DNA of 64,000 bases from Actinomycetota bacterium (GTDB lineage: Bacteria > Actinomycetota > Actinomycetes > Propionibacteriales > Nocardioidaceae): positions 95,455 through 159,454 of the forward strand of contig WLJH01000004.1 in assembly GCA_009701885.1 (NCBI GenBank), in the 5' to 3' direction. The translations under genes were made by a program, and so were the position numbers. The notes under the pieces are model-generated. The model was not told where the DNA came from. It was given only the letters and a program-made list of their open reading frames with translations, and made no database searches. Positions 1 to 64,000 of this stretch are shown here, piece after piece. Each line of letters starts with the position of its first letter. Position 1 is the stretch's first letter.

Positions 1-223
1 GTCGGGCGCAGGGCACCTGCGCTCGGTCACCACCCGTCCCGACGCCGCCGGCCGCGGCCTCGGCACGGCGGTCTCCGCCGCACTGACCCGGCGGGCGCTG
101 GGACGCTCGGGCACCGCGACCCTGGGGGTGTACGTCGACAACGCCCCCGCGCTCGCCGTCTACGACCGGCTGGGGTACCGCACGGTCGTCACGTTCCGCT
201 CGGGTCGCTCGGGTCGAGGATGA
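1..223 (+). CDS. GNAT family N-acetyltransferase, C-terminal part (5' truncated by window edge)
   Basis: Frame reads ...HLRSVTTRPDAAGRGLGTAVSAALTRRALGRSGTATLGVYVDNAPALAVYDRLGYRTV..., a GNAT acetyl-CoA motif and C-terminal region, ending TGA 221-223. Confidence 0.8.
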   Translation, partial: SGAGHLRSVTTRPDAAGRGLGTAVSAALTRRALGRSGTATLGVYVDNAPALAVYDRLGYRTVVTFRSGRSGRG

Positions 224-827
224 TCGAGGCCCGCTCGCGCGGGCGCTCCTCGGCGACGTAGGTCCGGCAGGCCGCCTGGTAGCGGGCGTCGTACGCCGCC
301 GCGGCCGCCTCCGGTCCGCCCAGTGCCTCGGCATCGCGGGCGATGCCGCGCGCGGTCGCGGTCGGCTCGTCGGTGTCCACCCACACGACCTCGTCCCACA
401 GGTCGCGCAGCGCCCCGCGCTGGACGAAGGTGGCGGCGAAGACCACCACGGCGTCGGCGGGAACGCTCGTCGTGCGGTCGGTCAGCACGGCATCGGTCGC
501 GAGGTCGTGCACCGCCGTGGCGATGACACGGTCGCCGCCCGGGCCGAGCGGTCGCAGCACCCGCTCGGCCAGCGCCTCGAGGTCGTAGGCGTCGTCGTAG
601 TAGCCGTGGGCCGAGTCACGGCCCTGCCGGTAGCGACGTTCCCTGACGTGGTGGAAGCCGTCGGAGTCGACGTGCAGCGCCGGCCGCCCGGCCCGCCCGA
701 GCTCCTCCACCAACCAGCGCGCCAGGGTGGTCTTCCCGGCCCCGCAGTACCCGTCGATCCCCACCCGCACCGGCCGTCCCAGGTCGAGGTCGCGCAGGTG
801 GACCAGGAGCTCGTCGCGGCTGCTCAC
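189..827 (-). CDS. Uridine kinase-like P-loop nucleoside/nucleotide kinase
   Basis: Walker A GIDGYCGAGKTTLA, HVDSDGFHH; GTG start inside the longer ORF. Confidence 0.75.
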   Translation of the reverse strand: MSSRDELLVHLRDLDLGRPVRVGIDGYCGAGKTTLARWLVEELGRAGRPALHVDSDGFHHVRERRYRQGRDSAHGYYDDAYDLEALAERVLRPLGPGGDRVIATAVHDLATDAVLTDRTTSVPADAVVVFAATFVQRGALRDLWDEVVWVDTDEPTATARGIARDAEALGGPEAAAAAYDARYQAACRTYVAEERPRERASIILDPSDPSGT

Positions 828-1597
828 GACAGTCCCTGGGCGAGGTACAGCGCGCCGACCGCAGCGGCCAGCACCCCGAGGAGCAGGCGCAGCCCACGCT
901 CCGGCAGGTGCGGCTGCAGCCGCGCCCCGAGGTAGCCGCCGACCAGGCCCCCGAGACCGCACGCGATGCCGACCGGCCAGTCGGGTGCGACCGGCCCCGG
1001 GGCCACCATCGCGAGGACGGTGAAGGCGGCTGCCCCGACCAGCGAGGTCAAGAACGTGGAGGCCAGCGCGGCCGGCGCGACGGCGGCCAGCGTCATGCCG
1101 GAGCCGACGAGGACCGGGCTGAGCAGCGAGCCGCCCCCGATGCCGTAGACCCCGCCGACCAGGCCGACGCCCAGCGCCAGGACGACGATCGCGCGCGGTC
1201 CGAGCGGGCGCAGGGCACGGGGCGGACGCAGCGTCCGCCCCACCAGCCACCCGCCGAGGGCGAGCAGCACCAGCCCGGCCACGACCCGGAAGGTGTCGGG
1301 ACCGGGCAGCAGGTAGACCCGCACGAGCGCGCCGAGGACGACGCCGGGGAGGGTCCCTGCGACGAGGAGTCGGGTGAGCGGGGTGAGGAGGAGGCCTTCG
1401 CGGCGGTAGCGCAGGAGGGCGCCCGGCGTGGCGATGACGTTGTAGAGCAGGTTGGTGGAGGTGACGGCCGGGTTGGGGACCCCGAGCACGCTGAGCTGGA
1501 CGGGCAGCACGAAGACCGCTCCGGACACGCCGACCGGCGCGGTGAGGGTGGCGATGAGCAGACCCGCGGCGAAGCCGACGAGCAGGTCCGCGAGCAC
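824..1597 (-). CDS. TauE/SafE family sulfite exporter-like membrane protein
   Basis: Multi-TM protein with GGVYGIGGGSLLSPVLVGSGM motif. Confidence 0.85.
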   Translation of the reverse strand: MLADLLVGFAAGLLIATLTAPVGVSGAVFVLPVQLSVLGVPNPAVTSTNLLYNVIATPGALLRYRREGLLLTPLTRLLVAGTLPGVVLGALVRVYLLPGPDTFRVVAGLVLLALGGWLVGRTLRPPRALRPLGPRAIVVLALGVGLVGGVYGIGGGSLLSPVLVGSGMTLAAVAPAALASTFLTSLVGAAAFTVLAMVAPGPVAPDWPVGIACGLGGLVGGYLGARLQPHLPERGLRLLLGVLAAAVGALYLAQGLS

Positions 1598-1639
1598 CCC
1601 CGGACCCTACCGGCGCCGGCGACGCACGGGCGGGAGGGC

Positions 1640-2113
1640 TCAGCCGCCGCAGCGCGGACCGACGCCCAGGCGCATCACGACGGCGGTCGCGCCGTCGCGG
1701 TAGTAGCGCGGGCGCCGGTCGACCTCGGTGAAGCCGCGGTCGGCGTAGAAGGCCAACGCGCCGGCGTTGTCCTCGCGGACCTCGAGCAGCAGCCGGTTCG
1801 CCCCTCCCGCGCGGGCGGCACCGACGCACGCGTCCAGCAGCACCGAGGCGACACCGCTGCGGCGGTGGTCGGCGTCGACGGCGATCCGCTGGAGCTCGGC
1901 GACGTCGACGACCACGGAGACGACCGCGTGGCCGGCGATCTCCCCACCCACCTCTGCCACGAGGTACGACGCGTGCGGCACGCGGCCGGCGACGCCCTCG
2001 GCCAGCAGCCCGGCCGACCAGGCGTCGGCGCCGAGGTTGGCCTGCTCGGACGCGACGACCGCGTCGAGGTCGGCCTCGGCGGCTGCCCGGACCTGCACCG
2101 GGCGGGCCGTCAC
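1640..2113 (-). CDS. rimI: Ribosomal-protein-alanine N-acetyltransferase (RimI-like GNAT)
   Basis: GNAT fold ...RIAVDADHRRSGVASVLLDACVGAA...; overlaps tsaB as in actinobacterial tsaB-rimI operons. Confidence 0.85.
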   Translation of the reverse strand: MTARPVQVRAAAEADLDAVVASEQANLGADAWSAGLLAEGVAGRVPHASYLVAEVGGEIAGHAVVSVVVDVAELQRIAVDADHRRSGVASVLLDACVGAARAGGANRLLLEVREDNAGALAFYADRGFTEVDRRPRYYRDGATAVVMRLGVGPRCGG

Positions 2114-2757
2114 GAGACCTGCTTGCGCTCGCCGGGCGCGACGGCGTCGGGGCGCCGGAGGTACATCGGCTCGGGGTCGAGCAGCTCGGCGCGCTCGTCG
2201 GTGACGACCTGCGCCAGCCAGCCGGCGCTCGGCCGCGTCGGGCCGACGGACGTCGGGAAGTGCTCGGGGTAGAGCAGCGCCCCCTCCCCCACGACCGGGA
2301 GCCCGGAGGCCGCTGCGGCCGGCTTCACGACGACCGGGTCGTCCAGCCGCACCCCGTTGCCGTCGTACGACGCCAGGTAGACCTCCTTGCGCCGCGCGTC
2401 CGTGGCCACGAGGAACTCCTCGGTGCCGGCGGGCAGCGTGCCGGTGTCGGCGGCCTCCACGGCGAGCACGTCGAGCGAGCAGACGCCGTAGACGGGCACC
2501 TCGAGGACGTAGCCGAGGGTGCGTGCGGTCACCAGACCCACCCGCAGGCCGGTGAAGGGACCGGGGCCGACGCCCACCCCGATCGCGGTGAGGTCCTGGC
2601 GGACGATGCCGACCTGCGCCATGGCGGCCTCGATGAGTGGGGCCAGCTGCTCGCCGTGCTTCATCGGGCGGTCGGCGACCAGCTCGGCCACGACGTCGGT
2701 CCCGTCGTGGAGGGCAACCGTGACGAGCGGGGTGGCGGAGTCGAGCGTGAGCAGCAC
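2110..2757 (-). CDS. tsaB: tRNA threonylcarbamoyladenosine biosynthesis protein TsaB
   Basis: MLLTLDSATPLVTVAL...GVGVGPGPFTGLRVGLVTARTLGYVLEVPVYGVCSLD. Confidence 0.92.
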   Translation of the reverse strand: MLLTLDSATPLVTVALHDGTDVVAELVADRPMKHGEQLAPLIEAAMAQVGIVRQDLTAIGVGVGPGPFTGLRVGLVTARTLGYVLEVPVYGVCSLDVLAVEAADTGTLPAGTEEFLVATDARRKEVYLASYDGNGVRLDDPVVVKPAAAASGLPVVGEGALLYPEHFPTSVGPTRPSAGWLAQVVTDERAELLDPEPMYLRRPDAVAPGERKQVS

Positions 2758-2789
2758 GGCGACGAGGCTACTGCGCGGCTGCGGGGCGG

Positions 2790-3536
2790 CTACTGCCCGG
2801 CGCGCTCGGCGTAGGTCGTGGCGGCGGCGTGCACGGCCTCGACGTACTCCCGGCTGCGGTTGTAGCTCAGGACCGCGTCGGTCCAGGCCTCACCGGAGGT
2901 GAGGTCGCGACCGGAGGCGCAGAGGTAGCGCGCCGCGGTGGCGGCCGCGTCGTCGAGGTCGTGGGGGTCAATGACGCCGTCGTCGTCGCCGTCGGCGGCC
3001 CACGGCTCCCAGGAGGAGCGGAGGAACTGCATCGGACCGACCGCGCGCTCCCAGACCTCGTCACCGTGCCAGGCGGCCGACGTCGGGGTGGAGCGGATGG
3101 CCGCCACGGGGCCCTCCCCGTTCAACGGCACCCCGATGATCGGCGGTTCCGAGCGGCCGTCGAGGGTCAGGACCCGGTCGTCGATGGTGCCGTGGTGCGA
3201 CTCGACCCAGCCGATGCCGGCCAGCGTGGTCCAGCCCAGCTCGCAGCCACCGACCCCGGAGAGCTGCGCGTCGGCGTACGCCCGGAGCGCGGGGAGCGGG
3301 ATGCCGGTGCGACGGGAGGTCTGCTCCAACCAGCGCTGGTCGACCAGCTGCCCGCCCACCGGTGCCGCTGCGGGCGCGTCGGCCGTGACCGGGACGGGGG
3401 CGGCGAGGTAGGCCGCGGGCGGGGTCAGGTCCAGCGCCCGCGGCGTGGCGTAGAGCCTCGACAGCCCGAACGCCGCAGCCGTCACGACGACCAGCAGCGT
3501 CGCGAAGAGCGCGATCGAGCGCGGGCCGGAGATCAC
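2790..3536 (-). CDS. Secreted lytic murein transglycosylase
   Basis: N-terminal TM; ELGWTTLAGIGWVESHHGTI...GPMQFLRSSWEPWAADGDDDGVIDPHDLDDAAATAARYLCASG. Confidence 0.85.
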   Translation of the reverse strand: MISGPRSIALFATLLVVVTAAAFGLSRLYATPRALDLTPPAAYLAAPVPVTADAPAAAPVGGQLVDQRWLEQTSRRTGIPLPALRAYADAQLSGVGGCELGWTTLAGIGWVESHHGTIDDRVLTLDGRSEPPIIGVPLNGEGPVAAIRSTPTSAAWHGDEVWERAVGPMQFLRSSWEPWAADGDDDGVIDPHDLDDAAATAARYLCASGRDLTSGEAWTDAVLSYNRSREYVEAVHAAATTYAERAGQ

Positions 3537-3573
3537 GTCCGCGATTGTGCGACAGCTCACGCGACAGCGGAAA

Positions 3574-4443
3574 TCAGCCGAAGCGTCCGTGGACGTAGTC
3601 GGCGGTGCGCTCGTCCTGCGGGCTCTCGAACATGGCCCGGGTGTCACCGTGCTCGACGATCACCCCCGGCGTGCCGTGGGCGGCGAGGAAGAAGGCGCAC
3701 TGCGAGGAGACGCGCGCGGCCTGCTGCATGTTGTGCGTGACGATGACGATCGTGACCTCTCGGGCCAGCTCGAGCATCGTCTCCTCGATCACCCGCGTCG
3801 AGGTCGGGTCCAGTGCCGAGCAGGGCTCGTCCATGAGCAGCACCCGCGGCTTGACCGCGAGGGAGCGGGCGATGCACAACCGCTGCTGCTGACCACCGGA
3901 GAGCCCACCGCCGGGGGCGTCGAGCCTGTCCTTGACCTCGTTCCAGAGGCCGCCCTTGACCAGGCAGGCCTCCACGAGCTCGTCCTTCTCCGAGCGGGAC
4001 GCCTTGGTGCCGGTGAGCTTCAGCCCGGCCAGGACGTTCTCGCGGATGGACATGGCCGGGAACGGGTTGGGCTTCTGGAAGACCATGCCGATGGCCCGGC
4101 GGGCGTCGATGAGCTTCTTGGCCGGGTCGTAGATGTCCTCACCGTCCAGCCACACCTCTCCGGCGAGCTGGGCGGAGGGCACCAGCTCGTGCATGCGGTT
4201 GAGGATGCGCAGGAACGTGGACTTGCCACAGCCCGAGGGACCGATGAGGGCGGTGATCGCGCCGGCGGACATGGTGAGCGAGACCCGGTCCAGGACCTTG
4301 CGCTCACCGAACCACGCGGTGATCTCGCGAGCGTCGAGCTCCGCGAGTCGCTCCCCTCCAGCCGGCCCGTCCTGGACGGGGCTGCCAGGCACGGGGGCGC
4401 CGGGGACGGCCGGGAGGACGGTGGTCGCGTCGGTGCTGCTCAT
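3574..4443 (-). CDS. pstB: Phosphate ABC transporter ATP-binding protein PstB
   Basis: Walker [47 protein letters not shown]; typical PstB. Confidence 0.93.
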
Positions 4444-4491
4444 CAGGGTCTCTCTCGTCACGGTCGTGCGGGGTGCATACGGCTGGGACCG

Positions 4492-4527
4492 GGTGCGGGC
4501 GGCCCTCCCACGAGGGCCGCCCGCACC
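4492..4527 (-). terminator. Perfect 16-bp stem, 4-nt loop hairpin between the Ig-PBP gene and pstB
   Basis: ggtgcgggcggccctc-ccac-gagggccgcccgcacc, 15 bp past the end of the 4542-6056 CDS. Confidence 0.75.
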
Positions 4528-4541
4528 GGCGCTGCGGTGGG

Positions 4542-6056
4542 CTACTTCTTGACCTTCACCAGGACGGTGACGGTCTGGTCGCCGAAGGCGACCGTGTACC
4601 GGGTGTTCTTCTTGACCTTCTTGGCGAGCAGGGTGGCCTGACCGCCGGACAGGGTGGCGGAGTCGATCTCCTTGGCGCCCTTGAGCAGGGTGACGGTGCC
4701 GCTCGCGCCGGCAATCGTGACCTGGACCTTCGCGGTCTTGCCCGGGGCCACCGGCTTGGCCTTGGCCACGATGTCGACCCGGTCGGACACGGTGACGGTG
4801 ACGTCGTCGGAGGAGGCCAGGAAGCCGTCCCCGGGCTCGAGGGTCGCGGTGTAGGTGCGGCTGCCGGCAGCGACGCCGGTCAGGGTCGCGGTGGCGCGGC
4901 CCTGGACGATCGGCACGTCGGCGGCGACGACGGTCGCGCCCTCGGTGAACGTGACCGTGCCGGTGGGGGTGCCCGCCGCCGACGACACGGTCGCGACCAG
5001 CTCGACCCGACCAGCGGACGGGCTGGTGGCGGTCAGGGCGGTGGTGGTCTCGGCCACCTCGTTCACGGCGAAGTTGCTGGTCGAGGACTGCGTGGGGACG
5101 CCGCAGGCACCGCCGTTCGCCTCGCGCGCCAGCTGGAAGAAGCCGGCAGCCTCGATCAGCGGCGCGGCCGCGTCGGAGCAGAGGAAGCCGTCGGGTCCGA
5201 AAGCGGCCAGCAGGTCGGCGCGGCCCACGTCGGCCCCGCGCACGACGTTGTAGAGGGCACGGTTCGCGGAGAACCCCCCGGTGAGCTTGATGACCGGGCC
5301 GGCGGCACCGGCGCGGCCGGTGGAGAAGGGCGCGACGGCGTTGGGGTCGGACTGCACGGGAGCGGGGTCGTGCTCCTGGACCTCCTGCACCGAGGCGGCG
5401 AGCGCCACGGCGACACCACCGTTGGCGGCCTGCAGCTGGGAGACGAAGAACGAGCGGGTGCCCGAGCCCGCCTGCGGGATGAGCGGCTTGATGACGCCGG
5501 GCTGGCCGCCGATCTCGCTCCAGTTGGTCACGGAGCCGTCGTAGATCCTGACCATGTCGGCGGCGGAGATGCTCGCCGGGGCGTTGGACGCCACGGTGTT
5601 CGACACCGCGAGCTTGAGACCGTCGACCGCGAAGGGGAAGTTCTGGAGGCCAGCGGCGCGCTCGGCGTCGTTGAGGCCGGAGGAGGACCGAGCGAAGTCG
5701 ATCTCAGGCAGGTTGTTGGCGCCGTACAGGCGACCCTTGCCGGCTCCCGAACCGTTGGGCCGGGTGATGGTGGTCCCGCCCGGGATCGTGATCTCCCCGC
5801 CCCCTCCTGCCTGGAAGGAGGCGATCCGGCCGGTGGTGCGGCCCTCGTTGAAACCAGGCGTGCCCTCGAAGCCCTCGGCGAGGTAGTGCATCGAGATCTC
5901 GGTGGTGTCCGAGCCGACGCCCACCAGGTCCGCGGAGGCGGGGGTGAAGGTGGGGTCGAAGGGCAGCGCGGCCGAGGCGGTCGGGGCGCTGAGGGCGATC
6001 GCCGACGCGGCGAGGGCCGCGGTGACGAGCCCGCTGAGGGTCTTGCTCGACTTCAT
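4542..6056 (-). CDS. PstS-like phosphate-binding protein with C-terminal Ig-like repeat domains
   Basis: Signal peptide; [10 protein letters not shown]..., [36 protein letters not shown] (PBP motif); C-terminal [16 protein letters not shown]... Ig-like region. Confidence 0.85.
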
Positions 6057-6210
6057 GGATTCGCTCTCTCTGGTGGGGGTGCTGCACGGGTGGAGCCGGG
6101 TGGGACTGGCCGCCGGTCCCGAGACCCGGCGGGGGCGTGGTGATCCTCAGCGGCTCGACGACGAGTCGTCAGCGGCTTCGGACGGGGTTCGGCGACGGTT
6201 CACAGCCGCG

Positions 6211-7239
6211 TCACATCACGTTGGGGAGGAGTCGGACCAGCACTTCGGTCGTGGCCCAGGCCAGGGCGGCCACGACCGGCGCGGCGAGCAGCCACACCTG
6301 GACCGTCGACCACCGCTGGCGCGCGGAGATGATGGTCAAGGTGGCGAGCACGAGCGCCGTCAGGCAGGTCGCGAGCAGCGGCAGCACGGCGGTCTCCCCG
6401 GCGAGCACCTGCTCGGCGGCCGGCACGGCGCCCGGTCGTCCGGGCGGCGCGGGGAAGGCCTCCTGGGCCTCTGCGTCGACGTAGACCGCCTCCCCCGGGG
6501 TCAGACCGCCCAGGCGCCCCTCGCCCTCGGCGCTGGCGAGGACCAGCCGGGCCACGCCTGCGGTGCGCGGCTGGGGCAGCGGGTCACCGGTCCGGCGCAC
6601 GCCCAGCACCCGGAACTCGCGGGTCCCCTGGGCGATCACGACCTCGATGACGTCACCGGGCTGCAGCTCGGTGATCCGCGAGAAGGGTCCGCCGTACGTC
6701 GCAGCGCGACCCATCACGACCGCGGTGCCGTCCTGGCCCGGGAGCACGGTGTTGCGCTGGTGACCGGGTCCCGCCCTCAGGTCCCCGGACGCGGTGCCCT
6801 CGACGACCACCTGCTCCAGGTCGATGGCCGGGACGCGCAGGAGGGCGACCGGCTCGCCGACGGGGACCACCGGGCCGACAGGGGCCGTCGCGGAGGCGAC
6901 GTCGGTGCGGAACTGGTCGTAGAGCAGGTCCTGGGACCGCTCGTGCTTGAGGTCTCCGAGGAGCAGCAGCTGGACGAAGACCCAGAGGCAGACGACGGCC
7001 AGCATGAACGCGGCCGACTGCGTGGCTGCCTGCGCACCGGTGGGGAGCGGCCTCGGTGGCCGGGGACCGGTCCGGTCCCGGCGCAGCGACACCCGGCGCA
7101 GGGACACCCGGCGGGGCGGCTTCGTCAGGCGGCGGGCGGCTCGGGTCGGCCCGGGCGCGGCGACCGGCGCGGCACCAGTCACCGGGCCGGCGGGCGCGGC
7201 CGGCCCGGGCGACGCGCTCGCCGGCTCCGTCATCGTCAT
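6211..7239 (-). CDS. Sortase-fold membrane protein, predicted catalytically inactive
   Basis: Two TM regions and sortase-like core GPGHQRNTVLPGQDGTAVVMGRAATYGGPFSRITELQPGDVIEVV; the GHR and TC catalytic motifs are replaced. Confidence 0.75.
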   Translation of the reverse strand: MTMTEPASASPGPAAPAGPVTGAAPVAAPGPTRAARRLTKPPRRVSLRRVSLRRDRTGPRPPRPLPTGAQAATQSAAFMLAVVCLWVFVQLLLLGDLKHERSQDLLYDQFRTDVASATAPVGPVVPVGEPVALLRVPAIDLEQVVVEGTASGDLRAGPGHQRNTVLPGQDGTAVVMGRAATYGGPFSRITELQPGDVIEVVIAQGTREFRVLGVRRTGDPLPQPRTAGVARLVLASAEGEGRLGGLTPGEAVYVDAEAQEAFPAPPGRPGAVPAAEQVLAGETAVLPLLATCLTALVLATLTIISARQRWSTVQVWLLAAPVVAALAWATTEVLVRLLPNVM

Positions 7240-9857
7240 CGACCGAGTCCTGCCCGGGGAGGTCGCACGAAGAAGCGGCCCGTGGCCACCACGAGCGTGC
7301 CGAGCAGTCCCCCGAGGAAGAGCAGCGGGAGCAGCATCCCAGCGACCCGGGAGGAGATCGGTGTGGTCGCCGGCATCGCCACCGGCTCGGTGCCCGCCTC
7401 CACGGGGTCGGTCACGGGCGCGGACGCAGGCTCGTCGGCCTCCCCGGGGAGCTCCGCGGCCGGCACGTCGAGCGGGCCCGCCGGGCCGCTCGCGCCCCCC
7501 GACGTACCCCCGCCCGCGGGGTCGGGTCCCTCGCTGCCTTCCTCTTCGGGCGTGCTGCCGGCGGGAGGAGTCTGGGCCGCGACGGCGTCCGCGGTCTGCC
7601 GCGCGGCGGCGAGCAGCGGTGCCGTCGGGCCGGAGCTGCGCAGGGGCAGGAACCCCGCGGGGAGCTCACCGTTGCCGGGCCCCTGGCGCTGCCCATCGGA
7701 CGTGGCGATCCGGATGAACTGCGCCACCGTCGCGGCGTCGGCCTTCGACAGGTTGCGCATCCGCGCGGCCGTGTAGACGACCATCGTGCCCGGATACGCC
7801 TGGGTGCTGCGACGCACGGCCTGCTGGTCCAGGACGAACGGCTGCGTCGGGCCCTGCGGCTCCATCAGCTGGACGGCGGCGGCCAGGGACGCCGCGTCCG
7901 GGGAGACGAAGCTGCCGGGTTCGGCCTGCAGTGCCGCCGTGCGCAGGCCGAACCGCGCGGCGTCACCGAGGCTGACCACCCCGAGCATGAAGCGGGCACC
8001 GAAGGACTGCCGAGGGACACGCCCGATCCGGAACAAGCCGGTGTCCGGCTCGAACTCGCAACGCGTCTGGACGTTCGGGTGCGCGTCGAGGATCGCCTCG
8101 CTGACCTTGCGCAGGGCGGTGACCGGTGCGGCCAGCTGGTTGAAGTAGACCGCCGGGTTCTGCTGGCGGCAGGTGTTGCCGGTCTCGGGGACGTAGTCGT
8201 CGAGCAGCGGTATGGAGGTCGCGGGCAGCTGCAGGTCGCGGTAGTTCGGGTTGACGACCATGCCCCACGGGTCGGCCTCGCCGGCGATGAAGTCGCGGGC
8301 GTCCTTGTCGGCCACGACCCACTCGGTCAGCTGGTGGATCACGTCGGACTCGTTGGACAGCGACAGCAGCGTCGCCCCCGCTTCCTGGTTGATCTGCGGC
8401 AGTCCGGGGTTCAGCTCGACGAACTCGGGGTCCTGGATGATCGAGAGCGGGTTGTCCCCGATGCCGGGGTGCCCCCGCCCCAGGTCGGACCCGAGGTAGG
8501 ACTGGGTCAGCAGCTTGGCGACCAGCCTCGGGGTGAGGCGCAGCGTGCTCACCTCGCCCGCGTTGTCCGGCTTGTCGGCGACGTACGCCACGGCGAAGCC
8601 GGTCACGGCTGTCGGCGCGTAGCCGACCGGGTCGGGCCCGGTCTGCTCGTGACCCGAGCTGACCAGGGCCGCGGGGCCGCCGCCACTCTCCATCAGGGCG
8701 AAGCCGGCCTCGTCGGACATCTGGTTGTGCTGGAACTTGAACCGGTCCTTGCGCAGGCAGTAAGCCGGCGCCCACTGCAGGGCGGCCTGCGCGAGCAGCT
8801 CGGTGCCGTAGAAACCGGTGGGCGGGCGTGGGTCGAGGACGTCGCACGTGTCGGGTGGCAGACCGAAGCTGATCGGGATCGAGAAGCGGTGCCTCCAGTT
8901 CGAGGGCGACCACCACAGGCCGGGCGAGACCGCCTGGTCCACGCCGTTCCCGGCGAAGTTGCCGCTCCCGGGGGTGAAGCGACCGGTACGACGACAGGCC
9001 TGGTCACCGGTGGACGGGGGGCTGGACGGCGCGTCGCAGGAGAGCCCGACGATCGGGATGACCACGACCGAGCACGCGACCTCGTGGTTGCAGCCGAGCG
9101 ACTCGTTCTCGACGTCCGAGCGCACCTCGAACTGCACCTCCCCGTTGCCCTCGAGGTCGGTGAACGCGGCGAGCTCCGCAGGCGGGAACGCCGCGCCGAC
9201 CGCGGCCTCCGGCGGCATCTGGTCGGACTGGCAGGCCGGGAACGTCCGTCCCGAGGCTGCGACGAACGGGGTCAGGCGCGTGCTGAAGTCGCCGAGGTCG
9301 GCCGACGGGCACACCTCTGCCGAGGGCAACGGGTCGAGGCCGGAGACCCGCACCTTGTCCGCCTCGTCGGCGTCGAGGTCGTGCCGCCAGGTGGACTCGG
9401 CGTTGCCGCGGGTGATCTGCGAGCGCTGGGCGACCGAGGCGGTCCAGCACGTCTCCGGGCGCAGCTGCTCCTCGCCCGGCCCGGGATCGTCGACCCCGCG
9501 GCACTGCATGATCACGACCGGGTACTCCTGCGCGAGCCCGCTCTCGCCGTACGGGTTGCTGGCGCGACCACCGCTGGGCTGGGCGCCGCTCCACGTGATC
9601 CGGATGCGCTGACGCCCCCGGAGCTCGGTGGTCTGGTCGGCGGTGACGGTGACGTCGTACGCCGGGAACTCCTGACGGCTGCCGTCGGGGCGCACGAACA
9701 CCCTCTGCAGCGTCCTCGTCTCCGCGTAGGCCGGCTTCGCGCGCGCCGCGGGCTCCTCAACGCCTCCGGCCGGCGCCGGCCCGAGGGCGAGACCGCCGAT
9801 GCCGAGGGTGCCGGCGCCGAGGACCGCGGCCACCACGGTGGCGACCGCGCGCCTCAC
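7236..9857 (-). CDS. Large secreted, C-terminally membrane-anchored protein with PBP-like region
   Basis: N-terminal signal (RRAVATVVAAVLGAGTLG), cysteine pairs, PBP-like AYPGTMVVYTAARMRNLSKADAATVAQFIRIA, Pro/Gly/Glu linker, C-terminal TM MLLPLLFLGGLLGTLVVATGRFF; start within ORF to 9947 uncertain. Confidence 0.75.
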   Translation of the reverse strand: MRRAVATVVAAVLGAGTLGIGGLALGPAPAGGVEEPAARAKPAYAETRTLQRVFVRPDGSRQEFPAYDVTVTADQTTELRGRQRIRITWSGAQPSGGRASNPYGESGLAQEYPVVIMQCRGVDDPGPGEEQLRPETCWTASVAQRSQITRGNAESTWRHDLDADEADKVRVSGLDPLPSAEVCPSADLGDFSTRLTPFVAASGRTFPACQSDQMPPEAAVGAAFPPAELAAFTDLEGNGEVQFEVRSDVENESLGCNHEVACSVVVIPIVGLSCDAPSSPPSTGDQACRRTGRFTPGSGNFAGNGVDQAVSPGLWWSPSNWRHRFSIPISFGLPPDTCDVLDPRPPTGFYGTELLAQAALQWAPAYCLRKDRFKFQHNQMSDEAGFALMESGGGPAALVSSGHEQTGPDPVGYAPTAVTGFAVAYVADKPDNAGEVSTLRLTPRLVAKLLTQSYLGSDLGRGHPGIGDNPLSIIQDPEFVELNPGLPQINQEAGATLLSLSNESDVIHQLTEWVVADKDARDFIAGEADPWGMVVNPNYRDLQLPATSIPLLDDYVPETGNTCRQQNPAVYFNQLAAPVTALRKVSEAILDAHPNVQTRCEFEPDTGLFRIGRVPRQSFGARFMLGVVSLGDAARFGLRTAALQAEPGSFVSPDAASLAAAVQLMEPQGPTQPFVLDQQAVRRSTQAYPGTMVVYTAARMRNLSKADAATVAQFIRIATSDGQRQGPGNGELPAGFLPLRSSGPTAPLLAAARQTADAVAAQTPPAGSTPEEEGSEGPDPAGGGTSGGASGPAGPLDVPAAELPGEADEPASAPVTDPVEAGTEPVAMPATTPISSRVAGMLLPLLFLGGLLGTLVVATGRFFVRPPRAGLGR

Positions 9858-11500
9858 GAGCGTGCTCCCGTGGGGCGGCGCCGCAGCACGGCGACGTAGA
9901 GGCCCGGGAGGACCACCAGGACCACGAGCAGCAGGCCCGAGAGCCACGCGAAGGCGCGGGTGTCGCCCGCCCGGTCCGAGACCAGGATCGTGCTGGGGTC
10001 GGCGTACACCGCCCCCGCCTCGGCGACCCCTCCGGCCGCGCCCCCCACGACCTCTCCGGTCACGGGATCGATCGACGTCGGGGCCGCGCCCGCGCCGCCC
10101 CCGCCGCCCGCGCCACCGACGTCGACCCCCGTCTCACCACCGGCGGCACCTCCCGCACCACCCGCGGACCCGGCACCAGCGCCGTCGTCGGTGGAGGGTT
10201 CGCCGGTGCCCGTGGCCGTGCCGCAAGGACCCGCGCCGACCTTGTCGCAGGAGGCCGGCTGCGGGGCGATCTGCGCCAGCTTGTTGTTGCTGAGGTTCTT
10301 GCCGTCGAAGGTGGGGTTGTTGCAGGAGCGGACGTCCCGGTTGCTCAGGTCGACGTCCTTGTCGGCCTCCCCGAGCTTGGCGATCTGCTCGAAGCCGGCC
10401 TGCACGAGGTTGAGCGGGAGCGGGGAGTACCCGTAGGGCCCCGCCTTCGTCTGACCGGCGCACAACGAGTAGTACATGAAGTCGGCCAGTGTCTGCCGCT
10501 TCGCCGTGGTCATCCGCGGGTCGTCCGCGGCGGTGGGGATGATCATGTAGGAGTACGAGGAGATCGGGTACGCCCGCGGGTCCGGGTTCCGGTAGACGTC
10601 GTCGAGGATCTGGGTGAGGTAGGTGCTCGGGTCGTTGGGGTTCGAGGTGTTGATCCGGGCCCTGGTCAGCGCGACCGCCACGTTGAACTGGGTGGGCTCG
10701 ACGTAGTAACCACCCTGGTTCAACACCTTCACCACCGGGAAGTTCTTGTCGACCGGGTAGGAGTACTCGACGTACCCGATGAAGCCGTTGCCCGTGCTGG
10801 AGGCGATCGCGTTCATGACCTGGTCGGAGCCGGCCTGGCTGACGGTCCTGGAGCCCGACTTCTTCGGGTAGTACGAGGTCAGGCCGGCCTTGCCGAAGTA
10901 GGGCCGCCAGATGCTGGGGTGCTCCTTGTCCATCCAGCTGGTGAACTGGGCCGTGGTCCCCGACCCGTCTGCCCGGACGACCGGGGTGATCGGCACGCTG
11001 GGGAACGCGCGGCCGTTGTTGTCCTTCGTGATCGCCGGGTCGTTCCAGTTGGTGATCTGGTTGGTGAAGATCTTCGCGATCGTCTCCCCCGACAGCCGCA
11101 GGTTGCGGACCAGCTCGTTGCCGATCTTCAGCTGGTAGGTGAAGGCGGTGCCACCCGCGACGATCGGGAGGTAGGCGAAGTCGCGGCCGTTGGAGGTGTC
11201 GGCGTTGCCCTGCTCGTCGGTGCCCTGGTAGGGGATCTCGGAGATGGCGAAGTCGTTGGTGTCCTGGGAGAAGTCCTTGCGGCCCTTCGTGGAGCCGCCA
11301 CCGGTGTAGACGACCTTCATGCCCGAGGCGTCCACGTCGGCGATCCACTGCTGGACGATGATCTCCGACCAGGTCGAACCGGTCCCCTCGATCTGGGCGT
11401 ACGTCGCCGCCTGGGCCGCCGACGGCATCCCGGCGACGCCGGCGACGGCGAGCACGAGCGCGGCGGCGCAGCGGGCGAGGACGGAGAAGGGGCGGTTCAC
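9854..11500 (-). CDS. pstS: Phosphate-binding protein PstS with Gly/Ala-rich linker and C-terminal TM anchor
   Basis: YAQIEGTGSTWSEIIVQQW...FTNQITNWNDPAITKDN...PVVRADGSGTTAQFTSWM; C-terminal LSGLLLVVLVVLPGLYVAVLRRRP; GTG start at 11500. Confidence 0.9.
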   Translation of the reverse strand: MNRPFSVLARCAAALVLAVAGVAGMPSAAQAATYAQIEGTGSTWSEIIVQQWIADVDASGMKVVYTGGGSTKGRKDFSQDTNDFAISEIPYQGTDEQGNADTSNGRDFAYLPIVAGGTAFTYQLKIGNELVRNLRLSGETIAKIFTNQITNWNDPAITKDNNGRAFPSVPITPVVRADGSGTTAQFTSWMDKEHPSIWRPYFGKAGLTSYYPKKSGSRTVSQAGSDQVMNAIASSTGNGFIGYVEYSYPVDKNFPVVKVLNQGGYYVEPTQFNVAVALTRARINTSNPNDPSTYLTQILDDVYRNPDPRAYPISSYSYMIIPTAADDPRMTTAKRQTLADFMYYSLCAGQTKAGPYGYSPLPLNLVQAGFEQIAKLGEADKDVDLSNRDVRSCNNPTFDGKNLSNNKLAQIAPQPASCDKVGAGPCGTATGTGEPSTDDGAGAGSAGGAGGAAGGETGVDVGGAGGGGGAGAAPTSIDPVTGEVVGGAAGGVAEAGAVYADPSTILVSDRAGDTRAFAWLSGLLLVVLVVLPGLYVAVLRRRPTGARS

Positions 11501-12816
11501 CGGGGCTCCTGGGGCGGGGTGGGACGGTCGTCCGGACTGGTGGGGAAGGCGGGATCGGGCGGCGGTGGCACAGGGGTGGGGGCCGGGCTCACCGCGCCGG
11601 CCACCGAGGCGGGGTTGGCCCGGGCGAGGTCGAGACCCCGCTGCGCCCAGCCCCCGCGCGGGGTCAGCGAGAAGCGCCGGCGCTTCGTGGACCGGGGCGG
11701 ACGGGCGAGCAGACGAGCGACGACGAAGAGCAGGAGTACGAGCACCAGCAGGACGCTCGCCGCCCCGAAGGCGCGCAGGATCGCGGTGTCCTCGCCACTG
11801 CGCACGTTGGAGTAGATGAAGAGCGGGAGCGAGTTCATGGCGCCGTCGGTCGGACCTACCACGAAGAACATCGCCGCACCCGACGTCAGGAGCACCGGGC
11901 TCGTCTCGCCCACGCCTCGCGCGGAGCCGAGGATCACTGCGGTCGCCAGGCCGGGACGGGCCGTGGGCAGCACGACGTGCCAGACCGTCTTCCAGCGCGA
12001 GGCGCCGAGGGCCAGGCTGGCCTCGCGCAGGCCGCCCGGCACGACCCGCAGCACCACGTCGGCCGCTCGGGCGATGATCGGCAGCATCATCACCGCGATC
12101 GCCAGGCCCGCGGCCAGGCCCGACCGGGGTTGACCGAGGGTCAGGATGAAGACGGTGTAGACGAACAGGCCCGCCACGATCGAGGGAAGCGCGGTCATCG
12201 CCTCCACGATGGTGCGGACCAGCCTGGCGAATCGTCCGCCCACCTCGGTCATGAAGACGGCCGTCCCGATACCGAGCGGCAGGGTGATGGCCAACCCGAT
12301 GCCGAGCTGGATCAGCGACCCCAGCACCGCGTGGGCGATGCCGCCGCGCGTGAAGGGGTCGCGCGGGCCGACGCCGGCCATGTCGTCGGTGAAGAAGTTC
12401 AGGTGGAGGAGGGGCCCCCAGCCCTCCCAGAAGACGAAACCGACCGTCGAGACCAGGGCGACGCCGACCGTGACGGCCCCGCCGGTGATGACCGACGCGG
12501 CCAACCTGTCCCTCACCGCGATCGAGCCGCCCTGCATGCCGGCGAGCACGGCTGTCACGAGCAACCCCAGGGCGAACCAGGCGAGCACGAACCATGCGAG
12601 GCCCGGCAGCGGCAACAGCTGCTGGGTCAGCAGCCAGGCGAGGGCACCGGCGGACAGCCACGGGCCCCACCGGACCAGCTGCTCATCGGCGCTCGGCCGA
12701 CCGATCGAGGTGCGCGGTACCGCCGGGGCTGCGTCTTCGTCGACCTGGGGCAGGTGCGTGGTGCCGGCCGGGAGGCCGAGGCCGGTGGCCGTGGGGCGGG
12801 TCTGCTGGATCGTCAT
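11497..12816 (-). CDS. pstA: Phosphate ABC transporter permease PstA
   Basis: Multi-TM; EAMTALPSIVAGLFVYT, LREASLALGASRWKTVWHVVLPTARPGLATAVILGSARGVGETSPVLLTSG. Confidence 0.92.
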   Translation of the reverse strand: MTIQQTRPTATGLGLPAGTTHLPQVDEDAAPAVPRTSIGRPSADEQLVRWGPWLSAGALAWLLTQQLLPLPGLAWFVLAWFALGLLVTAVLAGMQGGSIAVRDRLAASVITGGAVTVGVALVSTVGFVFWEGWGPLLHLNFFTDDMAGVGPRDPFTRGGIAHAVLGSLIQLGIGLAITLPLGIGTAVFMTEVGGRFARLVRTIVEAMTALPSIVAGLFVYTVFILTLGQPRSGLAAGLAIAVMMLPIIARAADVVLRVVPGGLREASLALGASRWKTVWHVVLPTARPGLATAVILGSARGVGETSPVLLTSGAAMFFVVGPTDGAMNSLPLFIYSNVRSGEDTAILRAFGAASVLLVLVLLLFVVARLLARPPRSTKRRRFSLTPRGGWAQRGLDLARANPASVAGAVSPAPTPVPPPPDPAFPTSPDDRPTPPQEPR

Positions 12817-13832
12817 CAGGCGTCCGTCCCCGTGCCGGAGCGGCTGCGGTTGACCACGACTGCCGCCAGGGTGTTGACCAGCAGCGTGATCAGGAAGAGC
12901 ACGAACCCGGCAGCCAGGAGCGCCGAGAGCTGCGCCGGGCTCGCCTCGCCGAACTGCAGGGCGATGTGGGCGCTGACGGAGTTGCTCCCGATCTCCGTGA
13001 GATTCCACTTCACGTCGAAGGTCGGGCTGATGATGAGGACGACCGCGATGGTCTCGCCCAGGGCCCGACCGAGCCCGAGCATGGTCCCGCCGATGATGCC
13101 GCCGCGGCCGAAGGGCAGCACGACCGAGCGGATCATCCCCCACCGGGTGGCTCCCAGCGCGAGCGCGGCCTCCTTCTCCCCCTGCGGGGTCTGCGAGAAG
13201 ACCTGTCTCATGACGGCGCACGCCATCGGGAGCACCATCATCGCCACGGCGATCCCAGCGGCGAAGGAGCTGTAGAGGTAGCGACTGGCGTCGGGGACGG
13301 CCGCGTCCGGGTCGGTGCCGCGGATGTCGAAGAACGGGATCCAGCCCAGGTTGGCGTGCAGCCACTGCGCGAGCTCGCCGGCCCGCGGCATGATCAGCAG
13401 GTAGCCCCACAGGCCGTAGACGATCGAGGGGACGGCGGCCATCAGGTCGACCATCGCGACGAGCGTGGACTTGATCCGCTCGGGGGCGTACTCACTGATG
13501 TAGAGCGCGGTCAGCAGCGCCAACGGGAAGGCGAAGGCCATCGCCACGAGCGCGATCGACACCGTGCCCGTGAGGACCGCCGCGATGCCGACGACGTCCT
13601 CCTCGGGCAGCCAGCGACTCTCGGTGAAGAAGTCCAGCCCGTAGCGGCTCAGCGTGGGGTACGCCTGCCAGCCGAGGAACAGGCCGACCCCGCCGGTGAT
13701 GACCAGGACCGAGGCACCGATCGCGCGGGCCGAGTGCTCGAAGACCGCGTCGACGCCCCTGGCCTTGCGGGAGACACGACGCGGCACGACGTCGAACCCG
13801 GTCGCCTCGTCGTAGGACGGCAGCGTGGTCAC
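12816..13832 (-). CDS. pstC: Phosphate ABC transporter permease PstC
   Basis: Multi-TM; DLMAAVPSIVYGLWGYLLIMP, EKEAALALGATRWGMIRSVVLPFGRGGIIGGTMLGLGRALGETIAVVLI. Confidence 0.92.
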   Translation of the reverse strand: MTTLPSYDEATGFDVVPRRVSRKARGVDAVFEHSARAIGASVLVITGGVGLFLGWQAYPTLSRYGLDFFTESRWLPEEDVVGIAAVLTGTVSIALVAMAFAFPLALLTALYISEYAPERIKSTLVAMVDLMAAVPSIVYGLWGYLLIMPRAGELAQWLHANLGWIPFFDIRGTDPDAAVPDASRYLYSSFAAGIAVAMMVLPMACAVMRQVFSQTPQGEKEAALALGATRWGMIRSVVLPFGRGGIIGGTMLGLGRALGETIAVVLIISPTFDVKWNLTEIGSNSVSAHIALQFGEASPAQLSALLAAGFVLFLITLLVNTLAAVVVNRSRSGTGTDA

Positions 13833-13918
13833 AGGGCCTCCCCCCGGATGTGGTCGTGCTTCCGGCGGGCGCCGCAGCGAGAGCATCCTGAGGGTGCGAA
13901 CCGGGCCGTCCGGGGTGT

Positions 13919-13962
13919 CCCTGGTGAACTGTCGGGGAACGCTCGGCCGGCCTTTCCCGAAC
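13919..13962 (-). promoter_or_regulatory. Putative PHO box (PhoP-binding direct repeats) upstream of pstC
   Basis: Minus strand reads GTTCGGGAAAG GCCGGCCGAGC GTTCCCCGACA GTTCACCAGGG: three GTTC-type 11-mers in register over four units. Confidence 0.7.
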
Positions 13963-14066
13963 GGGCTAGGCGTGGCTGCGAGCCGTAGTCCGAAAGGGCC
14001 AGGTCCTCGGGACCGGAGTAGCCCGGACGGGGTTGACGGCAGGTGAACGCCGTCCCAACCGTGCGA

Positions 14067-14687
14067 TCAGGCGGTGGGCGGCCCGGTCAGCACCCCGTGC
14101 GCGGCGAGCAGCCGCTCGAGCGCCGCGTGCCCCTGGTCGAGGTGCCAGTGCTCGGCACGCAGGCCGACCGCCCGGGCGGCCTCGACGTTGGTCTCCATGT
14201 CGTCGACGAAGAGCACTTCAGCCGCCGGGGCACCGATCCGCTCGACGGCGATCTCGAAGTAGGTCGGCTCGGGCTTCTTGGTGCCCATCTCCCAGGAGTA
14301 GCAGGAGACGTCGAAGAGGTCGTCGTAGCCCAGCACGGTCGCCATGTGCTCACCACGCTGCCGGTGCTGGTTGGTGCCCAGGTGGACGCCGAGACCGGCC
14401 GCGCGGAGCCGCCGGACCAGGGCCAGGCTCTCCGGAGAGGGGGTGATGTCGTGCCAGAGCCGGCGGTAGACCTCGAGCGGGTCGACCTCGGCGTACGACG
14501 GCACGACGGCCTCCACGACGTGCAGGAAGTCGCCCTCGCCCCTCAGCGGTCCACGCTCGGCGGTCCACAGGGCGCGGCCGAGCTCCTCGGCCCGGTCGCC
14601 GGCCCACTCGACCAGCAGGCCGATCGGGTCCGGGGCGCTGCGCTGCAGCACCCCGTCGGCGTCGAGCAGGACGTGGCGGACCGGCAC
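14067..14687 (-). CDS. HAD-family hydrolase
   Basis: VRHVLLDADGVLQ ... LGTNQHRQRGEHM ... GTKKPEPTYFEIAVERIGAPAAEVLFVDDMETNVEAARAVG. Confidence 0.9.
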   Translation of the reverse strand: MPVRHVLLDADGVLQRSAPDPIGLLVEWAGDRAEELGRALWTAERGPLRGEGDFLHVVEAVVPSYAEVDPLEVYRRLWHDITPSPESLALVRRLRAAGLGVHLGTNQHRQRGEHMATVLGYDDLFDVSCYSWEMGTKKPEPTYFEIAVERIGAPAAEVLFVDDMETNVEAARAVGLRAEHWHLDQGHAALERLLAAHGVLTGPPTA

Positions 14688-14703
14688 GGTGGGTGGGGCC
14701 GGC

Positions 14704-15486
14704 TCAGTCGGTGCCGTGCTCGGCGATGAAGGCGAGGATCTGCTCCGACAGTTCCGGACGGCAGACGATGAGATCGGGGAGGTAGACGTCGTCCTGGTTG
14801 TAGACCAGCTCGTCGCCGTTGACCCGCGAGGTGAACAGGCCGGCGGCGCGGGCGACTGCGACGGGGGCCGCGGAGTCCCACTCGTACTGCCCACCGGCGT
14901 GGACGTAGGCGTCGGCCACGTCGCGCACGACCGACATCATCTTGACCCCTGCCGAGCCCATGGGGACCAGCTCGGCGCCCATCTCCTCGGCGAGGGCCTG
15001 CACGAAGGCCGGCGGGCGGCTGCGGGAGACCGCGATGCGCGGTCGCTCCGAGGTGCTCGGCGGCACCACCGGCGGGTGACCGGTGTTGAACGTCTCGCCC
15101 AGCACGGGCTGCGCGACCGCGCCGGCGACCAGCGCGCCGCCCTGCCACAGCGCCACGTGCACGGCCCAGTCGTCGCGCGGGGGCTCGGAGAACTCGCGGG
15201 TGCCGTCGAGCGGGTCGATGATCCACACGCGCTCGGCGGAGAGCCGGGCCTTGTCGTCCTTGCCCTCCTCCGAGAGCACGGCGTCCGCGGGACGGTGCTC
15301 GGCGACCAGGCGCATCAGCAGCTCGTGAGCGGCGGCGTCGCCGGCGTCCTTGAGCTCCTTGCCCTCCAGACCCTCGGCCCGCACCTCGAGGAGGCGGCGG
15401 CCGGCCACCTCGGCCAGCCAGGTGGCGAGGACGTGGTCGTCGGCGTCGACGGGGGGCGTTCCGGGCTCAAAACCAGTGGAGGTCAC
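14704..15486 (-). CDS. cysQ: 3'(2'),5'-bisphosphate nucleotidase CysQ / inositol monophosphatase family
   Basis: LSEEGKDDKARLSAERVWIIDPLDGTREFSE ... YEWDSAAPVAVARAAG. Confidence 0.88.
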   Translation of the reverse strand: MTSTGFEPGTPPVDADDHVLATWLAEVAGRRLLEVRAEGLEGKELKDAGDAAAHELLMRLVAEHRPADAVLSEEGKDDKARLSAERVWIIDPLDGTREFSEPPRDDWAVHVALWQGGALVAGAVAQPVLGETFNTGHPPVVPPSTSERPRIAVSRSRPPAFVQALAEEMGAELVPMGSAGVKMMSVVRDVADAYVHAGGQYEWDSAAPVAVARAAGLFTSRVNGDELVYNQDDVYLPDLIVCRPELSEQILAFIAEHGTD

Positions 15487-15506
15487 GCCCTGCAGGCTAT
15501 CGGCGC

Positions 15507-16109
15507 TCAGCTGTTGAAGCGCTGCTGGGTCTTCTCGAGCCCGTCGGAGACGAGCGACTCGACCGCGTCGGCGGCGGTGTCGACCACGAAGGGCAGCACC
15601 TTGCGCTCGGCCGAGGAGTAGTCCGACAGCACGAAGTCGGCGACCTCCTGGCGACCCGGGGGGCGGCCGATGCCGACCCGCACCCGGTGGAAGTCGCCGG
15701 TGCCGAAGGAGGAGCGCATCGACTTCAGGCCGTTGTGACCGTTGTCGCCGCCGCCGAGCTTGACCCGCATCGTGTCGAACGGGATGTCCAGCTCGTCGTG
15801 GATCGCCACGACCTGGGCGGGGGCGACCTTGTAGAAGGTCGCGAGGGCCTTCACCGGCCCGCCGACCTCGTTCATGTAGCAGCGCGGACGGGCCAGGACC
15901 ACCCGCGGCCCGGGGACGCCGGGCGGGGTCAGCCGGCCCTCGACGACGTCGGCACGGCCGGACTTGTGGGCCCGGAAGCCCGAGCCCATCCGGCGGGCCA
16001 GCTCGTCGGTGACCATGTAGCCGATGTTGTGCCGGTGCCCGGCATAGCTCGGGCCCGGGTTCCCCAGCCCGACGACCAGCCACACGTCAGTGGTCGAGTC
16101 GTCGCTCAT
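15507..16109 (-). CDS. pth: Peptidyl-tRNA hydrolase
   Basis: [29 protein letters not shown] ... [17 protein letters not shown] ... [13 protein letters not shown]. Confidence 0.95.
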
Positions 16110-16155
16110 CTGGGGATCCCGGGCCCGTCTGCTCAGCGGTCGGTGACGGCGTACG

Positions 16156-16830
16156 TCACTCGGAGTCGGCGTCGCCCTCGGCCGCAGCCTCGGCCGGAGC
16201 GTCGCCGGAGGCGTCCTCGTCGGAGTCCTCGCGCTCGATGCCGGCCTCGGCCTCGGCCTCCTCCAGCTCGGCCTCGAGGGCCTCGGCGGAGACCTGCTGG
16301 GCGACGTTGACCACAAGGGTCTCGGGGTCGGTCAGCAGGGTGGTGCCCGAGGGCAGGGACAGGTCGGAGGCGTAGATCAGGGTGCCGGCCTCGGCGCCCT
16401 CGACGGAGACCTCGAAGGACTCGGGGATGTGGGTCGCCTCGGCCTCGACGGAGACGGAGGCGTTCTCGGTGACGACCAGGGTCTCCGGGCCGGCCTCGCC
16501 GACCACCACGACGGGGACGTCGACGGTGACCTTCTCGCCGCGCTTGACCGCGACGAAGTCCACGTGCTCGAGCACGCGGCGGATCGGGTCGACCTGGACC
16601 TGCTTGGTCAGCGCGAGCTGGGTCGTGCCGTCGATGTCGAGCTCGAGCAGCGCGTTGGGGCCGCCGTGCTTGAGGGCCATCATCGTGTCGTGGCCCGGCA
16701 GGGTCAGGTGCTGCGGCTCGCCGCCCTGCGAGTAGACGACGGCGGGGACCTTGTGCTCGCGACGGATGCGGCGGGCGGCGCCCTTGCCGAACTCGGTGCG
16801 GACCTCGGCGGTGATCTTCTCGGTGGACAT
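16156..16830 (-). CDS. rplY: 50S ribosomal protein L25/general stress protein Ctc
   Basis: [40 protein letters not shown]; acidic C-terminal tail. Confidence 0.95.
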
Positions 16831-17040
16831 GCGCTCTCCTCGTGCTGCGGTGCTGCTGACGTGTCGGGGGTGTGGTGCGGGCCGTACGTGGCGTGTGGGA
16901 GCCGGGCGGGCCAGGGGCGGGACGCAACAGCGCCGCGCTCCCGGTGGTGACGAGGCAGCGCGGCGCGATCTCCGCCCTGTCGATCACGGAGCCCCGCGAC
17001 CCTGCCGGACCGCGCGCTCCCTCGCCGAGGCAACCGGGGA

Positions 17041-17781
17041 ATGGTAGCCCCGAGGGCGCCCGAGTCGCGAATCGCGCTCGTGGTGGTGCTCGTCCTCGCC
17101 GTCATCGCGACGGCGCCCTTCGCGCTGATCGCGCTGGGGGTCGCACTGGCCGCCGCCATCCTGCTGCTCGACGCCGCCCTCCTGACTGTGGGTGAGGCCA
17201 CCTGGGGGGACGTGGCGTGGGACCTCGCGGGGCTCGCCCTGTCCGCCGTCGGTGGTCGCGCCACCCTGGCCCTGACCCAGCGCCTGACCACGAGCATGAA
17301 CGGGGCGATGGGCGCCATCATCACCGCGGTCCGCACCAACGCCAGTGCCAGCACCCCGACCCTGGTGCGCATGATGCAGGGCGTCCGGCTCCCCGGCTTC
17401 GGTTGGATCGGCCGCGCCGGGGACAGGGTCGCCCAGGCCCGTGTCGACGTCATCGCCAACCAGGCGGTACGCACGATCGACCTGGCCCGACCCAGCGCTC
17501 TGAGTCGCGTCCTCCACCTGGACGGCCAACCGGCCGGCAACGTGGCCCGCATCAACGCGATGCGGTCCTTCGACGTGCGGGCGGCCATGCCGATGCTGGA
17601 CGACGCCCAGCAGGTGGCGGCGCAGATCCGCAACCTCAACGTGGTGATGGCCGCGAACGACGTCGACGGGGCGATCGACCGGGTGAGCCCCATCTCGATC
17701 AACTCCCTCGCCGGTGACGCCATCGACCACTCCATCAACGAGGCTCGCCAGCTGTCCTGGCGCCTCCAGCACGCCGGCTGA
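17041..17781 (+). CDS. Hypothetical protein resembling the C-terminal part of a T7SS-associated (WXG-type) secreted protein; possibly 5'-truncated
   Basis: Starts directly in a hydrophobic segment then GEATWGDVAWDLAGLALSAVGGRATLALTQ; in-frame stop at 16948; no WXG N-terminal domain. Confidence 0.6.
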   Translation: MVAPRAPESRIALVVVLVLAVIATAPFALIALGVALAAAILLLDAALLTVGEATWGDVAWDLAGLALSAVGGRATLALTQRLTTSMNGAMGAIITAVRTNASASTPTLVRMMQGVRLPGFGWIGRAGDRVAQARVDVIANQAVRTIDLARPSALSRVLHLDGQPAGNVARINAMRSFDVRAAMPMLDDAQQVAAQIRNLNVVMAANDVDGAIDRVSPISINSLAGDAIDHSINEARQLSWRLQHAG

Positions 17782-17793
17782 GAGGCTGACCCG

Positions 17794-19038
17794 GTGCTCA
17801 GACGTTCCCGCGGTCGTGGTCCCGGTGCCGACCGCGACGACCGGGGAGCGGGGTCGCCCACCCGGGAGCCCCGCATGTTCCCGTCCACCGGAACCGGTGC
17901 GGGGGTGCTCGCGGTGCGCCACCGACAGGTGCACGTCGACGACGACGGCAGCCTGGCTGTCGGGGACGGGTCGGGTCGGGAGGTGCTCGCACCGCCGGGC
18001 AGTCTCGTCCGGGCTGTCCTGGTCCCGGACCCGTCGTACCCCGAGCTCGGCCTCCTCGACCACGACGGCCCGCGCGTGCGTCTGCCCCTGTGGCGCTACA
18101 CCGACGCCGTGAACGTCCTCGGGTCCGACGAGCTGCTGCTCCATGCCACGGGGGCCTCCGCGCTCACGCGGGCGCTCGGGCTGGGCATCGCCCCCGCGTC
18201 CGCCGCGGACCGTCAGGCGCTGCGCCGTGTCGCGGCACTGGACCCGCACCGTCCGGCACGCCATCGCGGCGACGTGGTCCTGCTGATGATCGCTCTGGTC
18301 CTGCTCGTGTTCCCGGCCGTCGCCGCGCTCGCGGTCGCACCCTGGGCGCTCGTCCCCGTCGTGCTCCTCGCCGCGGGGCTCGCAGCCGGTCCGACGCTGC
18401 GCCTGGTGCGCAGGAGGGCGACTCTCCTCGAGGCCGTCACCGGGCTCCCGGACCTGCCCGGCGCCTCGTCCGTGGCACCGACCCACCCCTCCGCGGTCCG
18501 CCAGCGCACGCTGGCGCGGACGCTGGTCTCCCCCCGTCGCGTCGTCGTGCACCACCACGGACGCGAGACCTGGTTGCCCGGTCCGGCCGCAGGCGGGGTG
18601 ACGCGACTGCTGCGGACCCCGGACCTGCTGCTGTGGCAGGACCGGCGGGGCATCACGCTCGCCGCGTCTGCCGGCGGCTGGGCGGAGGACCCGACCGAGC
18701 TCGAGCGCGCCTGCCGCCGCGCCGGCATCGAGGTCGCCGTGGACGAGACGCCGTTCCCGGTCCACGCCGTGGGCAGCCCGGAGGCGTGGCCCGCGCACGA
18801 GGGCTTCGGACGGCCACCCGTCCGCGGCGCGGCGCCCGACTCCGACCTCTGGGTGCCCTCCCTGCTGGCCTTCGTGGTGCCGGCCCTCGTGGTGGAGGGT
18901 CTCCTGTGCGCTCTCGCGCACCCGGTCGCAGCCCTCTCCGCGGTGCCGGGTGCCGCCCTGGCCGTGGTGTGGGTCGGTTCCGGCCGACGCGTCCGCGCCT
19001 GGCAGCGGGGCGAAGCGGCACGGGGGGACCTCTCGTGA
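17794..19038 (+). CDS. Hypothetical membrane protein with two pairs of TM helices
   Basis: Complete ORF; VVLLMIALVLLVFPAVAALAVAPWALVPVVLLAAGLAAG and LLAFVVPALVVEGLLCALAHPVAALSAVPGAALAVVWVG. Confidence 0.75.
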   Translation: MLRRSRGRGPGADRDDRGAGSPTREPRMFPSTGTGAGVLAVRHRQVHVDDDGSLAVGDGSGREVLAPPGSLVRAVLVPDPSYPELGLLDHDGPRVRLPLWRYTDAVNVLGSDELLLHATGASALTRALGLGIAPASAADRQALRRVAALDPHRPARHRGDVVLLMIALVLLVFPAVAALAVAPWALVPVVLLAAGLAAGPTLRLVRRRATLLEAVTGLPDLPGASSVAPTHPSAVRQRTLARTLVSPRRVVVHHHGRETWLPGPAAGGVTRLLRTPDLLLWQDRRGITLAASAGGWAEDPTELERACRRAGIEVAVDETPFPVHAVGSPEAWPAHEGFGRPPVRGAAPDSDLWVPSLLAFVVPALVVEGLLCALAHPVAALSAVPGAALAVVWVGSGRRVRAWQRGEAARGDLS

Positions 19039-19634
19039 ATCACGATCCCCACGCGTCCATCGGTGACCTCCAGGTCCACGGCCTGGCGCGCTGGCTACCC
19101 GTCCCCCTGGACGACGTGGATCGCGAGCGCTGCGCGCGCCGGATGCTCGACCTGCTGGACCGCGCCGACGCCTCGGCCGACCGGGACGCGGCAGAGCAGC
19201 TCGCCGACCTGGTCCTCTCCGTGGCCGAGCAGAGCGATCCCGAGGACGACGTCCTCCCCCTCCTCGCCTGGGCCTACCTCGCCGAGATCGGCCACTTCTC
19301 CCCCGTGGCCGTGGCATGGCTGCGCATCATCCGCACCGAGGTCGACGATCCCGTCCAGGTGGTCGCCTGGCTCAGCCAGGGCTCGGAGCTCCTCGAGCCT
19401 CCCACGGTGGACGAGCTGGACACCCCCATGGGACGGGCCACGGCGCTCCAGCTGCGCATAGCCAGCCCGGGCCTGGACCAGCCACGTCGGGTCCAGGATC
19501 TCTCGGCGGTCCTCTGGCTGCGACCCGACCCCGGCTTCGCGCTCCTGCTCATGGGCCACGTCGAGGACCTCGTGCACGCATCGGCCTTCTCGCACGCGCT
19601 GCGCGAGCTGGCCGAGGGGGTGAGCGGGCTGTGA
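19035..19634 (+). CDS. Hypothetical soluble protein, translationally coupled
   Basis: GTG start overlaps upstream TGA (GTGA at 19035-19038). Confidence 0.7.
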   Translation: MNHDPHASIGDLQVHGLARWLPVPLDDVDRERCARRMLDLLDRADASADRDAAEQLADLVLSVAEQSDPEDDVLPLLAWAYLAEIGHFSPVAVAWLRIIRTEVDDPVQVVAWLSQGSELLEPPTVDELDTPMGRATALQLRIASPGLDQPRRVQDLSAVLWLRPDPGFALLLMGHVEDLVHASAFSHALRELAEGVSGL

Positions 19635-20251
19635 GCGAGGTGACGACCGACGACACGGTGCTGCCGATCGCCGGAAAGCCGTGGGAGCTCATGCTTCCTC
19701 CCGGCTGGTGGACCATCCCGACTCGGGCCGAGGAGAGCCGGACCAGCATCGTCCGGTTGCTCGACCACACCTTCCGCGGGACCGCACGCGACGAGCTGGT
19801 GACTCGGCGCATCGAGATCGATCGCGAGCTCACGCAAGCCGTCGCCCGGGCGGGCCAGCAGGGCGCCACCCATGTACACACCCTGGTCCGACCGGTTCGC
19901 GGAGTCCCGGTCAGCGCCACGCTGGTGGTCACCCCGGTCACCATCGGCCCGGCCCAGGACGTCGCGGAGGCCTTCGCCCACGTGCTCGACTCCGGGGGCG
20001 GCGTGCTCGAGCACGGCAGCGTCAGCCTCGCAGGACGCCCCGCCCTGCGGCGCGTGCGGCGCACCCCCATGACCGTCGAGGTCGCCGGGAGCGAGGTCTC
20101 GAGGTGGCAGACGGGCGTCGACTACGTCGTCGACCTCGGCGGGGACTCCCTGCTGATGCCGGGGTTCACCACCCTCACCGACCAGGTGCGCGAGGACATG
20201 GTCGCTCTGTTCGACGCGATGGCCGGCACCCTTCGTCAGCGCACCTCCTGA
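19631..20251 (+). CDS. Hypothetical protein, translationally coupled
   Basis: GTGA overlap at 19631-19634; SEVTTDDTVLPIAGKPWELMLPPGWWTIPT... Confidence 0.7.
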   Translation: MSEVTTDDTVLPIAGKPWELMLPPGWWTIPTRAEESRTSIVRLLDHTFRGTARDELVTRRIEIDRELTQAVARAGQQGATHVHTLVRPVRGVPVSATLVVTPVTIGPAQDVAEAFAHVLDSGGGVLEHGSVSLAGRPALRRVRRTPMTVEVAGSEVSRWQTGVDYVVDLGGDSLLMPGFTTLTDQVREDMVALFDAMAGTLRQRTS

Positions 20252-20291
20252 CTCCTGTCGAGCCGACGACCCGCCCACCTAGGGTCGGGGC

Positions 20292-22736
20292 ATGTCTCTC
20301 ACGCTGGCCGAGGCCCGGGACCGCGCGGCCGCCGTCACGGTCGAGTCCTACGCGATCGACCTCGACCTCACGGGCTGGGACCGAGGGCACTTCGCGTGCC
20401 GCACCCGGGTGCGCTTCAAGACCAGTACCGAGCGGACCTTCCTCGAGCTCACGGCGGCGCGAGACGTGTCGGTCGACTGCGACGCCAGCCCCCTCACCTG
20501 GACATACGACGGCCGCCGCATCGCCCTGGACGGCCTGCCGGTCGGGGAGCCGGTCGAGGTGGTCGTCCGGGCCGAGGTGCCCTACGTCAGCGACGGCGAC
20601 GGCATGCACCTCATGACCGACCCCGAGGACGGCGAGACCTACGTCTCGGCGTACCTCTCCCTCGACGTGGCGCAGCGCGTCTTCCCCTGCTTCGACCAGC
20701 CCGACCTGAAGGCGACCTTCGACCTGGCGGTGACTGCCGACCCGCGATGGACCGTGCTCGCCAACGGCCGGGTCCGCGAGCACGACGAGGCGGCCGGGCG
20801 CTGGCGGTTCGCGACCACGCCCCGCATCTGTCCCAGCCTCTTCGTGGTCTGCGCGGGGCCGTGGCACTCGGTGACCTGGGAGCACGCCGGGCTGCCCTTC
20901 GGCTGGCACGCGCGCGCCTCGCTCGCCGCCGAGCTCGACCGCGACGCCGAGGAGCTGCGCCGCACGACGACCGACTGCTTCGACCACTACGCGACGCTCT
21001 TCGACCAGCCCTACCCCTTCGACTCCTACGACCAGCTCTTCGGCCCCGGCCACAACTGGGGTGCGATGGAGACGCCGGGATGCGTCACCTACCGGGACGA
21101 GTACCTCCCGCGCGGACGCGTCACCGACCACCAGCGCGCAGCGCGGGCGACCGTGATCGCCCACGAGATGGCGCACATGTGGTTCGGCAACCTCGTGACG
21201 ATGCGCTGGTGGGAGGACACCTGGCTCAACGAGTCCTTCGCCGACTACATGGGCTACCGCGTCGCCGATGACGGAGCGGGCTTCGCCGGCGCCCTCGTCG
21301 CGCACGAGTCCTCGCGCAAGCCCGGCGCCTACACCGCCGACGAGCGCCGCTCCACCCACCCGGTGGCGCCCGCGCCCGAGGACGTCCCCGACGTCGACGC
21401 CGCCTTCGCCAACTTCGACGCCATCTCCTACTCCAAGGGCAACTCCTGCCTGCGCCAGCTCGTCACCTGGCTCGGCGACGAGGACTTCCTCGCCGGGGTC
21501 AACGCGCACCTGACCCGGCACGCCTTCGGCAACGCCACGCTCGACGACCTCGTCACGGCCCTCGACGAGGCCTCCCCGCGCGACGTCCGCGCGTGGGCCG
21601 AGGCCTGGCTGCGGCGGCCGGGCTTCGACACCGTCGCGGTCGAGCGGGACGCCGACGGCACCCCGGTGCTGGTGCGGGAGGGCTCGCGCCCCCACCGCTT
21701 CTCGGTCACGGCGTACGCCGCGGACGGCTCCGTCGCCGGCGAGCGGCTCGTCGACCTGGCCGACGCAGCGCTCCCCCTGCCGGACTGGGCCGGTCTCGCC
21801 GTCGTTCCCAACAGCCGCGGCGAGTCCTTCGTCCGGCTGCGCCTGGACGACCACTCCGCAACCTTCGTCCGGCAGCGCCTCTCCGACGTCACCGACGAGC
21901 TGCAGCGCGCCGTGCTGTGGGCGCACTGCTTCGACGAGGTCCGCACCGGTGCCCTGCCCGTGCCGGCGTACGCCGACCTGGTGGCCGCCCACCTGCCCCG
22001 CGAGCCGCACGCAGCGCTTGTGGCCGCCGTGCTCGACCGCACCCTCGGACCGGTCCGCACCAGGGTCGCCACCGCCGACGCCGTGCCGGCCCTCGCCGAC
22101 GCCGTGGCCGCCGCCTGCGCCGCCGGTCTCTCGGGTGGCCCCGGCGCCGAGGACGAGCAGGTGGCCATCGCCCTGGTCCGCGGTCTGGTGTCCACGACCC
22201 GCGACCCCTCGCTGCTGGAGCGCTGGCTCGCCGCCGGCCGCACGGACACCGGTCCGGTCGGCGGGGTCGACCTCGACCCGTCCCTGCGCTGGTCGACCCT
22301 GGCCCGCCTGGCCGCGCTGGGCGCGATCGACGCCGATCGGATCGAGGCCGCCCGGGTCGCCGACGGCTCCTTCGCCGGCGACCTCGGGGCGGCGCGGGCC
22401 CTCGCGGCCCGCCCCACCGCCGAGGCCAAAGCCGAGGCGTGGGCGGCGATGACCGAGCCCGACGTCTCCAACCGGCTCTTCGAGTCGCTGGCCCTCGGCC
22501 TCTGGGACGCCGAGCGCCCCGACCTGTGCGCGCCGTACGTCGAGGCCTACCTCGACGCCGGCCCCGACATCGCCCGCCGGCGTGGCCAGGGCTTCAGCCT
22601 CGTCCTGGGCCGCAACGCCTTCCCCGCCCTGGCCCTCAGCGCCGACCAGCGGTCACGACTGGCGGAGGTGCTGGCCGCTGACGTGCCCACCGTCCTGGCG
22701 CGTCAGTGGAACGACGCGCTGGACGACCTGGGCTGA
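20292..22736 (+). CDS. pepN: Aminopeptidase N (M1 family)
   Basis: GAMETPGCVTYRDEYL, VIAHEMAHMWFGNLVTMRWWEDTWLNESFADYMGY. Confidence 0.96.
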   Translation: MSLTLAEARDRAAAVTVESYAIDLDLTGWDRGHFACRTRVRFKTSTERTFLELTAARDVSVDCDASPLTWTYDGRRIALDGLPVGEPVEVVVRAEVPYVSDGDGMHLMTDPEDGETYVSAYLSLDVAQRVFPCFDQPDLKATFDLAVTADPRWTVLANGRVREHDEAAGRWRFATTPRICPSLFVVCAGPWHSVTWEHAGLPFGWHARASLAAELDRDAEELRRTTTDCFDHYATLFDQPYPFDSYDQLFGPGHNWGAMETPGCVTYRDEYLPRGRVTDHQRAARATVIAHEMAHMWFGNLVTMRWWEDTWLNESFADYMGYRVADDGAGFAGALVAHESSRKPGAYTADERRSTHPVAPAPEDVPDVDAAFANFDAISYSKGNSCLRQLVTWLGDEDFLAGVNAHLTRHAFGNATLDDLVTALDEASPRDVRAWAEAWLRRPGFDTVAVERDADGTPVLVREGSRPHRFSVTAYAADGSVAGERLVDLADAALPLPDWAGLAVVPNSRGESFVRLRLDDHSATFVRQRLSDVTDELQRAVLWAHCFDEVRTGALPVPAYADLVAAHLPREPHAALVAAVLDRTLGPVRTRVATADAVPALADAVAAACAAGLSGGPGAEDEQVAIALVRGLVSTTRDPSLLERWLAAGRTDTGPVGGVDLDPSLRWSTLARLAALGAIDADRIEAARVADGSFAGDLGAARALAARPTAEAKAEAWAAMTEPDVSNRLFESLALGLWDAERPDLCAPYVEAYLDAGPDIARRRGQGFSLVLGRNAFPALALSADQRSRLAEVLAADVPTVLARQWNDALDDLG

Positions 22737-22899
22737 GCCTCGATCTACCGATGGTCGCCGTCGCGAGCGGCACCAGACGGGTGCGCTGGCAAGGCGGAGC
22801 GCCGAAGGCGGGCCCCCAGGCCCGTCGAGGCGTGACAACGCCGCCAGGGCGCCCGGATGGTGTCGCGGAGCAGGCGAGAATCGGTGGATCGAGGCTGAG
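22733..22899. repeat. 167-bp element copy 1 with ~20-bp terminal inverted repeats
   Basis: ctgagcctcgatctaccgat ... atcggtggatcgaggctgag. Confidence 0.85.
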
Positions 22900-23061
22900 C
22901 CTGGATCCACCGATGGTCGCCGTCGCGAGCGGCACCAGATGGGTGGCCTGGCAAGGCGCCCGACGCGAAGGCCTGCTGGGTGCCCGTCGAGCGTCGGCAA
23001 CGCAGCCAGGGCGCCCAGATGGTGTCGCGCAGCAGGCGAGAATCGGTGGATCCAGGCTGAG
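22895..23061. repeat. 167-bp element copy 2, tandem, sharing ctgag with copy 1
   Basis: ctgagcctggatccaccgat ... atcggtggatccaggctgag; ggtcgccgtcgcgagcggcaccaga identical to copy 1 up to the end. Confidence 0.85.
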
Positions 23062-23079
23062 GGTCCGGCGGGGCTCGGT

Positions 23080-23934
23080 TCAGACCAGCGCCTCCTCGAC
23101 CGCCTGGCGCAGGTCGGTGGCCGGGCGGCCGAGCAGCGTCTCGAGGTCGGTCGTCGGGACCAGCAGCTCGCCGTCAGCGATGCCCCTGTCGACATCGGCG
23201 AGCACGGCATCCATCGGGGCGGGCACGCCGGCACCGGCGAGGATCTGCTGGAGCTGCTCGACCGGCACGTCGGTGTAGGTGATCTCCTGGCCGATGGTCT
23301 CGCCGATGACCGCGGCGACCTCGGCCAGCGTGCGGGCCTCGCCGCCGAGTTCGTAGACCTTCCCCAGGTGGCCGTCGGTGGTGAGCACCACGGCCGCCGC
23401 CTCGGCGTACTCGCGGCGCGGGGCGAGGGAGACCCGCCCCTCGCCGGCGGCTCCGACCATCCCGTGAGCCCGGTAGGTCTCGACCTGGGCGGTGTAGTTC
23501 TCGACGTACCACGCGTTGCGCAGCACGGTGTGCGGCACGCCTGAGGTCTCGAGCAGCTCCTCGGTGGTGGCGTGGTCGGCCAGCAGCTGCACCGACGAGC
23601 CCCGCGCGTGCGGGCCCGAGGTGTAGACGAGCTGCTCGACACCGGCCTCGCGTGCGGCCTCGACGACCCTGCGGTGCTGCTCGACGCGGCCGGGCTCGGT
23701 CCCGGACACCAGCAGCACGGCGGCGGCGCCGCGCACGGCGTCGGCGACGGCTGCCTCGTCGTCGCGGTCGACTCCGAGGACCTGCACGCCACGATCGGCG
23801 AGGTCGGCGAGCCGCTCCGTGGCGCGCCCGGTGGCGCGGATGTCGGAGGGGGCGACGCCGCGCTCGAGGAGCGCCTCGACCGCGAGGCGTCCGAGGTGGC
23901 CGGTGGCTCCGATGACGGTGATGGTGCGGGACAT
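23080..23934 (-). CDS. NmrA/NAD(P)H-binding SDR-like protein (quinone oxidoreductase type)
   Basis: MSRTITVIGATGHLGRLAVEALLERGV... Confidence 0.88.
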   Translation of the reverse strand: MSRTITVIGATGHLGRLAVEALLERGVAPSDIRATGRATERLADLADRGVQVLGVDRDDEAAVADAVRGAAAVLLVSGTEPGRVEQHRRVVEAAREAGVEQLVYTSGPHARGSSVQLLADHATTEELLETSGVPHTVLRNAWYVENYTAQVETYRAHGMVGAAGEGRVSLAPRREYAEAAAVVLTTDGHLGKVYELGGEARTLAEVAAVIGETIGQEITYTDVPVEQLQQILAGAGVPAPMDAVLADVDRGIADGELLVPTTDLETLLGRPATDLRQAVEEALV

Positions 23935-23989
23935 GGGTGGTTCCTCTCGTGGGTGACGCTGACACCCCCACCAACCGGACCCAGCAGCC

Positions 23990-24012
23990 CCTACTTCCCT
24001 TTCGGAAGTAGG
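23990..24012. promoter_or_regulatory. Perfect 9-5-9 palindrome between divergent nmrA-like and hxlR-like genes, putative HxlR operator
   Basis: cctacttcc-ctttc-ggaagtagg. Confidence 0.75.
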
Positions 24013-24052
24013 CACCTTGAAGTGCCGCGGTTACCTGAGGGATAGTGAGGAC

Positions 24053-24421
24053 GTGAGCACGGCACCGATCGCGGACCCCTACGCCGCCGCCTGCCCGACG
24101 CGCACGGTCCTGGACCGGATCGGCGACCGCTGGACGGTACTGGTCCTCCTGCTGCTCGCCGAGCGCACCTGCCGGTTCACCGAGCTGCAGCGCCGGATCG
24201 AGGGCGTGAGCCCGAAGGTGCTGACCCAGGTGCTGCGCGCGCTCGAGCGCGACGGCCTGGTCACCCGCGAGGTGCACGCGGAGGTGCCCCCGCGGGTGGA
24301 GTACAGCCTCACGTCGCTCGGCGGCACGCTGGTGCAGGCCGTCGCCGGGCTCGACGCGTGGGCGCGCGCCCACATCGACGAGGTGGAGCGGTCGCGGGCG
24401 GCGTACGACGCTCGCGCCTGA
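24053..24421 (+). CDS. HxlR-family winged-helix transcriptional regulator
   Basis: CPTRTVLDRIGDRWTVLVLLLLAERTCRFTELQRRIEGVSPKVLTQVLRALERDGLVTREV. Confidence 0.92.
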   Translation: MSTAPIADPYAAACPTRTVLDRIGDRWTVLVLLLLAERTCRFTELQRRIEGVSPKVLTQVLRALERDGLVTREVHAEVPPRVEYSLTSLGGTLVQAVAGLDAWARAHIDEVERSRAAYDARA

Positions 24422-24451
24422 CGTCCGGGCGCGCAGGCGCCGGGGGCAGCC

Positions 24452-25432
24452 TCAGGCGTGGCCGTCGAACATGCTCGTGACCGAGCCGTCCTCGAAGACC
24501 TCGCGGATGGCCCGGGCCACGAGCGGGGAGATCGAGAGGATCGTGAGCTTGTCGAAACGCCGGTCCTCGGGGATCGGCAGCGTGTTGGTCACGATGACCT
24601 CGACGGCCGAACAGTTCTTGAGGCGGTCGACGGCCGGGTCGGAGAGGATCGCGTGGGTCGCGGCGATGATGACGCCCGCGGCGCCGTCGGCGACCAGGGC
24701 CTCGGCGGCCTTCACGATCGTGCCGCCGGTGTCGATCATGTCGTCGGTCAGCACGCAGATCTTGCCGGTGACCTCACCGACGACGCGGTTGGCGACGGTC
24801 TCGTTGGGCCGGTCGGTGCGGCGGGTCTTGTGGATGAAGGCCAGCGGGGCGCCGCCGAGCTTGGCCGACCAGCGCTCGGCGACCTTGATCCGTCCGGCGT
24901 CCGGGGAGACGACGCACAGCGGCTGGTGGCCGTACTTCTCCATGACGTAGTCGGTGAGGATCGGCAGCGCCATCAGGTGGTCGACGGGGCCGTCGAAGTA
25001 GCCCTGGATCTGGTCGGCGTGCAGGTCGATGGCGATCAGGCGGTCGGCACCGGCGGTCTTGAAGAGGTCGGCCATCAGCCGGGCCGAGATCGGCTCGCGG
25101 CCGCGGTGCTTCTTGTCCTGGCGGGCGTAGCCGTAGAACGGCATGACCACGGTGATCCGCTTGGCCGAGGCCCGCTTGAGGGCGTCGACCATGATCAGGT
25201 GCTCCATGATCCACTCGTTGATCGGAGCGGTGTGGCTCTGGATCACGAAGGCGTCGCAGCCGCGCACCGACTCCTCGTAGCGGACGTAGATCTCGGAGTT
25301 CGCGAACTCGTACGCCGAGGTCGGCACCAGGTCGGTGCCGAGCAGGTCCGCGACCTCCTCGGCCAGCTCGGGGTGGGCCCGTCCGCTGAAGACCATCAGG
25401 TTCTTCTCGGTGGTCTTCTTGTATCCGGTCAC
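24452..25432 (-). CDS. prs: Ribose-phosphate diphosphokinase
   Basis: VMPFYGYARQDKKHRGREPISARLMADLFKTAGADRLIAIDLHADQIQGYFDGPVDHL. Confidence 0.97.
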   Translation of the reverse strand: MTGYKKTTEKNLMVFSGRAHPELAEEVADLLGTDLVPTSAYEFANSEIYVRYEESVRGCDAFVIQSHTAPINEWIMEHLIMVDALKRASAKRITVVMPFYGYARQDKKHRGREPISARLMADLFKTAGADRLIAIDLHADQIQGYFDGPVDHLMALPILTDYVMEKYGHQPLCVVSPDAGRIKVAERWSAKLGGAPLAFIHKTRRTDRPNETVANRVVGEVTGKICVLTDDMIDTGGTIVKAAEALVADGAAGVIIAATHAILSDPAVDRLKNCSAVEVIVTNTLPIPEDRRFDKLTILSISPLVARAIREVFEDGSVTSMFDGHA

Positions 25433-25508
25433 GTCGAGGTGCTCCTAGATGCCGGGAGAGGCGCCGCGGGGGTGGTGGGCGCCGCTGATTCTGCCCCTCT
25501 CGGGAGCC

Positions 25509-27002
25509 TCAGCCCAACTCACCGGCCGAGGCTTGGGACGAGTCGTCGGTCACCTCTGGACCACCTGCTGTTTCCCTGCCCGCCGCCTCCGCGGCCTCGG
25601 CCTGCGCGGTGCCGGCCCGGCGCTCCTGCGCCCAGCCCTCGATCACGCGCATGGGGCCGGCGCTGACCGCGAGCGCGCCCGCCGGCACCTCGCCGCGCAC
25701 CACGGTCCCGCCGCCGGTGCTGGCGCCGTCGCCGATGACCACGGGGGCCACGAAGGTGTTGTTGGAGCCGGTGCGCGCGTGCCGACCGACGACGGTGCGG
25801 TGCTTGGCGACCCCGTCGTAGTTGGCCACGATCGTCCCGGCGCCGATGTTGGCGCCCTCCCCGATCTCGGCGTCCCCGACGTAGGAGAGGTGCGGGACCT
25901 TCGCGCCGTCGCCGATCACGGCGTTCTTGGTCTCCACGAAGCCGCCGATCTTGCCGCCGGCGCCGAGGCGGGTGCCCGGGCGGAGGTAGGAGAAGGGGCC
26001 GACCTGCGCGTCGTCGCCGACCACGGCCAGCTCGGCGTGGGTGCGCACCACGCGTGCGCCCGCACCGACCTCGCAGTCCTTGAGCGTGGTGTCGGGTCCG
26101 ACCACGGCGTCCTCGCCGATCGTCGTGGCCCCGAGCAGCTGCGTGCCGGGCAGGATCGTGACGTCGCGGCCCAGGTCGACGTGCACGTCGATCCACGTGG
26201 TCGCAGGGTCGACGACGGTGACGCCCTCGCGCATCCAGTGGTCCACGACCCGGTCGTTGAGGAGCCGGCCGAGCGCGGCGAGCTGGGCGCGGTCGTTGGC
26301 GCCCTCGGTCTGCACGACGTCCGCGAGCACGTGGGCGCCGACCATCAGCCCGGCCTCGCGGGCCAGGCCGACGAGGTCGGTCAGGTAGTACTCGCCCTTG
26401 GCGTTGTCGTTGCCCAGCCGCGGCAGCGCGTCGAGCAGGAACCCGGCCTCGAAGGCCATGATCCCGGAGTTGATCTCGGTGATCTCCAGCTGCTCGGCGG
26501 TGGCGTCCTTGTGCTCGACGATCGCCAGCACCTCGCCGTCGGCGTCGCGCACCACGCGGCCGTAGCCGGCCGGCTCGGCGACGTCACCGGAGAGCAGGCT
26601 GACCGCGCGCTGGGCCGCCTCGTGCTCGGCCACGAAGTCACGCAGGCTCTGCCCGGTGAGCAGGGGGGTGTCGCCGTACGCCACGAGGACGGTGCCCGAG
26701 GTGGTGCCGGCGGCCTCGACGGCGACCCGCACCGCGTGGCCGGTGCCCTTCTGCTCCTCCTGGACCGCGAGCAGGCAGTCCGGCAGCAGGGCGGAGACGT
26801 GCGGGGCGACGAGCTCGCGCTGGTGGCCCACGACGGCCACGACGGAGCGCGGGCTGGTCTCCGCCACCGCGGCGAGCACGTGGCCGACCAGGCTGCGCCC
26901 GCCGATCTCGTGCAGCACCTTCGGGGTCTTCGACCGCATCCGCGTGCCCCCGCCCGCAGCGAGGACGACGACGGTCAGGTCCTTGAGCACGGGCTCGGCC
27001 AC
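25509..27002 (-). CDS. glmU: Bifunctional UDP-N-acetylglucosamine pyrophosphorylase/glucosamine-1-phosphate N-acetyltransferase
   Basis: VVVLAAGGGTRMRSKTPKVLHEIGGRSL; C-terminal left-handed beta-helix repeats. Confidence 0.96.
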   Translation of the reverse strand: MAEPVLKDLTVVVLAAGGGTRMRSKTPKVLHEIGGRSLVGHVLAAVAETSPRSVVAVVGHQRELVAPHVSALLPDCLLAVQEEQKGTGHAVRVAVEAAGTTSGTVLVAYGDTPLLTGQSLRDFVAEHEAAQRAVSLLSGDVAEPAGYGRVVRDADGEVLAIVEHKDATAEQLEITEINSGIMAFEAGFLLDALPRLGNDNAKGEYYLTDLVGLAREAGLMVGAHVLADVVQTEGANDRAQLAALGRLLNDRVVDHWMREGVTVVDPATTWIDVHVDLGRDVTILPGTQLLGATTIGEDAVVGPDTTLKDCEVGAGARVVRTHAELAVVGDDAQVGPFSYLRPGTRLGAGGKIGGFVETKNAVIGDGAKVPHLSYVGDAEIGEGANIGAGTIVANYDGVAKHRTVVGRHARTGSNNTFVAPVVIGDGASTGGGTVVRGEVPAGALAVSAGPMRVIEGWAQERRAGTAQAEAAEAAGRETAGGPEVTDDSSQASAGELG

Positions 27003-27130
27003 GGGTCTCCCTCGCCGTCGGTCCGGGTCGACCCCGGCTGACCGCCACACTCTAGAGGTCCCGCTGCGACACGCCAGACCCGGCGGAAACATGCTTCCCT
27101 TGAAGGGCTGGCACGAGCATCCTCGGAGCC

Positions 27131-29770
27131 ATGCCCCGTGCGTTGCTCCAGATGCTGGCCCTGCTGCTCCTCCTCGCCGGCACGTCGGCCGCGGTTGCCG
27201 CCGCGGCGCGCGAGCCGTCCCGGCAGCGCGCGGAGGGCGCGTCGATCACGTCCGACGGGCCCCTGACCGAGATCACGGTGAGCCCCACGCTGGGCACCAC
27301 CATGTTCCGGACCGGCGAGCAGCACGACTCCTGCTGGATCCAGGACTGCCTGACCGTCGTGGCGGTGCGCGGCGAGCTCTACGGACCCGCGTTCGTGCCG
27401 AGCTGGCAGCAGGGGCGCAAGCCCACGCCGTACACCCCGATCAGCCAGCGCACCTCGGGCCGCGGGACCATCGACGCGCCGTTCCGCATCCACACCGAGG
27501 TGGCCCTCGGGGACACCGGCCTACGGGTCACGCAGGTCGACTCCTACGTCGTCGGCGACGAGGACCTCACCAGCCGGGTCTACCTGCACAACGACACCGC
27601 GACCGCGGTGACCGACGCGGTCGTCTACCGGGCCGGGTTCTGCTACCAGGGAGTGCCGTCGAACTCCTGGACCGGCTTGGTGGGCCCCGATCGGGTCGGC
27701 TGCGTCTCCCCGGAGGGCCGCCTACACCAGTGGACCTCGGAGTGGCCCGGCGCCACCCGGCTGGTCGCGGACTTCGTGGACGTGTGGAGGTACGTCAGCG
27801 ACACCCGGGCGCCGTTCCCCGACGCCTGCGCCTGCGACACCACCGGCACGAACGGCCTCGTGGCGGGACTGTCGTGGCAGGTCGGCGTCCCGCCGGAGGA
27901 CGAGACCTGGGTGCAGTCCCGCATGAGTGTGTCCGGGGAGGCCCTGGGAGACGCCGACGGCGACGGGCTCCCGGGGACGTGGGAGCAGAACGGCTACGAC
28001 CGGGACGGCGACGGTGTCGTCGACGTGGACCTGCCCGCCATGGGCGCGGACCCGCGCCGCAAGGACGTCTTCGTCGAGGTCGACTGGATGCTCGGGCGGA
28101 CCTGCGTGGCCAACAGCTTCTGCCTCGACGAGGACCGCTTCGAGCCCGATCCCGGTGCGATCGCGGACGTGGTGGCTGCCTTCGCCGCCGCCCCCGTCGC
28201 CAACCCCGACGGCAGCACGGGGATCACGCTGCACGTCGACCACGGCCCGGATTCGGTGATGGACCCGTCCGGCCGCACCTGGGGAGCCTTGTCCCGCTCG
28301 ACCGACGTGCCCTACACCCGCGACATCCTGCCCGTGCGGCCCTGCATCCCCGGCCTCCCGAGCGGCTTCAACGACTCCGACGGCGTGTGCTGGCTCGAGC
28401 TGGCGGCCCTGCAGCAGGACTCACTCGAGCCCGCCCGCGCGGACGTCTTCCGCTGGGCGCTCTACGCCGACGTGTACGCCGGGTCCGACAGCAGCGGCAT
28501 CGCCGCGGGGATCCCGAGCTCGCTGTTCGTGCTCACCGGCGGCGCCTTCAACGCGGGCACCGGCTTCACGGCGGCGCAGGAGGCCAGCACGTTCATGCAC
28601 GAGCTGGGCCACACGCTGGCGCTCCAGCACGGCGGCGCCGACGGTGACAACCGCAAGCCGAACTACCGCAGCCAGATGAGCTACTCCTGGCAGAACAAGG
28701 CCGGGGTCCCCCTGGACTACTCGCGTGACCGGCTGCCGACGCTCGACGAGAACGACCTCACCGAGTCGATCGGGGTGCCGGGCGCCAACGGGATCGTCGC
28801 CTGGATGTGCGCCTCGCCCGCGGCCCGCTGGACCGCGACGATGCCCGGCGCGGCCGACTGGGACTGCGACGGGACAATCGACCCCGGGACCACCGCGGCC
28901 GATGTCAACGGGGACGGCCGACTCACCGTGCTGGCAGGCCACGACGACTGGGCGGCACTGCAGTACGCCGGTGGCGAGGTCGGCGCCTTCGGGGCCTCCG
29001 ACCCCGACGACGACGCGATCGACCTGGACCGGGTCCCCGACCACTCCGAGCAGACGAGCCTGGACACCACGGTCGAGCCGGGAGCGGGCGTGATCCGCAG
29101 CAGCGGCGTGCTCAGCCTCGTCTCGGGAGTCGGCGGCCAGGAGCTCAGCGTGGACGTGCACAATCCCGGCGCGGCGGAAGCGGCGTACGTCGTCGGGACG
29201 GCGGGCCTCGCGGGAGTGCCGGAGCGGCTCGAGGTGGTGGTGCCCGCGGGCGCGACCACCACCGTGCCGGTGCCGGTCGACAGCGACCGGCTGCGACCGG
29301 GCGTCGCGACATGGGCGCTGACCCTGACCTCGCCCGACGGGAGCGTGCGCGACACCTCCAGCACCGGGGTGCGGGTCTTCGCACCCTCCGACCCGGTCGT
29401 CGCCGCTGCCCTCGAGGAGCTCCAGGACCCGGTCGCGGGCGTCGGTGAGGACGTGCGGGCCACGATGCTCGACGTGCTCGAGCAGGCCGTCGAGCTGGCG
29501 CCCGCCGTCGTCCTGGACCGCCGTCCCCGGCTCACCGGCCGGCCGATGGTCGGGTCGGTGCTGCGGGTGCGGCCCGCGGTCACCGTCCCGACCGGTGCCC
29601 GAGCGACGTACCGCTGGTCCCGCGGGACAAAGAAGCTGCGGGCCAGCGGGCCGCGCTACCGGGTGACGCCGCGCGACGCCGGAGCTGTGCTGGCAGTGCG
29701 GATCACGTGGTCCGCGCCCGGCCTCCAGCCGACGACGCTCACCCTGCGGAGCGCGAAGGTCCGCCGCTAG
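27131..29770 (+). CDS. Secreted metzincin-like metalloprotease with Asp-rich calcium-binding-like repeats
   Basis: Signal peptide; HELGHTLALQH (HExxHxxxxxH), RSQMSYSW Met-turn-like; DADGDGLPGTWEQNGYDRDGDGVVDVD. Confidence 0.75.
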   Translation: MPRALLQMLALLLLLAGTSAAVAAAAREPSRQRAEGASITSDGPLTEITVSPTLGTTMFRTGEQHDSCWIQDCLTVVAVRGELYGPAFVPSWQQGRKPTPYTPISQRTSGRGTIDAPFRIHTEVALGDTGLRVTQVDSYVVGDEDLTSRVYLHNDTATAVTDAVVYRAGFCYQGVPSNSWTGLVGPDRVGCVSPEGRLHQWTSEWPGATRLVADFVDVWRYVSDTRAPFPDACACDTTGTNGLVAGLSWQVGVPPEDETWVQSRMSVSGEALGDADGDGLPGTWEQNGYDRDGDGVVDVDLPAMGADPRRKDVFVEVDWMLGRTCVANSFCLDEDRFEPDPGAIADVVAAFAAAPVANPDGSTGITLHVDHGPDSVMDPSGRTWGALSRSTDVPYTRDILPVRPCIPGLPSGFNDSDGVCWLELAALQQDSLEPARADVFRWALYADVYAGSDSSGIAAGIPSSLFVLTGGAFNAGTGFTAAQEASTFMHELGHTLALQHGGADGDNRKPNYRSQMSYSWQNKAGVPLDYSRDRLPTLDENDLTESIGVPGANGIVAWMCASPAARWTATMPGAADWDCDGTIDPGTTAADVNGDGRLTVLAGHDDWAALQYAGGEVGAFGASDPDDDAIDLDRVPDHSEQTSLDTTVEPGAGVIRSSGVLSLVSGVGGQELSVDVHNPGAAEAAYVVGTAGLAGVPERLEVVVPAGATTTVPVPVDSDRLRPGVATWALTLTSPDGSVRDTSSTGVRVFAPSDPVVAAALEELQDPVAGVGEDVRATMLDVLEQAVELAPAVVLDRRPRLTGRPMVGSVLRVRPAVTVPTGARATYRWSRGTKKLRASGPRYRVTPRDAGAVLAVRITWSAPGLQPTTLTLRSAKVRR

Positions 29771-29779
29771 CCTGCGCGG

Positions 29780-30793
29780 GTGACCGATCGCACCGACCTG
29801 GCCGCCCGCCTCCTCGACGCCCAGGTGCAGTGGGTCGTCGACCGACTGGAGCACGACCTGCCCGAGATGGTCGCCCGCGACGTCGCCGACCTGGTGGACG
29901 CCGGCTCACGGGTCACCGTGGGCGCGGTCGCGGACCCCGAGGCGATCACCGCGACCATCGCCGAGGTCCTCGTCCGCGTGCCCCCGAGCACGGCCGCGAG
30001 CACGTTCACCGCCGTCCTCGCCGAGGTGCTGCACGACGGTCCGACCGGTGACCACACGCTGGGCCAGGTCGTGGCCCGCGAGCACGTCGAGGCCTTCGCC
30101 GACACCCTGCTCGGCAGCGGCGAGCGGCTGCGCGGCGCCCTGGACGACCTCACCCGCAGCCCCGCGGTCTCGGCGCTCGCCTCGCGCTTCATGGGCCGGG
30201 TCGTGGCCGAGGTGGTGCAGGCCAACCGCGCGGTCGCGGAGAAGCTGCCGGGCGTCGGCTCTCTGGTCTCGCTCTACGCCGGCGCGGCCGGCAAGGTCAT
30301 GGGCGCCACCCAGCTTGACGCCCTCGTCGGCGCCGCGGCCGGCCAGGGCGCCGGCTTCGCGGTACGCCGGCTCAACGCGGTCGTCGTGGAGACACTGCGC
30401 GACCCCGGCACCCGCGCCGCGGTCCTCGAGGTCTACGACCTGTACGCCGACAAGCCGCTCTCCGGGGCCGGCACGGTCCCCCTGGAGCGGGTCCAGCACC
30501 TCGCCGGGATAGTCCAGGACGTCGTCATCGGCGCCGCGCCCTCCGAGCCGGTGCTGGCGATGGTCCGCGCCGTGGTCGACGGCTTCGTGGCGACGTACGC
30601 CGACCACCCGCTCTCCGAGCTGCTCACCGACCTGGGGCTGGACGCCGAGGTGCTCACCGAGCACCTGCTGCCGCCGCTGACCGCCCTGGTCACGGCCGCC
30701 CGGGAGTCCGGGGACCTCGAGCCGCTCGTGCGGGCGCGGCTGGCGCCGTTCTGGGACTCCCCCGCCGTCGCGGGGATCCTCGCCGAGGGCTGA
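29780..30793 (+). CDS. Hypothetical protein
   Basis: Long ORF just downstream of 29770; no recognised family. Confidence 0.7.
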   Translation: MTDRTDLAARLLDAQVQWVVDRLEHDLPEMVARDVADLVDAGSRVTVGAVADPEAITATIAEVLVRVPPSTAASTFTAVLAEVLHDGPTGDHTLGQVVAREHVEAFADTLLGSGERLRGALDDLTRSPAVSALASRFMGRVVAEVVQANRAVAEKLPGVGSLVSLYAGAAGKVMGATQLDALVGAAAGQGAGFAVRRLNAVVVETLRDPGTRAAVLEVYDLYADKPLSGAGTVPLERVQHLAGIVQDVVIGAAPSEPVLAMVRAVVDGFVATYADHPLSELLTDLGLDAEVLTEHLLPPLTALVTAARESGDLEPLVRARLAPFWDSPAVAGILAEG

Positions 30794-30820
30794 GCCCGCG
30801 CCTGCAGGGTCCCGCCCGGC

Positions 30821-31585
30821 TCAGCCGGCCGTGCGGCCGGCGTCGACCACCTGGATGCTGCCGTTGACCGCGGCCGCGTCCTCGGAGGCGAGGAAGCAGA
30901 TAGTCGCCGCGACGTCGTCGGCGGCCATCAGGCCCCGGGTGGCCGCGACCCGCATGATCAGGTCCCAGTCGGCGCCGTCGGGCACGCCGATCGTCTGCAC
31001 CTGCGGGGTGTCCATCCCACCGGGGCACACGCAGTTCACCCGCAGCGGCTCCTTGAGGTACTCCACCGCCAGCGCCCGCGTCAGCCCCACGATGCCGTGC
31101 TTGGCCGAGGTGTACGCCGCGGAGTAGGCCTCCCCCATCACGCCGGCGACCGACGCGACGTTGACGATCGTGCCGCCACCGCCGGGCGCGACCAGCAGGT
31201 GCGGGATCGCGGCCTGCGCGACGAAGAACGGTCCGCTCAGGTTGAGCGCGATGTCGTGCGCCCACTCCTCCTCGCTCACCTCGGTGGTGCGGCGGAAGTC
31301 GTGGCGGCCGGCGTTGTTGACCAGCACGTCCAGCCGGCCGTACGCCGCCACCGCCTCGGCCACCATCGCGCGGCAGGACGCGGGGTCGGTCTGGTCGAGG
31401 TGCCCGAAGCGCACCTCGCCGGGGCCGTCGGAGCACTCCGCGGCGAGCTCGGCGAGCAGGTCCTGCGACCGCGCCGCGGCCCAGACCCGGGCCCCGCCGG
31501 CGGCGAGCCGGCGTACGGTCGCGGCGCCCAACCCGCTGGAGGCACCGGTGACGACCACGACCCGGTCGGTGAAGTCCTGGACCAT
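30821..31585 (-). CDS. SDR family oxidoreductase
   Basis: VVVTGASSGLGAATVRRLAAGGA, VNNAG, YTSAKHGIVGLTRALAVEY. Confidence 0.93.
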   Translation of the reverse strand: MVQDFTDRVVVVTGASSGLGAATVRRLAAGGARVWAAARSQDLLAELAAECSDGPGEVRFGHLDQTDPASCRAMVAEAVAAYGRLDVLVNNAGRHDFRRTTEVSEEEWAHDIALNLSGPFFVAQAAIPHLLVAPGGGGTIVNVASVAGVMGEAYSAAYTSAKHGIVGLTRALAVEYLKEPLRVNCVCPGGMDTPQVQTIGVPDGADWDLIMRVAATRGLMAADDVAATICFLASEDAAAVNGSIQVVDAGRTAG

Positions 31586-31623
31586 GGCGAGAACCTAGCG
31601 GCGCGCCGTCCTACGGTGGCGCC

Positions 31624-32016
31624 ATGACACCCGTCGGCGACCCCGGACCGTTCTCCGCCCACCTCGGGTTCCGCGTGGTGCGCGCCGACGCCGACGGCGC
31701 GGTCGTGGAGGCCGACCCGCAGCCCGAGCACCTCAACGGCGGCGGCATCCTGCACGGCGGCTACCTCAGCGCGCTGCTGGACAGCGCCACCGGCTGGGCC
31801 GTGCACGGCGCCGGGCCCGAGGGCATGGTCGCGCCGCACGTCACGCTCACCACGCAGTTCCTCAGGGCGGGCGTCGCCGGCCGCCCGCTCGTGGCGACCG
31901 CCACCTGCACGAGCCTGGGCCGGCGCATCTGCACCACGGAGGCCGAGGTGTCCCAGGGCGGCAAGGTCGTCGCCCGCGCCACCGGCTCCCACGCCGTCAT
32001 CGTCAGCGGCGGCTGA
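31624..32016 (+). CDS. PaaI-family thioesterase (hotdog fold)
   Basis: HLNGGGILHGGYLSALLDSATGWAVH...VTLTTQFLRA. Confidence 0.88.
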   Translation: MTPVGDPGPFSAHLGFRVVRADADGAVVEADPQPEHLNGGGILHGGYLSALLDSATGWAVHGAGPEGMVAPHVTLTTQFLRAGVAGRPLVATATCTSLGRRICTTEAEVSQGGKVVARATGSHAVIVSGG

Positions 32017-32053
32017 CCAGGCACTGGACCGGCTCATCCGCACGTGGTGGGGT

Positions 32054-32821
32054 GTGCCCGTGGACCTCACGTACCCCGTCATCGTCGCGGCCGCCAAGAC
32101 CTGGTTCAAGGTCTCGGCGATGGACATCCACATGACCGGGACCGAGCACATCCCCACCGAGGGGGGCGCGCTCCTGGCGGTCAACCACCTGTCCTACGTC
32201 GACTACCTCATGGGCGGCTACCCGGCCGCGCAGCGAGGCCGCTACACGCGGTTCATGGCGAAGAAGGAGATCTTCGGCAACGCCTTCAGCGGCGCCTTTA
32301 TGCGCAGCTTCGGGCACCTCGAGGTCGACCGCGAGGCCGGGGCCGCCTCGATGCGCACGGCCGTGGAGGCGCTGCGCGCCGGTGAGGTCGTGGGGATCTT
32401 CCCCGAGGCGACGATCTCGCAGAGCTTCCTGATCAAGGAGCTGAAGTCCGGTGCGGTACGCATCGCCGCCGACGCCGAGGTGCCGCTCATCCCGATCGTC
32501 GTGTGGGGCACCCAGCGGATCCTCGCCAAGGGCCGCAAGATCGACCTCTCGCGCCACCACCGCATCGACATCGAGGTCGGCGAGCCGATGCACCCCACCG
32601 GCGACGACCCGGCGGCGGAGACCGCCGAGCTCAAGCGCCGGATGGAGGAGATGCTCGAGCGCTGCATCCTCGCCAGCCCGCCCGAGGAGCGCCCCGCGGG
32701 CGCGTGGTGGCTCCCCCAGCAGTACGGCGGCTCGGCGCCCACCATCGAGAAGGCCGCCGCGGCGTACGCCGAGGAGCGGCGCCGCCGCGCCGAGGCCAAG
32801 GCCGCCAAGCGCAAGCGCTGA
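32054..32821 (+). CDS. 1-acyl-sn-glycerol-3-phosphate acyltransferase (PlsC-like)
   Basis: LLAVNHLSYVDYLMGG ... GIFPEATIS. Confidence 0.88.
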   Translation: MPVDLTYPVIVAAAKTWFKVSAMDIHMTGTEHIPTEGGALLAVNHLSYVDYLMGGYPAAQRGRYTRFMAKKEIFGNAFSGAFMRSFGHLEVDREAGAASMRTAVEALRAGEVVGIFPEATISQSFLIKELKSGAVRIAADAEVPLIPIVVWGTQRILAKGRKIDLSRHHRIDIEVGEPMHPTGDDPAAETAELKRRMEEMLERCILASPPEERPAGAWWLPQQYGGSAPTIEKAAAAYAEERRRRAEAKAAKRKR

Positions 32822-32829
32822 GGCGCGGG

Positions 32830-32911
32830 TGGCTCCCCGGGTAGGAGTCGAACCTACGTCGCTAGTCCTGATTCAAAGTCAGGCGGGCCCTGCCGGCAGA
32901 CCAACCGGGGA
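32830..32911 (-). tRNA. tRNA with anticodon UUG (tRNA-Gln), CCA encoded
   Basis: tccccgg...ccggggaGCCA acceptor; cctga-CTTTGAA-tcagg anticodon arm; gtagg-TTCGACT-cctac T-arm; atypical 9-nt variable region. Confidence 0.85.
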
Positions 32912-33013
32912 ACGTCCAGGTGGACGGCGGTAACCATAGAGGCCCCGCGGACGTCATACGAACCGGCTGGACGGACGTCCCGCCCGGATGACGTCCCGCG
33001 ACCGCAGTAGCGC

Positions 33014-34027
33014 CTACTCCGCCTCGATCACGTCGATGAGGAACCACAGCGTGGAGTTGCCCGGGATGCTCGGCGGGCTGCCCTGCGTGCCGTACCCCAG
33101 CGCCGGCGGGATCTGCAGCAGCACGCGGCTGCCGACGGGCACGCCCTCGAGGCCGATCGACCAGCCGGGGATCAGCCCGGAGAGCGGGGACACCAGCGGC
33201 TCACCGCGGGAGTAGGACTCGTCGAAGGGGGCGTCGGCGTCGTACACCGCGCCGAGGTAGTCGACGGTGACGGTGTCCTGCGGGGTGACCTTGCGGCCGT
33301 CGCCCTCCTCGAGCACGAGGACCTGGACGGGCGTGTCGAGCTCGGGCTCCTCCACGCCGGAGAAGTCCAGACCGACCGGGTCCCCGCCCTCCTCCACGAC
33401 CGTGGGCTGGGCCTCGGGGTCGGCCTCCTCGGCGTCCTGCGAGGACGGCTCGGGCGAGACCTCCTGCGGGGAGACCAGGTCGGCGACGACGACCACGGCG
33501 TCCTCGACCGGCAGGCCGAGCGGGTTCGACTCGGCGGCCCCGCCGAAGAGCTCGTCGACGGTGGTGACCGCGGCGACGCGCGAGCCGTAGGTCGCACCCT
33601 CCATCAGGTCGGTGAAGACCGGGCCGACCTGCGCCTCGTCGTAGGGCAGCGATTGCGGGGCGCCGTTGTCGTAGTCGTTGTAGACCTGCTCCTCGGTCGA
33701 GCCGTTGGCGACGTAGAGGTAGGTGGTGACGACGTCGCCCTCGGCGATCTCCTCACCCTCGCCCTCGACGAGGGTGGTGACCTCGGTGGCGTCGGTGTTC
33801 TCGACCCCGCCGTCCCACTCGACCTCGAGCGCCTCGCCGACCTCGCCGGAGAAGCTCACCCCCGAGATGGACTCCCCGGTGCCGGAGCCGGTGCCGGCCG
33901 GGTCGGAGGCGTCCTCGGAGTCGGAGCCGCAGGCCGCCAGGGGCAGCAGCAGCGCGGTCAGGGCCAGGGTGGTGCGGGTACGACGGAGCACGGGACGCAA
34001 CCGTACGTGGTCGCGCCCCGTGCTCAC
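33014..34027 (-). CDS. FKBP-type peptidyl-prolyl cis-trans isomerase, lipoprotein
   Basis: Lipobox LPLAACGSDSE; GRKVTPQDTVTVDYLGAVYDADAPFDESYSRGEPLVSPLSGLIPGWSIGLEGVPVGSRVLLQIPPALGYG. Confidence 0.92.
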   Translation of the reverse strand: MSTGRDHVRLRPVLRRTRTTLALTALLLPLAACGSDSEDASDPAGTGSGTGESISGVSFSGEVGEALEVEWDGGVENTDATEVTTLVEGEGEEIAEGDVVTTYLYVANGSTEEQVYNDYDNGAPQSLPYDEAQVGPVFTDLMEGATYGSRVAAVTTVDELFGGAAESNPLGLPVEDAVVVVADLVSPQEVSPEPSSQDAEEADPEAQPTVVEEGGDPVGLDFSGVEEPELDTPVQVLVLEEGDGRKVTPQDTVTVDYLGAVYDADAPFDESYSRGEPLVSPLSGLIPGWSIGLEGVPVGSRVLLQIPPALGYGTQGSPPSIPGNSTLWFLIDVIEAE

Positions 34028-34049
34028 GGTGTCGGGTCGGTCAGGAAGG

Positions 34050-36476
34050 TCAGCCGACGGTGCGCGCCGAGCGGGCCACGACCTTGCCGTCCCGCACCCA
34101 GCGGACCTCCACGCGGTGCGGGCCCGGGCCCACCGGAGCGGCCGAGGCCAGGCGGAAGGCGGCGGGCACGCCGCGGCTCACGACCGTGCGCTCGGCGGCC
34201 AAGCGGTCGTCGACCCACAGCTGCACGCGCTCGTCGGCCCGGGTCGGGCAACCGGTCACGCTCACCGATGCCTTCGTCGGGCACCGGTCCGCGGAGTCGA
34301 ACAGGCCGTCGCCGTCACGGTCGGGGCAGCCCGCGCCGGTGCTGGGCCCGCGGTCGCGAGGGCAGGCGTCGGCGACGTCGGGGACGCCGTCACGGTCGCC
34401 GTCGTCGATGACCGTCGTGGAACGCGCGACCACCGTGAAGGTGGTCGGCTCGACGATCTGCTGCGGGTCGACGGTGACCGAGAGGTCGCGGCGCGCCCAG
34501 GGCACGGTGACCGTGACTCGGTTCTCGCCCTCCTCGACGACCTGGGACGAGCCACCGTTGACCGACAGGGCGAAGAAGTTCGCGCCGGTCCACTCGAGGG
34601 TCACCTCGACGGTGGACTGCTCTTCGACCGGGATCGTGAAGCGGTCCATCGTGTCGACGGCGCTGACCAGGCCGCCGAGGCCCAGCGTGCTGTCGGTCGG
34701 GAGCTTCGTCACCCCGCCCTCGGGCGTGAGGGTGGCGGTGGACCGGGTGACCTTCGAGGCGACCGGGGCGTCGCGCAGGTCGCGACGCGGCATCCGCGGC
34801 GCCGCGACCTGGACGCCCAGGGCGTCGGGCACGGAGTCGGCGGTGGCGACCCAGTCGTTGCTGCGCAGGTGGTAGCCGGTGACCGCGTTGACCGTGTAGG
34901 GCGCGACGATCTGCTGGTCCGCCAGGTAGTCGCGGCGGATCTTGAAGGTGACGGTGTTGTCGGCGTTCCACGTGGCGGTGCCGTCGGGAAGGTAGTAGCC
35001 GGTGCCGTTGTCCATCACCTTCACGACGCCCGACGGGTCGCCGGTGCCGATGAAGGAGTCGAAGCGGCGGCCGTCGACGAGCAGGCTGTAGGCGGTGACC
35101 GACCCCGGGACGGCGGTCGGGGCGACCTGGCCCACCGACATCGTCGCGCGGATGAACTTCTCGTCGGTCCGCACGCTCATCGAGGACAGGTCGGTGACGG
35201 GCGTGCCGCCGTCGCCGGTGGCGTCCTCGGCGGAGGCCGAGCGCCGGGTGGGGATCTTGCCCAGCGGCACGTTGGCGGCCTGGCCCGCGACCACGACCCG
35301 GTCGCCTTCGATGCTCATCCGCGAGGCGCGCAGCAGGGGCCGCGTGCTGGCGACGGGGTCAGGGGTGAAGTCGCCGACGGCCAGCGGGACGACGCCCTGG
35401 TCCGGCTGCGGACAGTCGGCGGGCGAGCCGGTCGCCGAGGCGTAGCGGTGGTCACGCGGGTGCTGCACCTGGAAGGAGCTGGTCCCGTCGCCAGCCACGT
35501 CGTTGGCGACGAGCCGGTCGCGGCGGGTCACCTCGCCGTCCCCGTCGCGGTCGATGTAGCGGCTCATGCGGAGGGCGAAGCCCTCCACGTCGAGCGTGGA
35601 GACGCACTTGGCCAGGCCCGGAGGGTCCGCGCTGTAGGCCATGATGTCGTTGGTGGTGGTCGGGCCCCACGGGCCGTCGGCGCCGTCGCCGACGTGGCCG
35701 ACGGTCAGGCAGTGGCCGACCTCGTGGGCGACCAGCTCGTAGAGCGGGAAGAAGTCCGAGGCGCCCGGCACGGGGTCGACCGCGCCGTTGACGGCGAAGC
35801 AGACGTTGCCGCCGACGCCCCCGCAGTCGGCGACGTACGTGCCGCCGTTCTCCTGCCCGTGCTGGTCGAAGCCCTTCTTCCCCTGCCAGGACTCGAAGTT
35901 CAGCGGGTCGTCCTCGACGAAGCAGGGCGTGCCCTCGCCGTCGACGATGCCCAGCTCACCGGCGAAGGAGACCGGGTCGATGCCGATCCCGATGCCGCCG
36001 GCGGGGTTGCTCATGATGACCACGATCTCCGGGTCGACCAGGTCGATCGGGTCCACCAAAAGACCAGCGGGGTCGACCTTCAGCTCGTACGTCGTGATGT
36101 TGAAGTCCACACCGTCGGCGAGCCACTCCATGCCCATCTCGTCGGCGAGGTAGTCGATGCCCTCGCCCCACATCTGCACGGCCTGCTCCCCCACCCGCAG
36201 GTCCCGCTCGACACCCGGGGAGACGGGGGCCAGCACGGCCACGTCGATCTGCGGGTCGTCGAGGGCGTTGAGCCCGACCTTCATGTGGTAGCAGGTGTTG
36301 TCCGGGTTGAGGGGGTCCCGGTCCACCACGCAGCCGGCCGGCAGGTTGCCGTCGCCGAAGTAGGAGCGGGTGTAGTCGTCGCCGGGCGAGGCGACGGCGG
36401 GGACCCCGACGGACAGCAGGGCGGTGGCCGTCGCGGCGAGGAGCGCGACCGGACGCAGGATCTGACGGCTGTTCAC
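34050..36476 (-). CDS. Secreted metzincin-type metalloprotease with thrombospondin type-3-like repeats
   Basis: ELVAHEVGHCLTVGHVG (HExxHxxxxxH), TTTNDIMAYS Met-turn; DDGDRDGVPDVADACPRDRGPS...DRDGDGLFDSADRCP. Confidence 0.85.
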   Translation of the reverse strand: MNSRQILRPVALLAATATALLSVGVPAVASPGDDYTRSYFGDGNLPAGCVVDRDPLNPDNTCYHMKVGLNALDDPQIDVAVLAPVSPGVERDLRVGEQAVQMWGEGIDYLADEMGMEWLADGVDFNITTYELKVDPAGLLVDPIDLVDPEIVVIMSNPAGGIGIGIDPVSFAGELGIVDGEGTPCFVEDDPLNFESWQGKKGFDQHGQENGGTYVADCGGVGGNVCFAVNGAVDPVPGASDFFPLYELVAHEVGHCLTVGHVGDGADGPWGPTTTNDIMAYSADPPGLAKCVSTLDVEGFALRMSRYIDRDGDGEVTRRDRLVANDVAGDGTSSFQVQHPRDHRYASATGSPADCPQPDQGVVPLAVGDFTPDPVASTRPLLRASRMSIEGDRVVVAGQAANVPLGKIPTRRSASAEDATGDGGTPVTDLSSMSVRTDEKFIRATMSVGQVAPTAVPGSVTAYSLLVDGRRFDSFIGTGDPSGVVKVMDNGTGYYLPDGTATWNADNTVTFKIRRDYLADQQIVAPYTVNAVTGYHLRSNDWVATADSVPDALGVQVAAPRMPRRDLRDAPVASKVTRSTATLTPEGGVTKLPTDSTLGLGGLVSAVDTMDRFTIPVEEQSTVEVTLEWTGANFFALSVNGGSSQVVEEGENRVTVTVPWARRDLSVTVDPQQIVEPTTFTVVARSTTVIDDGDRDGVPDVADACPRDRGPSTGAGCPDRDGDGLFDSADRCPTKASVSVTGCPTRADERVQLWVDDRLAAERTVVSRGVPAAFRLASAAPVGPGPHRVEVRWVRDGKVVARSARTVG

Positions 36477-36506
36477 GTCTGCGTCAACGAGCGAGGGGCC
36501 GCGAGG

Positions 36507-37181
36507 CTACCCCCGGGGCCCGGCCGCCCGACCGGCGCTGGCGCCCAGGCAGTGGCCCAGCTCGTCGCCGACCAGGCCGAAGGCCTCCATCGGGTCCACA
36601 CCACCGGCCACGAAGGTCCCGTTGAGCGCCAGGCAGGCGTCGGCAGCGTCCGGGCCGGGCTCGCCGCAGTCCTGGTCGAAGGTCCCCTCCGGGAGGCTGT
36701 GGTGGCTGTCGAACCCGGCCCGGGCCCGCCAGCCGCCCAGCGCGAAGACGTCCTCGTAGCGCGCGCACTCACCACCGTCGCGGTCGACCACCCGCAGCAC
36801 CGCTCCCCCTGCGGTGTCGGTGTCGTCGACGACCACGAAGACCACCTCGGGGTCCACGAGCTCGTGCTCGGCGTCGGAGGCCAGCCGCTCGGTGCGGACC
36901 ACGAGGTCGCGCGGGTCCTCCTGCAGCCCCTCGAGCCCCCCGGCCCACATGCGGGTGGCGTCGGTGATGAGCCCGACGGCCCGGTCGACGTCGTCGGGGT
37001 CGCTGGCCTGGTCGACGAGCACGACCACCTCCACGACGTCCTCGCCTGCCACCGGCACGTCCACGGGCGGGCCCGGGTCGGAGCTGATCGTGTCGTCGTC
37101 GCCGCGGGTCAGCAGCAGCGCGACCCACACGAGGGCGAGCGCGACGACGCCGGCGAGCAGCAGCACCAGCCTGCGGCGCAC
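36507..37181 (-). CDS. Membrane-anchored paralog of the adjacent metalloprotease, predicted catalytically dead
   Basis: LVGDELGHCLGASAGR aligns with LVAHEVGHCLTVGHVG; ELVDPEVVFVVVDDTDTAGGA aligns with DLVDPEIVVIMSNPAGGI. Confidence 0.7.
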   Translation of the reverse strand: MRRRLVLLLAGVVALALVWVALLLTRGDDDTISSDPGPPVDVPVAGEDVVEVVVLVDQASDPDDVDRAVGLITDATRMWAGGLEGLQEDPRDLVVRTERLASDAEHELVDPEVVFVVVDDTDTAGGAVLRVVDRDGGECARYEDVFALGGWRARAGFDSHHSLPEGTFDQDCGEPGPDAADACLALNGTFVAGGVDPMEAFGLVGDELGHCLGASAGRAAGPRG

Positions 37182-37234
37182 GGTCCCCCCTCACGTCGAG
37201 CCGGATGTCGGCGTACGTCGTTAGGGTCGCAGAC

Positions 37235-38347
37235 GTGGACCTGCCCGTCATGCCGCCGGTGCGACCGATGCTCGCGAAGTCCGTCAAGGGGGTCCCCGAC
37301 CCTGCCAAGCACGGCGGTCTCTCCTTCGAGCCCAAGTGGGACGGCTTCCGCTGCCTGCTCTTCAAGGACGGCGACGAGGTCGAGCTGACCAGCCGCAACA
37401 CCAAGCCCCTGACCCGCTACTTCCCCGAGCTCGTGGAGGCCGCCCGCGAGCAGCTGCCCGAGCGCTGCGTGCTCGACGGCGAGGTCTTCGTCGCCCTGCC
37501 GCGCGAGAGCGGGGGCCGGGAGCTGGAGTTCGAGGTGCTGCAGGAGCGCATCCACCCCGCCGCGTCCCGGGTCACGATGCTCAGCGAGACCACCCCGGCC
37601 GAGTACGTCGCCTTCGACCTGCTCGCCCTGGACGGTGAGTCGCTGGTCGACCGCCCGTTCGCCGAGCGGCGCGCGGCGCTGGAGCACGCGTGGGAGCAGG
37701 TGCCGCCCGGCCGCTGCCACCTCACGCGCACCACGACCGACCCCGTCGAGGCGGAGCGGTGGTTCGAGCAGTTCGAGGGCGCGGGGCTCGACGGTGTGAT
37801 CGCGAAGCCGCTGGGGGCGGCGTACGAGCAGAACGCGCGGACGATGCTGAAGATCAAGCACGAGCGCACCGCCGACGTCGTCCTCGCCGGCTACCGCGAG
37901 CACAAGACCTCCACGCCGGAGCGCCCGCTGCTGGGCTCGATGCTGCTGGGGCTCTACTCCGGCGGCACGCTGCAGCACGTCGGCGTCAGCGCCAGCTTCA
38001 CCGAGGCCCGACGGGCCGAGCTCTGGAGCGAGCTGCAGGAGCTGGTCTGCCCGATCGAGGAGCACCCGTGGGGTGCCTGGGCCGGCGAGGCCGGCTGGGC
38101 CATCGCCAACCCGGACAGGGTTCCCGGCACCCAGAGTCGCTGGAGCGCCGGCAAGGACCTCTCCTTCACCCCCCTGCGGCCCGAGCGGGTGCTGGAGGTG
38201 AAGTACGACAACATGGAGGGGCGGCGCTTCCGCCACACCGCGCACTTCAAGCGCTGGCGGCCTGACCGCGACCCCACCTCCTGCGGCTACGAGCAGCTCG
38301 ACGAGGTCGCCCGCTACGACCTCGCCGACATCCTCACCGACGGCTGA
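37235..38347 (+). CDS. ATP-dependent DNA ligase (LigC/LigD-ligase type)
   Basis: LSFEPKWDGFRCLLFKDGDEVELTSRNTKPLTRYFPEL; LDGEVFV; LDGVIAK; MLKIKH. Confidence 0.93.
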   Translation: MDLPVMPPVRPMLAKSVKGVPDPAKHGGLSFEPKWDGFRCLLFKDGDEVELTSRNTKPLTRYFPELVEAAREQLPERCVLDGEVFVALPRESGGRELEFEVLQERIHPAASRVTMLSETTPAEYVAFDLLALDGESLVDRPFAERRAALEHAWEQVPPGRCHLTRTTTDPVEAERWFEQFEGAGLDGVIAKPLGAAYEQNARTMLKIKHERTADVVLAGYREHKTSTPERPLLGSMLLGLYSGGTLQHVGVSASFTEARRAELWSELQELVCPIEEHPWGAWAGEAGWAIANPDRVPGTQSRWSAGKDLSFTPLRPERVLEVKYDNMEGRRFRHTAHFKRWRPDRDPTSCGYEQLDEVARYDLADILTDG

Positions 38348-38392
38348 CGCGCGCACCGGCGAGGGACCGCGGATCGGGGCTAAGGTCGAGGC

Positions 38393-38944
38393 ATGGCCGA
38401 GACCTACCCCGTCGTCCTCCTCGTCGAGCAGGCGCTCTCCCCCGCCGATGCCGTCCAGGTCCGCTCCCTGCACGAGGAGCTGGTCGCGGAGGGGCAGACG
38501 GTGAGCTACCACGTGCTGCTCCCGATCCAGGACGCCGCGGCACGGATCGAGGCGGCCATGGGCTCGCTGGCCGGCGGCGACCTGCTGACCAGCCCGGCGA
38601 TCACCATGTCCGAGGTCGACCTGGAGTCGGTGCGCGAGGAGTGCCAGCAGGGCTCGGAGGAGGAGCTGCGGCTGACGCTGGCCCGGCTCGCCGACGCCGG
38701 CGCGATCGCGACCGGTCGGGTCATCCACGAGCCCCCGGTGGACGCGCTGGCCGCCGAGGTCGGGGCCATCGACGGGCGCGAGGCGATCATCCTGACCCGC
38801 CCCCACGTGGTGGCGGAGTTCTTCCACCTCGACTGGACCTCGCAGGCCCGCCGCAAGCTCGGCGTGCCGGTGCTGCACCTGCTCGAGCACGAGACGATCG
38901 AGGGCCAGTCCGCCGGGGGCGGCGAGGGGATCAGCGGCGCCTGA
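38393..38944 (+). CDS. Hypothetical protein (possibly USP-like fold)
   Basis: MAETYPVVLLVEQALSPADAVQVRSLHEELVAEG...; complete ORF. Confidence 0.75.
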   Translation: MAETYPVVLLVEQALSPADAVQVRSLHEELVAEGQTVSYHVLLPIQDAAARIEAAMGSLAGGDLLTSPAITMSEVDLESVREECQQGSEEELRLTLARLADAGAIATGRVIHEPPVDALAAEVGAIDGREAIILTRPHVVAEFFHLDWTSQARRKLGVPVLHLLEHETIEGQSAGGGEGISGA

Positions 38945-38947
38945 GCC

Positions 38948-39577
38948 TCAGAACTCGTACTTGAAGCGGCGAAGGTCCTTCTCGAAGACCTGGGCGACCT
39001 TGTCCCGCATCTCCGGCGTGTAGTGCTGTCGGTAGTCGGTCGAGGGGCCGGTGTTGACCTTGAGGGTCTCGCCGGGCCACTCCAGGCCGATCCGCTCCCA
39101 GACCTGTCGCAGGTCCTCGTCGAAGCGCTCCTGGCGCCCGATGAAGTCGGCCGGGCGGCCACGGGCACGCAGGTAGGTGATCTGGGCCCGGCGCAGCTCG
39201 CGCTGCTCGTCGGGGCCGCGCAGCACGAAGCTCTCGAAGTCGGGGTACGCCGGCAGCACGCGCTTCCACAGCCGGTTCTTGGCCAGCTGCTTGGCGGCCT
39301 TCTCGTTGCCCTCGGCGGCCTGGGTCTCGGCGCGGCGCATCATGGCGTACCAGGAGTACATCCGGGCCCAGGGGTTCCGGACGAAGCCGAAGATGAAGTA
39401 GTCCGACAGCTCGGGGTGGGCCTTGAGTGCCGGGCCGAGCCGGGCGTGGCGGCCGCCGCGCAGGCCCTGGAGGTACTGCACGTCCGGGATGTCCGCCTGG
39501 AGCATCCGGTCGATGGTCGAGCCACCGGTCTTCTGCACGTGCACGAAGAGCACGCGCTTCTCGTGGGAGACCATCAT
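38948..39577 (-). CDS. Sulfotransferase family 2-like protein
   Basis: LFVHVQKTGGSTIDRML (PAPS-binding-like), FGFVRNPWARMYSWY. Confidence 0.85.
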   Translation of the reverse strand: MMVSHEKRVLFVHVQKTGGSTIDRMLQADIPDVQYLQGLRGGRHARLGPALKAHPELSDYFIFGFVRNPWARMYSWYAMMRRAETQAAEGNEKAAKQLAKNRLWKRVLPAYPDFESFVLRGPDEQRELRRAQITYLRARGRPADFIGRQERFDEDLRQVWERIGLEWPGETLKVNTGPSTDYRQHYTPEMRDKVAQVFEKDLRRFKYEF

Positions 39578-39849
39578 GCGGCGAAAACTACCAGTGGCCG
39601 ACCGCCCGCCCCGACCCCCGCCGGCAGCCGTGCCGACCACCCCGGCGCCTGCTGTTACCGAACCCTGGCGATCTTGTGGATCGCACGTGGTGGCCTCGCG
39701 AGGCAGCACTGCCTAGCGTTGTCAGCACGAGGTCGCCGGGGGGCGGCCTCGTGACCTGGAGCAGTGATCACAGGTCCGCGTGGCTGGGGGGCTGCGTGGC
39801 TCCGATCCACCAGGCAAGGGCTCCGGGGGGAGCCCAGGACACGACGACG

Positions 39850-39877
39850 ACCCGCCCGGAGCACGCTCCGGGCGGGT
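39850..39877. terminator. Perfect 13-bp hairpin between structured intergenic region and LigD-POL stop
   Basis: acccgcccggagc-ac-gctccgggcgggt. Confidence 0.7.
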
Positions 39878-39881
39878 CTCG

Positions 39882-40976
39882 TCATTCCGCGATCCGGTTG
39901 CCCTCGTCGTCCCAGTGCGAGGCGACCTTCTTGCTGGGCTGCACGCGCGGCGGCTCCCCCGGCATCTTCGGGTAGTCCGGCGGGAAGTTGAGCTCCCCGC
40001 CCGGCAGCGTCTCCCACAGCTCGAGCAGCGGCTCGAGGGAGAACGCCTCGTCGTCGATCGTGGCCCAGGCGTCGCCCTGGTCGGCCAGCATCTGCGGGAC
40101 GGTCACGAGGTTGAGGTCACGGGGGTCGCGCACCTCGGCCAGCGCCTCCCACGTCAGCGGTGTGCTCACGGGGGCACCCGGCTTCGGGCGCAGGGAATAC
40201 GCCGAGGCGATGGTGCGGTCGCGGTTGTTCTGGTTGTAGTCGACGAAGATCCGCGCGCCCCGCTCCTCCTTCCACCACGCGGTCGTCACCTGCTCGTCAC
40301 GCTGCTCCAGGGCGCGGCCGAAGCCGATCGCGGCGTGCCGGACGTCGGTGAACTCCCAGCGTGGCTGGATGCGCACGTAGACGTGGACGCCGCGGTTGCC
40401 CGAGGTCTTGGCGTAGCCGCGCAGGCCCAGCTCCTCCAGCAGCTCCCGCGCGACGCCGGCGACCCGGACCGCGTCGGCGAACGTCGTACCGGGCTGGGGG
40501 TCGAGGTCGATGCGCAGCTCGTCGGGGTGGTCGAGGCTGGCCGGGTCGTCGGTGCGCCGCACCGGCCACGGGTGGAAGGTGAGGGTGCCCATGTGGGCGC
40601 ACCACACGGGGACCGCGATCTCGGTCGGGCAGATCTCGTCGGCGGTGCGGCCCGAGGGGAAGGTGATAGTGGCGGTCTCGAGGTAGTCGGGGGCTCCCTG
40701 GGGCACCCGCTTCTGGTAGAACGCGTCGGCCTTCGAGTCCTGCGGGCCGGTGGCCAGCCGCATCCCCTCGCGCACGCCCGAGGGCCAGCGCTCCAGGGCG
40801 GTCGGCCGGTCGCGCAGGGCCCGCATCAACCCGTCCTCCACGGACGCGACGTACTCCGCGACCATGAGCTTGGTGATCTCGGGCGTCCGGTCGGTCGCCT
40901 CGTAGACGACCCGGTCGGGGCTGCTCACGCGCACCGCCCGGCCGCCCGCCTGCACCTCCGCTGCCTTCGCCGCCAT
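39882..40976 (-). CDS. LigD-type NHEJ polymerase/primase domain protein (standalone)
   Basis: DRVVYEATDRTPEITKLMVAEYV; CAHMGTLTFHPWPVRRTDDPASLDHPDELRIDLDPQPGTTF; KTSGNRGVHVYVRI. Confidence 0.92.
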   Translation of the reverse strand: MAAKAAEVQAGGRAVRVSSPDRVVYEATDRTPEITKLMVAEYVASVEDGLMRALRDRPTALERWPSGVREGMRLATGPQDSKADAFYQKRVPQGAPDYLETATITFPSGRTADEICPTEIAVPVWCAHMGTLTFHPWPVRRTDDPASLDHPDELRIDLDPQPGTTFADAVRVAGVARELLEELGLRGYAKTSGNRGVHVYVRIQPRWEFTDVRHAAIGFGRALEQRDEQVTTAWWKEERGARIFVDYNQNNRDRTIASAYSLRPKPGAPVSTPLTWEALAEVRDPRDLNLVTVPQMLADQGDAWATIDDEAFSLEPLLELWETLPGGELNFPPDYPKMPGEPPRVQPSKKVASHWDDEGNRIAE

Positions 40977-41058
40977 GCCCCGACCCTAGGGCGCAGCGAC
41001 GACAGGCCGACCGCAAATCGCGTGGCCCCACCCCGACGAGCGCCCCTACGGTGGGTCG

Positions 41059-42339
41059 GTGAGCTCCCACGACGACCTGACCTTCGAGACCCTCGACATC
41101 CACGCGACCGAGGGTCCGATGGCGGCGAAGGTGGCGGCGTACGGGGACGCCTGGCACCGCGGCTTCCACGAGGGCTCCCTGAGCGAGAAGCAGCGGGAGT
41201 TCTGGCTCGAGCACAGCCGCGCCGACGGCGTGACCCTGCGGGCGGCGTACGCCGCGTCGTCGCTGGTCGCGGACCCACCGCCGGTCGGGACCTTCACCAG
41301 CTGGGGCGGGTCGATCAACGTCGGGGGCGGCACGCAGCTGCCGCTGCACATGATCACCGACGTCACCGTGGCCCCGACGCACCGCCGTCGCGGCATCCTC
41401 AGTCGACTGATGACCGACGACCTCGCCGACGCGAGGACGCGCGGTGTGCCGCTGGCGGCGCTGACGGTGTCGGAGGGTGGGATCTACGGCCGGTTCGGCT
41501 TCGGGGTGGCGACGCGGCAGCGGATGGTCGAGGTCGACACCGGCCACGGCCGGTTCCGGCTGCGGGACACCGCGGACGACGGCTCGCTGCAGCTGCTCGA
41601 GCTGCCGCAGGCGCGCCCGCACGTCGAGCGGGTCTTCGCCCGGCACCTGGCCACCACCCGGGGCGCGGTCTCGCGGCCGGCGTTCTACGGCCAGATCGAG
41701 GAGGGCCGGGACTGGGAGTCCGGCGACAAGGACACCAGGTCCAGGGTCGTGGTGCACCTGGACGCGGACGGCGAGGTCGACGGCTACGCCCGGTTCCAGC
41801 ACAAGGACGAGGGCGAGGGTCCGCAGCGGGGCGTGGTGGAGCTGCGGGGCCTGCACGCGCTGACCGACGTCGCGTGGCGGCGGCTCTGGTCGTTCCTCGC
41901 CGACATCGACCTCGCGCAGGTGGTGAAGTCCCGCGTGCCCGTCGACACCCCGCTCCACCTGGCGGTGACCGACCCGCGGGTCGTGCGCAGCACCGCGCTG
42001 TTCGACTTCCTGTGGGTGCGGGTCCTGGACGTCATCGCCGCGCTCGAGGCGCGGCCCTGGCGTGAGGACGCGACGGTCGTGCTCGCGGTGCAGGACCGGA
42101 TGGGGTTCGCCGACGGTCGGTTCCGGATCACCACTGAGAAGGGCCGGGCCACCGTCGTGGCGACCCAGGACGAGCCGGGCGTCACCCTCGACGCCGAGAC
42201 GCTCGGCGCGCTCTACCTCGGCGACCAGCCGGTCACGGTCCACGCCGCCGCCGGCCGCGTGGACGGCCCGGACGTCGACACCTTCGCCGCCATGGCCGAC
42301 CACGCCGGCCCGACGCCCTGGTGCTCCACGGGCTTCTGA
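41059..42339 (+). CDS. Eis-like GNAT N-acetyltransferase
   Basis: LHMITDVTVAPTHRRRGILSRLMTDDLADARTRGVPLAALTVSEGGIYGRFGFGVATRQ. Confidence 0.88.
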   Translation: MSSHDDLTFETLDIHATEGPMAAKVAAYGDAWHRGFHEGSLSEKQREFWLEHSRADGVTLRAAYAASSLVADPPPVGTFTSWGGSINVGGGTQLPLHMITDVTVAPTHRRRGILSRLMTDDLADARTRGVPLAALTVSEGGIYGRFGFGVATRQRMVEVDTGHGRFRLRDTADDGSLQLLELPQARPHVERVFARHLATTRGAVSRPAFYGQIEEGRDWESGDKDTRSRVVVHLDADGEVDGYARFQHKDEGEGPQRGVVELRGLHALTDVAWRRLWSFLADIDLAQVVKSRVPVDTPLHLAVTDPRVVRSTALFDFLWVRVLDVIAALEARPWREDATVVLAVQDRMGFADGRFRITTEKGRATVVATQDEPGVTLDAETLGALYLGDQPVTVHAAAGRVDGPDVDTFAAMADHAGPTPWCSTGF

Positions 42340-42596
42340 GGGTGCGAGACGTGCGGGACGATGAGCACCTCAGCGAAGGGTGACGCGGAACGGACCGTCA
42401 CCAAGAAGCTCGGGTGGCACCCAGGGCGACCACGCTCTTACCGAGATCAGGACCTGCTGCGGCGCGAACGCGCCACGACCCACCCAGCGGAACCCAGGGA
42501 GCAACCCGGGGGTAGAGCTGGGCGGGCGGCGTACGGCGGGCCGCAATGGTCTGGAACATCTCGCCCCGGCGCCGGAGCCTCCCTAGATTGCGGACC

Positions 42597-44069
42597 ATGC
42601 CTCGTGCCCCCACGGACCCCCGACCCCTGACCCGCGTCGCCCTGGCGACCATGGCCGCACTCGCTCTCGCTCTCCCGCTCCTCGGCCAGGCGCCTGCGAG
42701 CGCCGGCCCGCTCGGCACCTGGACCCGGGTGAGCGGGGAGACGTCCGAGCAGATCGGCAACATCGCCCGGCCGTCGTCGGTCCGCACCGACGACGGCCTG
42801 CTGCACGTGGTCTACACGCGCCAGGACTCGATCTCGCACCAGTCCCTCCAGCACGTCGTGCTCGGCGACGACGGCGAGGTCGTGGCCCGCAGCACCGTGG
42901 TCGAGGAGTGGGACGCACTGACCCGCGACCCCGAGATCCTGCGATCGGGTTCCGGTCTGCGGGTGGTCTTCAGTGGGCTGCGCGACGTGGTGGCGACGGA
43001 TCCGTTCAACAGCGGACGGATGTACCACGCCACGTCGGATGCCTCCGGCGCCGTCTGGAGCCTGCAGCCGACGTTCCTGTCCAAGAGCGGCAACGCCTAC
43101 GCCTCCAACGGCACCGGCGCCGTCGACCGCCTCGACGGGTCGGCGATGGTGGCGTTCACCCCGAGCGGCTCCGACGTCCTCCTGCGCAGCGGCGAGGTGG
43201 GCGATCCGGAGGCGGCCGCCGACGACCAGCGCACCGGCGTGGACCAGTGCTGCGTCTACGACGCCGAGCTGGCCCGTGTGCCGGGCACCGACGAGGTGTG
43301 GGCGTCGTGGGTGGCCAACGGGCGCACCCCGACGAGCCTGGGGGTCTTCGTCCAGCGCGTCGCCCCCACCCTCGGCCCCGTCCTGCGCGCGCCCCGCTCG
43401 GTGGTTGACTACGAGGGCACCGAGTCGACGAGCACCCTCTCCGGCAGCGCTCCCCTGCTCGCCACCGCGGACGGCGTCTTCGTGGCGTACCCGGTCGGCT
43501 ACCCGACCCGGGAGTACCTCGCGGTCTGGCGCGTGGGCGAAGCCGCGCCCTCACGGGTGCCGAACAGCCCGAACGCGAGGTACGCCGCGCTGTCGGCCGG
43601 TCCGGCGGGACGGGTCTGGGTCGCGTGGGTGTCCGACCACGACGTCCGTGCCGCCCGCTCCTCCGCCGGCGGCGGCAGCTGGGGCGCCGCGGTTGACCTG
43701 GGTTTCCGCACGGTCTCTGGCGAGCCGAGCAGCTGGGGCGTCGACATCGACGCCACCGGTGGCACCGCCGACGTCGTGCTCAACGACACCACGGCCCTGT
43801 GGCACCAGGAGGCACTGCCGGGGCTGTCGCTCGCGGCCGCGCCGGACCGCATCCGGGTCGACCGGCGCACCCGGGTGGGGTTCACGGTCACCGACGCTGG
43901 CGACCGGGTCGCGGGCGCCGAGGTGCTGCTGGCCGGCGAGCGCTGCACGACGGCCGCCGACGGGACCTGCTCGGTGCGGGTGCGGCCCGCGCGGGCGCGG
44001 CGTCTCGTGGCGACCGCGACGCTGGCCGACCACGCACCCGGCCGCGACACGGTGTCCGTGCGCCGCTGA
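42597..44069 (+). CDS. Secreted hypothetical protein (sialidase/propeller-like repeats)
   Basis: Signal peptide ALATMAALALALPLLGQAPASAG; repeats such as RTDDGLLHVVYTRQDS. Confidence 0.7.
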   Translation: MPRAPTDPRPLTRVALATMAALALALPLLGQAPASAGPLGTWTRVSGETSEQIGNIARPSSVRTDDGLLHVVYTRQDSISHQSLQHVVLGDDGEVVARSTVVEEWDALTRDPEILRSGSGLRVVFSGLRDVVATDPFNSGRMYHATSDASGAVWSLQPTFLSKSGNAYASNGTGAVDRLDGSAMVAFTPSGSDVLLRSGEVGDPEAAADDQRTGVDQCCVYDAELARVPGTDEVWASWVANGRTPTSLGVFVQRVAPTLGPVLRAPRSVVDYEGTESTSTLSGSAPLLATADGVFVAYPVGYPTREYLAVWRVGEAAPSRVPNSPNARYAALSAGPAGRVWVAWVSDHDVRAARSSAGGGSWGAAVDLGFRTVSGEPSSWGVDIDATGGTADVVLNDTTALWHQEALPGLSLAAAPDRIRVDRRTRVGFTVTDAGDRVAGAEVLLAGERCTTAADGTCSVRVRPARARRLVATATLADHAPGRDTVSVRR

Positions 44070-44076
44070 CCCGGTC

Positions 44077-44433
44077 TCAGCCCAGCAGCACGGACGGCTG
44101 GAACACCGGCCGCCGGTCGAGGTCCTCGGAGGTGGGCCGGACGAACTCGAAGGCGGCGGTCCGCACGACCCGCCACGAGGGCTCGACGGAAGCCAGCCCC
44201 TCGGCGCAGGACTCGTGCAGCGGTGGGGCGTGGAAGGCGTTGCGCGCGACCTCGAGGTCGTCGCCGACGAAGGCGATCGGTCGCCCGAGCGACTCCGCGC
44301 AGGCACCGCAGATGCGCGACAGCGCGCACTGGGTGACCCGGGTGCCGACCAGCTCGCGGCGACCGTCGGGCCCGGTCTCCCACGCGAAGGGCGCGGAGAC
44401 CGGGTCGACGTCGCGGCTCAGGCCACGCAGCAT
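44077..44433 (-). CDS. Small Cys-rich hypothetical protein downstream of the desaturase
   Basis: TQCALSRICGACAESLG...HESC; same strand just downstream of desaturase. Confidence 0.6.
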   Translation of the reverse strand: MLRGLSRDVDPVSAPFAWETGPDGRRELVGTRVTQCALSRICGACAESLGRPIAFVGDDLEVARNAFHAPPLHESCAEGLASVEPSWRVVRTAAFEFVRPTSEDLDRRPVFQPSVLLG

Positions 44434-44443
44434 CAGGCCGACC

Positions 44444-45679
44444 TCACGACGCCTGCTTGCCGCGCGACCACGCACCGAGCTCGCTGCGTCGCGGGGGTCG
44501 CTCGGCGTCGGACTTGCGACCCTTGTCGATCGGCGGGGCTTCGGGCGAGTCGGGCTTGGCCGGGGGCTGCGGCGGCTTGTCGTCGCTGGTCCAGCCGTTG
44601 GGCACCGACAGCTTGATGATCGTGCGCAGCGCCTGGCCGTACTGCTGGTGCAGCGGGCCGATCGTGTAGGGGATGTCGTACTTCGCGCACAGCTCCTTCA
44701 CGCGCACCGAGATGTCGGCGTACCTGTTGCTCGGCAGGTCGGGGAACAGGTGGTGCTCGATCTGGAAGCCGAGGTTGCCCGAGAGGATGTGCAGCAGCGG
44801 GCCGCCCTCGAAGTTGGCGGCGCCGAGGATCTGCCGGAGGTACCACTCCGCGCGGGTCTCGTCCTCGATCTCCTCCTCGGTGAAGTGCATCGCCCCGTCG
44901 GGGAAGTGCCCGCAGAAGATGATCACGTAGGCCCAGATGTTGCGGGTGAAGTTCGCCGCGGCGTTGGCCTTCAGCGTCGTCCTCCACTGCGGCCCGGACA
45001 GCGCCGGGTAGACCACGTAGTCCTTGAGCGCCTGGTTGCGGCCCTTGCGCCAGATCTGGCGCAGCTGCCGCTTCATCTCCTTCGGGTCCTTCTCGCCCTT
45101 GCGGATCTTCTCCAGGTCGAGGTCGTGCAGCGCGACCCCCCACTGGAAGAGCCCGGCGAGCAACGCGTTGTAGACCGGCTGCCCGAGGTTGAAGACGTTC
45201 CACCGCTGCTCGCGGGCCATCCGCAGGATGCCGTAGCCGATGTCGTTGTCGTAGCCCAGCACGTTGGTGAACTGGTGGTGCACGTAGTTGTGCGAGTGCT
45301 TCCACTGCTCGGCCGGCTGCGCGGTGTCCCACTCCCAGTTGGAGGAGTGGATCTCGGGATCGTTCATCCAGTCCCACTGGCCGTGCATGACGTTGTGGCC
45401 GATCTCCATGTTCTCGAGGATCTTGTGGAGGGCCAGCATGCTCGTGCCCGCGAGGACCGCGGGGACGCGCGTCCGCCTGGACTGGGTGCCGAGCATCAGC
45501 GTCAGTCGTCCCGCGACGGCCAGGCCGCGCTGGATCTTGATCAACCGGTTGATGTACGCCGCGTCGGCGGCGCCCCGCGAGGCCTCGACCTCCTCGCGGA
45601 TCGCGTCGAGCTCGCGACCGAGCTCCTCGACCTGCTCCTCGGTGAGGTGCATGTACTCCCGGACGTCCGAGATCGCCAT
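44444..45679 (-). CDS. Fatty acid (acyl-CoA/acyl-lipid) desaturase
   Basis: His boxes GHNVMHGQWDWM, HSHNYVHHQFTN, NLGFQIEHHLFPDLPSNRY. Confidence 0.93.
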   Translation of the reverse strand: MAISDVREYMHLTEEQVEELGRELDAIREEVEASRGAADAAYINRLIKIQRGLAVAGRLTLMLGTQSRRTRVPAVLAGTSMLALHKILENMEIGHNVMHGQWDWMNDPEIHSSNWEWDTAQPAEQWKHSHNYVHHQFTNVLGYDNDIGYGILRMAREQRWNVFNLGQPVYNALLAGLFQWGVALHDLDLEKIRKGEKDPKEMKRQLRQIWRKGRNQALKDYVVYPALSGPQWRTTLKANAAANFTRNIWAYVIIFCGHFPDGAMHFTEEEIEDETRAEWYLRQILGAANFEGGPLLHILSGNLGFQIEHHLFPDLPSNRYADISVRVKELCAKYDIPYTIGPLHQQYGQALRTIIKLSVPNGWTSDDKPPQPPAKPDSPEAPPIDKGRKSDAERPPRRSELGAWSRGKQAS

Positions 45680-45726
45680 GGGTGTCTCCGTTCCTCGGTG
45701 GTGCTCAGGTGTGGCTCGGGTGGTGC

Positions 45727-46869
45727 TCAGATGTCGAAGGTGCAGTCGCCGACGGCGGCGGTGACACAGGTCTGCACCTGCTCGTTGCGCTGGTCGAACT
45801 CGTCCCCGTTGCGCAGGTCGCGCACCTTGCCCTCGACGAGGGTCAGGGTGCAGGTGTGGCAGATGCCCATGCGGCAGCCGTAGGGCATGCCGACGCCGGC
45901 CGACTCCCCCGCCTCCAGGACCGTGGTCGCCCCGTCGGCGTCGATGCTCTTGCCGCTGTTGCGGAAGGTGATGGTGCCGCCCTCGCCCCCCTCGCCCCCG
46001 AGCTGGAGGGTGAAGCGCTCGAGGTGGAGCCTGTCCTCGAGGTCGTGGGACGCGAAGAACTCCGTGATGGCGTCCAGCATCGGCCCCGGCCCGCAGGCGT
46101 AGGTCTCACGCTCGCGCCAGTCGGGGCAGAAGGAGTCGATGCCGCCCTCGTCGTGGCCGAGGTCGAGCATGCCGTCGGTGTCGGTGTGCAGCCGGTGCAG
46201 GGCGAGCCCGTCGTGCTCCTCGGCCAGGCGCTGCAGCTCGTCGGCGAAGATCATCCGCTCCGGCGTGGGGCTGGAGTAGTGCATCACCACGTCGACGCCG
46301 CCCCCCTGGCCGTCGGCGCCGCGCAGCTGCCCGCGGCGCTCCATCGTGCGCAGCATCGCCATCACAGGGGTAACGCCGGAGCCGCCCACGAGGAAGAGCA
46401 TCTTGGCCGGCGGCGGCTCGGGCAGCACGAAGTCGCCCTCCGGCGCGGCCAGGCGCACGATCGTGCCGGGCTCGAGGCCCTTGACCAGGTGGGTCGAGAG
46501 CAGGCCCTCGGGCATGGCCCGGACGGTGATCGTGATGGTGCGGCCGGAGCGCCGGGGGGCGGAGGAGATGGAGTAGGAGCGCCACTGGAACGTCCCGTCG
46601 ACCGGGATACCGATCCCGACGTACTGACCCGGGCGGTGGTCGAAGCGCCAGCCCCACCCGGGACGGATCACCAGGGTGGCGGCGTCGTCGGTCTCGGGGA
46701 TGACCTCCTCGATGCGGCCGCGCAGCTCGCGCTGGCTCCACAGCGGGTTGACCAGGCGCAGGTAGTCGTCGGGGTGCAGCGGAGTGGTCAGCTTCGAGCC
46801 CGCCCGGCGCACGCGCTCCCACGGGACCACCCGCGCCGCAGACCTGACCTTGGTTCCTGCACCTGCCAT
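45727..46869 (-). CDS. Ferredoxin reductase with C-terminal 2Fe-2S domain, desaturase electron-transfer partner
   Basis: RPGQYVGIGIPVDGTFQWRSYSISS; LVGGSGVTPVMAMLRT; GMPYGCRMGICHTCTLTLVEG. Confidence 0.92.
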   Translation of the reverse strand: MAGAGTKVRSAARVVPWERVRRAGSKLTTPLHPDDYLRLVNPLWSQRELRGRIEEVIPETDDAATLVIRPGWGWRFDHRPGQYVGIGIPVDGTFQWRSYSISSAPRRSGRTITITVRAMPEGLLSTHLVKGLEPGTIVRLAAPEGDFVLPEPPPAKMLFLVGGSGVTPVMAMLRTMERRGQLRGADGQGGGVDVVMHYSSPTPERMIFADELQRLAEEHDGLALHRLHTDTDGMLDLGHDEGGIDSFCPDWRERETYACGPGPMLDAITEFFASHDLEDRLHLERFTLQLGGEGGEGGTITFRNSGKSIDADGATTVLEAGESAGVGMPYGCRMGICHTCTLTLVEGKVRDLRNGDEFDQRNEQVQTCVTAAVGDCTFDI

Positions 46870-47028
46870 CCGGGGCCCCCGAGCGCTGTCGACCGATCTC
46901 CTTACCAGCCCGGTCAGTGAACGCCTGTGCACACCGGTGCGTCAACGACCCGGCAGGGTGAAGCATGGGCCCGCGGCAGGCTGGGTCACAGGCTGGGCGA
47001 CGTTGCCCGCGCGGGCTAGGTTCGAGGC

Positions 47029-47445
47029 ATGTCCTACGACGTGGCCAAGACCGACGCCGAGTGGCGCGAGCAGCTCTCCCCCCTGGAGTACGCCGTGCTC
47101 CGCGAGGCCGGCACCGAGCGCGCCTTCGTCGGCAAGCTCACCGACACCGAGACCGAGGGCGTCTACCGCTGCAAGGCCTGCGACGCCGAGCTCTTCCGCT
47201 CCGAGACCAAGTTCCACTCCGGCTGCGGCTGGCCGTCGTTCTACCAGTCGCTGCCCGACACCGTCGAGGAGCGCGAGGACAACAGCCACGGGATGCGCCG
47301 GGTCGAGGTGCTGTGCAAGAGCTGCGGCTCCCACCTGGGCCACGTCTTCCCCGACGGCTACGGCACGCCCACCGGCGACCGCTACTGCATCAACTCCGTC
47401 AGCCTCACCCTCGAGGACGCCCAGGGCAACCGCGTCGCCGGCTGA
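47029..47445 (+). CDS. msrB: Peptide-methionine (R)-S-oxide reductase
   Basis: YRCKACDAELFRSETKFHSGCGWPSFYQ ... CKSCGSHLGHVFPDGYG ... RYCINSVSL. Confidence 0.96.
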   Translation: MSYDVAKTDAEWREQLSPLEYAVLREAGTERAFVGKLTDTETEGVYRCKACDAELFRSETKFHSGCGWPSFYQSLPDTVEEREDNSHGMRRVEVLCKSCGSHLGHVFPDGYGTPTGDRYCINSVSLTLEDAQGNRVAG

Positions 47446-47464
47446 CCCGCGGCCGGCGCCACGG

Positions 47465-48106
47465 CTAGGACGTGGCGGGGACCATCGCGGCCAGCAGCCG
47501 CACGACGCCCTCGCCGTACGTCGCGTCGGCCCACTCCTGGAGCGAGCCGTCGTCGTAGAACACGTCGGCCAGCACGTGGGTCTCGGCGGCGTAGGTGCCC
47601 TGGACGCCGGGGAGCACCTCCTGGAGCTCCTCGGCGATGCGCCGCAGCTCCCCGGCGGGGACCGGCGGGTCCGGGTCCGGCGGCGTGCTCGGCTCCTGCG
47701 CCATCACGTCGTAGAGCGCCGCCGGGATCGCGTCGGTGGCGGCGAGGGCCTTCCCGTCCCAGGACCCGGTGATGGCGAACGAGCCCCAGCGGGTCCGCCC
47801 CTGCCTCTCGTGCATCTCCTGTGCCGACCAGTCCCAGTCGAGCAGCGCGGGGCCGCTGCACTGGGGCGGCCACGACTCCGCGATCGGGCCGAGGCAGACC
47901 TCGGGCCCCTTCCCGGTGTCCATCACCATCGCCAGGTTGGCGGTGCGGACGTCGGCGGGCAGCACCAGGGCGGGCGGACCAGCCGGGTCCGCCGGGTCGG
48001 TGGAGCCGGGGTCGCGGGCGACGGTGTCGTCGCCTCCGCACGCGGTGAGGGCCAGCAGCAGCGGTGCGAGGACCAGGAGGCGCAGGCTCGCGAGGGTCGG
48101 GGTCAT
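47465..48106 (-). CDS. Hypothetical lipoprotein
   Basis: Lipobox LLLALTACGGDD. Confidence 0.75.
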   Translation of the reverse strand: MTPTLASLRLLVLAPLLLALTACGGDDTVARDPGSTDPADPAGPPALVLPADVRTANLAMVMDTGKGPEVCLGPIAESWPPQCSGPALLDWDWSAQEMHERQGRTRWGSFAITGSWDGKALAATDAIPAALYDVMAQEPSTPPDPDPPVPAGELRRIAEELQEVLPGVQGTYAAETHVLADVFYDDGSLQEWADATYGEGVVRLLAAMVPATS

Positions 48107-48159
48107 GCCGCTGCGACGTACGCAGCGGACGACCGGTTCCCGCGGTCGCCGGGAGGTGC

Positions 48160-48867
48160 TCAGGGCAGCCGGTCCACGAGGTCGGCGACCGGGGTCAGCG
48201 CGCCGGTGTAGAAGGGGATCTCCTCGCGCACGTGGCGCCGGGCCTCGGAGCCGCGTAGGTGCCGCATGAGGTCGACGATGCGGTAGAGCTCGTCGGCCTC
48301 GAAGGCCAGCAGCCACTCGTAGTCGCCGAGGGCGAAGGAGGCCACGGTGTTGGCGCGGACGTCCTTGTAGTCGCGCGCCATCTTGCCGTGCTCGGCGAGC
48401 ATCGCGCGGCGCTCGGAGTCCTCGAGGAGGTACCACTCGTAGGAGCGGACGAAGGGGTAGACGCAGACGTGCTTCTTCGGCTCCTCGTCGTCGAGGAACG
48501 CCGGCACGTGGGACTTGTTGAACTCCGCCGGGCGGTGCAGCGCCATCTGCGACCACACCGGCTCGAAGCGGGCACCGAAGGCGGTGCGCCGGAAGCGGTG
48601 GTACGCCGACTGCAGCTCCTCGCTGGTGGCCGCGTGGGTCCAGAGCATGATGTCGGCGTCGGCGCGCAGGCCGCTGACGTCGTAGACGCCGCGGACCACG
48701 GTGTCGGCCTCGGCGAGCTCGGCGAAGAGCTTCTCGACCTCGGCGCCCTCGGCCGTGCGGTCGCTGTCGCCCAGGACGTCGCGGAGCCGGAAGACCGACC
48801 ACATGGTGTAGCGGATCGAGGCGTTGATCTCCTTGACCCGGGCGGCGTTGGACTTCGTCTCGCTCAT
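48160..48867 (-). CDS. hemQ: Coproheme decarboxylase HemQ (chlorite dismutase family)
   Basis: [56 protein letters not shown]; adjacent to hemG/Y and hemE. Confidence 0.93.
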
Positions 48868-48919
48868 GCTCGCCATTGTGCCAACCCGGCCGTGACCGAC
48901 CGAGCCGGAGGGACCAAGG

Positions 48920-50290
48920 TCACCCGAGCCGCGCGACCGCCCGCTCGGCCGAGCCGATGACGGCGGGGATGCCCACCCCGTCGTACGCCGCTCCGCAGAC
49001 GGCGAGCCCGGGCACCCGCGCCAGCTCGGCGCGGATGCGCGCGACCCGGCCGAGGTGGCCCAGGGCGTACTGCGGGAGCCCCCCGCCCCACCGCTGCACG
49101 TGGGTGTCGACGGGCCGGGCGCGCAGCCCGACGGCCTCGGCGAGGTCGGCCAGGGAGGCCGCGACCAACGCCTCGTCGGGGACCTGGAGCGACGCCTCCT
49201 CCCCGTGCCGGCCCAGGGACGTGCGCAGGTGGAGGAGCCCCTCGGCGGCGCCGGCCGCACGGACCCAGCCCCACTTGGCGAAGGAGAAGGTCGCGGCCTT
49301 GATGGCGCGCTGCTCGACCGGCGGCACGAGGAAGCCCGAGGCATCGGTCCCGGCGAGGTCTCCGACGTCGCCCACCCGGAAGGCGAGCGTGACCACCGCG
49401 ACCGATGCGGTGCCGATGCCCCCGACCAGCTCGCCGGCGACCGGGGCGAGGTCGACGAGCAGCCGGGCTGCTGCCGGCGGCGGGACCGCGAGGACCACGG
49501 CGTCGGCGGTGATCGTGCGTTCTGCGGTGGTCGGCCCGACGAGGAGGCGGAACCGGGCGTGCTCGCGGGTCAGCCGCCGCACCGTCTCCTGCGTGCGCAC
49601 CTCGAGCCGCTCGGCGAGGGCCAGGGGCAGGCCACCCATGCCGCCGGCCAGGCCGGCGAAGACGGGCGCGGAGTAGGTCGCGGGCGCGGACAGCGACGGC
49701 GCCTGGTCGAGCAGCGAGCCCTTCTCGGCCAGCGCGACCAGCTGCGGGACCGCCGCGCGGGCGGAGATGGCGCGGGCGTGCCCGGCGTACACCCCGCCCA
49801 GCAGGGGCTCGACCAACCGGTCGGTGACGGCCGGTCCGAGCCGGTCGTCGACGAGTGCGCCGACGGTGACGTCCTCGCCGACGTCGGTGGGTGCGTGGCC
49901 GCGCTCGGCGCGCACGCGGTCGAGCTCGTCGGCGGTGAGGACACCGCTGGCCTCGAGGTCCTTCAAGTCGAGCGGCACGCCCATGAGCGAGCGCGGCAGC
50001 GGGCGCAGGGCGCCGCGGGTCCAGATCCGCGAGGACGCCTGCGCGGGGTGGCAGACCTCGAGCCCCAGCTCGGCGGCCAGCGCGACGCCCTCGGGGCGGC
50101 GGTTGAGCATCGCCTCGGCGCCGACGTCGACCCCGACCCCGGCGACGGTACGACGGCGCAGCACACCCCCGACCTCCGGCGAGCCCTCCAGCACCAGCAC
50201 GTCGCGGCCCAGCCCGCTCAGCCGGTGCGCCGCGGCCAGGCCACCGATCCCGGCGCCGACGACCACCACGTCGCGATGCTCACCCGTCAC
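48920..50290 (-). CDS. Protoporphyrinogen/coproporphyrinogen oxidase (HemY/HemG type)
   Basis: [61 protein letters not shown]. Confidence 0.93.
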
Positions 50291-50359
50291 GTCGCCAGCG
50301 TCCCACGGGCCCGGTGGCCGGCGCGGGAACCCCCTGCGGCCGCTTCGCGTCCCAGCGGC

Positions 50360-51385
50360 ATGACCCGCACGCCCCGCGCCCTCGGCGCCTCCGTCCCGCC
50401 CCGGGCGGCAGCCCTGCTCGCCGCCCTCCTCCTCGGCCTCACCGCCTGCGCGAGCGACTCGGGGGGAGGCGACACCGCAGCCAGCGAGGAGGCGCTCGTC
50501 GACTCGGGTCTGGTCGAGGGCGAGGTCCCCGCGGCCGCTGACGGCCGCGGCCTGGCCTACGACGTCGAGGCGCAGGACTCCGACGCCGGCGGCTCGACCT
50601 CCGGCTCGACCGGGCGGACCGGCGTCCGGCAGGGCCAGGCATCCACGACGCTGCGCGAGCCGTCGGTCATCAGCACCGGCACCGTGAGCCTGCGCGCCGA
50701 CGACGTGGCCGAGGCGCGCTTCGAGGTGCAGAAGGTCGTCGACCGGCTCGGTGGCCAGGTCACCGACTCCGAGACCAGCACCGACGAGGAGGGCGCCGTG
50801 CGCGACGCCCGCCTGGTGCTGCGGGTCCCGAGCGACGACTTCACCGAGGCCATGGACGAGCTCGAGGGCCTCGCCGACCTGGAGGCCTCCTCGACCTCCT
50901 CGGAGGACGTCACGACCCAGGTCGTCGACACCGAGGTGCGGATCCGGATCCAGCGCGAGTCGATCGCCCGGATCGAGGCGCTGCTCGCCCGGGCCGGCAC
51001 CATCCAGGCCGTCGTCTCGGTCGAGCGCGAGCTGAGCCGCCGCGAGGCCGACCTCAACTCCCTGCTCCAGCAGCAGGCCTACCTCGCCGACCGCACCTCG
51101 CTGTCGACGATCACCGTCCACCTCCAGCGCCACGCCGAGGACGGCGGCCCCGACGAGGACGACGGCTCCGGCTTCCTCGCCGGGCTCGAGAAGGGCTGGG
51201 ACGGCTTCACCGCCGTCGCGGTCGGCCTCGCCACCGTCACCGGCGCCGTGCTGCCCTTCGCCGCGGCGGCCCTGCTCGTCGGTGTCCCGGGCTGGCTGCT
51301 CCTGCGGGCCGCGGCCCGCCGCCGTCGTACGCCGGTGACGGCCGCGCCGGCGACGGCCGCGCCGGCCGGGCCCACCGAGGGCTGA
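50360..51385 (+). CDS. DUF4349-type lipoprotein
   Basis: Lipobox LLLGLTACASDS; VISTGTVSLRADDVAEARFEVQKVVDRLGGQVTDSETSTD; C-terminal TM. Confidence 0.88.
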   Translation: MTRTPRALGASVPPRAAALLAALLLGLTACASDSGGGDTAASEEALVDSGLVEGEVPAAADGRGLAYDVEAQDSDAGGSTSGSTGRTGVRQGQASTTLREPSVISTGTVSLRADDVAEARFEVQKVVDRLGGQVTDSETSTDEEGAVRDARLVLRVPSDDFTEAMDELEGLADLEASSTSSEDVTTQVVDTEVRIRIQRESIARIEALLARAGTIQAVVSVERELSRREADLNSLLQQQAYLADRTSLSTITVHLQRHAEDGGPDEDDGSGFLAGLEKGWDGFTAVAVGLATVTGAVLPFAAAALLVGVPGWLLLRAAARRRRTPVTAAPATAAPAGPTEG

Positions 51386-51421
51386 GCCCACCCCGGCACC
51401 CGGTTCGGGCAGGATGGCGGG

Positions 51422-52210
51422 ATGGCCGACTCCTCCGCCGTCCGGATGGCGGTCCTCATAGACGCCGACAACACCTCCGCCTCCCACGCGGGAGCCCTCC
51501 TCGAGGAGGTCGCGCGCTACGGCGTGCCGACCGTCAAGCGCGCCTACGGCGACTGGACCACCCAGCAGCTGGTGGGCTGGAAGAAGGCGCTCAACCAGCA
51601 CGCCATCCAGCCGGTCCAGCAGTTCGCCTACACGCAGGGCAAGAACTCCACCGACTCCGCGCTGATCATCGACGCGATGGACCTGCTCTACTCCGGCAAC
51701 CTGGAGGCCTTCGCGATCGTCTCCAGCGACTCCGACTTCACCCGCCTGGCCACGCGGCTGCGCGAGTCCGGCAAGACGGTCTACGGCCTGGGCCGGCGCC
51801 GCACCCCGCCGTCACTGGTCGCGGCGTGCGACAAGTTCATCTACCTCGAGGTGCTCGGCGACCACGGCGACGACGAGGAGGCCACGGGAGCCGAGCCGGC
51901 CGCCGAGGAGCAGGCGCCGCTGCCGGACCTGCAGAAGCTCCTGACCTCCGCGATCGACGCGACCTCCGACGACGACGGGTGGGCCCACCTGGGCTCGGTC
52001 GGCAGCTACCTCGGCAGCAGCCAGTCCTCCTTCGACCCGCGCAACTACGGCTTCGGCAAGCTCGTGACGCTGGCCCGCGCGCAGGACTACGTCGAGGTCG
52101 AGGAGCGCGACGACCACGTCATCCGCGTGCGCCTGGTCGCCCGGCCGTCGTCGCGGCGGCGCGGTGGGCAGGCCCGCAAGCGGACCACGGGAGGTCAGGC
52201 CAGCTCGTAG
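51422..52210 (+). CDS. NYN-domain protein with C-terminal OST-HTH-like domain
   Basis: VLIDADNTSASHAGALLEEVARYGVPTVKRAYGDW; DSALIIDAMDLLYSGNLEAFAIVSSDSDFTRLATRLRE. Confidence 0.9.
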   Translation: MADSSAVRMAVLIDADNTSASHAGALLEEVARYGVPTVKRAYGDWTTQQLVGWKKALNQHAIQPVQQFAYTQGKNSTDSALIIDAMDLLYSGNLEAFAIVSSDSDFTRLATRLRESGKTVYGLGRRRTPPSLVAACDKFIYLEVLGDHGDDEEATGAEPAAEEQAPLPDLQKLLTSAIDATSDDDGWAHLGSVGSYLGSSQSSFDPRNYGFGKLVTLARAQDYVEVEERDDHVIRVRLVARPSSRRRGGQARKRTTGGQASS

Positions 52211-53274
52211 CCCTGGACGAACTCCGTCAGCCGCGCGAGCTGGTCGGGGTCGGTCGAGGGCAGCACGCCGTGGCCGAGGTTGAAGACGTGGCCCTTGGCC
52301 GCACGGCCGGCCTCGATGATCTCGGCGGCGCGCGCGGTCATCACCTCGGTCGGGGCGAACACCAGCGTGGGGTCGAGGTTCCCCTGGACGCCGCGGTCGC
52401 CGACCATCGGGATGGCCCGCTCCAACGGGGTGCGCCAGTCGACGCCGACCACGTCGGCACCGGCCTCGCCCATGAGGTCGAGCAGGTTGGAGGTGCCGAC
52501 GCCGAAGTGGATGCGCGGCACGCCCAGGGTCCCGGCCCGCTCCAGCACGCGCGCGGAGTGCGGCTGCACATGGGCGGCGTAGTCCTGCGGGGTCAGCGCC
52601 CCGGCCCAGGAGTCGAAGAGCTGCACCGCGGAGGCCCCGGCGGCGACCTGGACCTCGAGGTAGGTCGCGGCGATCCCGGCGATCTTCTCCATCAGCGCCG
52701 CCCACACGTCGGGCGCGCCGAACATCATCGCCTTGGTCCTCGCGTGCTCCTTCGACGGCCCGCCCTCCACGAGGTACGACGCCACCGTGAACGGCGCGCC
52801 GGCGAAACCGATGAGCGGGGTGCTCCCGAGCTCGCCGACCAGGCCCTGCACGGCCTGGGTGATGAAGGGGACGTGCTCGGGCGTCAGGTCGGGGATCCGC
52901 GCGACGTCCTCGAGGGTGCGCACCGGTTCGGCCACGACCGGCCCGACGCCGGGCTTGATGTCGAGGTCGACCCCGACCGCCTTGAGCGGCAGCACGATGT
53001 CGGAGAAGAAGATGGCGGCGTCGACGCCGTAGCGGCGCACCGGCTGCATGGTGATCTCGACGACCAGCCCGGGGTCCATGCAGGACTCCAGCATCCCGAC
53101 ACCCTCGCGCACCTTGAGGTACTCCGGCAGCGAGCGGCCCGCCTGGCGCATGAACCACACCGGGGTGTGCGGCACCGGCTCGCCGCGCAGGGCCTTGAGG
53201 AACGCGCTGCCGGAGAGGTCCTGCGCGGGGCTGGCGGCAGGGCCGGGGGTGGGGCTGGAGGTGGGGCTCGTCAC
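52195..53274 (-). CDS. hemE: Uroporphyrinogen decarboxylase
   Basis: TPVWFMRQAGRSLPEYLKVREGVGMLESC; FAGAPFTVASYLVEGG. Confidence 0.96.
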   Translation of the reverse strand: MTSPTSSPTPGPAASPAQDLSGSAFLKALRGEPVPHTPVWFMRQAGRSLPEYLKVREGVGMLESCMDPGLVVEITMQPVRRYGVDAAIFFSDIVLPLKAVGVDLDIKPGVGPVVAEPVRTLEDVARIPDLTPEHVPFITQAVQGLVGELGSTPLIGFAGAPFTVASYLVEGGPSKEHARTKAMMFGAPDVWAALMEKIAGIAATYLEVQVAAGASAVQLFDSWAGALTPQDYAAHVQPHSARVLERAGTLGVPRIHFGVGTSNLLDLMGEAGADVVGVDWRTPLERAIPMVGDRGVQGNLDPTLVFAPTEVMTARAAEIIEAGRAAKGHVFNLGHGVLPSTDPDQLARLTEFVQGYELA

Positions 53275-53343
53275 CGGGCCAGCCTCCCAGGGTCCCGGCG
53301 TGTTCGCACATCCCTTCACCCGAACCGGACCTACTGTGAAGCC

Positions 53344-53979
53344 ATGGTCGTCCGCCAGGAGACGCACCCCGGAGCGGGTGCGTCCGCCGAGCCCCCCGCG
53401 TTCCGCGAGGCGGTGGCCGGCATGCGGCGGGCCAGGATGCGGCCCGAGGTGCTGTGCGAGCCGATGCCCGCACCGCAGCGGATCGCGCCGTACGCCGCCG
53501 CGATCTCCGCCGACGTCACCGTCGACGACGTCGACCTCGGCACCGGGCGGATCATCCTGCTGCACGACCCCGCGGGCAACGACGCGTGGGACGGCACCTT
53601 CCGCCTGGTCGCCTACGTCCGGGCCGAGATCGAGCTGGACCTGGTCACCGACCCGATGCTCTCCGCGGTCGGGTGGGACTGGCTGACCGAGGCGCTGGAC
53701 GCCCACGGGGCGGCGTACACCGCCGCCTCGGGGACGGTCACCCGCGTGGCCACCGAGAGCTTCGGCGGCATGAGCGAGGAGGGCGGGACCGCCCAGATCG
53801 AGGTCCGCGCCTCGTGGACCCCGCTGGCCTCCCCCGAGCGGGCCGGCGACCCCGACGCGGCGCCCGACGTGACCCCGCACGTCGAGGCCTGGGGCGAGCT
53901 GCTGTGCACCGCTGCAGGGCTCCCGCCGGTCCCCGACGGCGTCGCGGTCATGCCGAGCCGACGCGGGCGCAGCAGATGA
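53344..53979 (+). CDS. DUF3000-like conserved actinobacterial protein
   Basis: FREAVAGMRRARMRPEVLCEPMPAPQRIAPYAAAISADV; overlaps rnd start. Confidence 0.85.
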   Translation: MVVRQETHPGAGASAEPPAFREAVAGMRRARMRPEVLCEPMPAPQRIAPYAAAISADVTVDDVDLGTGRIILLHDPAGNDAWDGTFRLVAYVRAEIELDLVTDPMLSAVGWDWLTEALDAHGAAYTAASGTVTRVATESFGGMSEEGGTAQIEVRASWTPLASPERAGDPDAAPDVTPHVEAWGELLCTAAGLPPVPDGVAVMPSRRGRSR

Positions 53980-55295
53980 GCGACCCCCAGGAGCCTGCCG
54001 AGCCGGCTGCCGAGGACGTCCCGGAGGCGCCCGCCGAGCCGGAGGCACCGCCGGCCCCGCTCCTCACGCTGCGTGACGGTCTCTCCGCCGTGGTCGACAC
54101 CCGCGCGCAGCTCGAGGCCACGTGCGAGGCGGTCGCCGGCGGCACCGGACCCGTCGCGATCGACGCCGAGCGCGCCTCGGGCTACCGCTACTCCAACCGC
54201 GCCTACCTCATCCAGCTGCGCCGCGAGGGCGCGGGCACGCACCTGGTCGACCCGGCCGCCTTCGACGGCCTGCCGTTGCTGCAGGAGGCCATCGGCGACG
54301 CGGAGTGGATCCTGCACGCCGCCACCCAGGACCTCCCCTGCCTGCGCGACGAGGGCCTGTCCCCCGCCGCGCTCTTCGACACCGAGCTCGCCGGCCGGCT
54401 GCTGGGCTATCCCCGCGTCGGCCTGGCCACCCTGGTCGAGACGCTGCTGGGCCAGCGGATGAAGAAGGAGCACTCGGCCGTCGACTGGTCGACCCGCCCG
54501 CTGCCGCGCCCCTGGCTGGAGTACGCCGCGCTCGACGTCGAGGTCCTCCTCGAGCTGCGCCACCTGCTGGCCGAGGAGCTCGAGGCGACCGGCAAGGCGG
54601 AGTGGGCGCGCCAGGAGTTCGACGCGCTGCGCAGCTTCGAGCCCACTCCCCGCGTCGATGCGTGGCGGCGTACGAGCGGGTTGCACAAGATCCGCGGACG
54701 CCGCTCCCTCGGCGCGGTCAAGGCGCTGTGGGAGCTGCGCGACGAGATCGCCGAGCAGCGCGACGTCACCCCGGGCCGGATCCTCCCCGACTCCGCGATC
54801 ACCGTCGCCGCGACCGCGCTGCCCACCGACAAGGCGTCGCTGCTCGGGCTCAAGGGGTTCCACGGCCGGGGCGCCGAGCGCTACTCCAGCCGCTGGGTGG
54901 CCGCGCTGCAGCAGGTCGCCGAGATGCCCGAGGAGCACCTGCCCACCCGGCAGCCGCGCACCGACGGTCCGCCGCCGCCGCGGGCCTGGGCCGACCGCGA
55001 CCCGGTCGCCGCGCGCCGCCTCCAGCACGCCCGCGACGCGATGGCCGCGCTCGCCGAGGAGCACGGCATGCCCGCCGAGCAGCTGCTGACCCCCGACTAC
55101 CTCCGTCGCACCCTCTGGACACCGCCGCGCACCCGCGACGCCGAGGCGCTGGCCGAGGCCGTGGGCGAGCAGCTCACCGGATACGGCGCGCGACCGTGGC
55201 AGGTCGAGCTCGTGACGCCGTTGCTCGTGGCCGCGATCCTGCACGGTGACGAGCCGGTGCCGGACTCCGAGCCGGAGGACGTCCCCGCGGACTAG
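53976..55295 (+). CDS. Ribonuclease D-like 3'-5' exonuclease with HRDC domain
   Basis: GPVAIDAERASGYRYSNRAYLIQLRREG; ILHAATQDLPCL; DTELAGRLLGYPRVGLATLVE. Confidence 0.92.
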   Translation: MSDPQEPAEPAAEDVPEAPAEPEAPPAPLLTLRDGLSAVVDTRAQLEATCEAVAGGTGPVAIDAERASGYRYSNRAYLIQLRREGAGTHLVDPAAFDGLPLLQEAIGDAEWILHAATQDLPCLRDEGLSPAALFDTELAGRLLGYPRVGLATLVETLLGQRMKKEHSAVDWSTRPLPRPWLEYAALDVEVLLELRHLLAEELEATGKAEWARQEFDALRSFEPTPRVDAWRRTSGLHKIRGRRSLGAVKALWELRDEIAEQRDVTPGRILPDSAITVAATALPTDKASLLGLKGFHGRGAERYSSRWVAALQQVAEMPEEHLPTRQPRTDGPPPPRAWADRDPVAARRLQHARDAMAALAEEHGMPAEQLLTPDYLRRTLWTPPRTRDAEALAEAVGEQLTGYGARPWQVELVTPLLVAAILHGDEPVPDSEPEDVPAD

Positions 55296-56701
55296 TCCTG
55301 CGGCTCCTCGACCGGCTCGCCGTCCTCGCCGACGACCGGATCCGGCGCCAGCACCAGCTGGGAGGCCAGGTCGATCTCGGCGGTGACGGTCTCGAGGTCG
55401 AGCACGCCCGGCGCGGTCACGAGGCTCGCGACCAGCTCGTCGACGGCCCGCTGCAGCGGACCCCAGGAGTCCAGCAGCGGCGGGATCACCATGTCGTCGA
55501 CGGAGTCGGTGAAGACCGTCGCGGACTCCGGCAGGCGACCGGGCTGGAGGAAGTCCTCCGAGAGGGCCACCTGCTGGTTGGCGGGCACGAGGGAGCCGCT
55601 GCGGGTCAGCGGCCGCACCACGTCGTCGGAGATCAGGTGCACGAGCAGGTCGGCGGCACCCGACAGCGAGACCGGCCGGCGGGCCAGGCAGAAGCCGATC
55701 AGCTCACCGGTCGTGGCGGTCTCCTCGATCGTGGGGATCGGCATGACGTCGAACTCCAGGCCCTGGGTCACGCGCAACCCCGGCACCCAGGACCGGTCGC
55801 CGGTGATCATGGCCAGCTTGCCGCGGCGGAACCACTCCAGGGCGGAGGCCCGCTCCAGCTGGCTGTCGCTGAGGGTCAGCGGGCCGCTGCGCAGCAGCGC
55901 CAGGGTGCGCTCGAGGGCCTCGCGCGTGGACTCCTCGCTGAAGGCCAGCGACGTGGGCGGCTCGCCGTCGGCGAAGAGGTCGCCGCCCCCGGCGTACACG
56001 AACGGGGCGAGGCCGGCCAGCGACGGGTCGACGTGGACGCCCTTCGTGCCGCGGCGCGGGCGGGTCGCGAACTCCGCGGCCTCGCGGAACTGCTCGAAGC
56101 TCCAGCGGTTGGGACTCGTGGGCGCGTCGAGACCGCGCTCGCGCATCCGCTCGAAGTCGACCAGGTCCTTGTTGTAGTAGACGACCGTCGGGGAGACCTC
56201 GAAGGGCATGCACTGCAGGCGCTGGTCGGCGGAGAAGGCGAGCAGCGCGTCGCGGGCGTAGCCGTCGCCGAACTCGACGAAGCGCTCGTCGAGCAGCTCG
56301 TCGACCGGGATGGTGCGGCCGTCCTCGCGCAGGCGGCTGAGGTCGCGGCGGGAGGCCATGAAGACGTCGGGGCGGACCTCCCCGGCCTCGATGGCGTCCA
56401 TCGCCTCCTCGCGGTCGGCGAACGCGACGACCTCGACCTCGGAGGTGTCCGAGCGTGCGGAGTACTCCGCCATGAGGCGCTCGTAGGTGGCGACCTCGAT
56501 GGCACTCCCCCAGACCGCCAGGGTCAGCTGGTCCTCCGCGCGCGGAGCAGGGACGGGGTCCGGGCTGAGCGGCGGCTGGTCGTCCTCGGAGGTGCAGGCG
56601 GCCAGGGTCGCGAGCAGGGCGACGCACGTCGCGGCCACGCCTGCGCGCCGCAGGCGGGCCCGTCCCCTCGGACTGCCCGTCGCCACCGCCGTCACCCTCA
56701 C
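55292..56701 (-). CDS. Extracellular solute-binding protein (sugar-type)
   Basis: Lipobox LLATLAACTSED; LTLAVWGSAIEVATYERLMAEYSARSDTSEVEVVAF. Confidence 0.85.
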   Translation of the reverse strand: MRVTAVATGSPRGRARLRRAGVAATCVALLATLAACTSEDDQPPLSPDPVPAPRAEDQLTLAVWGSAIEVATYERLMAEYSARSDTSEVEVVAFADREEAMDAIEAGEVRPDVFMASRRDLSRLREDGRTIPVDELLDERFVEFGDGYARDALLAFSADQRLQCMPFEVSPTVVYYNKDLVDFERMRERGLDAPTSPNRWSFEQFREAAEFATRPRRGTKGVHVDPSLAGLAPFVYAGGGDLFADGEPPTSLAFSEESTREALERTLALLRSGPLTLSDSQLERASALEWFRRGKLAMITGDRSWVPGLRVTQGLEFDVMPIPTIEETATTGELIGFCLARRPVSLSGAADLLVHLISDDVVRPLTRSGSLVPANQQVALSEDFLQPGRLPESATVFTDSVDDMVIPPLLDSWGPLQRAVDELVASLVTAPGVLDLETVTAEIDLASQLVLAPDPVVGEDGEPVEEPQD

Positions 56702-56877
56702 CTCACGCCTCCCCGGTCCCGGGTCGCACGACCCGCGCCGCCACCCTACTCAGTACGCACCGGGTCGCTGAGCCGGCGCCGACGTGCCGATCCTCACGGC
56801 GCCGGCGGGAACTCTGGTCCACCCGGCAGTCGATGGCCGCGGCCCGCAGGCGGGTGGGCAGGCTCGGGCAAGCAGGC

Positions 56878-57333
56878 TCAGGCGAGGTCGTGGAAGGCGC
56901 GCGCCCCGGCGACCACCCGCTCGAAGGTCGGCCGGTCCAGGGCGGCCCCCTCGCGGCGTACGTCGGCGGGCGCGAGGGTCAGCAGGCGGTCCAGCCGCAC
57001 CTCGCTGGGCCGCCGCTCGCGGTCCCACCCCCCGGCGCCGACGTCCATCCAGTGCCGGCCGTGCCGGGCCTCGTCGTCCCGGTCGCGGTCGTGGTCGACG
57101 CTGGAGAGCATCAACCCGTAGAGCCGCTGCCGGTCGCGGGCGAGCAGCAGCACGGGACGGTCCTTGCCCTGGCGCGGGTCGTCCTCGTAGGGCACCCACG
57201 CCCACACGACCTCGCCCGGGTCGGGCTTGCCGTCGGTGCGCGGGTTGTAGGTGACCCGCAGGCCGCGGGAGACCCGGAGGCGGGCCCGGCGCAGGGCCGT
57301 GCGCACGCGACGGGGGCGGGGGACGGTGGCCAT
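56878..57333 (-). CDS. PemK/MazF-like family protein, solitary
   Basis: PDPGEVVWAWVPYEDDPRQGKDRPVLLLARDRQRLYGLMLSS. Confidence 0.75.
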   Translation of the reverse strand: MATVPRPRRVRTALRRARLRVSRGLRVTYNPRTDGKPDPGEVVWAWVPYEDDPRQGKDRPVLLLARDRQRLYGLMLSSVDHDRDRDDEARHGRHWMDVGAGGWDRERRPSEVRLDRLLTLAPADVRREGAALDRPTFERVVAGARAFHDLA

Positions 57334-57421
57334 GCCGCCGACCCTAGACCCGAGGTCGTGGGCGACCGCCAGGGTGAGCCCGGACAGGTCCGCCCGGGAC
57401 GGGTGAGCCCCGGAGTAAGTG

Positions 57422-57510
57422 TTGTGCGCCGGACCGGGAGCGCCTCACGGCGCGTGGCCGCTCGTAGCGGCTGATGTTGGGACCCGGGGCTGCCGCGGCC
57501 CGGCGCACAA
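57422..57510. other. Structured inverted-repeat element (candidate RNA or cruciform)
   Basis: 11-bp outer arms ttgtgcgccgg/ccggcgcacaa enclosing ccggg/cccgg plus two perfect hairpins. Confidence 0.55.
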
Positions 57511-57633
57511 GTGACCAGTCTAGGTCCCTCTGTCGCTCACACAAGCCGTCCCACACACCTCCGCCCCGGGTCGAGCGTGGAGTGCCGAGCCGGCGCCTCA
57601 AGGGGGCGGCAGCGGGCGGCGTACCGTGGTCGG

Positions 57634-58227
57634 GTGAGCCGCCCCCACCACCGACCGACCCAGAAGACCTCGGCGTTCTTCGACGCGGTCGAAGGCGGAG
57701 CCGACCCGGCGCTGGTCACCGAGGCCGCGGACCGCGCGGCCACGCTGCTCGTGCGCGGGTCCCGGGCGTCCGACGACGAGGGGGTCGCCGAGCGGGTGCT
57801 GCACCTGGCCGACACCGAGGGGATCGAGGCGATCGCCGAGCTGTGGGCCGGCGCCCCCGCGGACTCGCTGGCCGGCTGCCTGTGGCGGCTCTTCCTGCTG
57901 CGCCAGTGGGTGCACGCGGAGCCGGCGCGGATCGCCAGGGCGTACGACGAGGGCCGCGCCCGCGCGCAGGTCGCCCGGGTCGTGGCCGGGGTCGCCGACC
58001 CGCCCGGGCCCGACCAGCTCAAGGCGATGGTCGACGAGGTGCTGCGTGGCATCGCGTCCGCGGACTTCGCCGACGTGCTGTTCCGTGCTTCGGCGTTCGC
58101 GCGGGTGGTCGCCGCCGGCAACGCCTCCACCCACGACGCCTCCGACGAGGACGTGGCCCGGCTGCTCACCCTCGCCGAACAGCTCGAGGCCGCCGGGCAC
58201 GCCGAGCTCGCCGGCCGGCTGGCCTGA
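57634..58227 (+). CDS. Hypothetical conserved actinobacterial protein
   Basis: SRPHHRPTQKTSAFFDAVEGGADPALVTEAADRAATLLVRG...; GTG start. Confidence 0.75.
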   Translation: MSRPHHRPTQKTSAFFDAVEGGADPALVTEAADRAATLLVRGSRASDDEGVAERVLHLADTEGIEAIAELWAGAPADSLAGCLWRLFLLRQWVHAEPARIARAYDEGRARAQVARVVAGVADPPGPDQLKAMVDEVLRGIASADFADVLFRASAFARVVAAGNASTHDASDEDVARLLTLAEQLEAAGHAELAGRLA

Positions 58228-58292
58228 GGGGCCGCTCGCCTCACCGCCGAGCACTCGGACCGGCGCCGAGCCACGCTCGAACCGGCGCCGAG

Positions 58293-61200
58293 TCAGCCGG
58301 CGAGCACCTTGCGGATCCGCTGGTCGGAGACGGACTGGGCGGTGCCGAGCTGCTGGGCCCACAGCGAGATGCGGTACTCCTCCAGCAGCCAGCGGGCCTC
58401 GCGCAGCCGCTCCGGCAGCGGGCGGCCCTCGGGGAGGGCAGCGACCGCGTGCAGCCAGGAGTCCTGGAGGTCGCCGATGCGGTCCATCAGCTGTCGGTCG
58501 CGGCCGATCGAGCCGCCGCCCTCGAGCAGCTTCTCGCGCCGGTGGGCCAGGGCTGCGAGGTAGACGGTGAACCGCCGCAGCCGGGTCGGGCCGGCCTCCC
58601 CGATGAAGCCGCGGGCGACGAGCCGGCCGAGCTGGGCCCGCATGTCGGTGAGTGCCGGCAGCATCGCCATGTCCGCGCGACCCGAGAGGTCCTTCTCGAC
58701 ACCGCGCCAGGCCGACAGCACCCGCACGACGTCGGCCAGCACGGCGCGCACGCGCGGCTCGAGGTCGGCACGCACGGTGGCCAGCAGGGCGTCGTACGCC
58801 GCCTGCGACCGCACCGCGGGTCGGGCGTCGACCGCCTCGACGACCACCGCGGTGCGGCAGTCCTCGAGCAGCTCGGCGACCGAGGGGTAGGGCGAGCCGG
58901 CCAGCCCCAGCTTCTCGGTGTTGGTCAGGCCGTCCACGACCCGCTTCACGGTGTTGTCGCCGCCCGCGTCGAGCCCGAGCAGCACCAGCCGTACGACACC
59001 CAGCCGGTGCCGGGCGTCGCGCTCCTCCGCGGACCCGACGACCTCGAGGCCCACCGACGCGCCCTCGTCGACGAGCCCGGGGTAGGCGGTGACCTCGTGG
59101 CCGGCGCGGGTCTGGGTGATCGAGCCGGGCAGGTCGCCGAAGACCCACGTGGTCTCGCCGGTGCGGGCGAGCCCTGAGTCGGTGGCGACCTCGTCCATCG
59201 CCTGCTGGAACTGGCCGCGCAACGGGGCCTTGAGCGCCTCGAGGTCCTTGCCGCGGGCCTGCTCGCGGCCCTGCTCGTCGACGACGCGGTACGTCGGGCG
59301 CAGGTGCTCGGGGACCTTGGCCCAGTCCCAGGCCTCCCGCGGCACCACGACGCCCGCCGTCGAGCGGCACCACCGCTCCAGCGCGTCGAGCAGCGGCTCC
59401 TCGCCGACCGGCACCGAGCGCAGGAACTCCCGAGCCCGGTCGGGGGCCGGCACGAGGGAGACCCGCAGGTTCTTGGGCAGCGAGCGGATCAGCGCGGTGA
59501 CCAGCTCCTCGCGCAGGCCGGGAACGTTCCAGGAGAAGTCGTCGGCGGCGACCCTGTTGAGGGTGGCGACCGGCACCTCGATGGTGAGGCCGTCGTCCTC
59601 GGCGCCGGGCTCGAAGTGGTAGGCGAGGTTGAAGGTCAGCCCCTCGTCCTGCCAGACCTGGGGGAAGTCGGCCTCGGTGACCTCCTCGGCGGTGTCGTGG
59701 GTGAGCATCGCGAGGTCGAAGTCGAGCAGGCCGGGCCGCTTCTGCCGCTCGCGCTTCCACCACTGCTCGAAGTGGGCGCCGGAGACGACGTCGGCGCCGA
59801 CGCGGGCGTCGTAGAAGTCGAAGAGGATGTCCTCGGAGACGACGATGTCGCGGCGTCGGGAGCGGTGCTCGAGCTCGGCGGCCTCGTCGAGGAGCCGCTT
59901 GTTGTGCTCGTAGAACTTCTGCCGCCCCGACTCCAGGGCGGCCCACTCCCCCTGCACCAGGGCGTGCCGGATGAAGAGCTCGCGGGCCAGGGCGCGGTCG
60001 ACCTTGCCGTAGTTGACCAGCCGGTCGGCGACCAGCGGCACGCCGTACAACGTGACCCGCTCGCGGGCCATCACGGCGGCGCGCTTGGTCGACCAGTGCG
60101 GCTCGGAGTACTGCCGCTTCACGAGGTCGCCGGCGAGCCGCTCGGCCCACTCGGGCTGGATGGCTGCCACCTGGCGGGCCCACAGGCGCGAGGTCTCCAC
60201 CAGCTCCCCGGCCATGACGAAGGCCGGCTGCTTCCCCTTCAGGCCCGAGCCCGGGAAGATCGCGAACCGGGCGTTGCGGGCGCCGAGGTACTCCCGCGGT
60301 CCGGGCCGCTTGCCCTTGGCCCCCGGCGCCGGCTTCTCCTTCTCCTCCAGCGCACCGATGTGGGAGAGCAGTCCGGACAGCAGCGCCTGGTGGATGCCGT
60401 CGGCGTCCGGGGTGTCGGCGGGGACCCCGAGGTCGATGCCCATCTCCTTGCACACCTGCCGCAGCTGGGACTCGAAGTCCTGCCACTCGCGGATGCGCAG
60501 GTAGTTGAGGAACTCCCGCTTGCACATGCGGCGGAAGGCGCTGGAGGACAGCTCCTTCTGCTGGGCCCTCACGTAGCGCCACAGGTTGAGCCAGGTGAGG
60601 AAGTCCGAGCCCTCGGCCTTGAACCGGGCGTGCTGCTGGTCGGCCTGCGGGCGCTGCTCCGCCGGCCGCTCGCGGGGGTCCTGCAGCGAGAGCGCGGCGA
60701 CGATGACGACCACCTCGCGGACGCACCCGAGCCGCTCGGCCTCCAGGATCATCCGGCCCAGCCGCGGGTCGATGGGGAGGCGGGCCAAGCGCCGTCCGGT
60801 TTCGGTGAGGGAGTCCTTGCCGTCGCCCTCGGGACGCAGCGCCCCGAGCTCCTCGAGGAGCTGGAGGCCGGAGGTGACGTTGCGGCGGTCGGGCGGCTCG
60901 ACGAAGGGGAAGCGAGCGAGGTCGCCCAGCCCCAGCGAGCGCATCTGGAGGATGACGCTCGCGAGGTTGGTGCGCAGGATCTCGGGGTCGGTGAACTCGG
61001 GCCGGCCCAGGAAGTCCTCCTCGGAGTAGAGCCGGATCGCGATGCCCGGACCGAGGCGGCCGCAGCGGCCCGCGCGCTGGTTGGCCGAGGCCTGGCTGAC
61101 GGCCTCCACCGGGAGCCGCTGGACCTTGGTGCGCAGGGAGTAGCGGCTGATCCGCGCGACGCCGCTGTCGACGACGTACCGGATGCCCGGCACCGTCAAC

Positions 61201-62189
61201 GAGGTCTCGGCGACATTCGTCGCCAGCACCACGCGCCGGCCGGTGTGCGGCGCGAAGACCCGGTGCTGCTCGGCGGCGCTCAGGCGCGAGTAGAGCGGCA
61301 CGACCTCGAGGCCGCCGCCGGCGCCCCGGAAGGACGACGACGCCTCCTCGAGCGCGTCCGCGGTGTCGCGGATCTCGCGCTCGCCGGGCAGGAAGACCAG
61401 CACGTCGCCGGGACCCTCGGCCGCCAGCTCGCGGACCGCCTCGACGACCGCCTCGGTCTGGTCGCGCTGGACGACCTCGCCGTCCTCGTCGTCCTCGGGC
61501 AGCTCCAGCAGCGGGCGGTAGCGGACCTCGACGGGGTAGGTGCGACCGCTGACCTCGATGACCGGCGCCGGGTTGCCGTCGCGGTCGGCGAAGTGCTCGG
61601 CGAAGCGCTGCACGTCGATGGTCGCGGAGGTGATGACCAGCTTGAGGTCGGGCCGGCGCGGCAGCAGCCGCTTGAGGTAGCCGAGGAGGAAGTCGATGTT
61701 GAGGGAGCGCTCGTGCGCCTCGTCGATGATGATCGTGTCGTAGCGCCACAGCATCCGGTCGCGCTGCAGCTCGGCCAGCATGATGCCGTCGGTCATCAGC
61801 TTGACCCGGGTGTCGGCGCTGGTGCGGTCGGTGAAGCGCACCTGGTAGCCGACGACGCCCTTCTCGCCCAGCGGCTGCTTCAGCTCCTCGGCGATCCGCT
61901 CGGCGACCGAGCGCGCGGCGATCCGGCGTGGCTGCGTGTGCCCGATCAGTCCCCCGCGAGGGCGGCGCTTGCCGTCGCGGCCCTTGCGGTACGTCGTCGT
62001 CCCACGGCCCAGCTCGAGGCAGATCTTCGGTAGCTGGGTCGTCTTCCCCGAGCCGGTCTCCCCCGCGACCACGACGACCTGGTGGTCGCGGATGGCCTCG
62101 GCGATGTCGTCACGTCGCTGGCTGACCGGGAGGTCGGCGGGGTAGGCGATCTCGAGCGCTGCCTGCTCCGCCGTGCCTGCTGGGTCCAT
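58293..62189 (-). CDS. hrpA: ATP-dependent RNA helicase HrpA
   Basis: VVVVAGETGSGKTTQLPKICLELGRG; IIIDEAHERSLNIDFLLGYLK; ATNVAETSLTVPGIRYVVDSG; QRAGRCGR. Confidence 0.96.
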   Translation of the reverse strand: MDPAGTAEQAALEIAYPADLPVSQRRDDIAEAIRDHQVVVVAGETGSGKTTQLPKICLELGRGTTTYRKGRDGKRRPRGGLIGHTQPRRIAARSVAERIAEELKQPLGEKGVVGYQVRFTDRTSADTRVKLMTDGIMLAELQRDRMLWRYDTIIIDEAHERSLNIDFLLGYLKRLLPRRPDLKLVITSATIDVQRFAEHFADRDGNPAPVIEVSGRTYPVEVRYRPLLELPEDDEDGEVVQRDQTEAVVEAVRELAAEGPGDVLVFLPGEREIRDTADALEEASSSFRGAGGGLEVVPLYSRLSAAEQHRVFAPHTGRRVVLATNVAETSLTVPGIRYVVDSGVARISRYSLRTKVQRLPVEAVSQASANQRAGRCGRLGPGIAIRLYSEEDFLGRPEFTDPEILRTNLASVILQMRSLGLGDLARFPFVEPPDRRNVTSGLQLLEELGALRPEGDGKDSLTETGRRLARLPIDPRLGRMILEAERLGCVREVVVIVAALSLQDPRERPAEQRPQADQQHARFKAEGSDFLTWLNLWRYVRAQQKELSSSAFRRMCKREFLNYLRIREWQDFESQLRQVCKEMGIDLGVPADTPDADGIHQALLSGLLSHIGALEEKEKPAPGAKGKRPGPREYLGARNARFAIFPGSGLKGKQPAFVMAGELVETSRLWARQVAAIQPEWAERLAGDLVKRQYSEPHWSTKRAAVMARERVTLYGVPLVADRLVNYGKVDRALARELFIRHALVQGEWAALESGRQKFYEHNKRLLDEAAELEHRSRRRDIVVSEDILFDFYDARVGADVVSGAHFEQWWKRERQKRPGLLDFDLAMLTHDTAEEVTEADFPQVWQDEGLTFNLAYHFEPGAEDDGLTIEVPVATLNRVAADDFSWNVPGLREELVTALIRSLPKNLRVSLVPAPDRAREFLRSVPVGEEPLLDALERWCRSTAGVVVPREAWDWAKVPEHLRPTYRVVDEQGREQARGKDLEALKAPLRGQFQQAMDEVATDSGLARTGETTWVFGDLPGSITQTRAGHEVTAYPGLVDEGASVGLEVVGSAEERDARHRLGVVRLVLLGLDAGGDNTVKRVVDGLTNTEKLGLAGSPYPSVAELLEDCRTAVVVEAVDARPAVRSQAAYDALLATVRADLEPRVRAVLADVVRVLSAWRGVEKDLSGRADMAMLPALTDMRAQLGRLVARGFIGEAGPTRLRRFTVYLAALAHRREKLLEGGGSIGRDRQLMDRIGDLQDSWLHAVAALPEGRPLPERLREARWLLEEYRISLWAQQLGTAQSVSDQRIRKVLAG

Positions 62190-62251
62190 GACCGCCCCAT
62201 CCTCTCAAGGCCACCACCACCCGGACGAACCGATTCCCCCCGACCCCTTGA

Positions 62252-62265
62252 TAGAACACGTTCCA
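62252..62265. promoter_or_regulatory. KstR-like operator (TnnAACnnGTTnnA)
   Basis: tagaacacgttcca, 18 bp between its end and the GTG at 62284. Confidence 0.6.
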
Positions 62266-62283
62266 CCCGCGAGAGTCCGGGGC

Positions 62284-63828
62284 GTGAGCGAGCAGATCGA
62301 GCCGTACGACGTCGTGGTGGTCGGGTCCGGAGGGGGCGCCATGACCGGCGCCCTGCTGGCCCAGCGAGCCGGGCTGCGGACGGTCGTGCTGGAGAAGACC
62401 GACCTCGTCGGCGGCACCTCGGCCTACTCTGGCGGCGCCTGCTGGCTGCCCGGGTCCACCGTGCAGCAGAAGGCGGGGATCGCCGACTCGACCGAGGGCG
62501 CGCGCGACTACCTCGCGGCGGTCCTCGCGCCGGTCGACGGCTGGACCGCCGACCAGGGCAAGGTGGAGACCTTCCTGGCCCACGCCCCCGTGGTGGTGGG
62601 CGAGCTGGAGGCGGCAGGCATCGACTTCGAGTGGCTGCCCTTCCCGGAGTACTACGACGCCCCCGGCCGCTGCCCGATGGGTCGCTCGATCCAGCCCACG
62701 GCGGTCAAGCGCGCCGACCTGGCGCCCGAGGTCGCGGCGCTGGTGCGGCCGCCGGTCGAGCGCGACCGCGTCGGCGGCCCGGGGCGCGGCACCCTCAGCG
62801 GCGGCCAGGCGCTCATCGCGCGGCTGCTGGCGGCGTACGTCGAGGCGGGCGGGACGGTGCTGACCGGGCACTGCGTGCGCGACCTCATGACCGAGACCGA
62901 CGCGACCCTCGGCGACCACGTCGTCGGGGTGTGGGCCACGACCGACGCGGGCCCGGTGGAGGTGCGCGCCCGACGCGGGGTGCTGCTGGCCAGCGGCGGC
63001 TTCGAGGGCAGCGCCTCGCGGCGGCAGTCGCACGGCACACCCGGTCGCGCCGAGTGGACGATGGCGCCCCGCGGCACCAACACCGGCGAGCCGATCGGAG
63101 CGGCGATCAACGCCGGGGCGGCGGTCGACTGGACCGGGCTCGGGTGGTTCTGCCCCGGTCTGGAGCACCCGGACGGCGCCGGCTCGTTCACGCTCGGCGT
63201 GCGCAGCGGCGTGATGGTCGACGCCCATGGGCAGCGGTACGCCAACGAGTCACTCCCCTACGACCGGTTCGGCCGCGAGATGGCCAAGGACCCCGCGCGG
63301 GTGCCGTCGTGGTTGGTGTTCGACTCCCGAGAGGGCGGACGGCTGCCCGCGATCGCGATGCCCGAGGGCGACCCGGCGGCCCACCTCGCCGCCGGGACCT
63401 GGGTGCAGGCCGACTCGGTCGCCGAGCTGGCCCAACGCATCGGCGTCCCTGCCGAGGCACTGACCGCGACCGTCGAGCGGTACAACGGCTTCTGCGCCAC
63501 CGGCGTGGACGAGGACTTCGGCCGCGGCGCCGACGAGTACGACACCTTCTTCACCTACGGCGAGGGCCCCAACAAGGCCCTCACGCCGGTCGACACCGGG
63601 CCCTTCTACGCGGCCCGCTTCGTGCTCTCCGACCTCGGCACCAAGGGCGGCGTCGTCACCGACGCCCACGGCCGCGCCCTGCGGCCCGACGGCAGCGCGC
63701 TGCCCGGCCTGTACGCCGTCGGCAACACCGCGGCCCCGATGACCGGCCCCTACTACCCCGGGCCGGGCGCTCCGCTCGGCACGGCGACGGTCTTCGCGTC
63801 GCTGGCCGTGCGGGACCTGGTCGGCTGA
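62284..63828 (+). CDS. FAD-dependent oxidoreductase, 3-ketosteroid-delta1-dehydrogenase-like
   Basis: YDVVVVGSGGGAMTGALLAQRAGLRTVVLEKTDLVGGTSAYSGGACWLPG; YAVGNTAAPMTGPYYPGPGAPLGTATVFASLAVRDLVG. Confidence 0.88.
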   Translation: MSEQIEPYDVVVVGSGGGAMTGALLAQRAGLRTVVLEKTDLVGGTSAYSGGACWLPGSTVQQKAGIADSTEGARDYLAAVLAPVDGWTADQGKVETFLAHAPVVVGELEAAGIDFEWLPFPEYYDAPGRCPMGRSIQPTAVKRADLAPEVAALVRPPVERDRVGGPGRGTLSGGQALIARLLAAYVEAGGTVLTGHCVRDLMTETDATLGDHVVGVWATTDAGPVEVRARRGVLLASGGFEGSASRRQSHGTPGRAEWTMAPRGTNTGEPIGAAINAGAAVDWTGLGWFCPGLEHPDGAGSFTLGVRSGVMVDAHGQRYANESLPYDRFGREMAKDPARVPSWLVFDSREGGRLPAIAMPEGDPAAHLAAGTWVQADSVAELAQRIGVPAEALTATVERYNGFCATGVDEDFGRGADEYDTFFTYGEGPNKALTPVDTGPFYAARFVLSDLGTKGGVVTDAHGRALRPDGSALPGLYAVGNTAAPMTGPYYPGPGAPLGTATVFASLAVRDLVG

Positions 63829-63928
63829 GGCGATGGGCCCTGTGTGGCGTCCCGGTTCAAGCAGGTGGCTGTTGCAAATCGCCGGGCGAGATCGGCCCGT
63901 TTTTGCGGCTGGGGCGAAATACTTGGGC

Positions 63929-64000
63929 ATGGCTCGTTCGTATCGCCCAGTCGTGCGGGATCAGGAGTTCCTGCTCCCGCCGAACATGGCCGACTGGCTA
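63929..64000 (+). mobile_element. Start of an IS transposase (IS1182-like N-terminus), truncated by window edge
   Basis: MARSYRPVVRDQEFLLPPNMADWL..., resembling the RP..QD..LLPPs..dWL transposase N-terminus. Confidence 0.7.

Follow-up and report, generated by a model that had tools for sequence, protein, structure and literature searches.

A pst gene cluster with a conserved and apparently undescribed accessory module of PstS-like and sortase-like proteins in actinobacteria

Organization of the gene cluster

A cluster of seven genes was identified on the minus strand of the window, i.e. the stretch of 64,000 nucleotides of contig WLJH01000004.1 from a Nocardioidaceae genome (GCA_009701885.1) that was analyzed here. 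The genes follow each other in the order pstC, pstA, pstS with a transmembrane segment (TM-PstS), a gene for a large protein, a gene for a sortase-fold protein, a gene for a secreted PBP with Ig part and pstB (Table 1), and the gene order and strand given in the initial annotation were confirmed by the window sequence and by Pfam and NCBIfam assignments. PstC, PstA and PstB are all of the phosphate type according to curated phosphate-transporter models; for pstB, TIGR00972 was the best-matching model although the score was just under its cut-off. From pstC to the sortase-fold gene the reading frames overlap by 1 to 4 bases, with pstA overlapping both pstC and pstS, and the overlaps formerly described from pstA onwards thus start already at pstC. 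No phoU gene was found in the cluster, as had also been stated before, and the only PhoU matches of the genome are located on another contig. Just upstream of pstC (window positions 14067-15600), a HAD-type hydrolase gene and an apparent inositol-monophosphatase-type (CysQ-like) gene are located; both also accompany the cluster in several Nocardioides loci, probably as a result of shared synteny.

Table 1. Features of the cluster and its surroundings, in window coordinates
Feature	Position	Strand	Evidence
Second candidate PHO box	14031-14048		12/14 by reading
PHO box GTTCCCCGACAGTTCACC	13923..13940	-	13/14 positions
pstC, ABC permease	12816..13832	-	TIGR02138 8.3e-75, 251.5 bits vs cut-off 196.5: passes
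pstA, ABC permease	11497..12816	-	TIGR00974 6.4e-61, 205.9 bits vs cut-off 193.5: passes
pstS	9854..11500	-	PF12849 (PBP_like_2) 2e-46; TIGR00975 7e-55, below cut-off
Pseudo-PstS, 873 aa	7236..9857	-	AlphaFold2, Foldseek, profile match to TM-PstS
Pseudo-sortase	6211..7239	-	Sortase PF04203 4e-13; AlphaFold2; Foldseek; residue counts
Secreted Ig-PBP	4542..6056	-	PF12849 (PBP_like_2) 1e-13; PF16640 (Big_3_5) 1.6e-12
pstB, ATPase	3574..4461	-	TIGR00972 6.8e-100, 333.5 bits vs cut-off 343.2
SLT/MltB-type lytic transglycosylase	2790..3533	-	PF13406 1.8e-7; start codon inferred

Distribution and conservation of the cluster

Three samples of genomes were searched for the cluster. Among 59 genomes of relatives, the window's own included, the large protein was present in 21, and strong, near full-length matches to the sortase-fold protein were obtained in exactly the same 21 genomes, while the remaining 38 contained neither protein and at most weak matches to sortases (Fisher 2e-16, uncorrected for kinship). 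The distribution is patchy: within the genus, 19 of 37 genomes possess the module. Another search, covering 84,980 species with one genome each, yielded 208 relatives, of which the best 80 loci were read. These belong to Nocardioides, Pimelobacter, Aeromicrobium, Mumia, Marmoricola, Janibacter, Kribbia, Cellulomonas, Pengzhenrongella and a Promicromonosporaceae genome. In these best 80 loci, the order of the seven genes is kept in nearly every locus long enough to show all of them, conserved residues are found in open frames, and the junctions pstC/pstA, pstA/pstS, pstS/large gene and large gene/sortase-fold gene show an overlap of 1 or 4 bases in 45-56 of 74-77 loci. Gaps of about 90 bp and about 85 bp separate the secreted-PBP gene and pstB, respectively, from the genes preceding them; given these flanking gaps of about 90 bp, both genes may or may not share the core transcript. 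Of 58 loci that were informative in this respect, 32 have the gene of the lytic transglycosylase immediately next to the cluster, and it was not found in 22 of them.

The phylum-wide sample of 397 genomes gave 13 matches, three of which (L165-L167) were rejected as module loci since they are plain PstS operons. One match is the window's genome and another one a genome of the same family with the same gene order (L156). The other eight are far more distant genomes, in which the parts of the cluster are present in shuffled gene orders: the pst genes are divergent from the genes for the sortase-fold protein, the large protein and the PBP in L162, and L164 has the order PBP, pstC, pstA, pstB, pstS, large protein, sortase-fold protein. 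No pstB was seen before the locus edge in L160, and the PBP match of L157 is partial at the edge. The arrangement is therefore not unique to one genome, as the gene-neighborhood check in the best 80 of 208 loci and the eight distant genomes demonstrated. The divergences of PstS, large protein and sortase-fold protein are correlated with each other (r 0.76-0.85, a value without a baseline of unrelated genes).

Some genomes (L059, L071, L082, L092 and L046-L048; e.g. G010, G004 and G024) possess the module twice, wholly or in part, with a diverged second copy in tandem or at another site. The match to the secreted-PBP gene is split into four pieces in one locus (L038:6319-7990, G035), as would be expected from frame disruptions in this assembly. 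The search for plasmid-borne copies returned ordinary sortases only.

Three PstS-like proteins of different condition

The TM-PstS consists of a signal peptide, a PstS domain, a Cys-containing extension, a linker and a C-terminal TM. Alignment to solved PstS structures revealed that the equivalents of Arg135, Ser139, Gly140 and Thr141 are retained and invariant, and that the equivalent of Asp56 is replaced by an invariant Glu (invariant residues R176, S180, G181, T182 and E88 in A5); Asp56 is a phosphate-contacting residue of E. coli PstS. The Cys-containing extension after the PBP domain (gene at window positions 9854-11500) is conserved. A motif before the TM was counted in 45 of 75 sequences with a loose pattern and no control, and it was not used as evidence.

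The length of 903 aa originally assigned to the large protein had to be revised. Its start at GTG 9947 was rejected by comparison with relatives, and GTG 9857, resulting in 873 aa, is most likely the start since the same 4-base overlap with pstS occurs in 49 of 76 relatives. The protein comprises a signal peptide, a beta domain, a degenerate PstS domain, a linker and a C-terminal TM with a sorting-signal-like tail. The large protein of the window matched no Pfam family and TIGR00975 only weakly (4e-4). The best Foldseek matches of its AlphaFold2 model (pLDDT 85) were PstS proteins (4lvq, TM-score 0.79 normalised to the target), and profile comparison with the TM-PstS gave E 8e-5 and a probability of 62%. 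In the profile alignment with the TM-PstS, the phosphate-loop positions R, D, S, G and T are occupied by L, N, S, D and V. Judged from the model, the large protein clearly has the fold of PstS, with a lost phosphate loop, and it is hereafter called pseudo-PstS. Its homologue in L163 is PstS-like by profiles but has a neocarzinostatin-PBP-TM architecture and was recognised by its domains, with matches to neocarzinostatin (PF00960, 1.2e-7) and PBP_like_2 (3e-22) that are both above cut-off; these two matches identified the domain order of the large protein by homology. A PF00960 match was not obtained for the window's own protein, the N-terminus of which is too diverged. When the large protein alone was compared with PDB sequences, the only matches were to a lytic transglycosylase and at chance level, and they were rejected.

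In the tail of the large protein, 37 of 77 members vs 7% in shuffles show the motif [LMIV]PxT, which in most cases precedes the TM by about 14 residues; a basic end follows. The motif-bearing sequences are related and represent only part of the loci, and the MPxT-like tail, a lead, may reflect shared history or chance.

In the secreted PBP, the SGT of the loop is kept and the motif Arg is replaced by Pro according to the alignments. The Ig domain or domains are absent in Cellulomonas and allies and, therefore, not essential. In the window (positions 4545-5000), the Ig part ends in a Lys-rich segment with a potential to bind anionic polymers of the wall. Three proteins were initially assumed to be phosphate-binding-like; this description holds for the TM-PstS with its intact loop, while the other two have lost key phosphate residues, so that the sequences do not support the scavenging of phosphate by several displayed PBPs as first worded.

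Loss of the catalytic residues in the sortase-fold protein

The AlphaFold2 model of the sortase-fold protein (pLDDT 86) shows a TM helix, a beta barrel and two C-terminal TM helices, and its top Foldseek matches were sortases (4d70, target-normalised TM-score 0.72). Three TMs are present in all, together with a long and probably cytoplasmic N-terminal extension. The catalytic His, Cys and Arg are retained in none of 78 aligned members. The His position (AGH in active enzymes) is occupied by Arg in 77 of the 78 sequences and by Lys in one, and the Cys position (TC in active enzymes) by Ala, Ser, Gly or Val. The strand to which the catalytic Arg belongs reads VYVDA, and the Cys and Arg positions were assigned by motif context rather than by residue-level superposition of structures. 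Profile alignment to solved sortases puts the Arg opposite the His. The same catalytic losses were found in nine further members, eight of them from the distant loci; the two other sortases of the window's genome keep AGH and TC/SC. As the catalytic residues are replaced in all members, the domain is fixed in a presumably inactive state, and the protein is termed pseudo-sortase. The earlier assignment of a sortase fold was therefore correct (PF04203, AlphaFold2 and Foldseek), and a working sortase is not what the sequences indicate, the residues needed to sort being absent. Going by the alignments, two worn-down proteins, a sortase without catalytic residues and a phosphate receptor without binding loop, are nevertheless conserved.

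PHO box and the other phosphate transport genes of the genome

The PHO box of Streptomyces consists of two 11-nt direct repeats (PMC7866108). Sites were scored as two GTTCACC units 11 bp apart (14 positions) with a threshold of 12 of 14. In the best 80 of 208 loci, 58% of 71 loci have a site with at least 12/14 at a distance of roughly 90-150 bp upstream of pstC, compared to 0% in shuffles; the upstream regions of pstS, pstB, the large gene and the pseudo-sortase gene contain no such site (0%). A weak PHO-box-like site before the secreted-PBP gene, present at 12/14 or better in 11% of loci, is not claimed. Among the distant loci, a PHO box could not be clearly made out. The second condition set against the initial proposal, middle genes that are not co-transcribed or not phosphate-regulated, did not materialise at the level of sequence: overlaps join the core genes, and a PHO box lies ahead of the first of them, pstC.

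The genome possesses a separate, canonical operon of pstS (lipoprotein), pstC, pstA and pstB on another contig (L137:8512-12657), which has a PHO box of 14/14 positions. An apparent Pit-type phosphate permease gene is located nearby on the other strand. A separate additional PstC was present in seven of seven module genomes checked, whereas five of five congeners without the module hold one PstC. The further PstC in the window's genome and in the seven others marks the window cluster as an additional Pst system, and the view that the cluster takes the place of an ordinary PstS system has to be abandoned: it adds to an ordinary pst operon.

Proposed function and alternatives

Taken together, the sequence data describe a complete PstC-PstA-PstB transporter and a TM-PstS, accompanied by a conserved travelling module of pseudo-PstS, pseudo-sortase and secreted PBP. 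The PHO box and the PstS with intact phosphate loop provide the link to phosphate, and the cluster is likely an additional phosphate-responsive accessory Pst importer. That this extra importer is equipped with its own membrane-anchored receptor complex is a reading to which we give slightly less than an even chance, and it is weakened by the loss of the phosphate Arg from the secreted PBP. In such a complex, PhoP would turn on the cluster during phosphate starvation, phosphate, or a ligand bearing it, would be captured by the secreted PBP within or at the wall, and the pseudo-sortase would hold PstS and pseudo-PstS by their uncut tail anchors, thereby clustering receptors around PstCA. The pseudo-PstS would serve as a structural or docking subunit and not as a receptor for phosphate, and the lytic transglycosylase, where present, might open the wall for the assembly. 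A role of the pseudo-sortase as non-catalytic scaffold for tail-anchored receptors is plausible, albeit tentative. Rather doubtful is the more specific notion that the dead sortase reads the sorting-signal-like tails of the two tail-anchored binding proteins (one live, the other dead), so that these are arrayed around the transporter without covalent linkage, with the secreted PBP of the wall layer as collecting antenna.

The most serious alternative, which we regard as unlikely, concerns the ligand: three divergent PBPs could serve different phosphate-bearing ligands (an ester, pyrophosphate, phosphonate or wall-derived phosphate) or hand one over. The invariant exchange of Asp56 for Glu in the TM-PstS, the Arg lost from the secreted PBP and the replaced loop of the large protein fit this idea, as do the canonical Pst of the window's genome and the separate PstC of all seven module genomes checked; however, PstC, PstA and PstB belong to the phosphate type, and the TM-PstS retains the equivalents of Arg135, Ser139, Gly140 and Thr141.

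A phosphate sensor, in which the ligand-free pseudo-PstS docks on PstCA and, together with the pseudo-sortase, reports transporter occupancy to Pho signalling, is improbable. Such a sensor would account for a pseudo-PstS with kept fold and lost ligand residues, for the three TMs and the long, probably cytoplasmic extension of the pseudo-sortase and for the PHO box before pstC, but the cluster contains no phoU gene, and the canonical Pst and the unlinked PhoU of the same genome are available for the sensing role. It is highly improbable that the sortase-fold protein still anchors covalently by means of a non-canonical site, the large protein being a wall-linked receptor: the sorting-signal-like tail and the sortase fold predicted at high confidence would agree with this, yet no Cys, His or Arg occupies the catalytic positions in 78 sequences and nine further ones. 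A chance or decaying cluster without joint function, for which the patchy spread (19/37 genomes of the genus) might speak, is scarcely credible, being already contradicted by the residues conserved in open frames across loci, by the strict co-occurrence and by the joint recurrence after rearrangement.

The preferred reading of an accessory importer with its own receptor complex touches two open questions, namely how phosphate passes through the thick Gram-positive wall to PstCA and why some bacteria keep a second Pst, and the conserved phosphate-linked gene set makes both testable in culturable Nocardioides. The connection of a second importer to four unusual surface proteins in many soil actinobacteria suggests an undescribed phosphate-collecting surface machine. 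In addition, the apparent pseudo-sortase family fixed across the phylum and the paired pseudo-receptor represent folds kept after active-site loss. If true, the dead-sortase array would be a new class of ABC-importer receptor assembly in Gram-positive bacteria.

Comparison with known systems

The transporter is of a known kind, and the accessory module is apparently undescribed: no description was found in the open literature searched, which leaves most subscription journals outside, and no model of its own exists in Pfam or NCBIfam. The initial proposal of a conserved, apparently undescribed system is borne out by this result together with the recurrence across loci.

The cluster shares PstC, PstA, PstB, a PstS-type receptor with phosphate loop and the upstream PHO box with the PstSCAB(-PhoU) importer. 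Unlike in the latter, pstS is third and not first, phoU is missing, three conserved proteins are added, and PstS is tethered by a C-terminal TM with a Cys-containing segment instead of a lipid anchor. The 873-aa protein has the fold of PstS from M. tuberculosis and E. coli (4lvq, 1pc3, 1ixh; target-normalised TM-score up to 0.79) but differs from these in the replacement of the R-x-D-x-S-G-T loop and in the addition of a C-terminal TM and a large N-terminal beta domain, which is probably related to neocarzinostatin as judged from L163. With PstS-2 type PBPs (TIGR02136; Vibrio 1twy, Clostridium 4gd5) the secreted PBP has the PBP_like_2 domain and SGT in common, whereas the Pro in place of the motif Arg and the optional Big_3_5-type Ig domains set it apart. 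The pseudo-sortase resembles class E and D sortases (Streptomyces SrtE 5go5/5cuw, Clostridium perfringens SrtD 4d70) in the barrel, the N-terminal TM and the GPGH..T.LPGQ.G and GAPF elements; in contrast to these enzymes, it has two extra C-terminal TMs, His, Cys and Arg are replaced in every member, and its score is far under the curated sortase cut-offs (60 vs 160 bits for class E).
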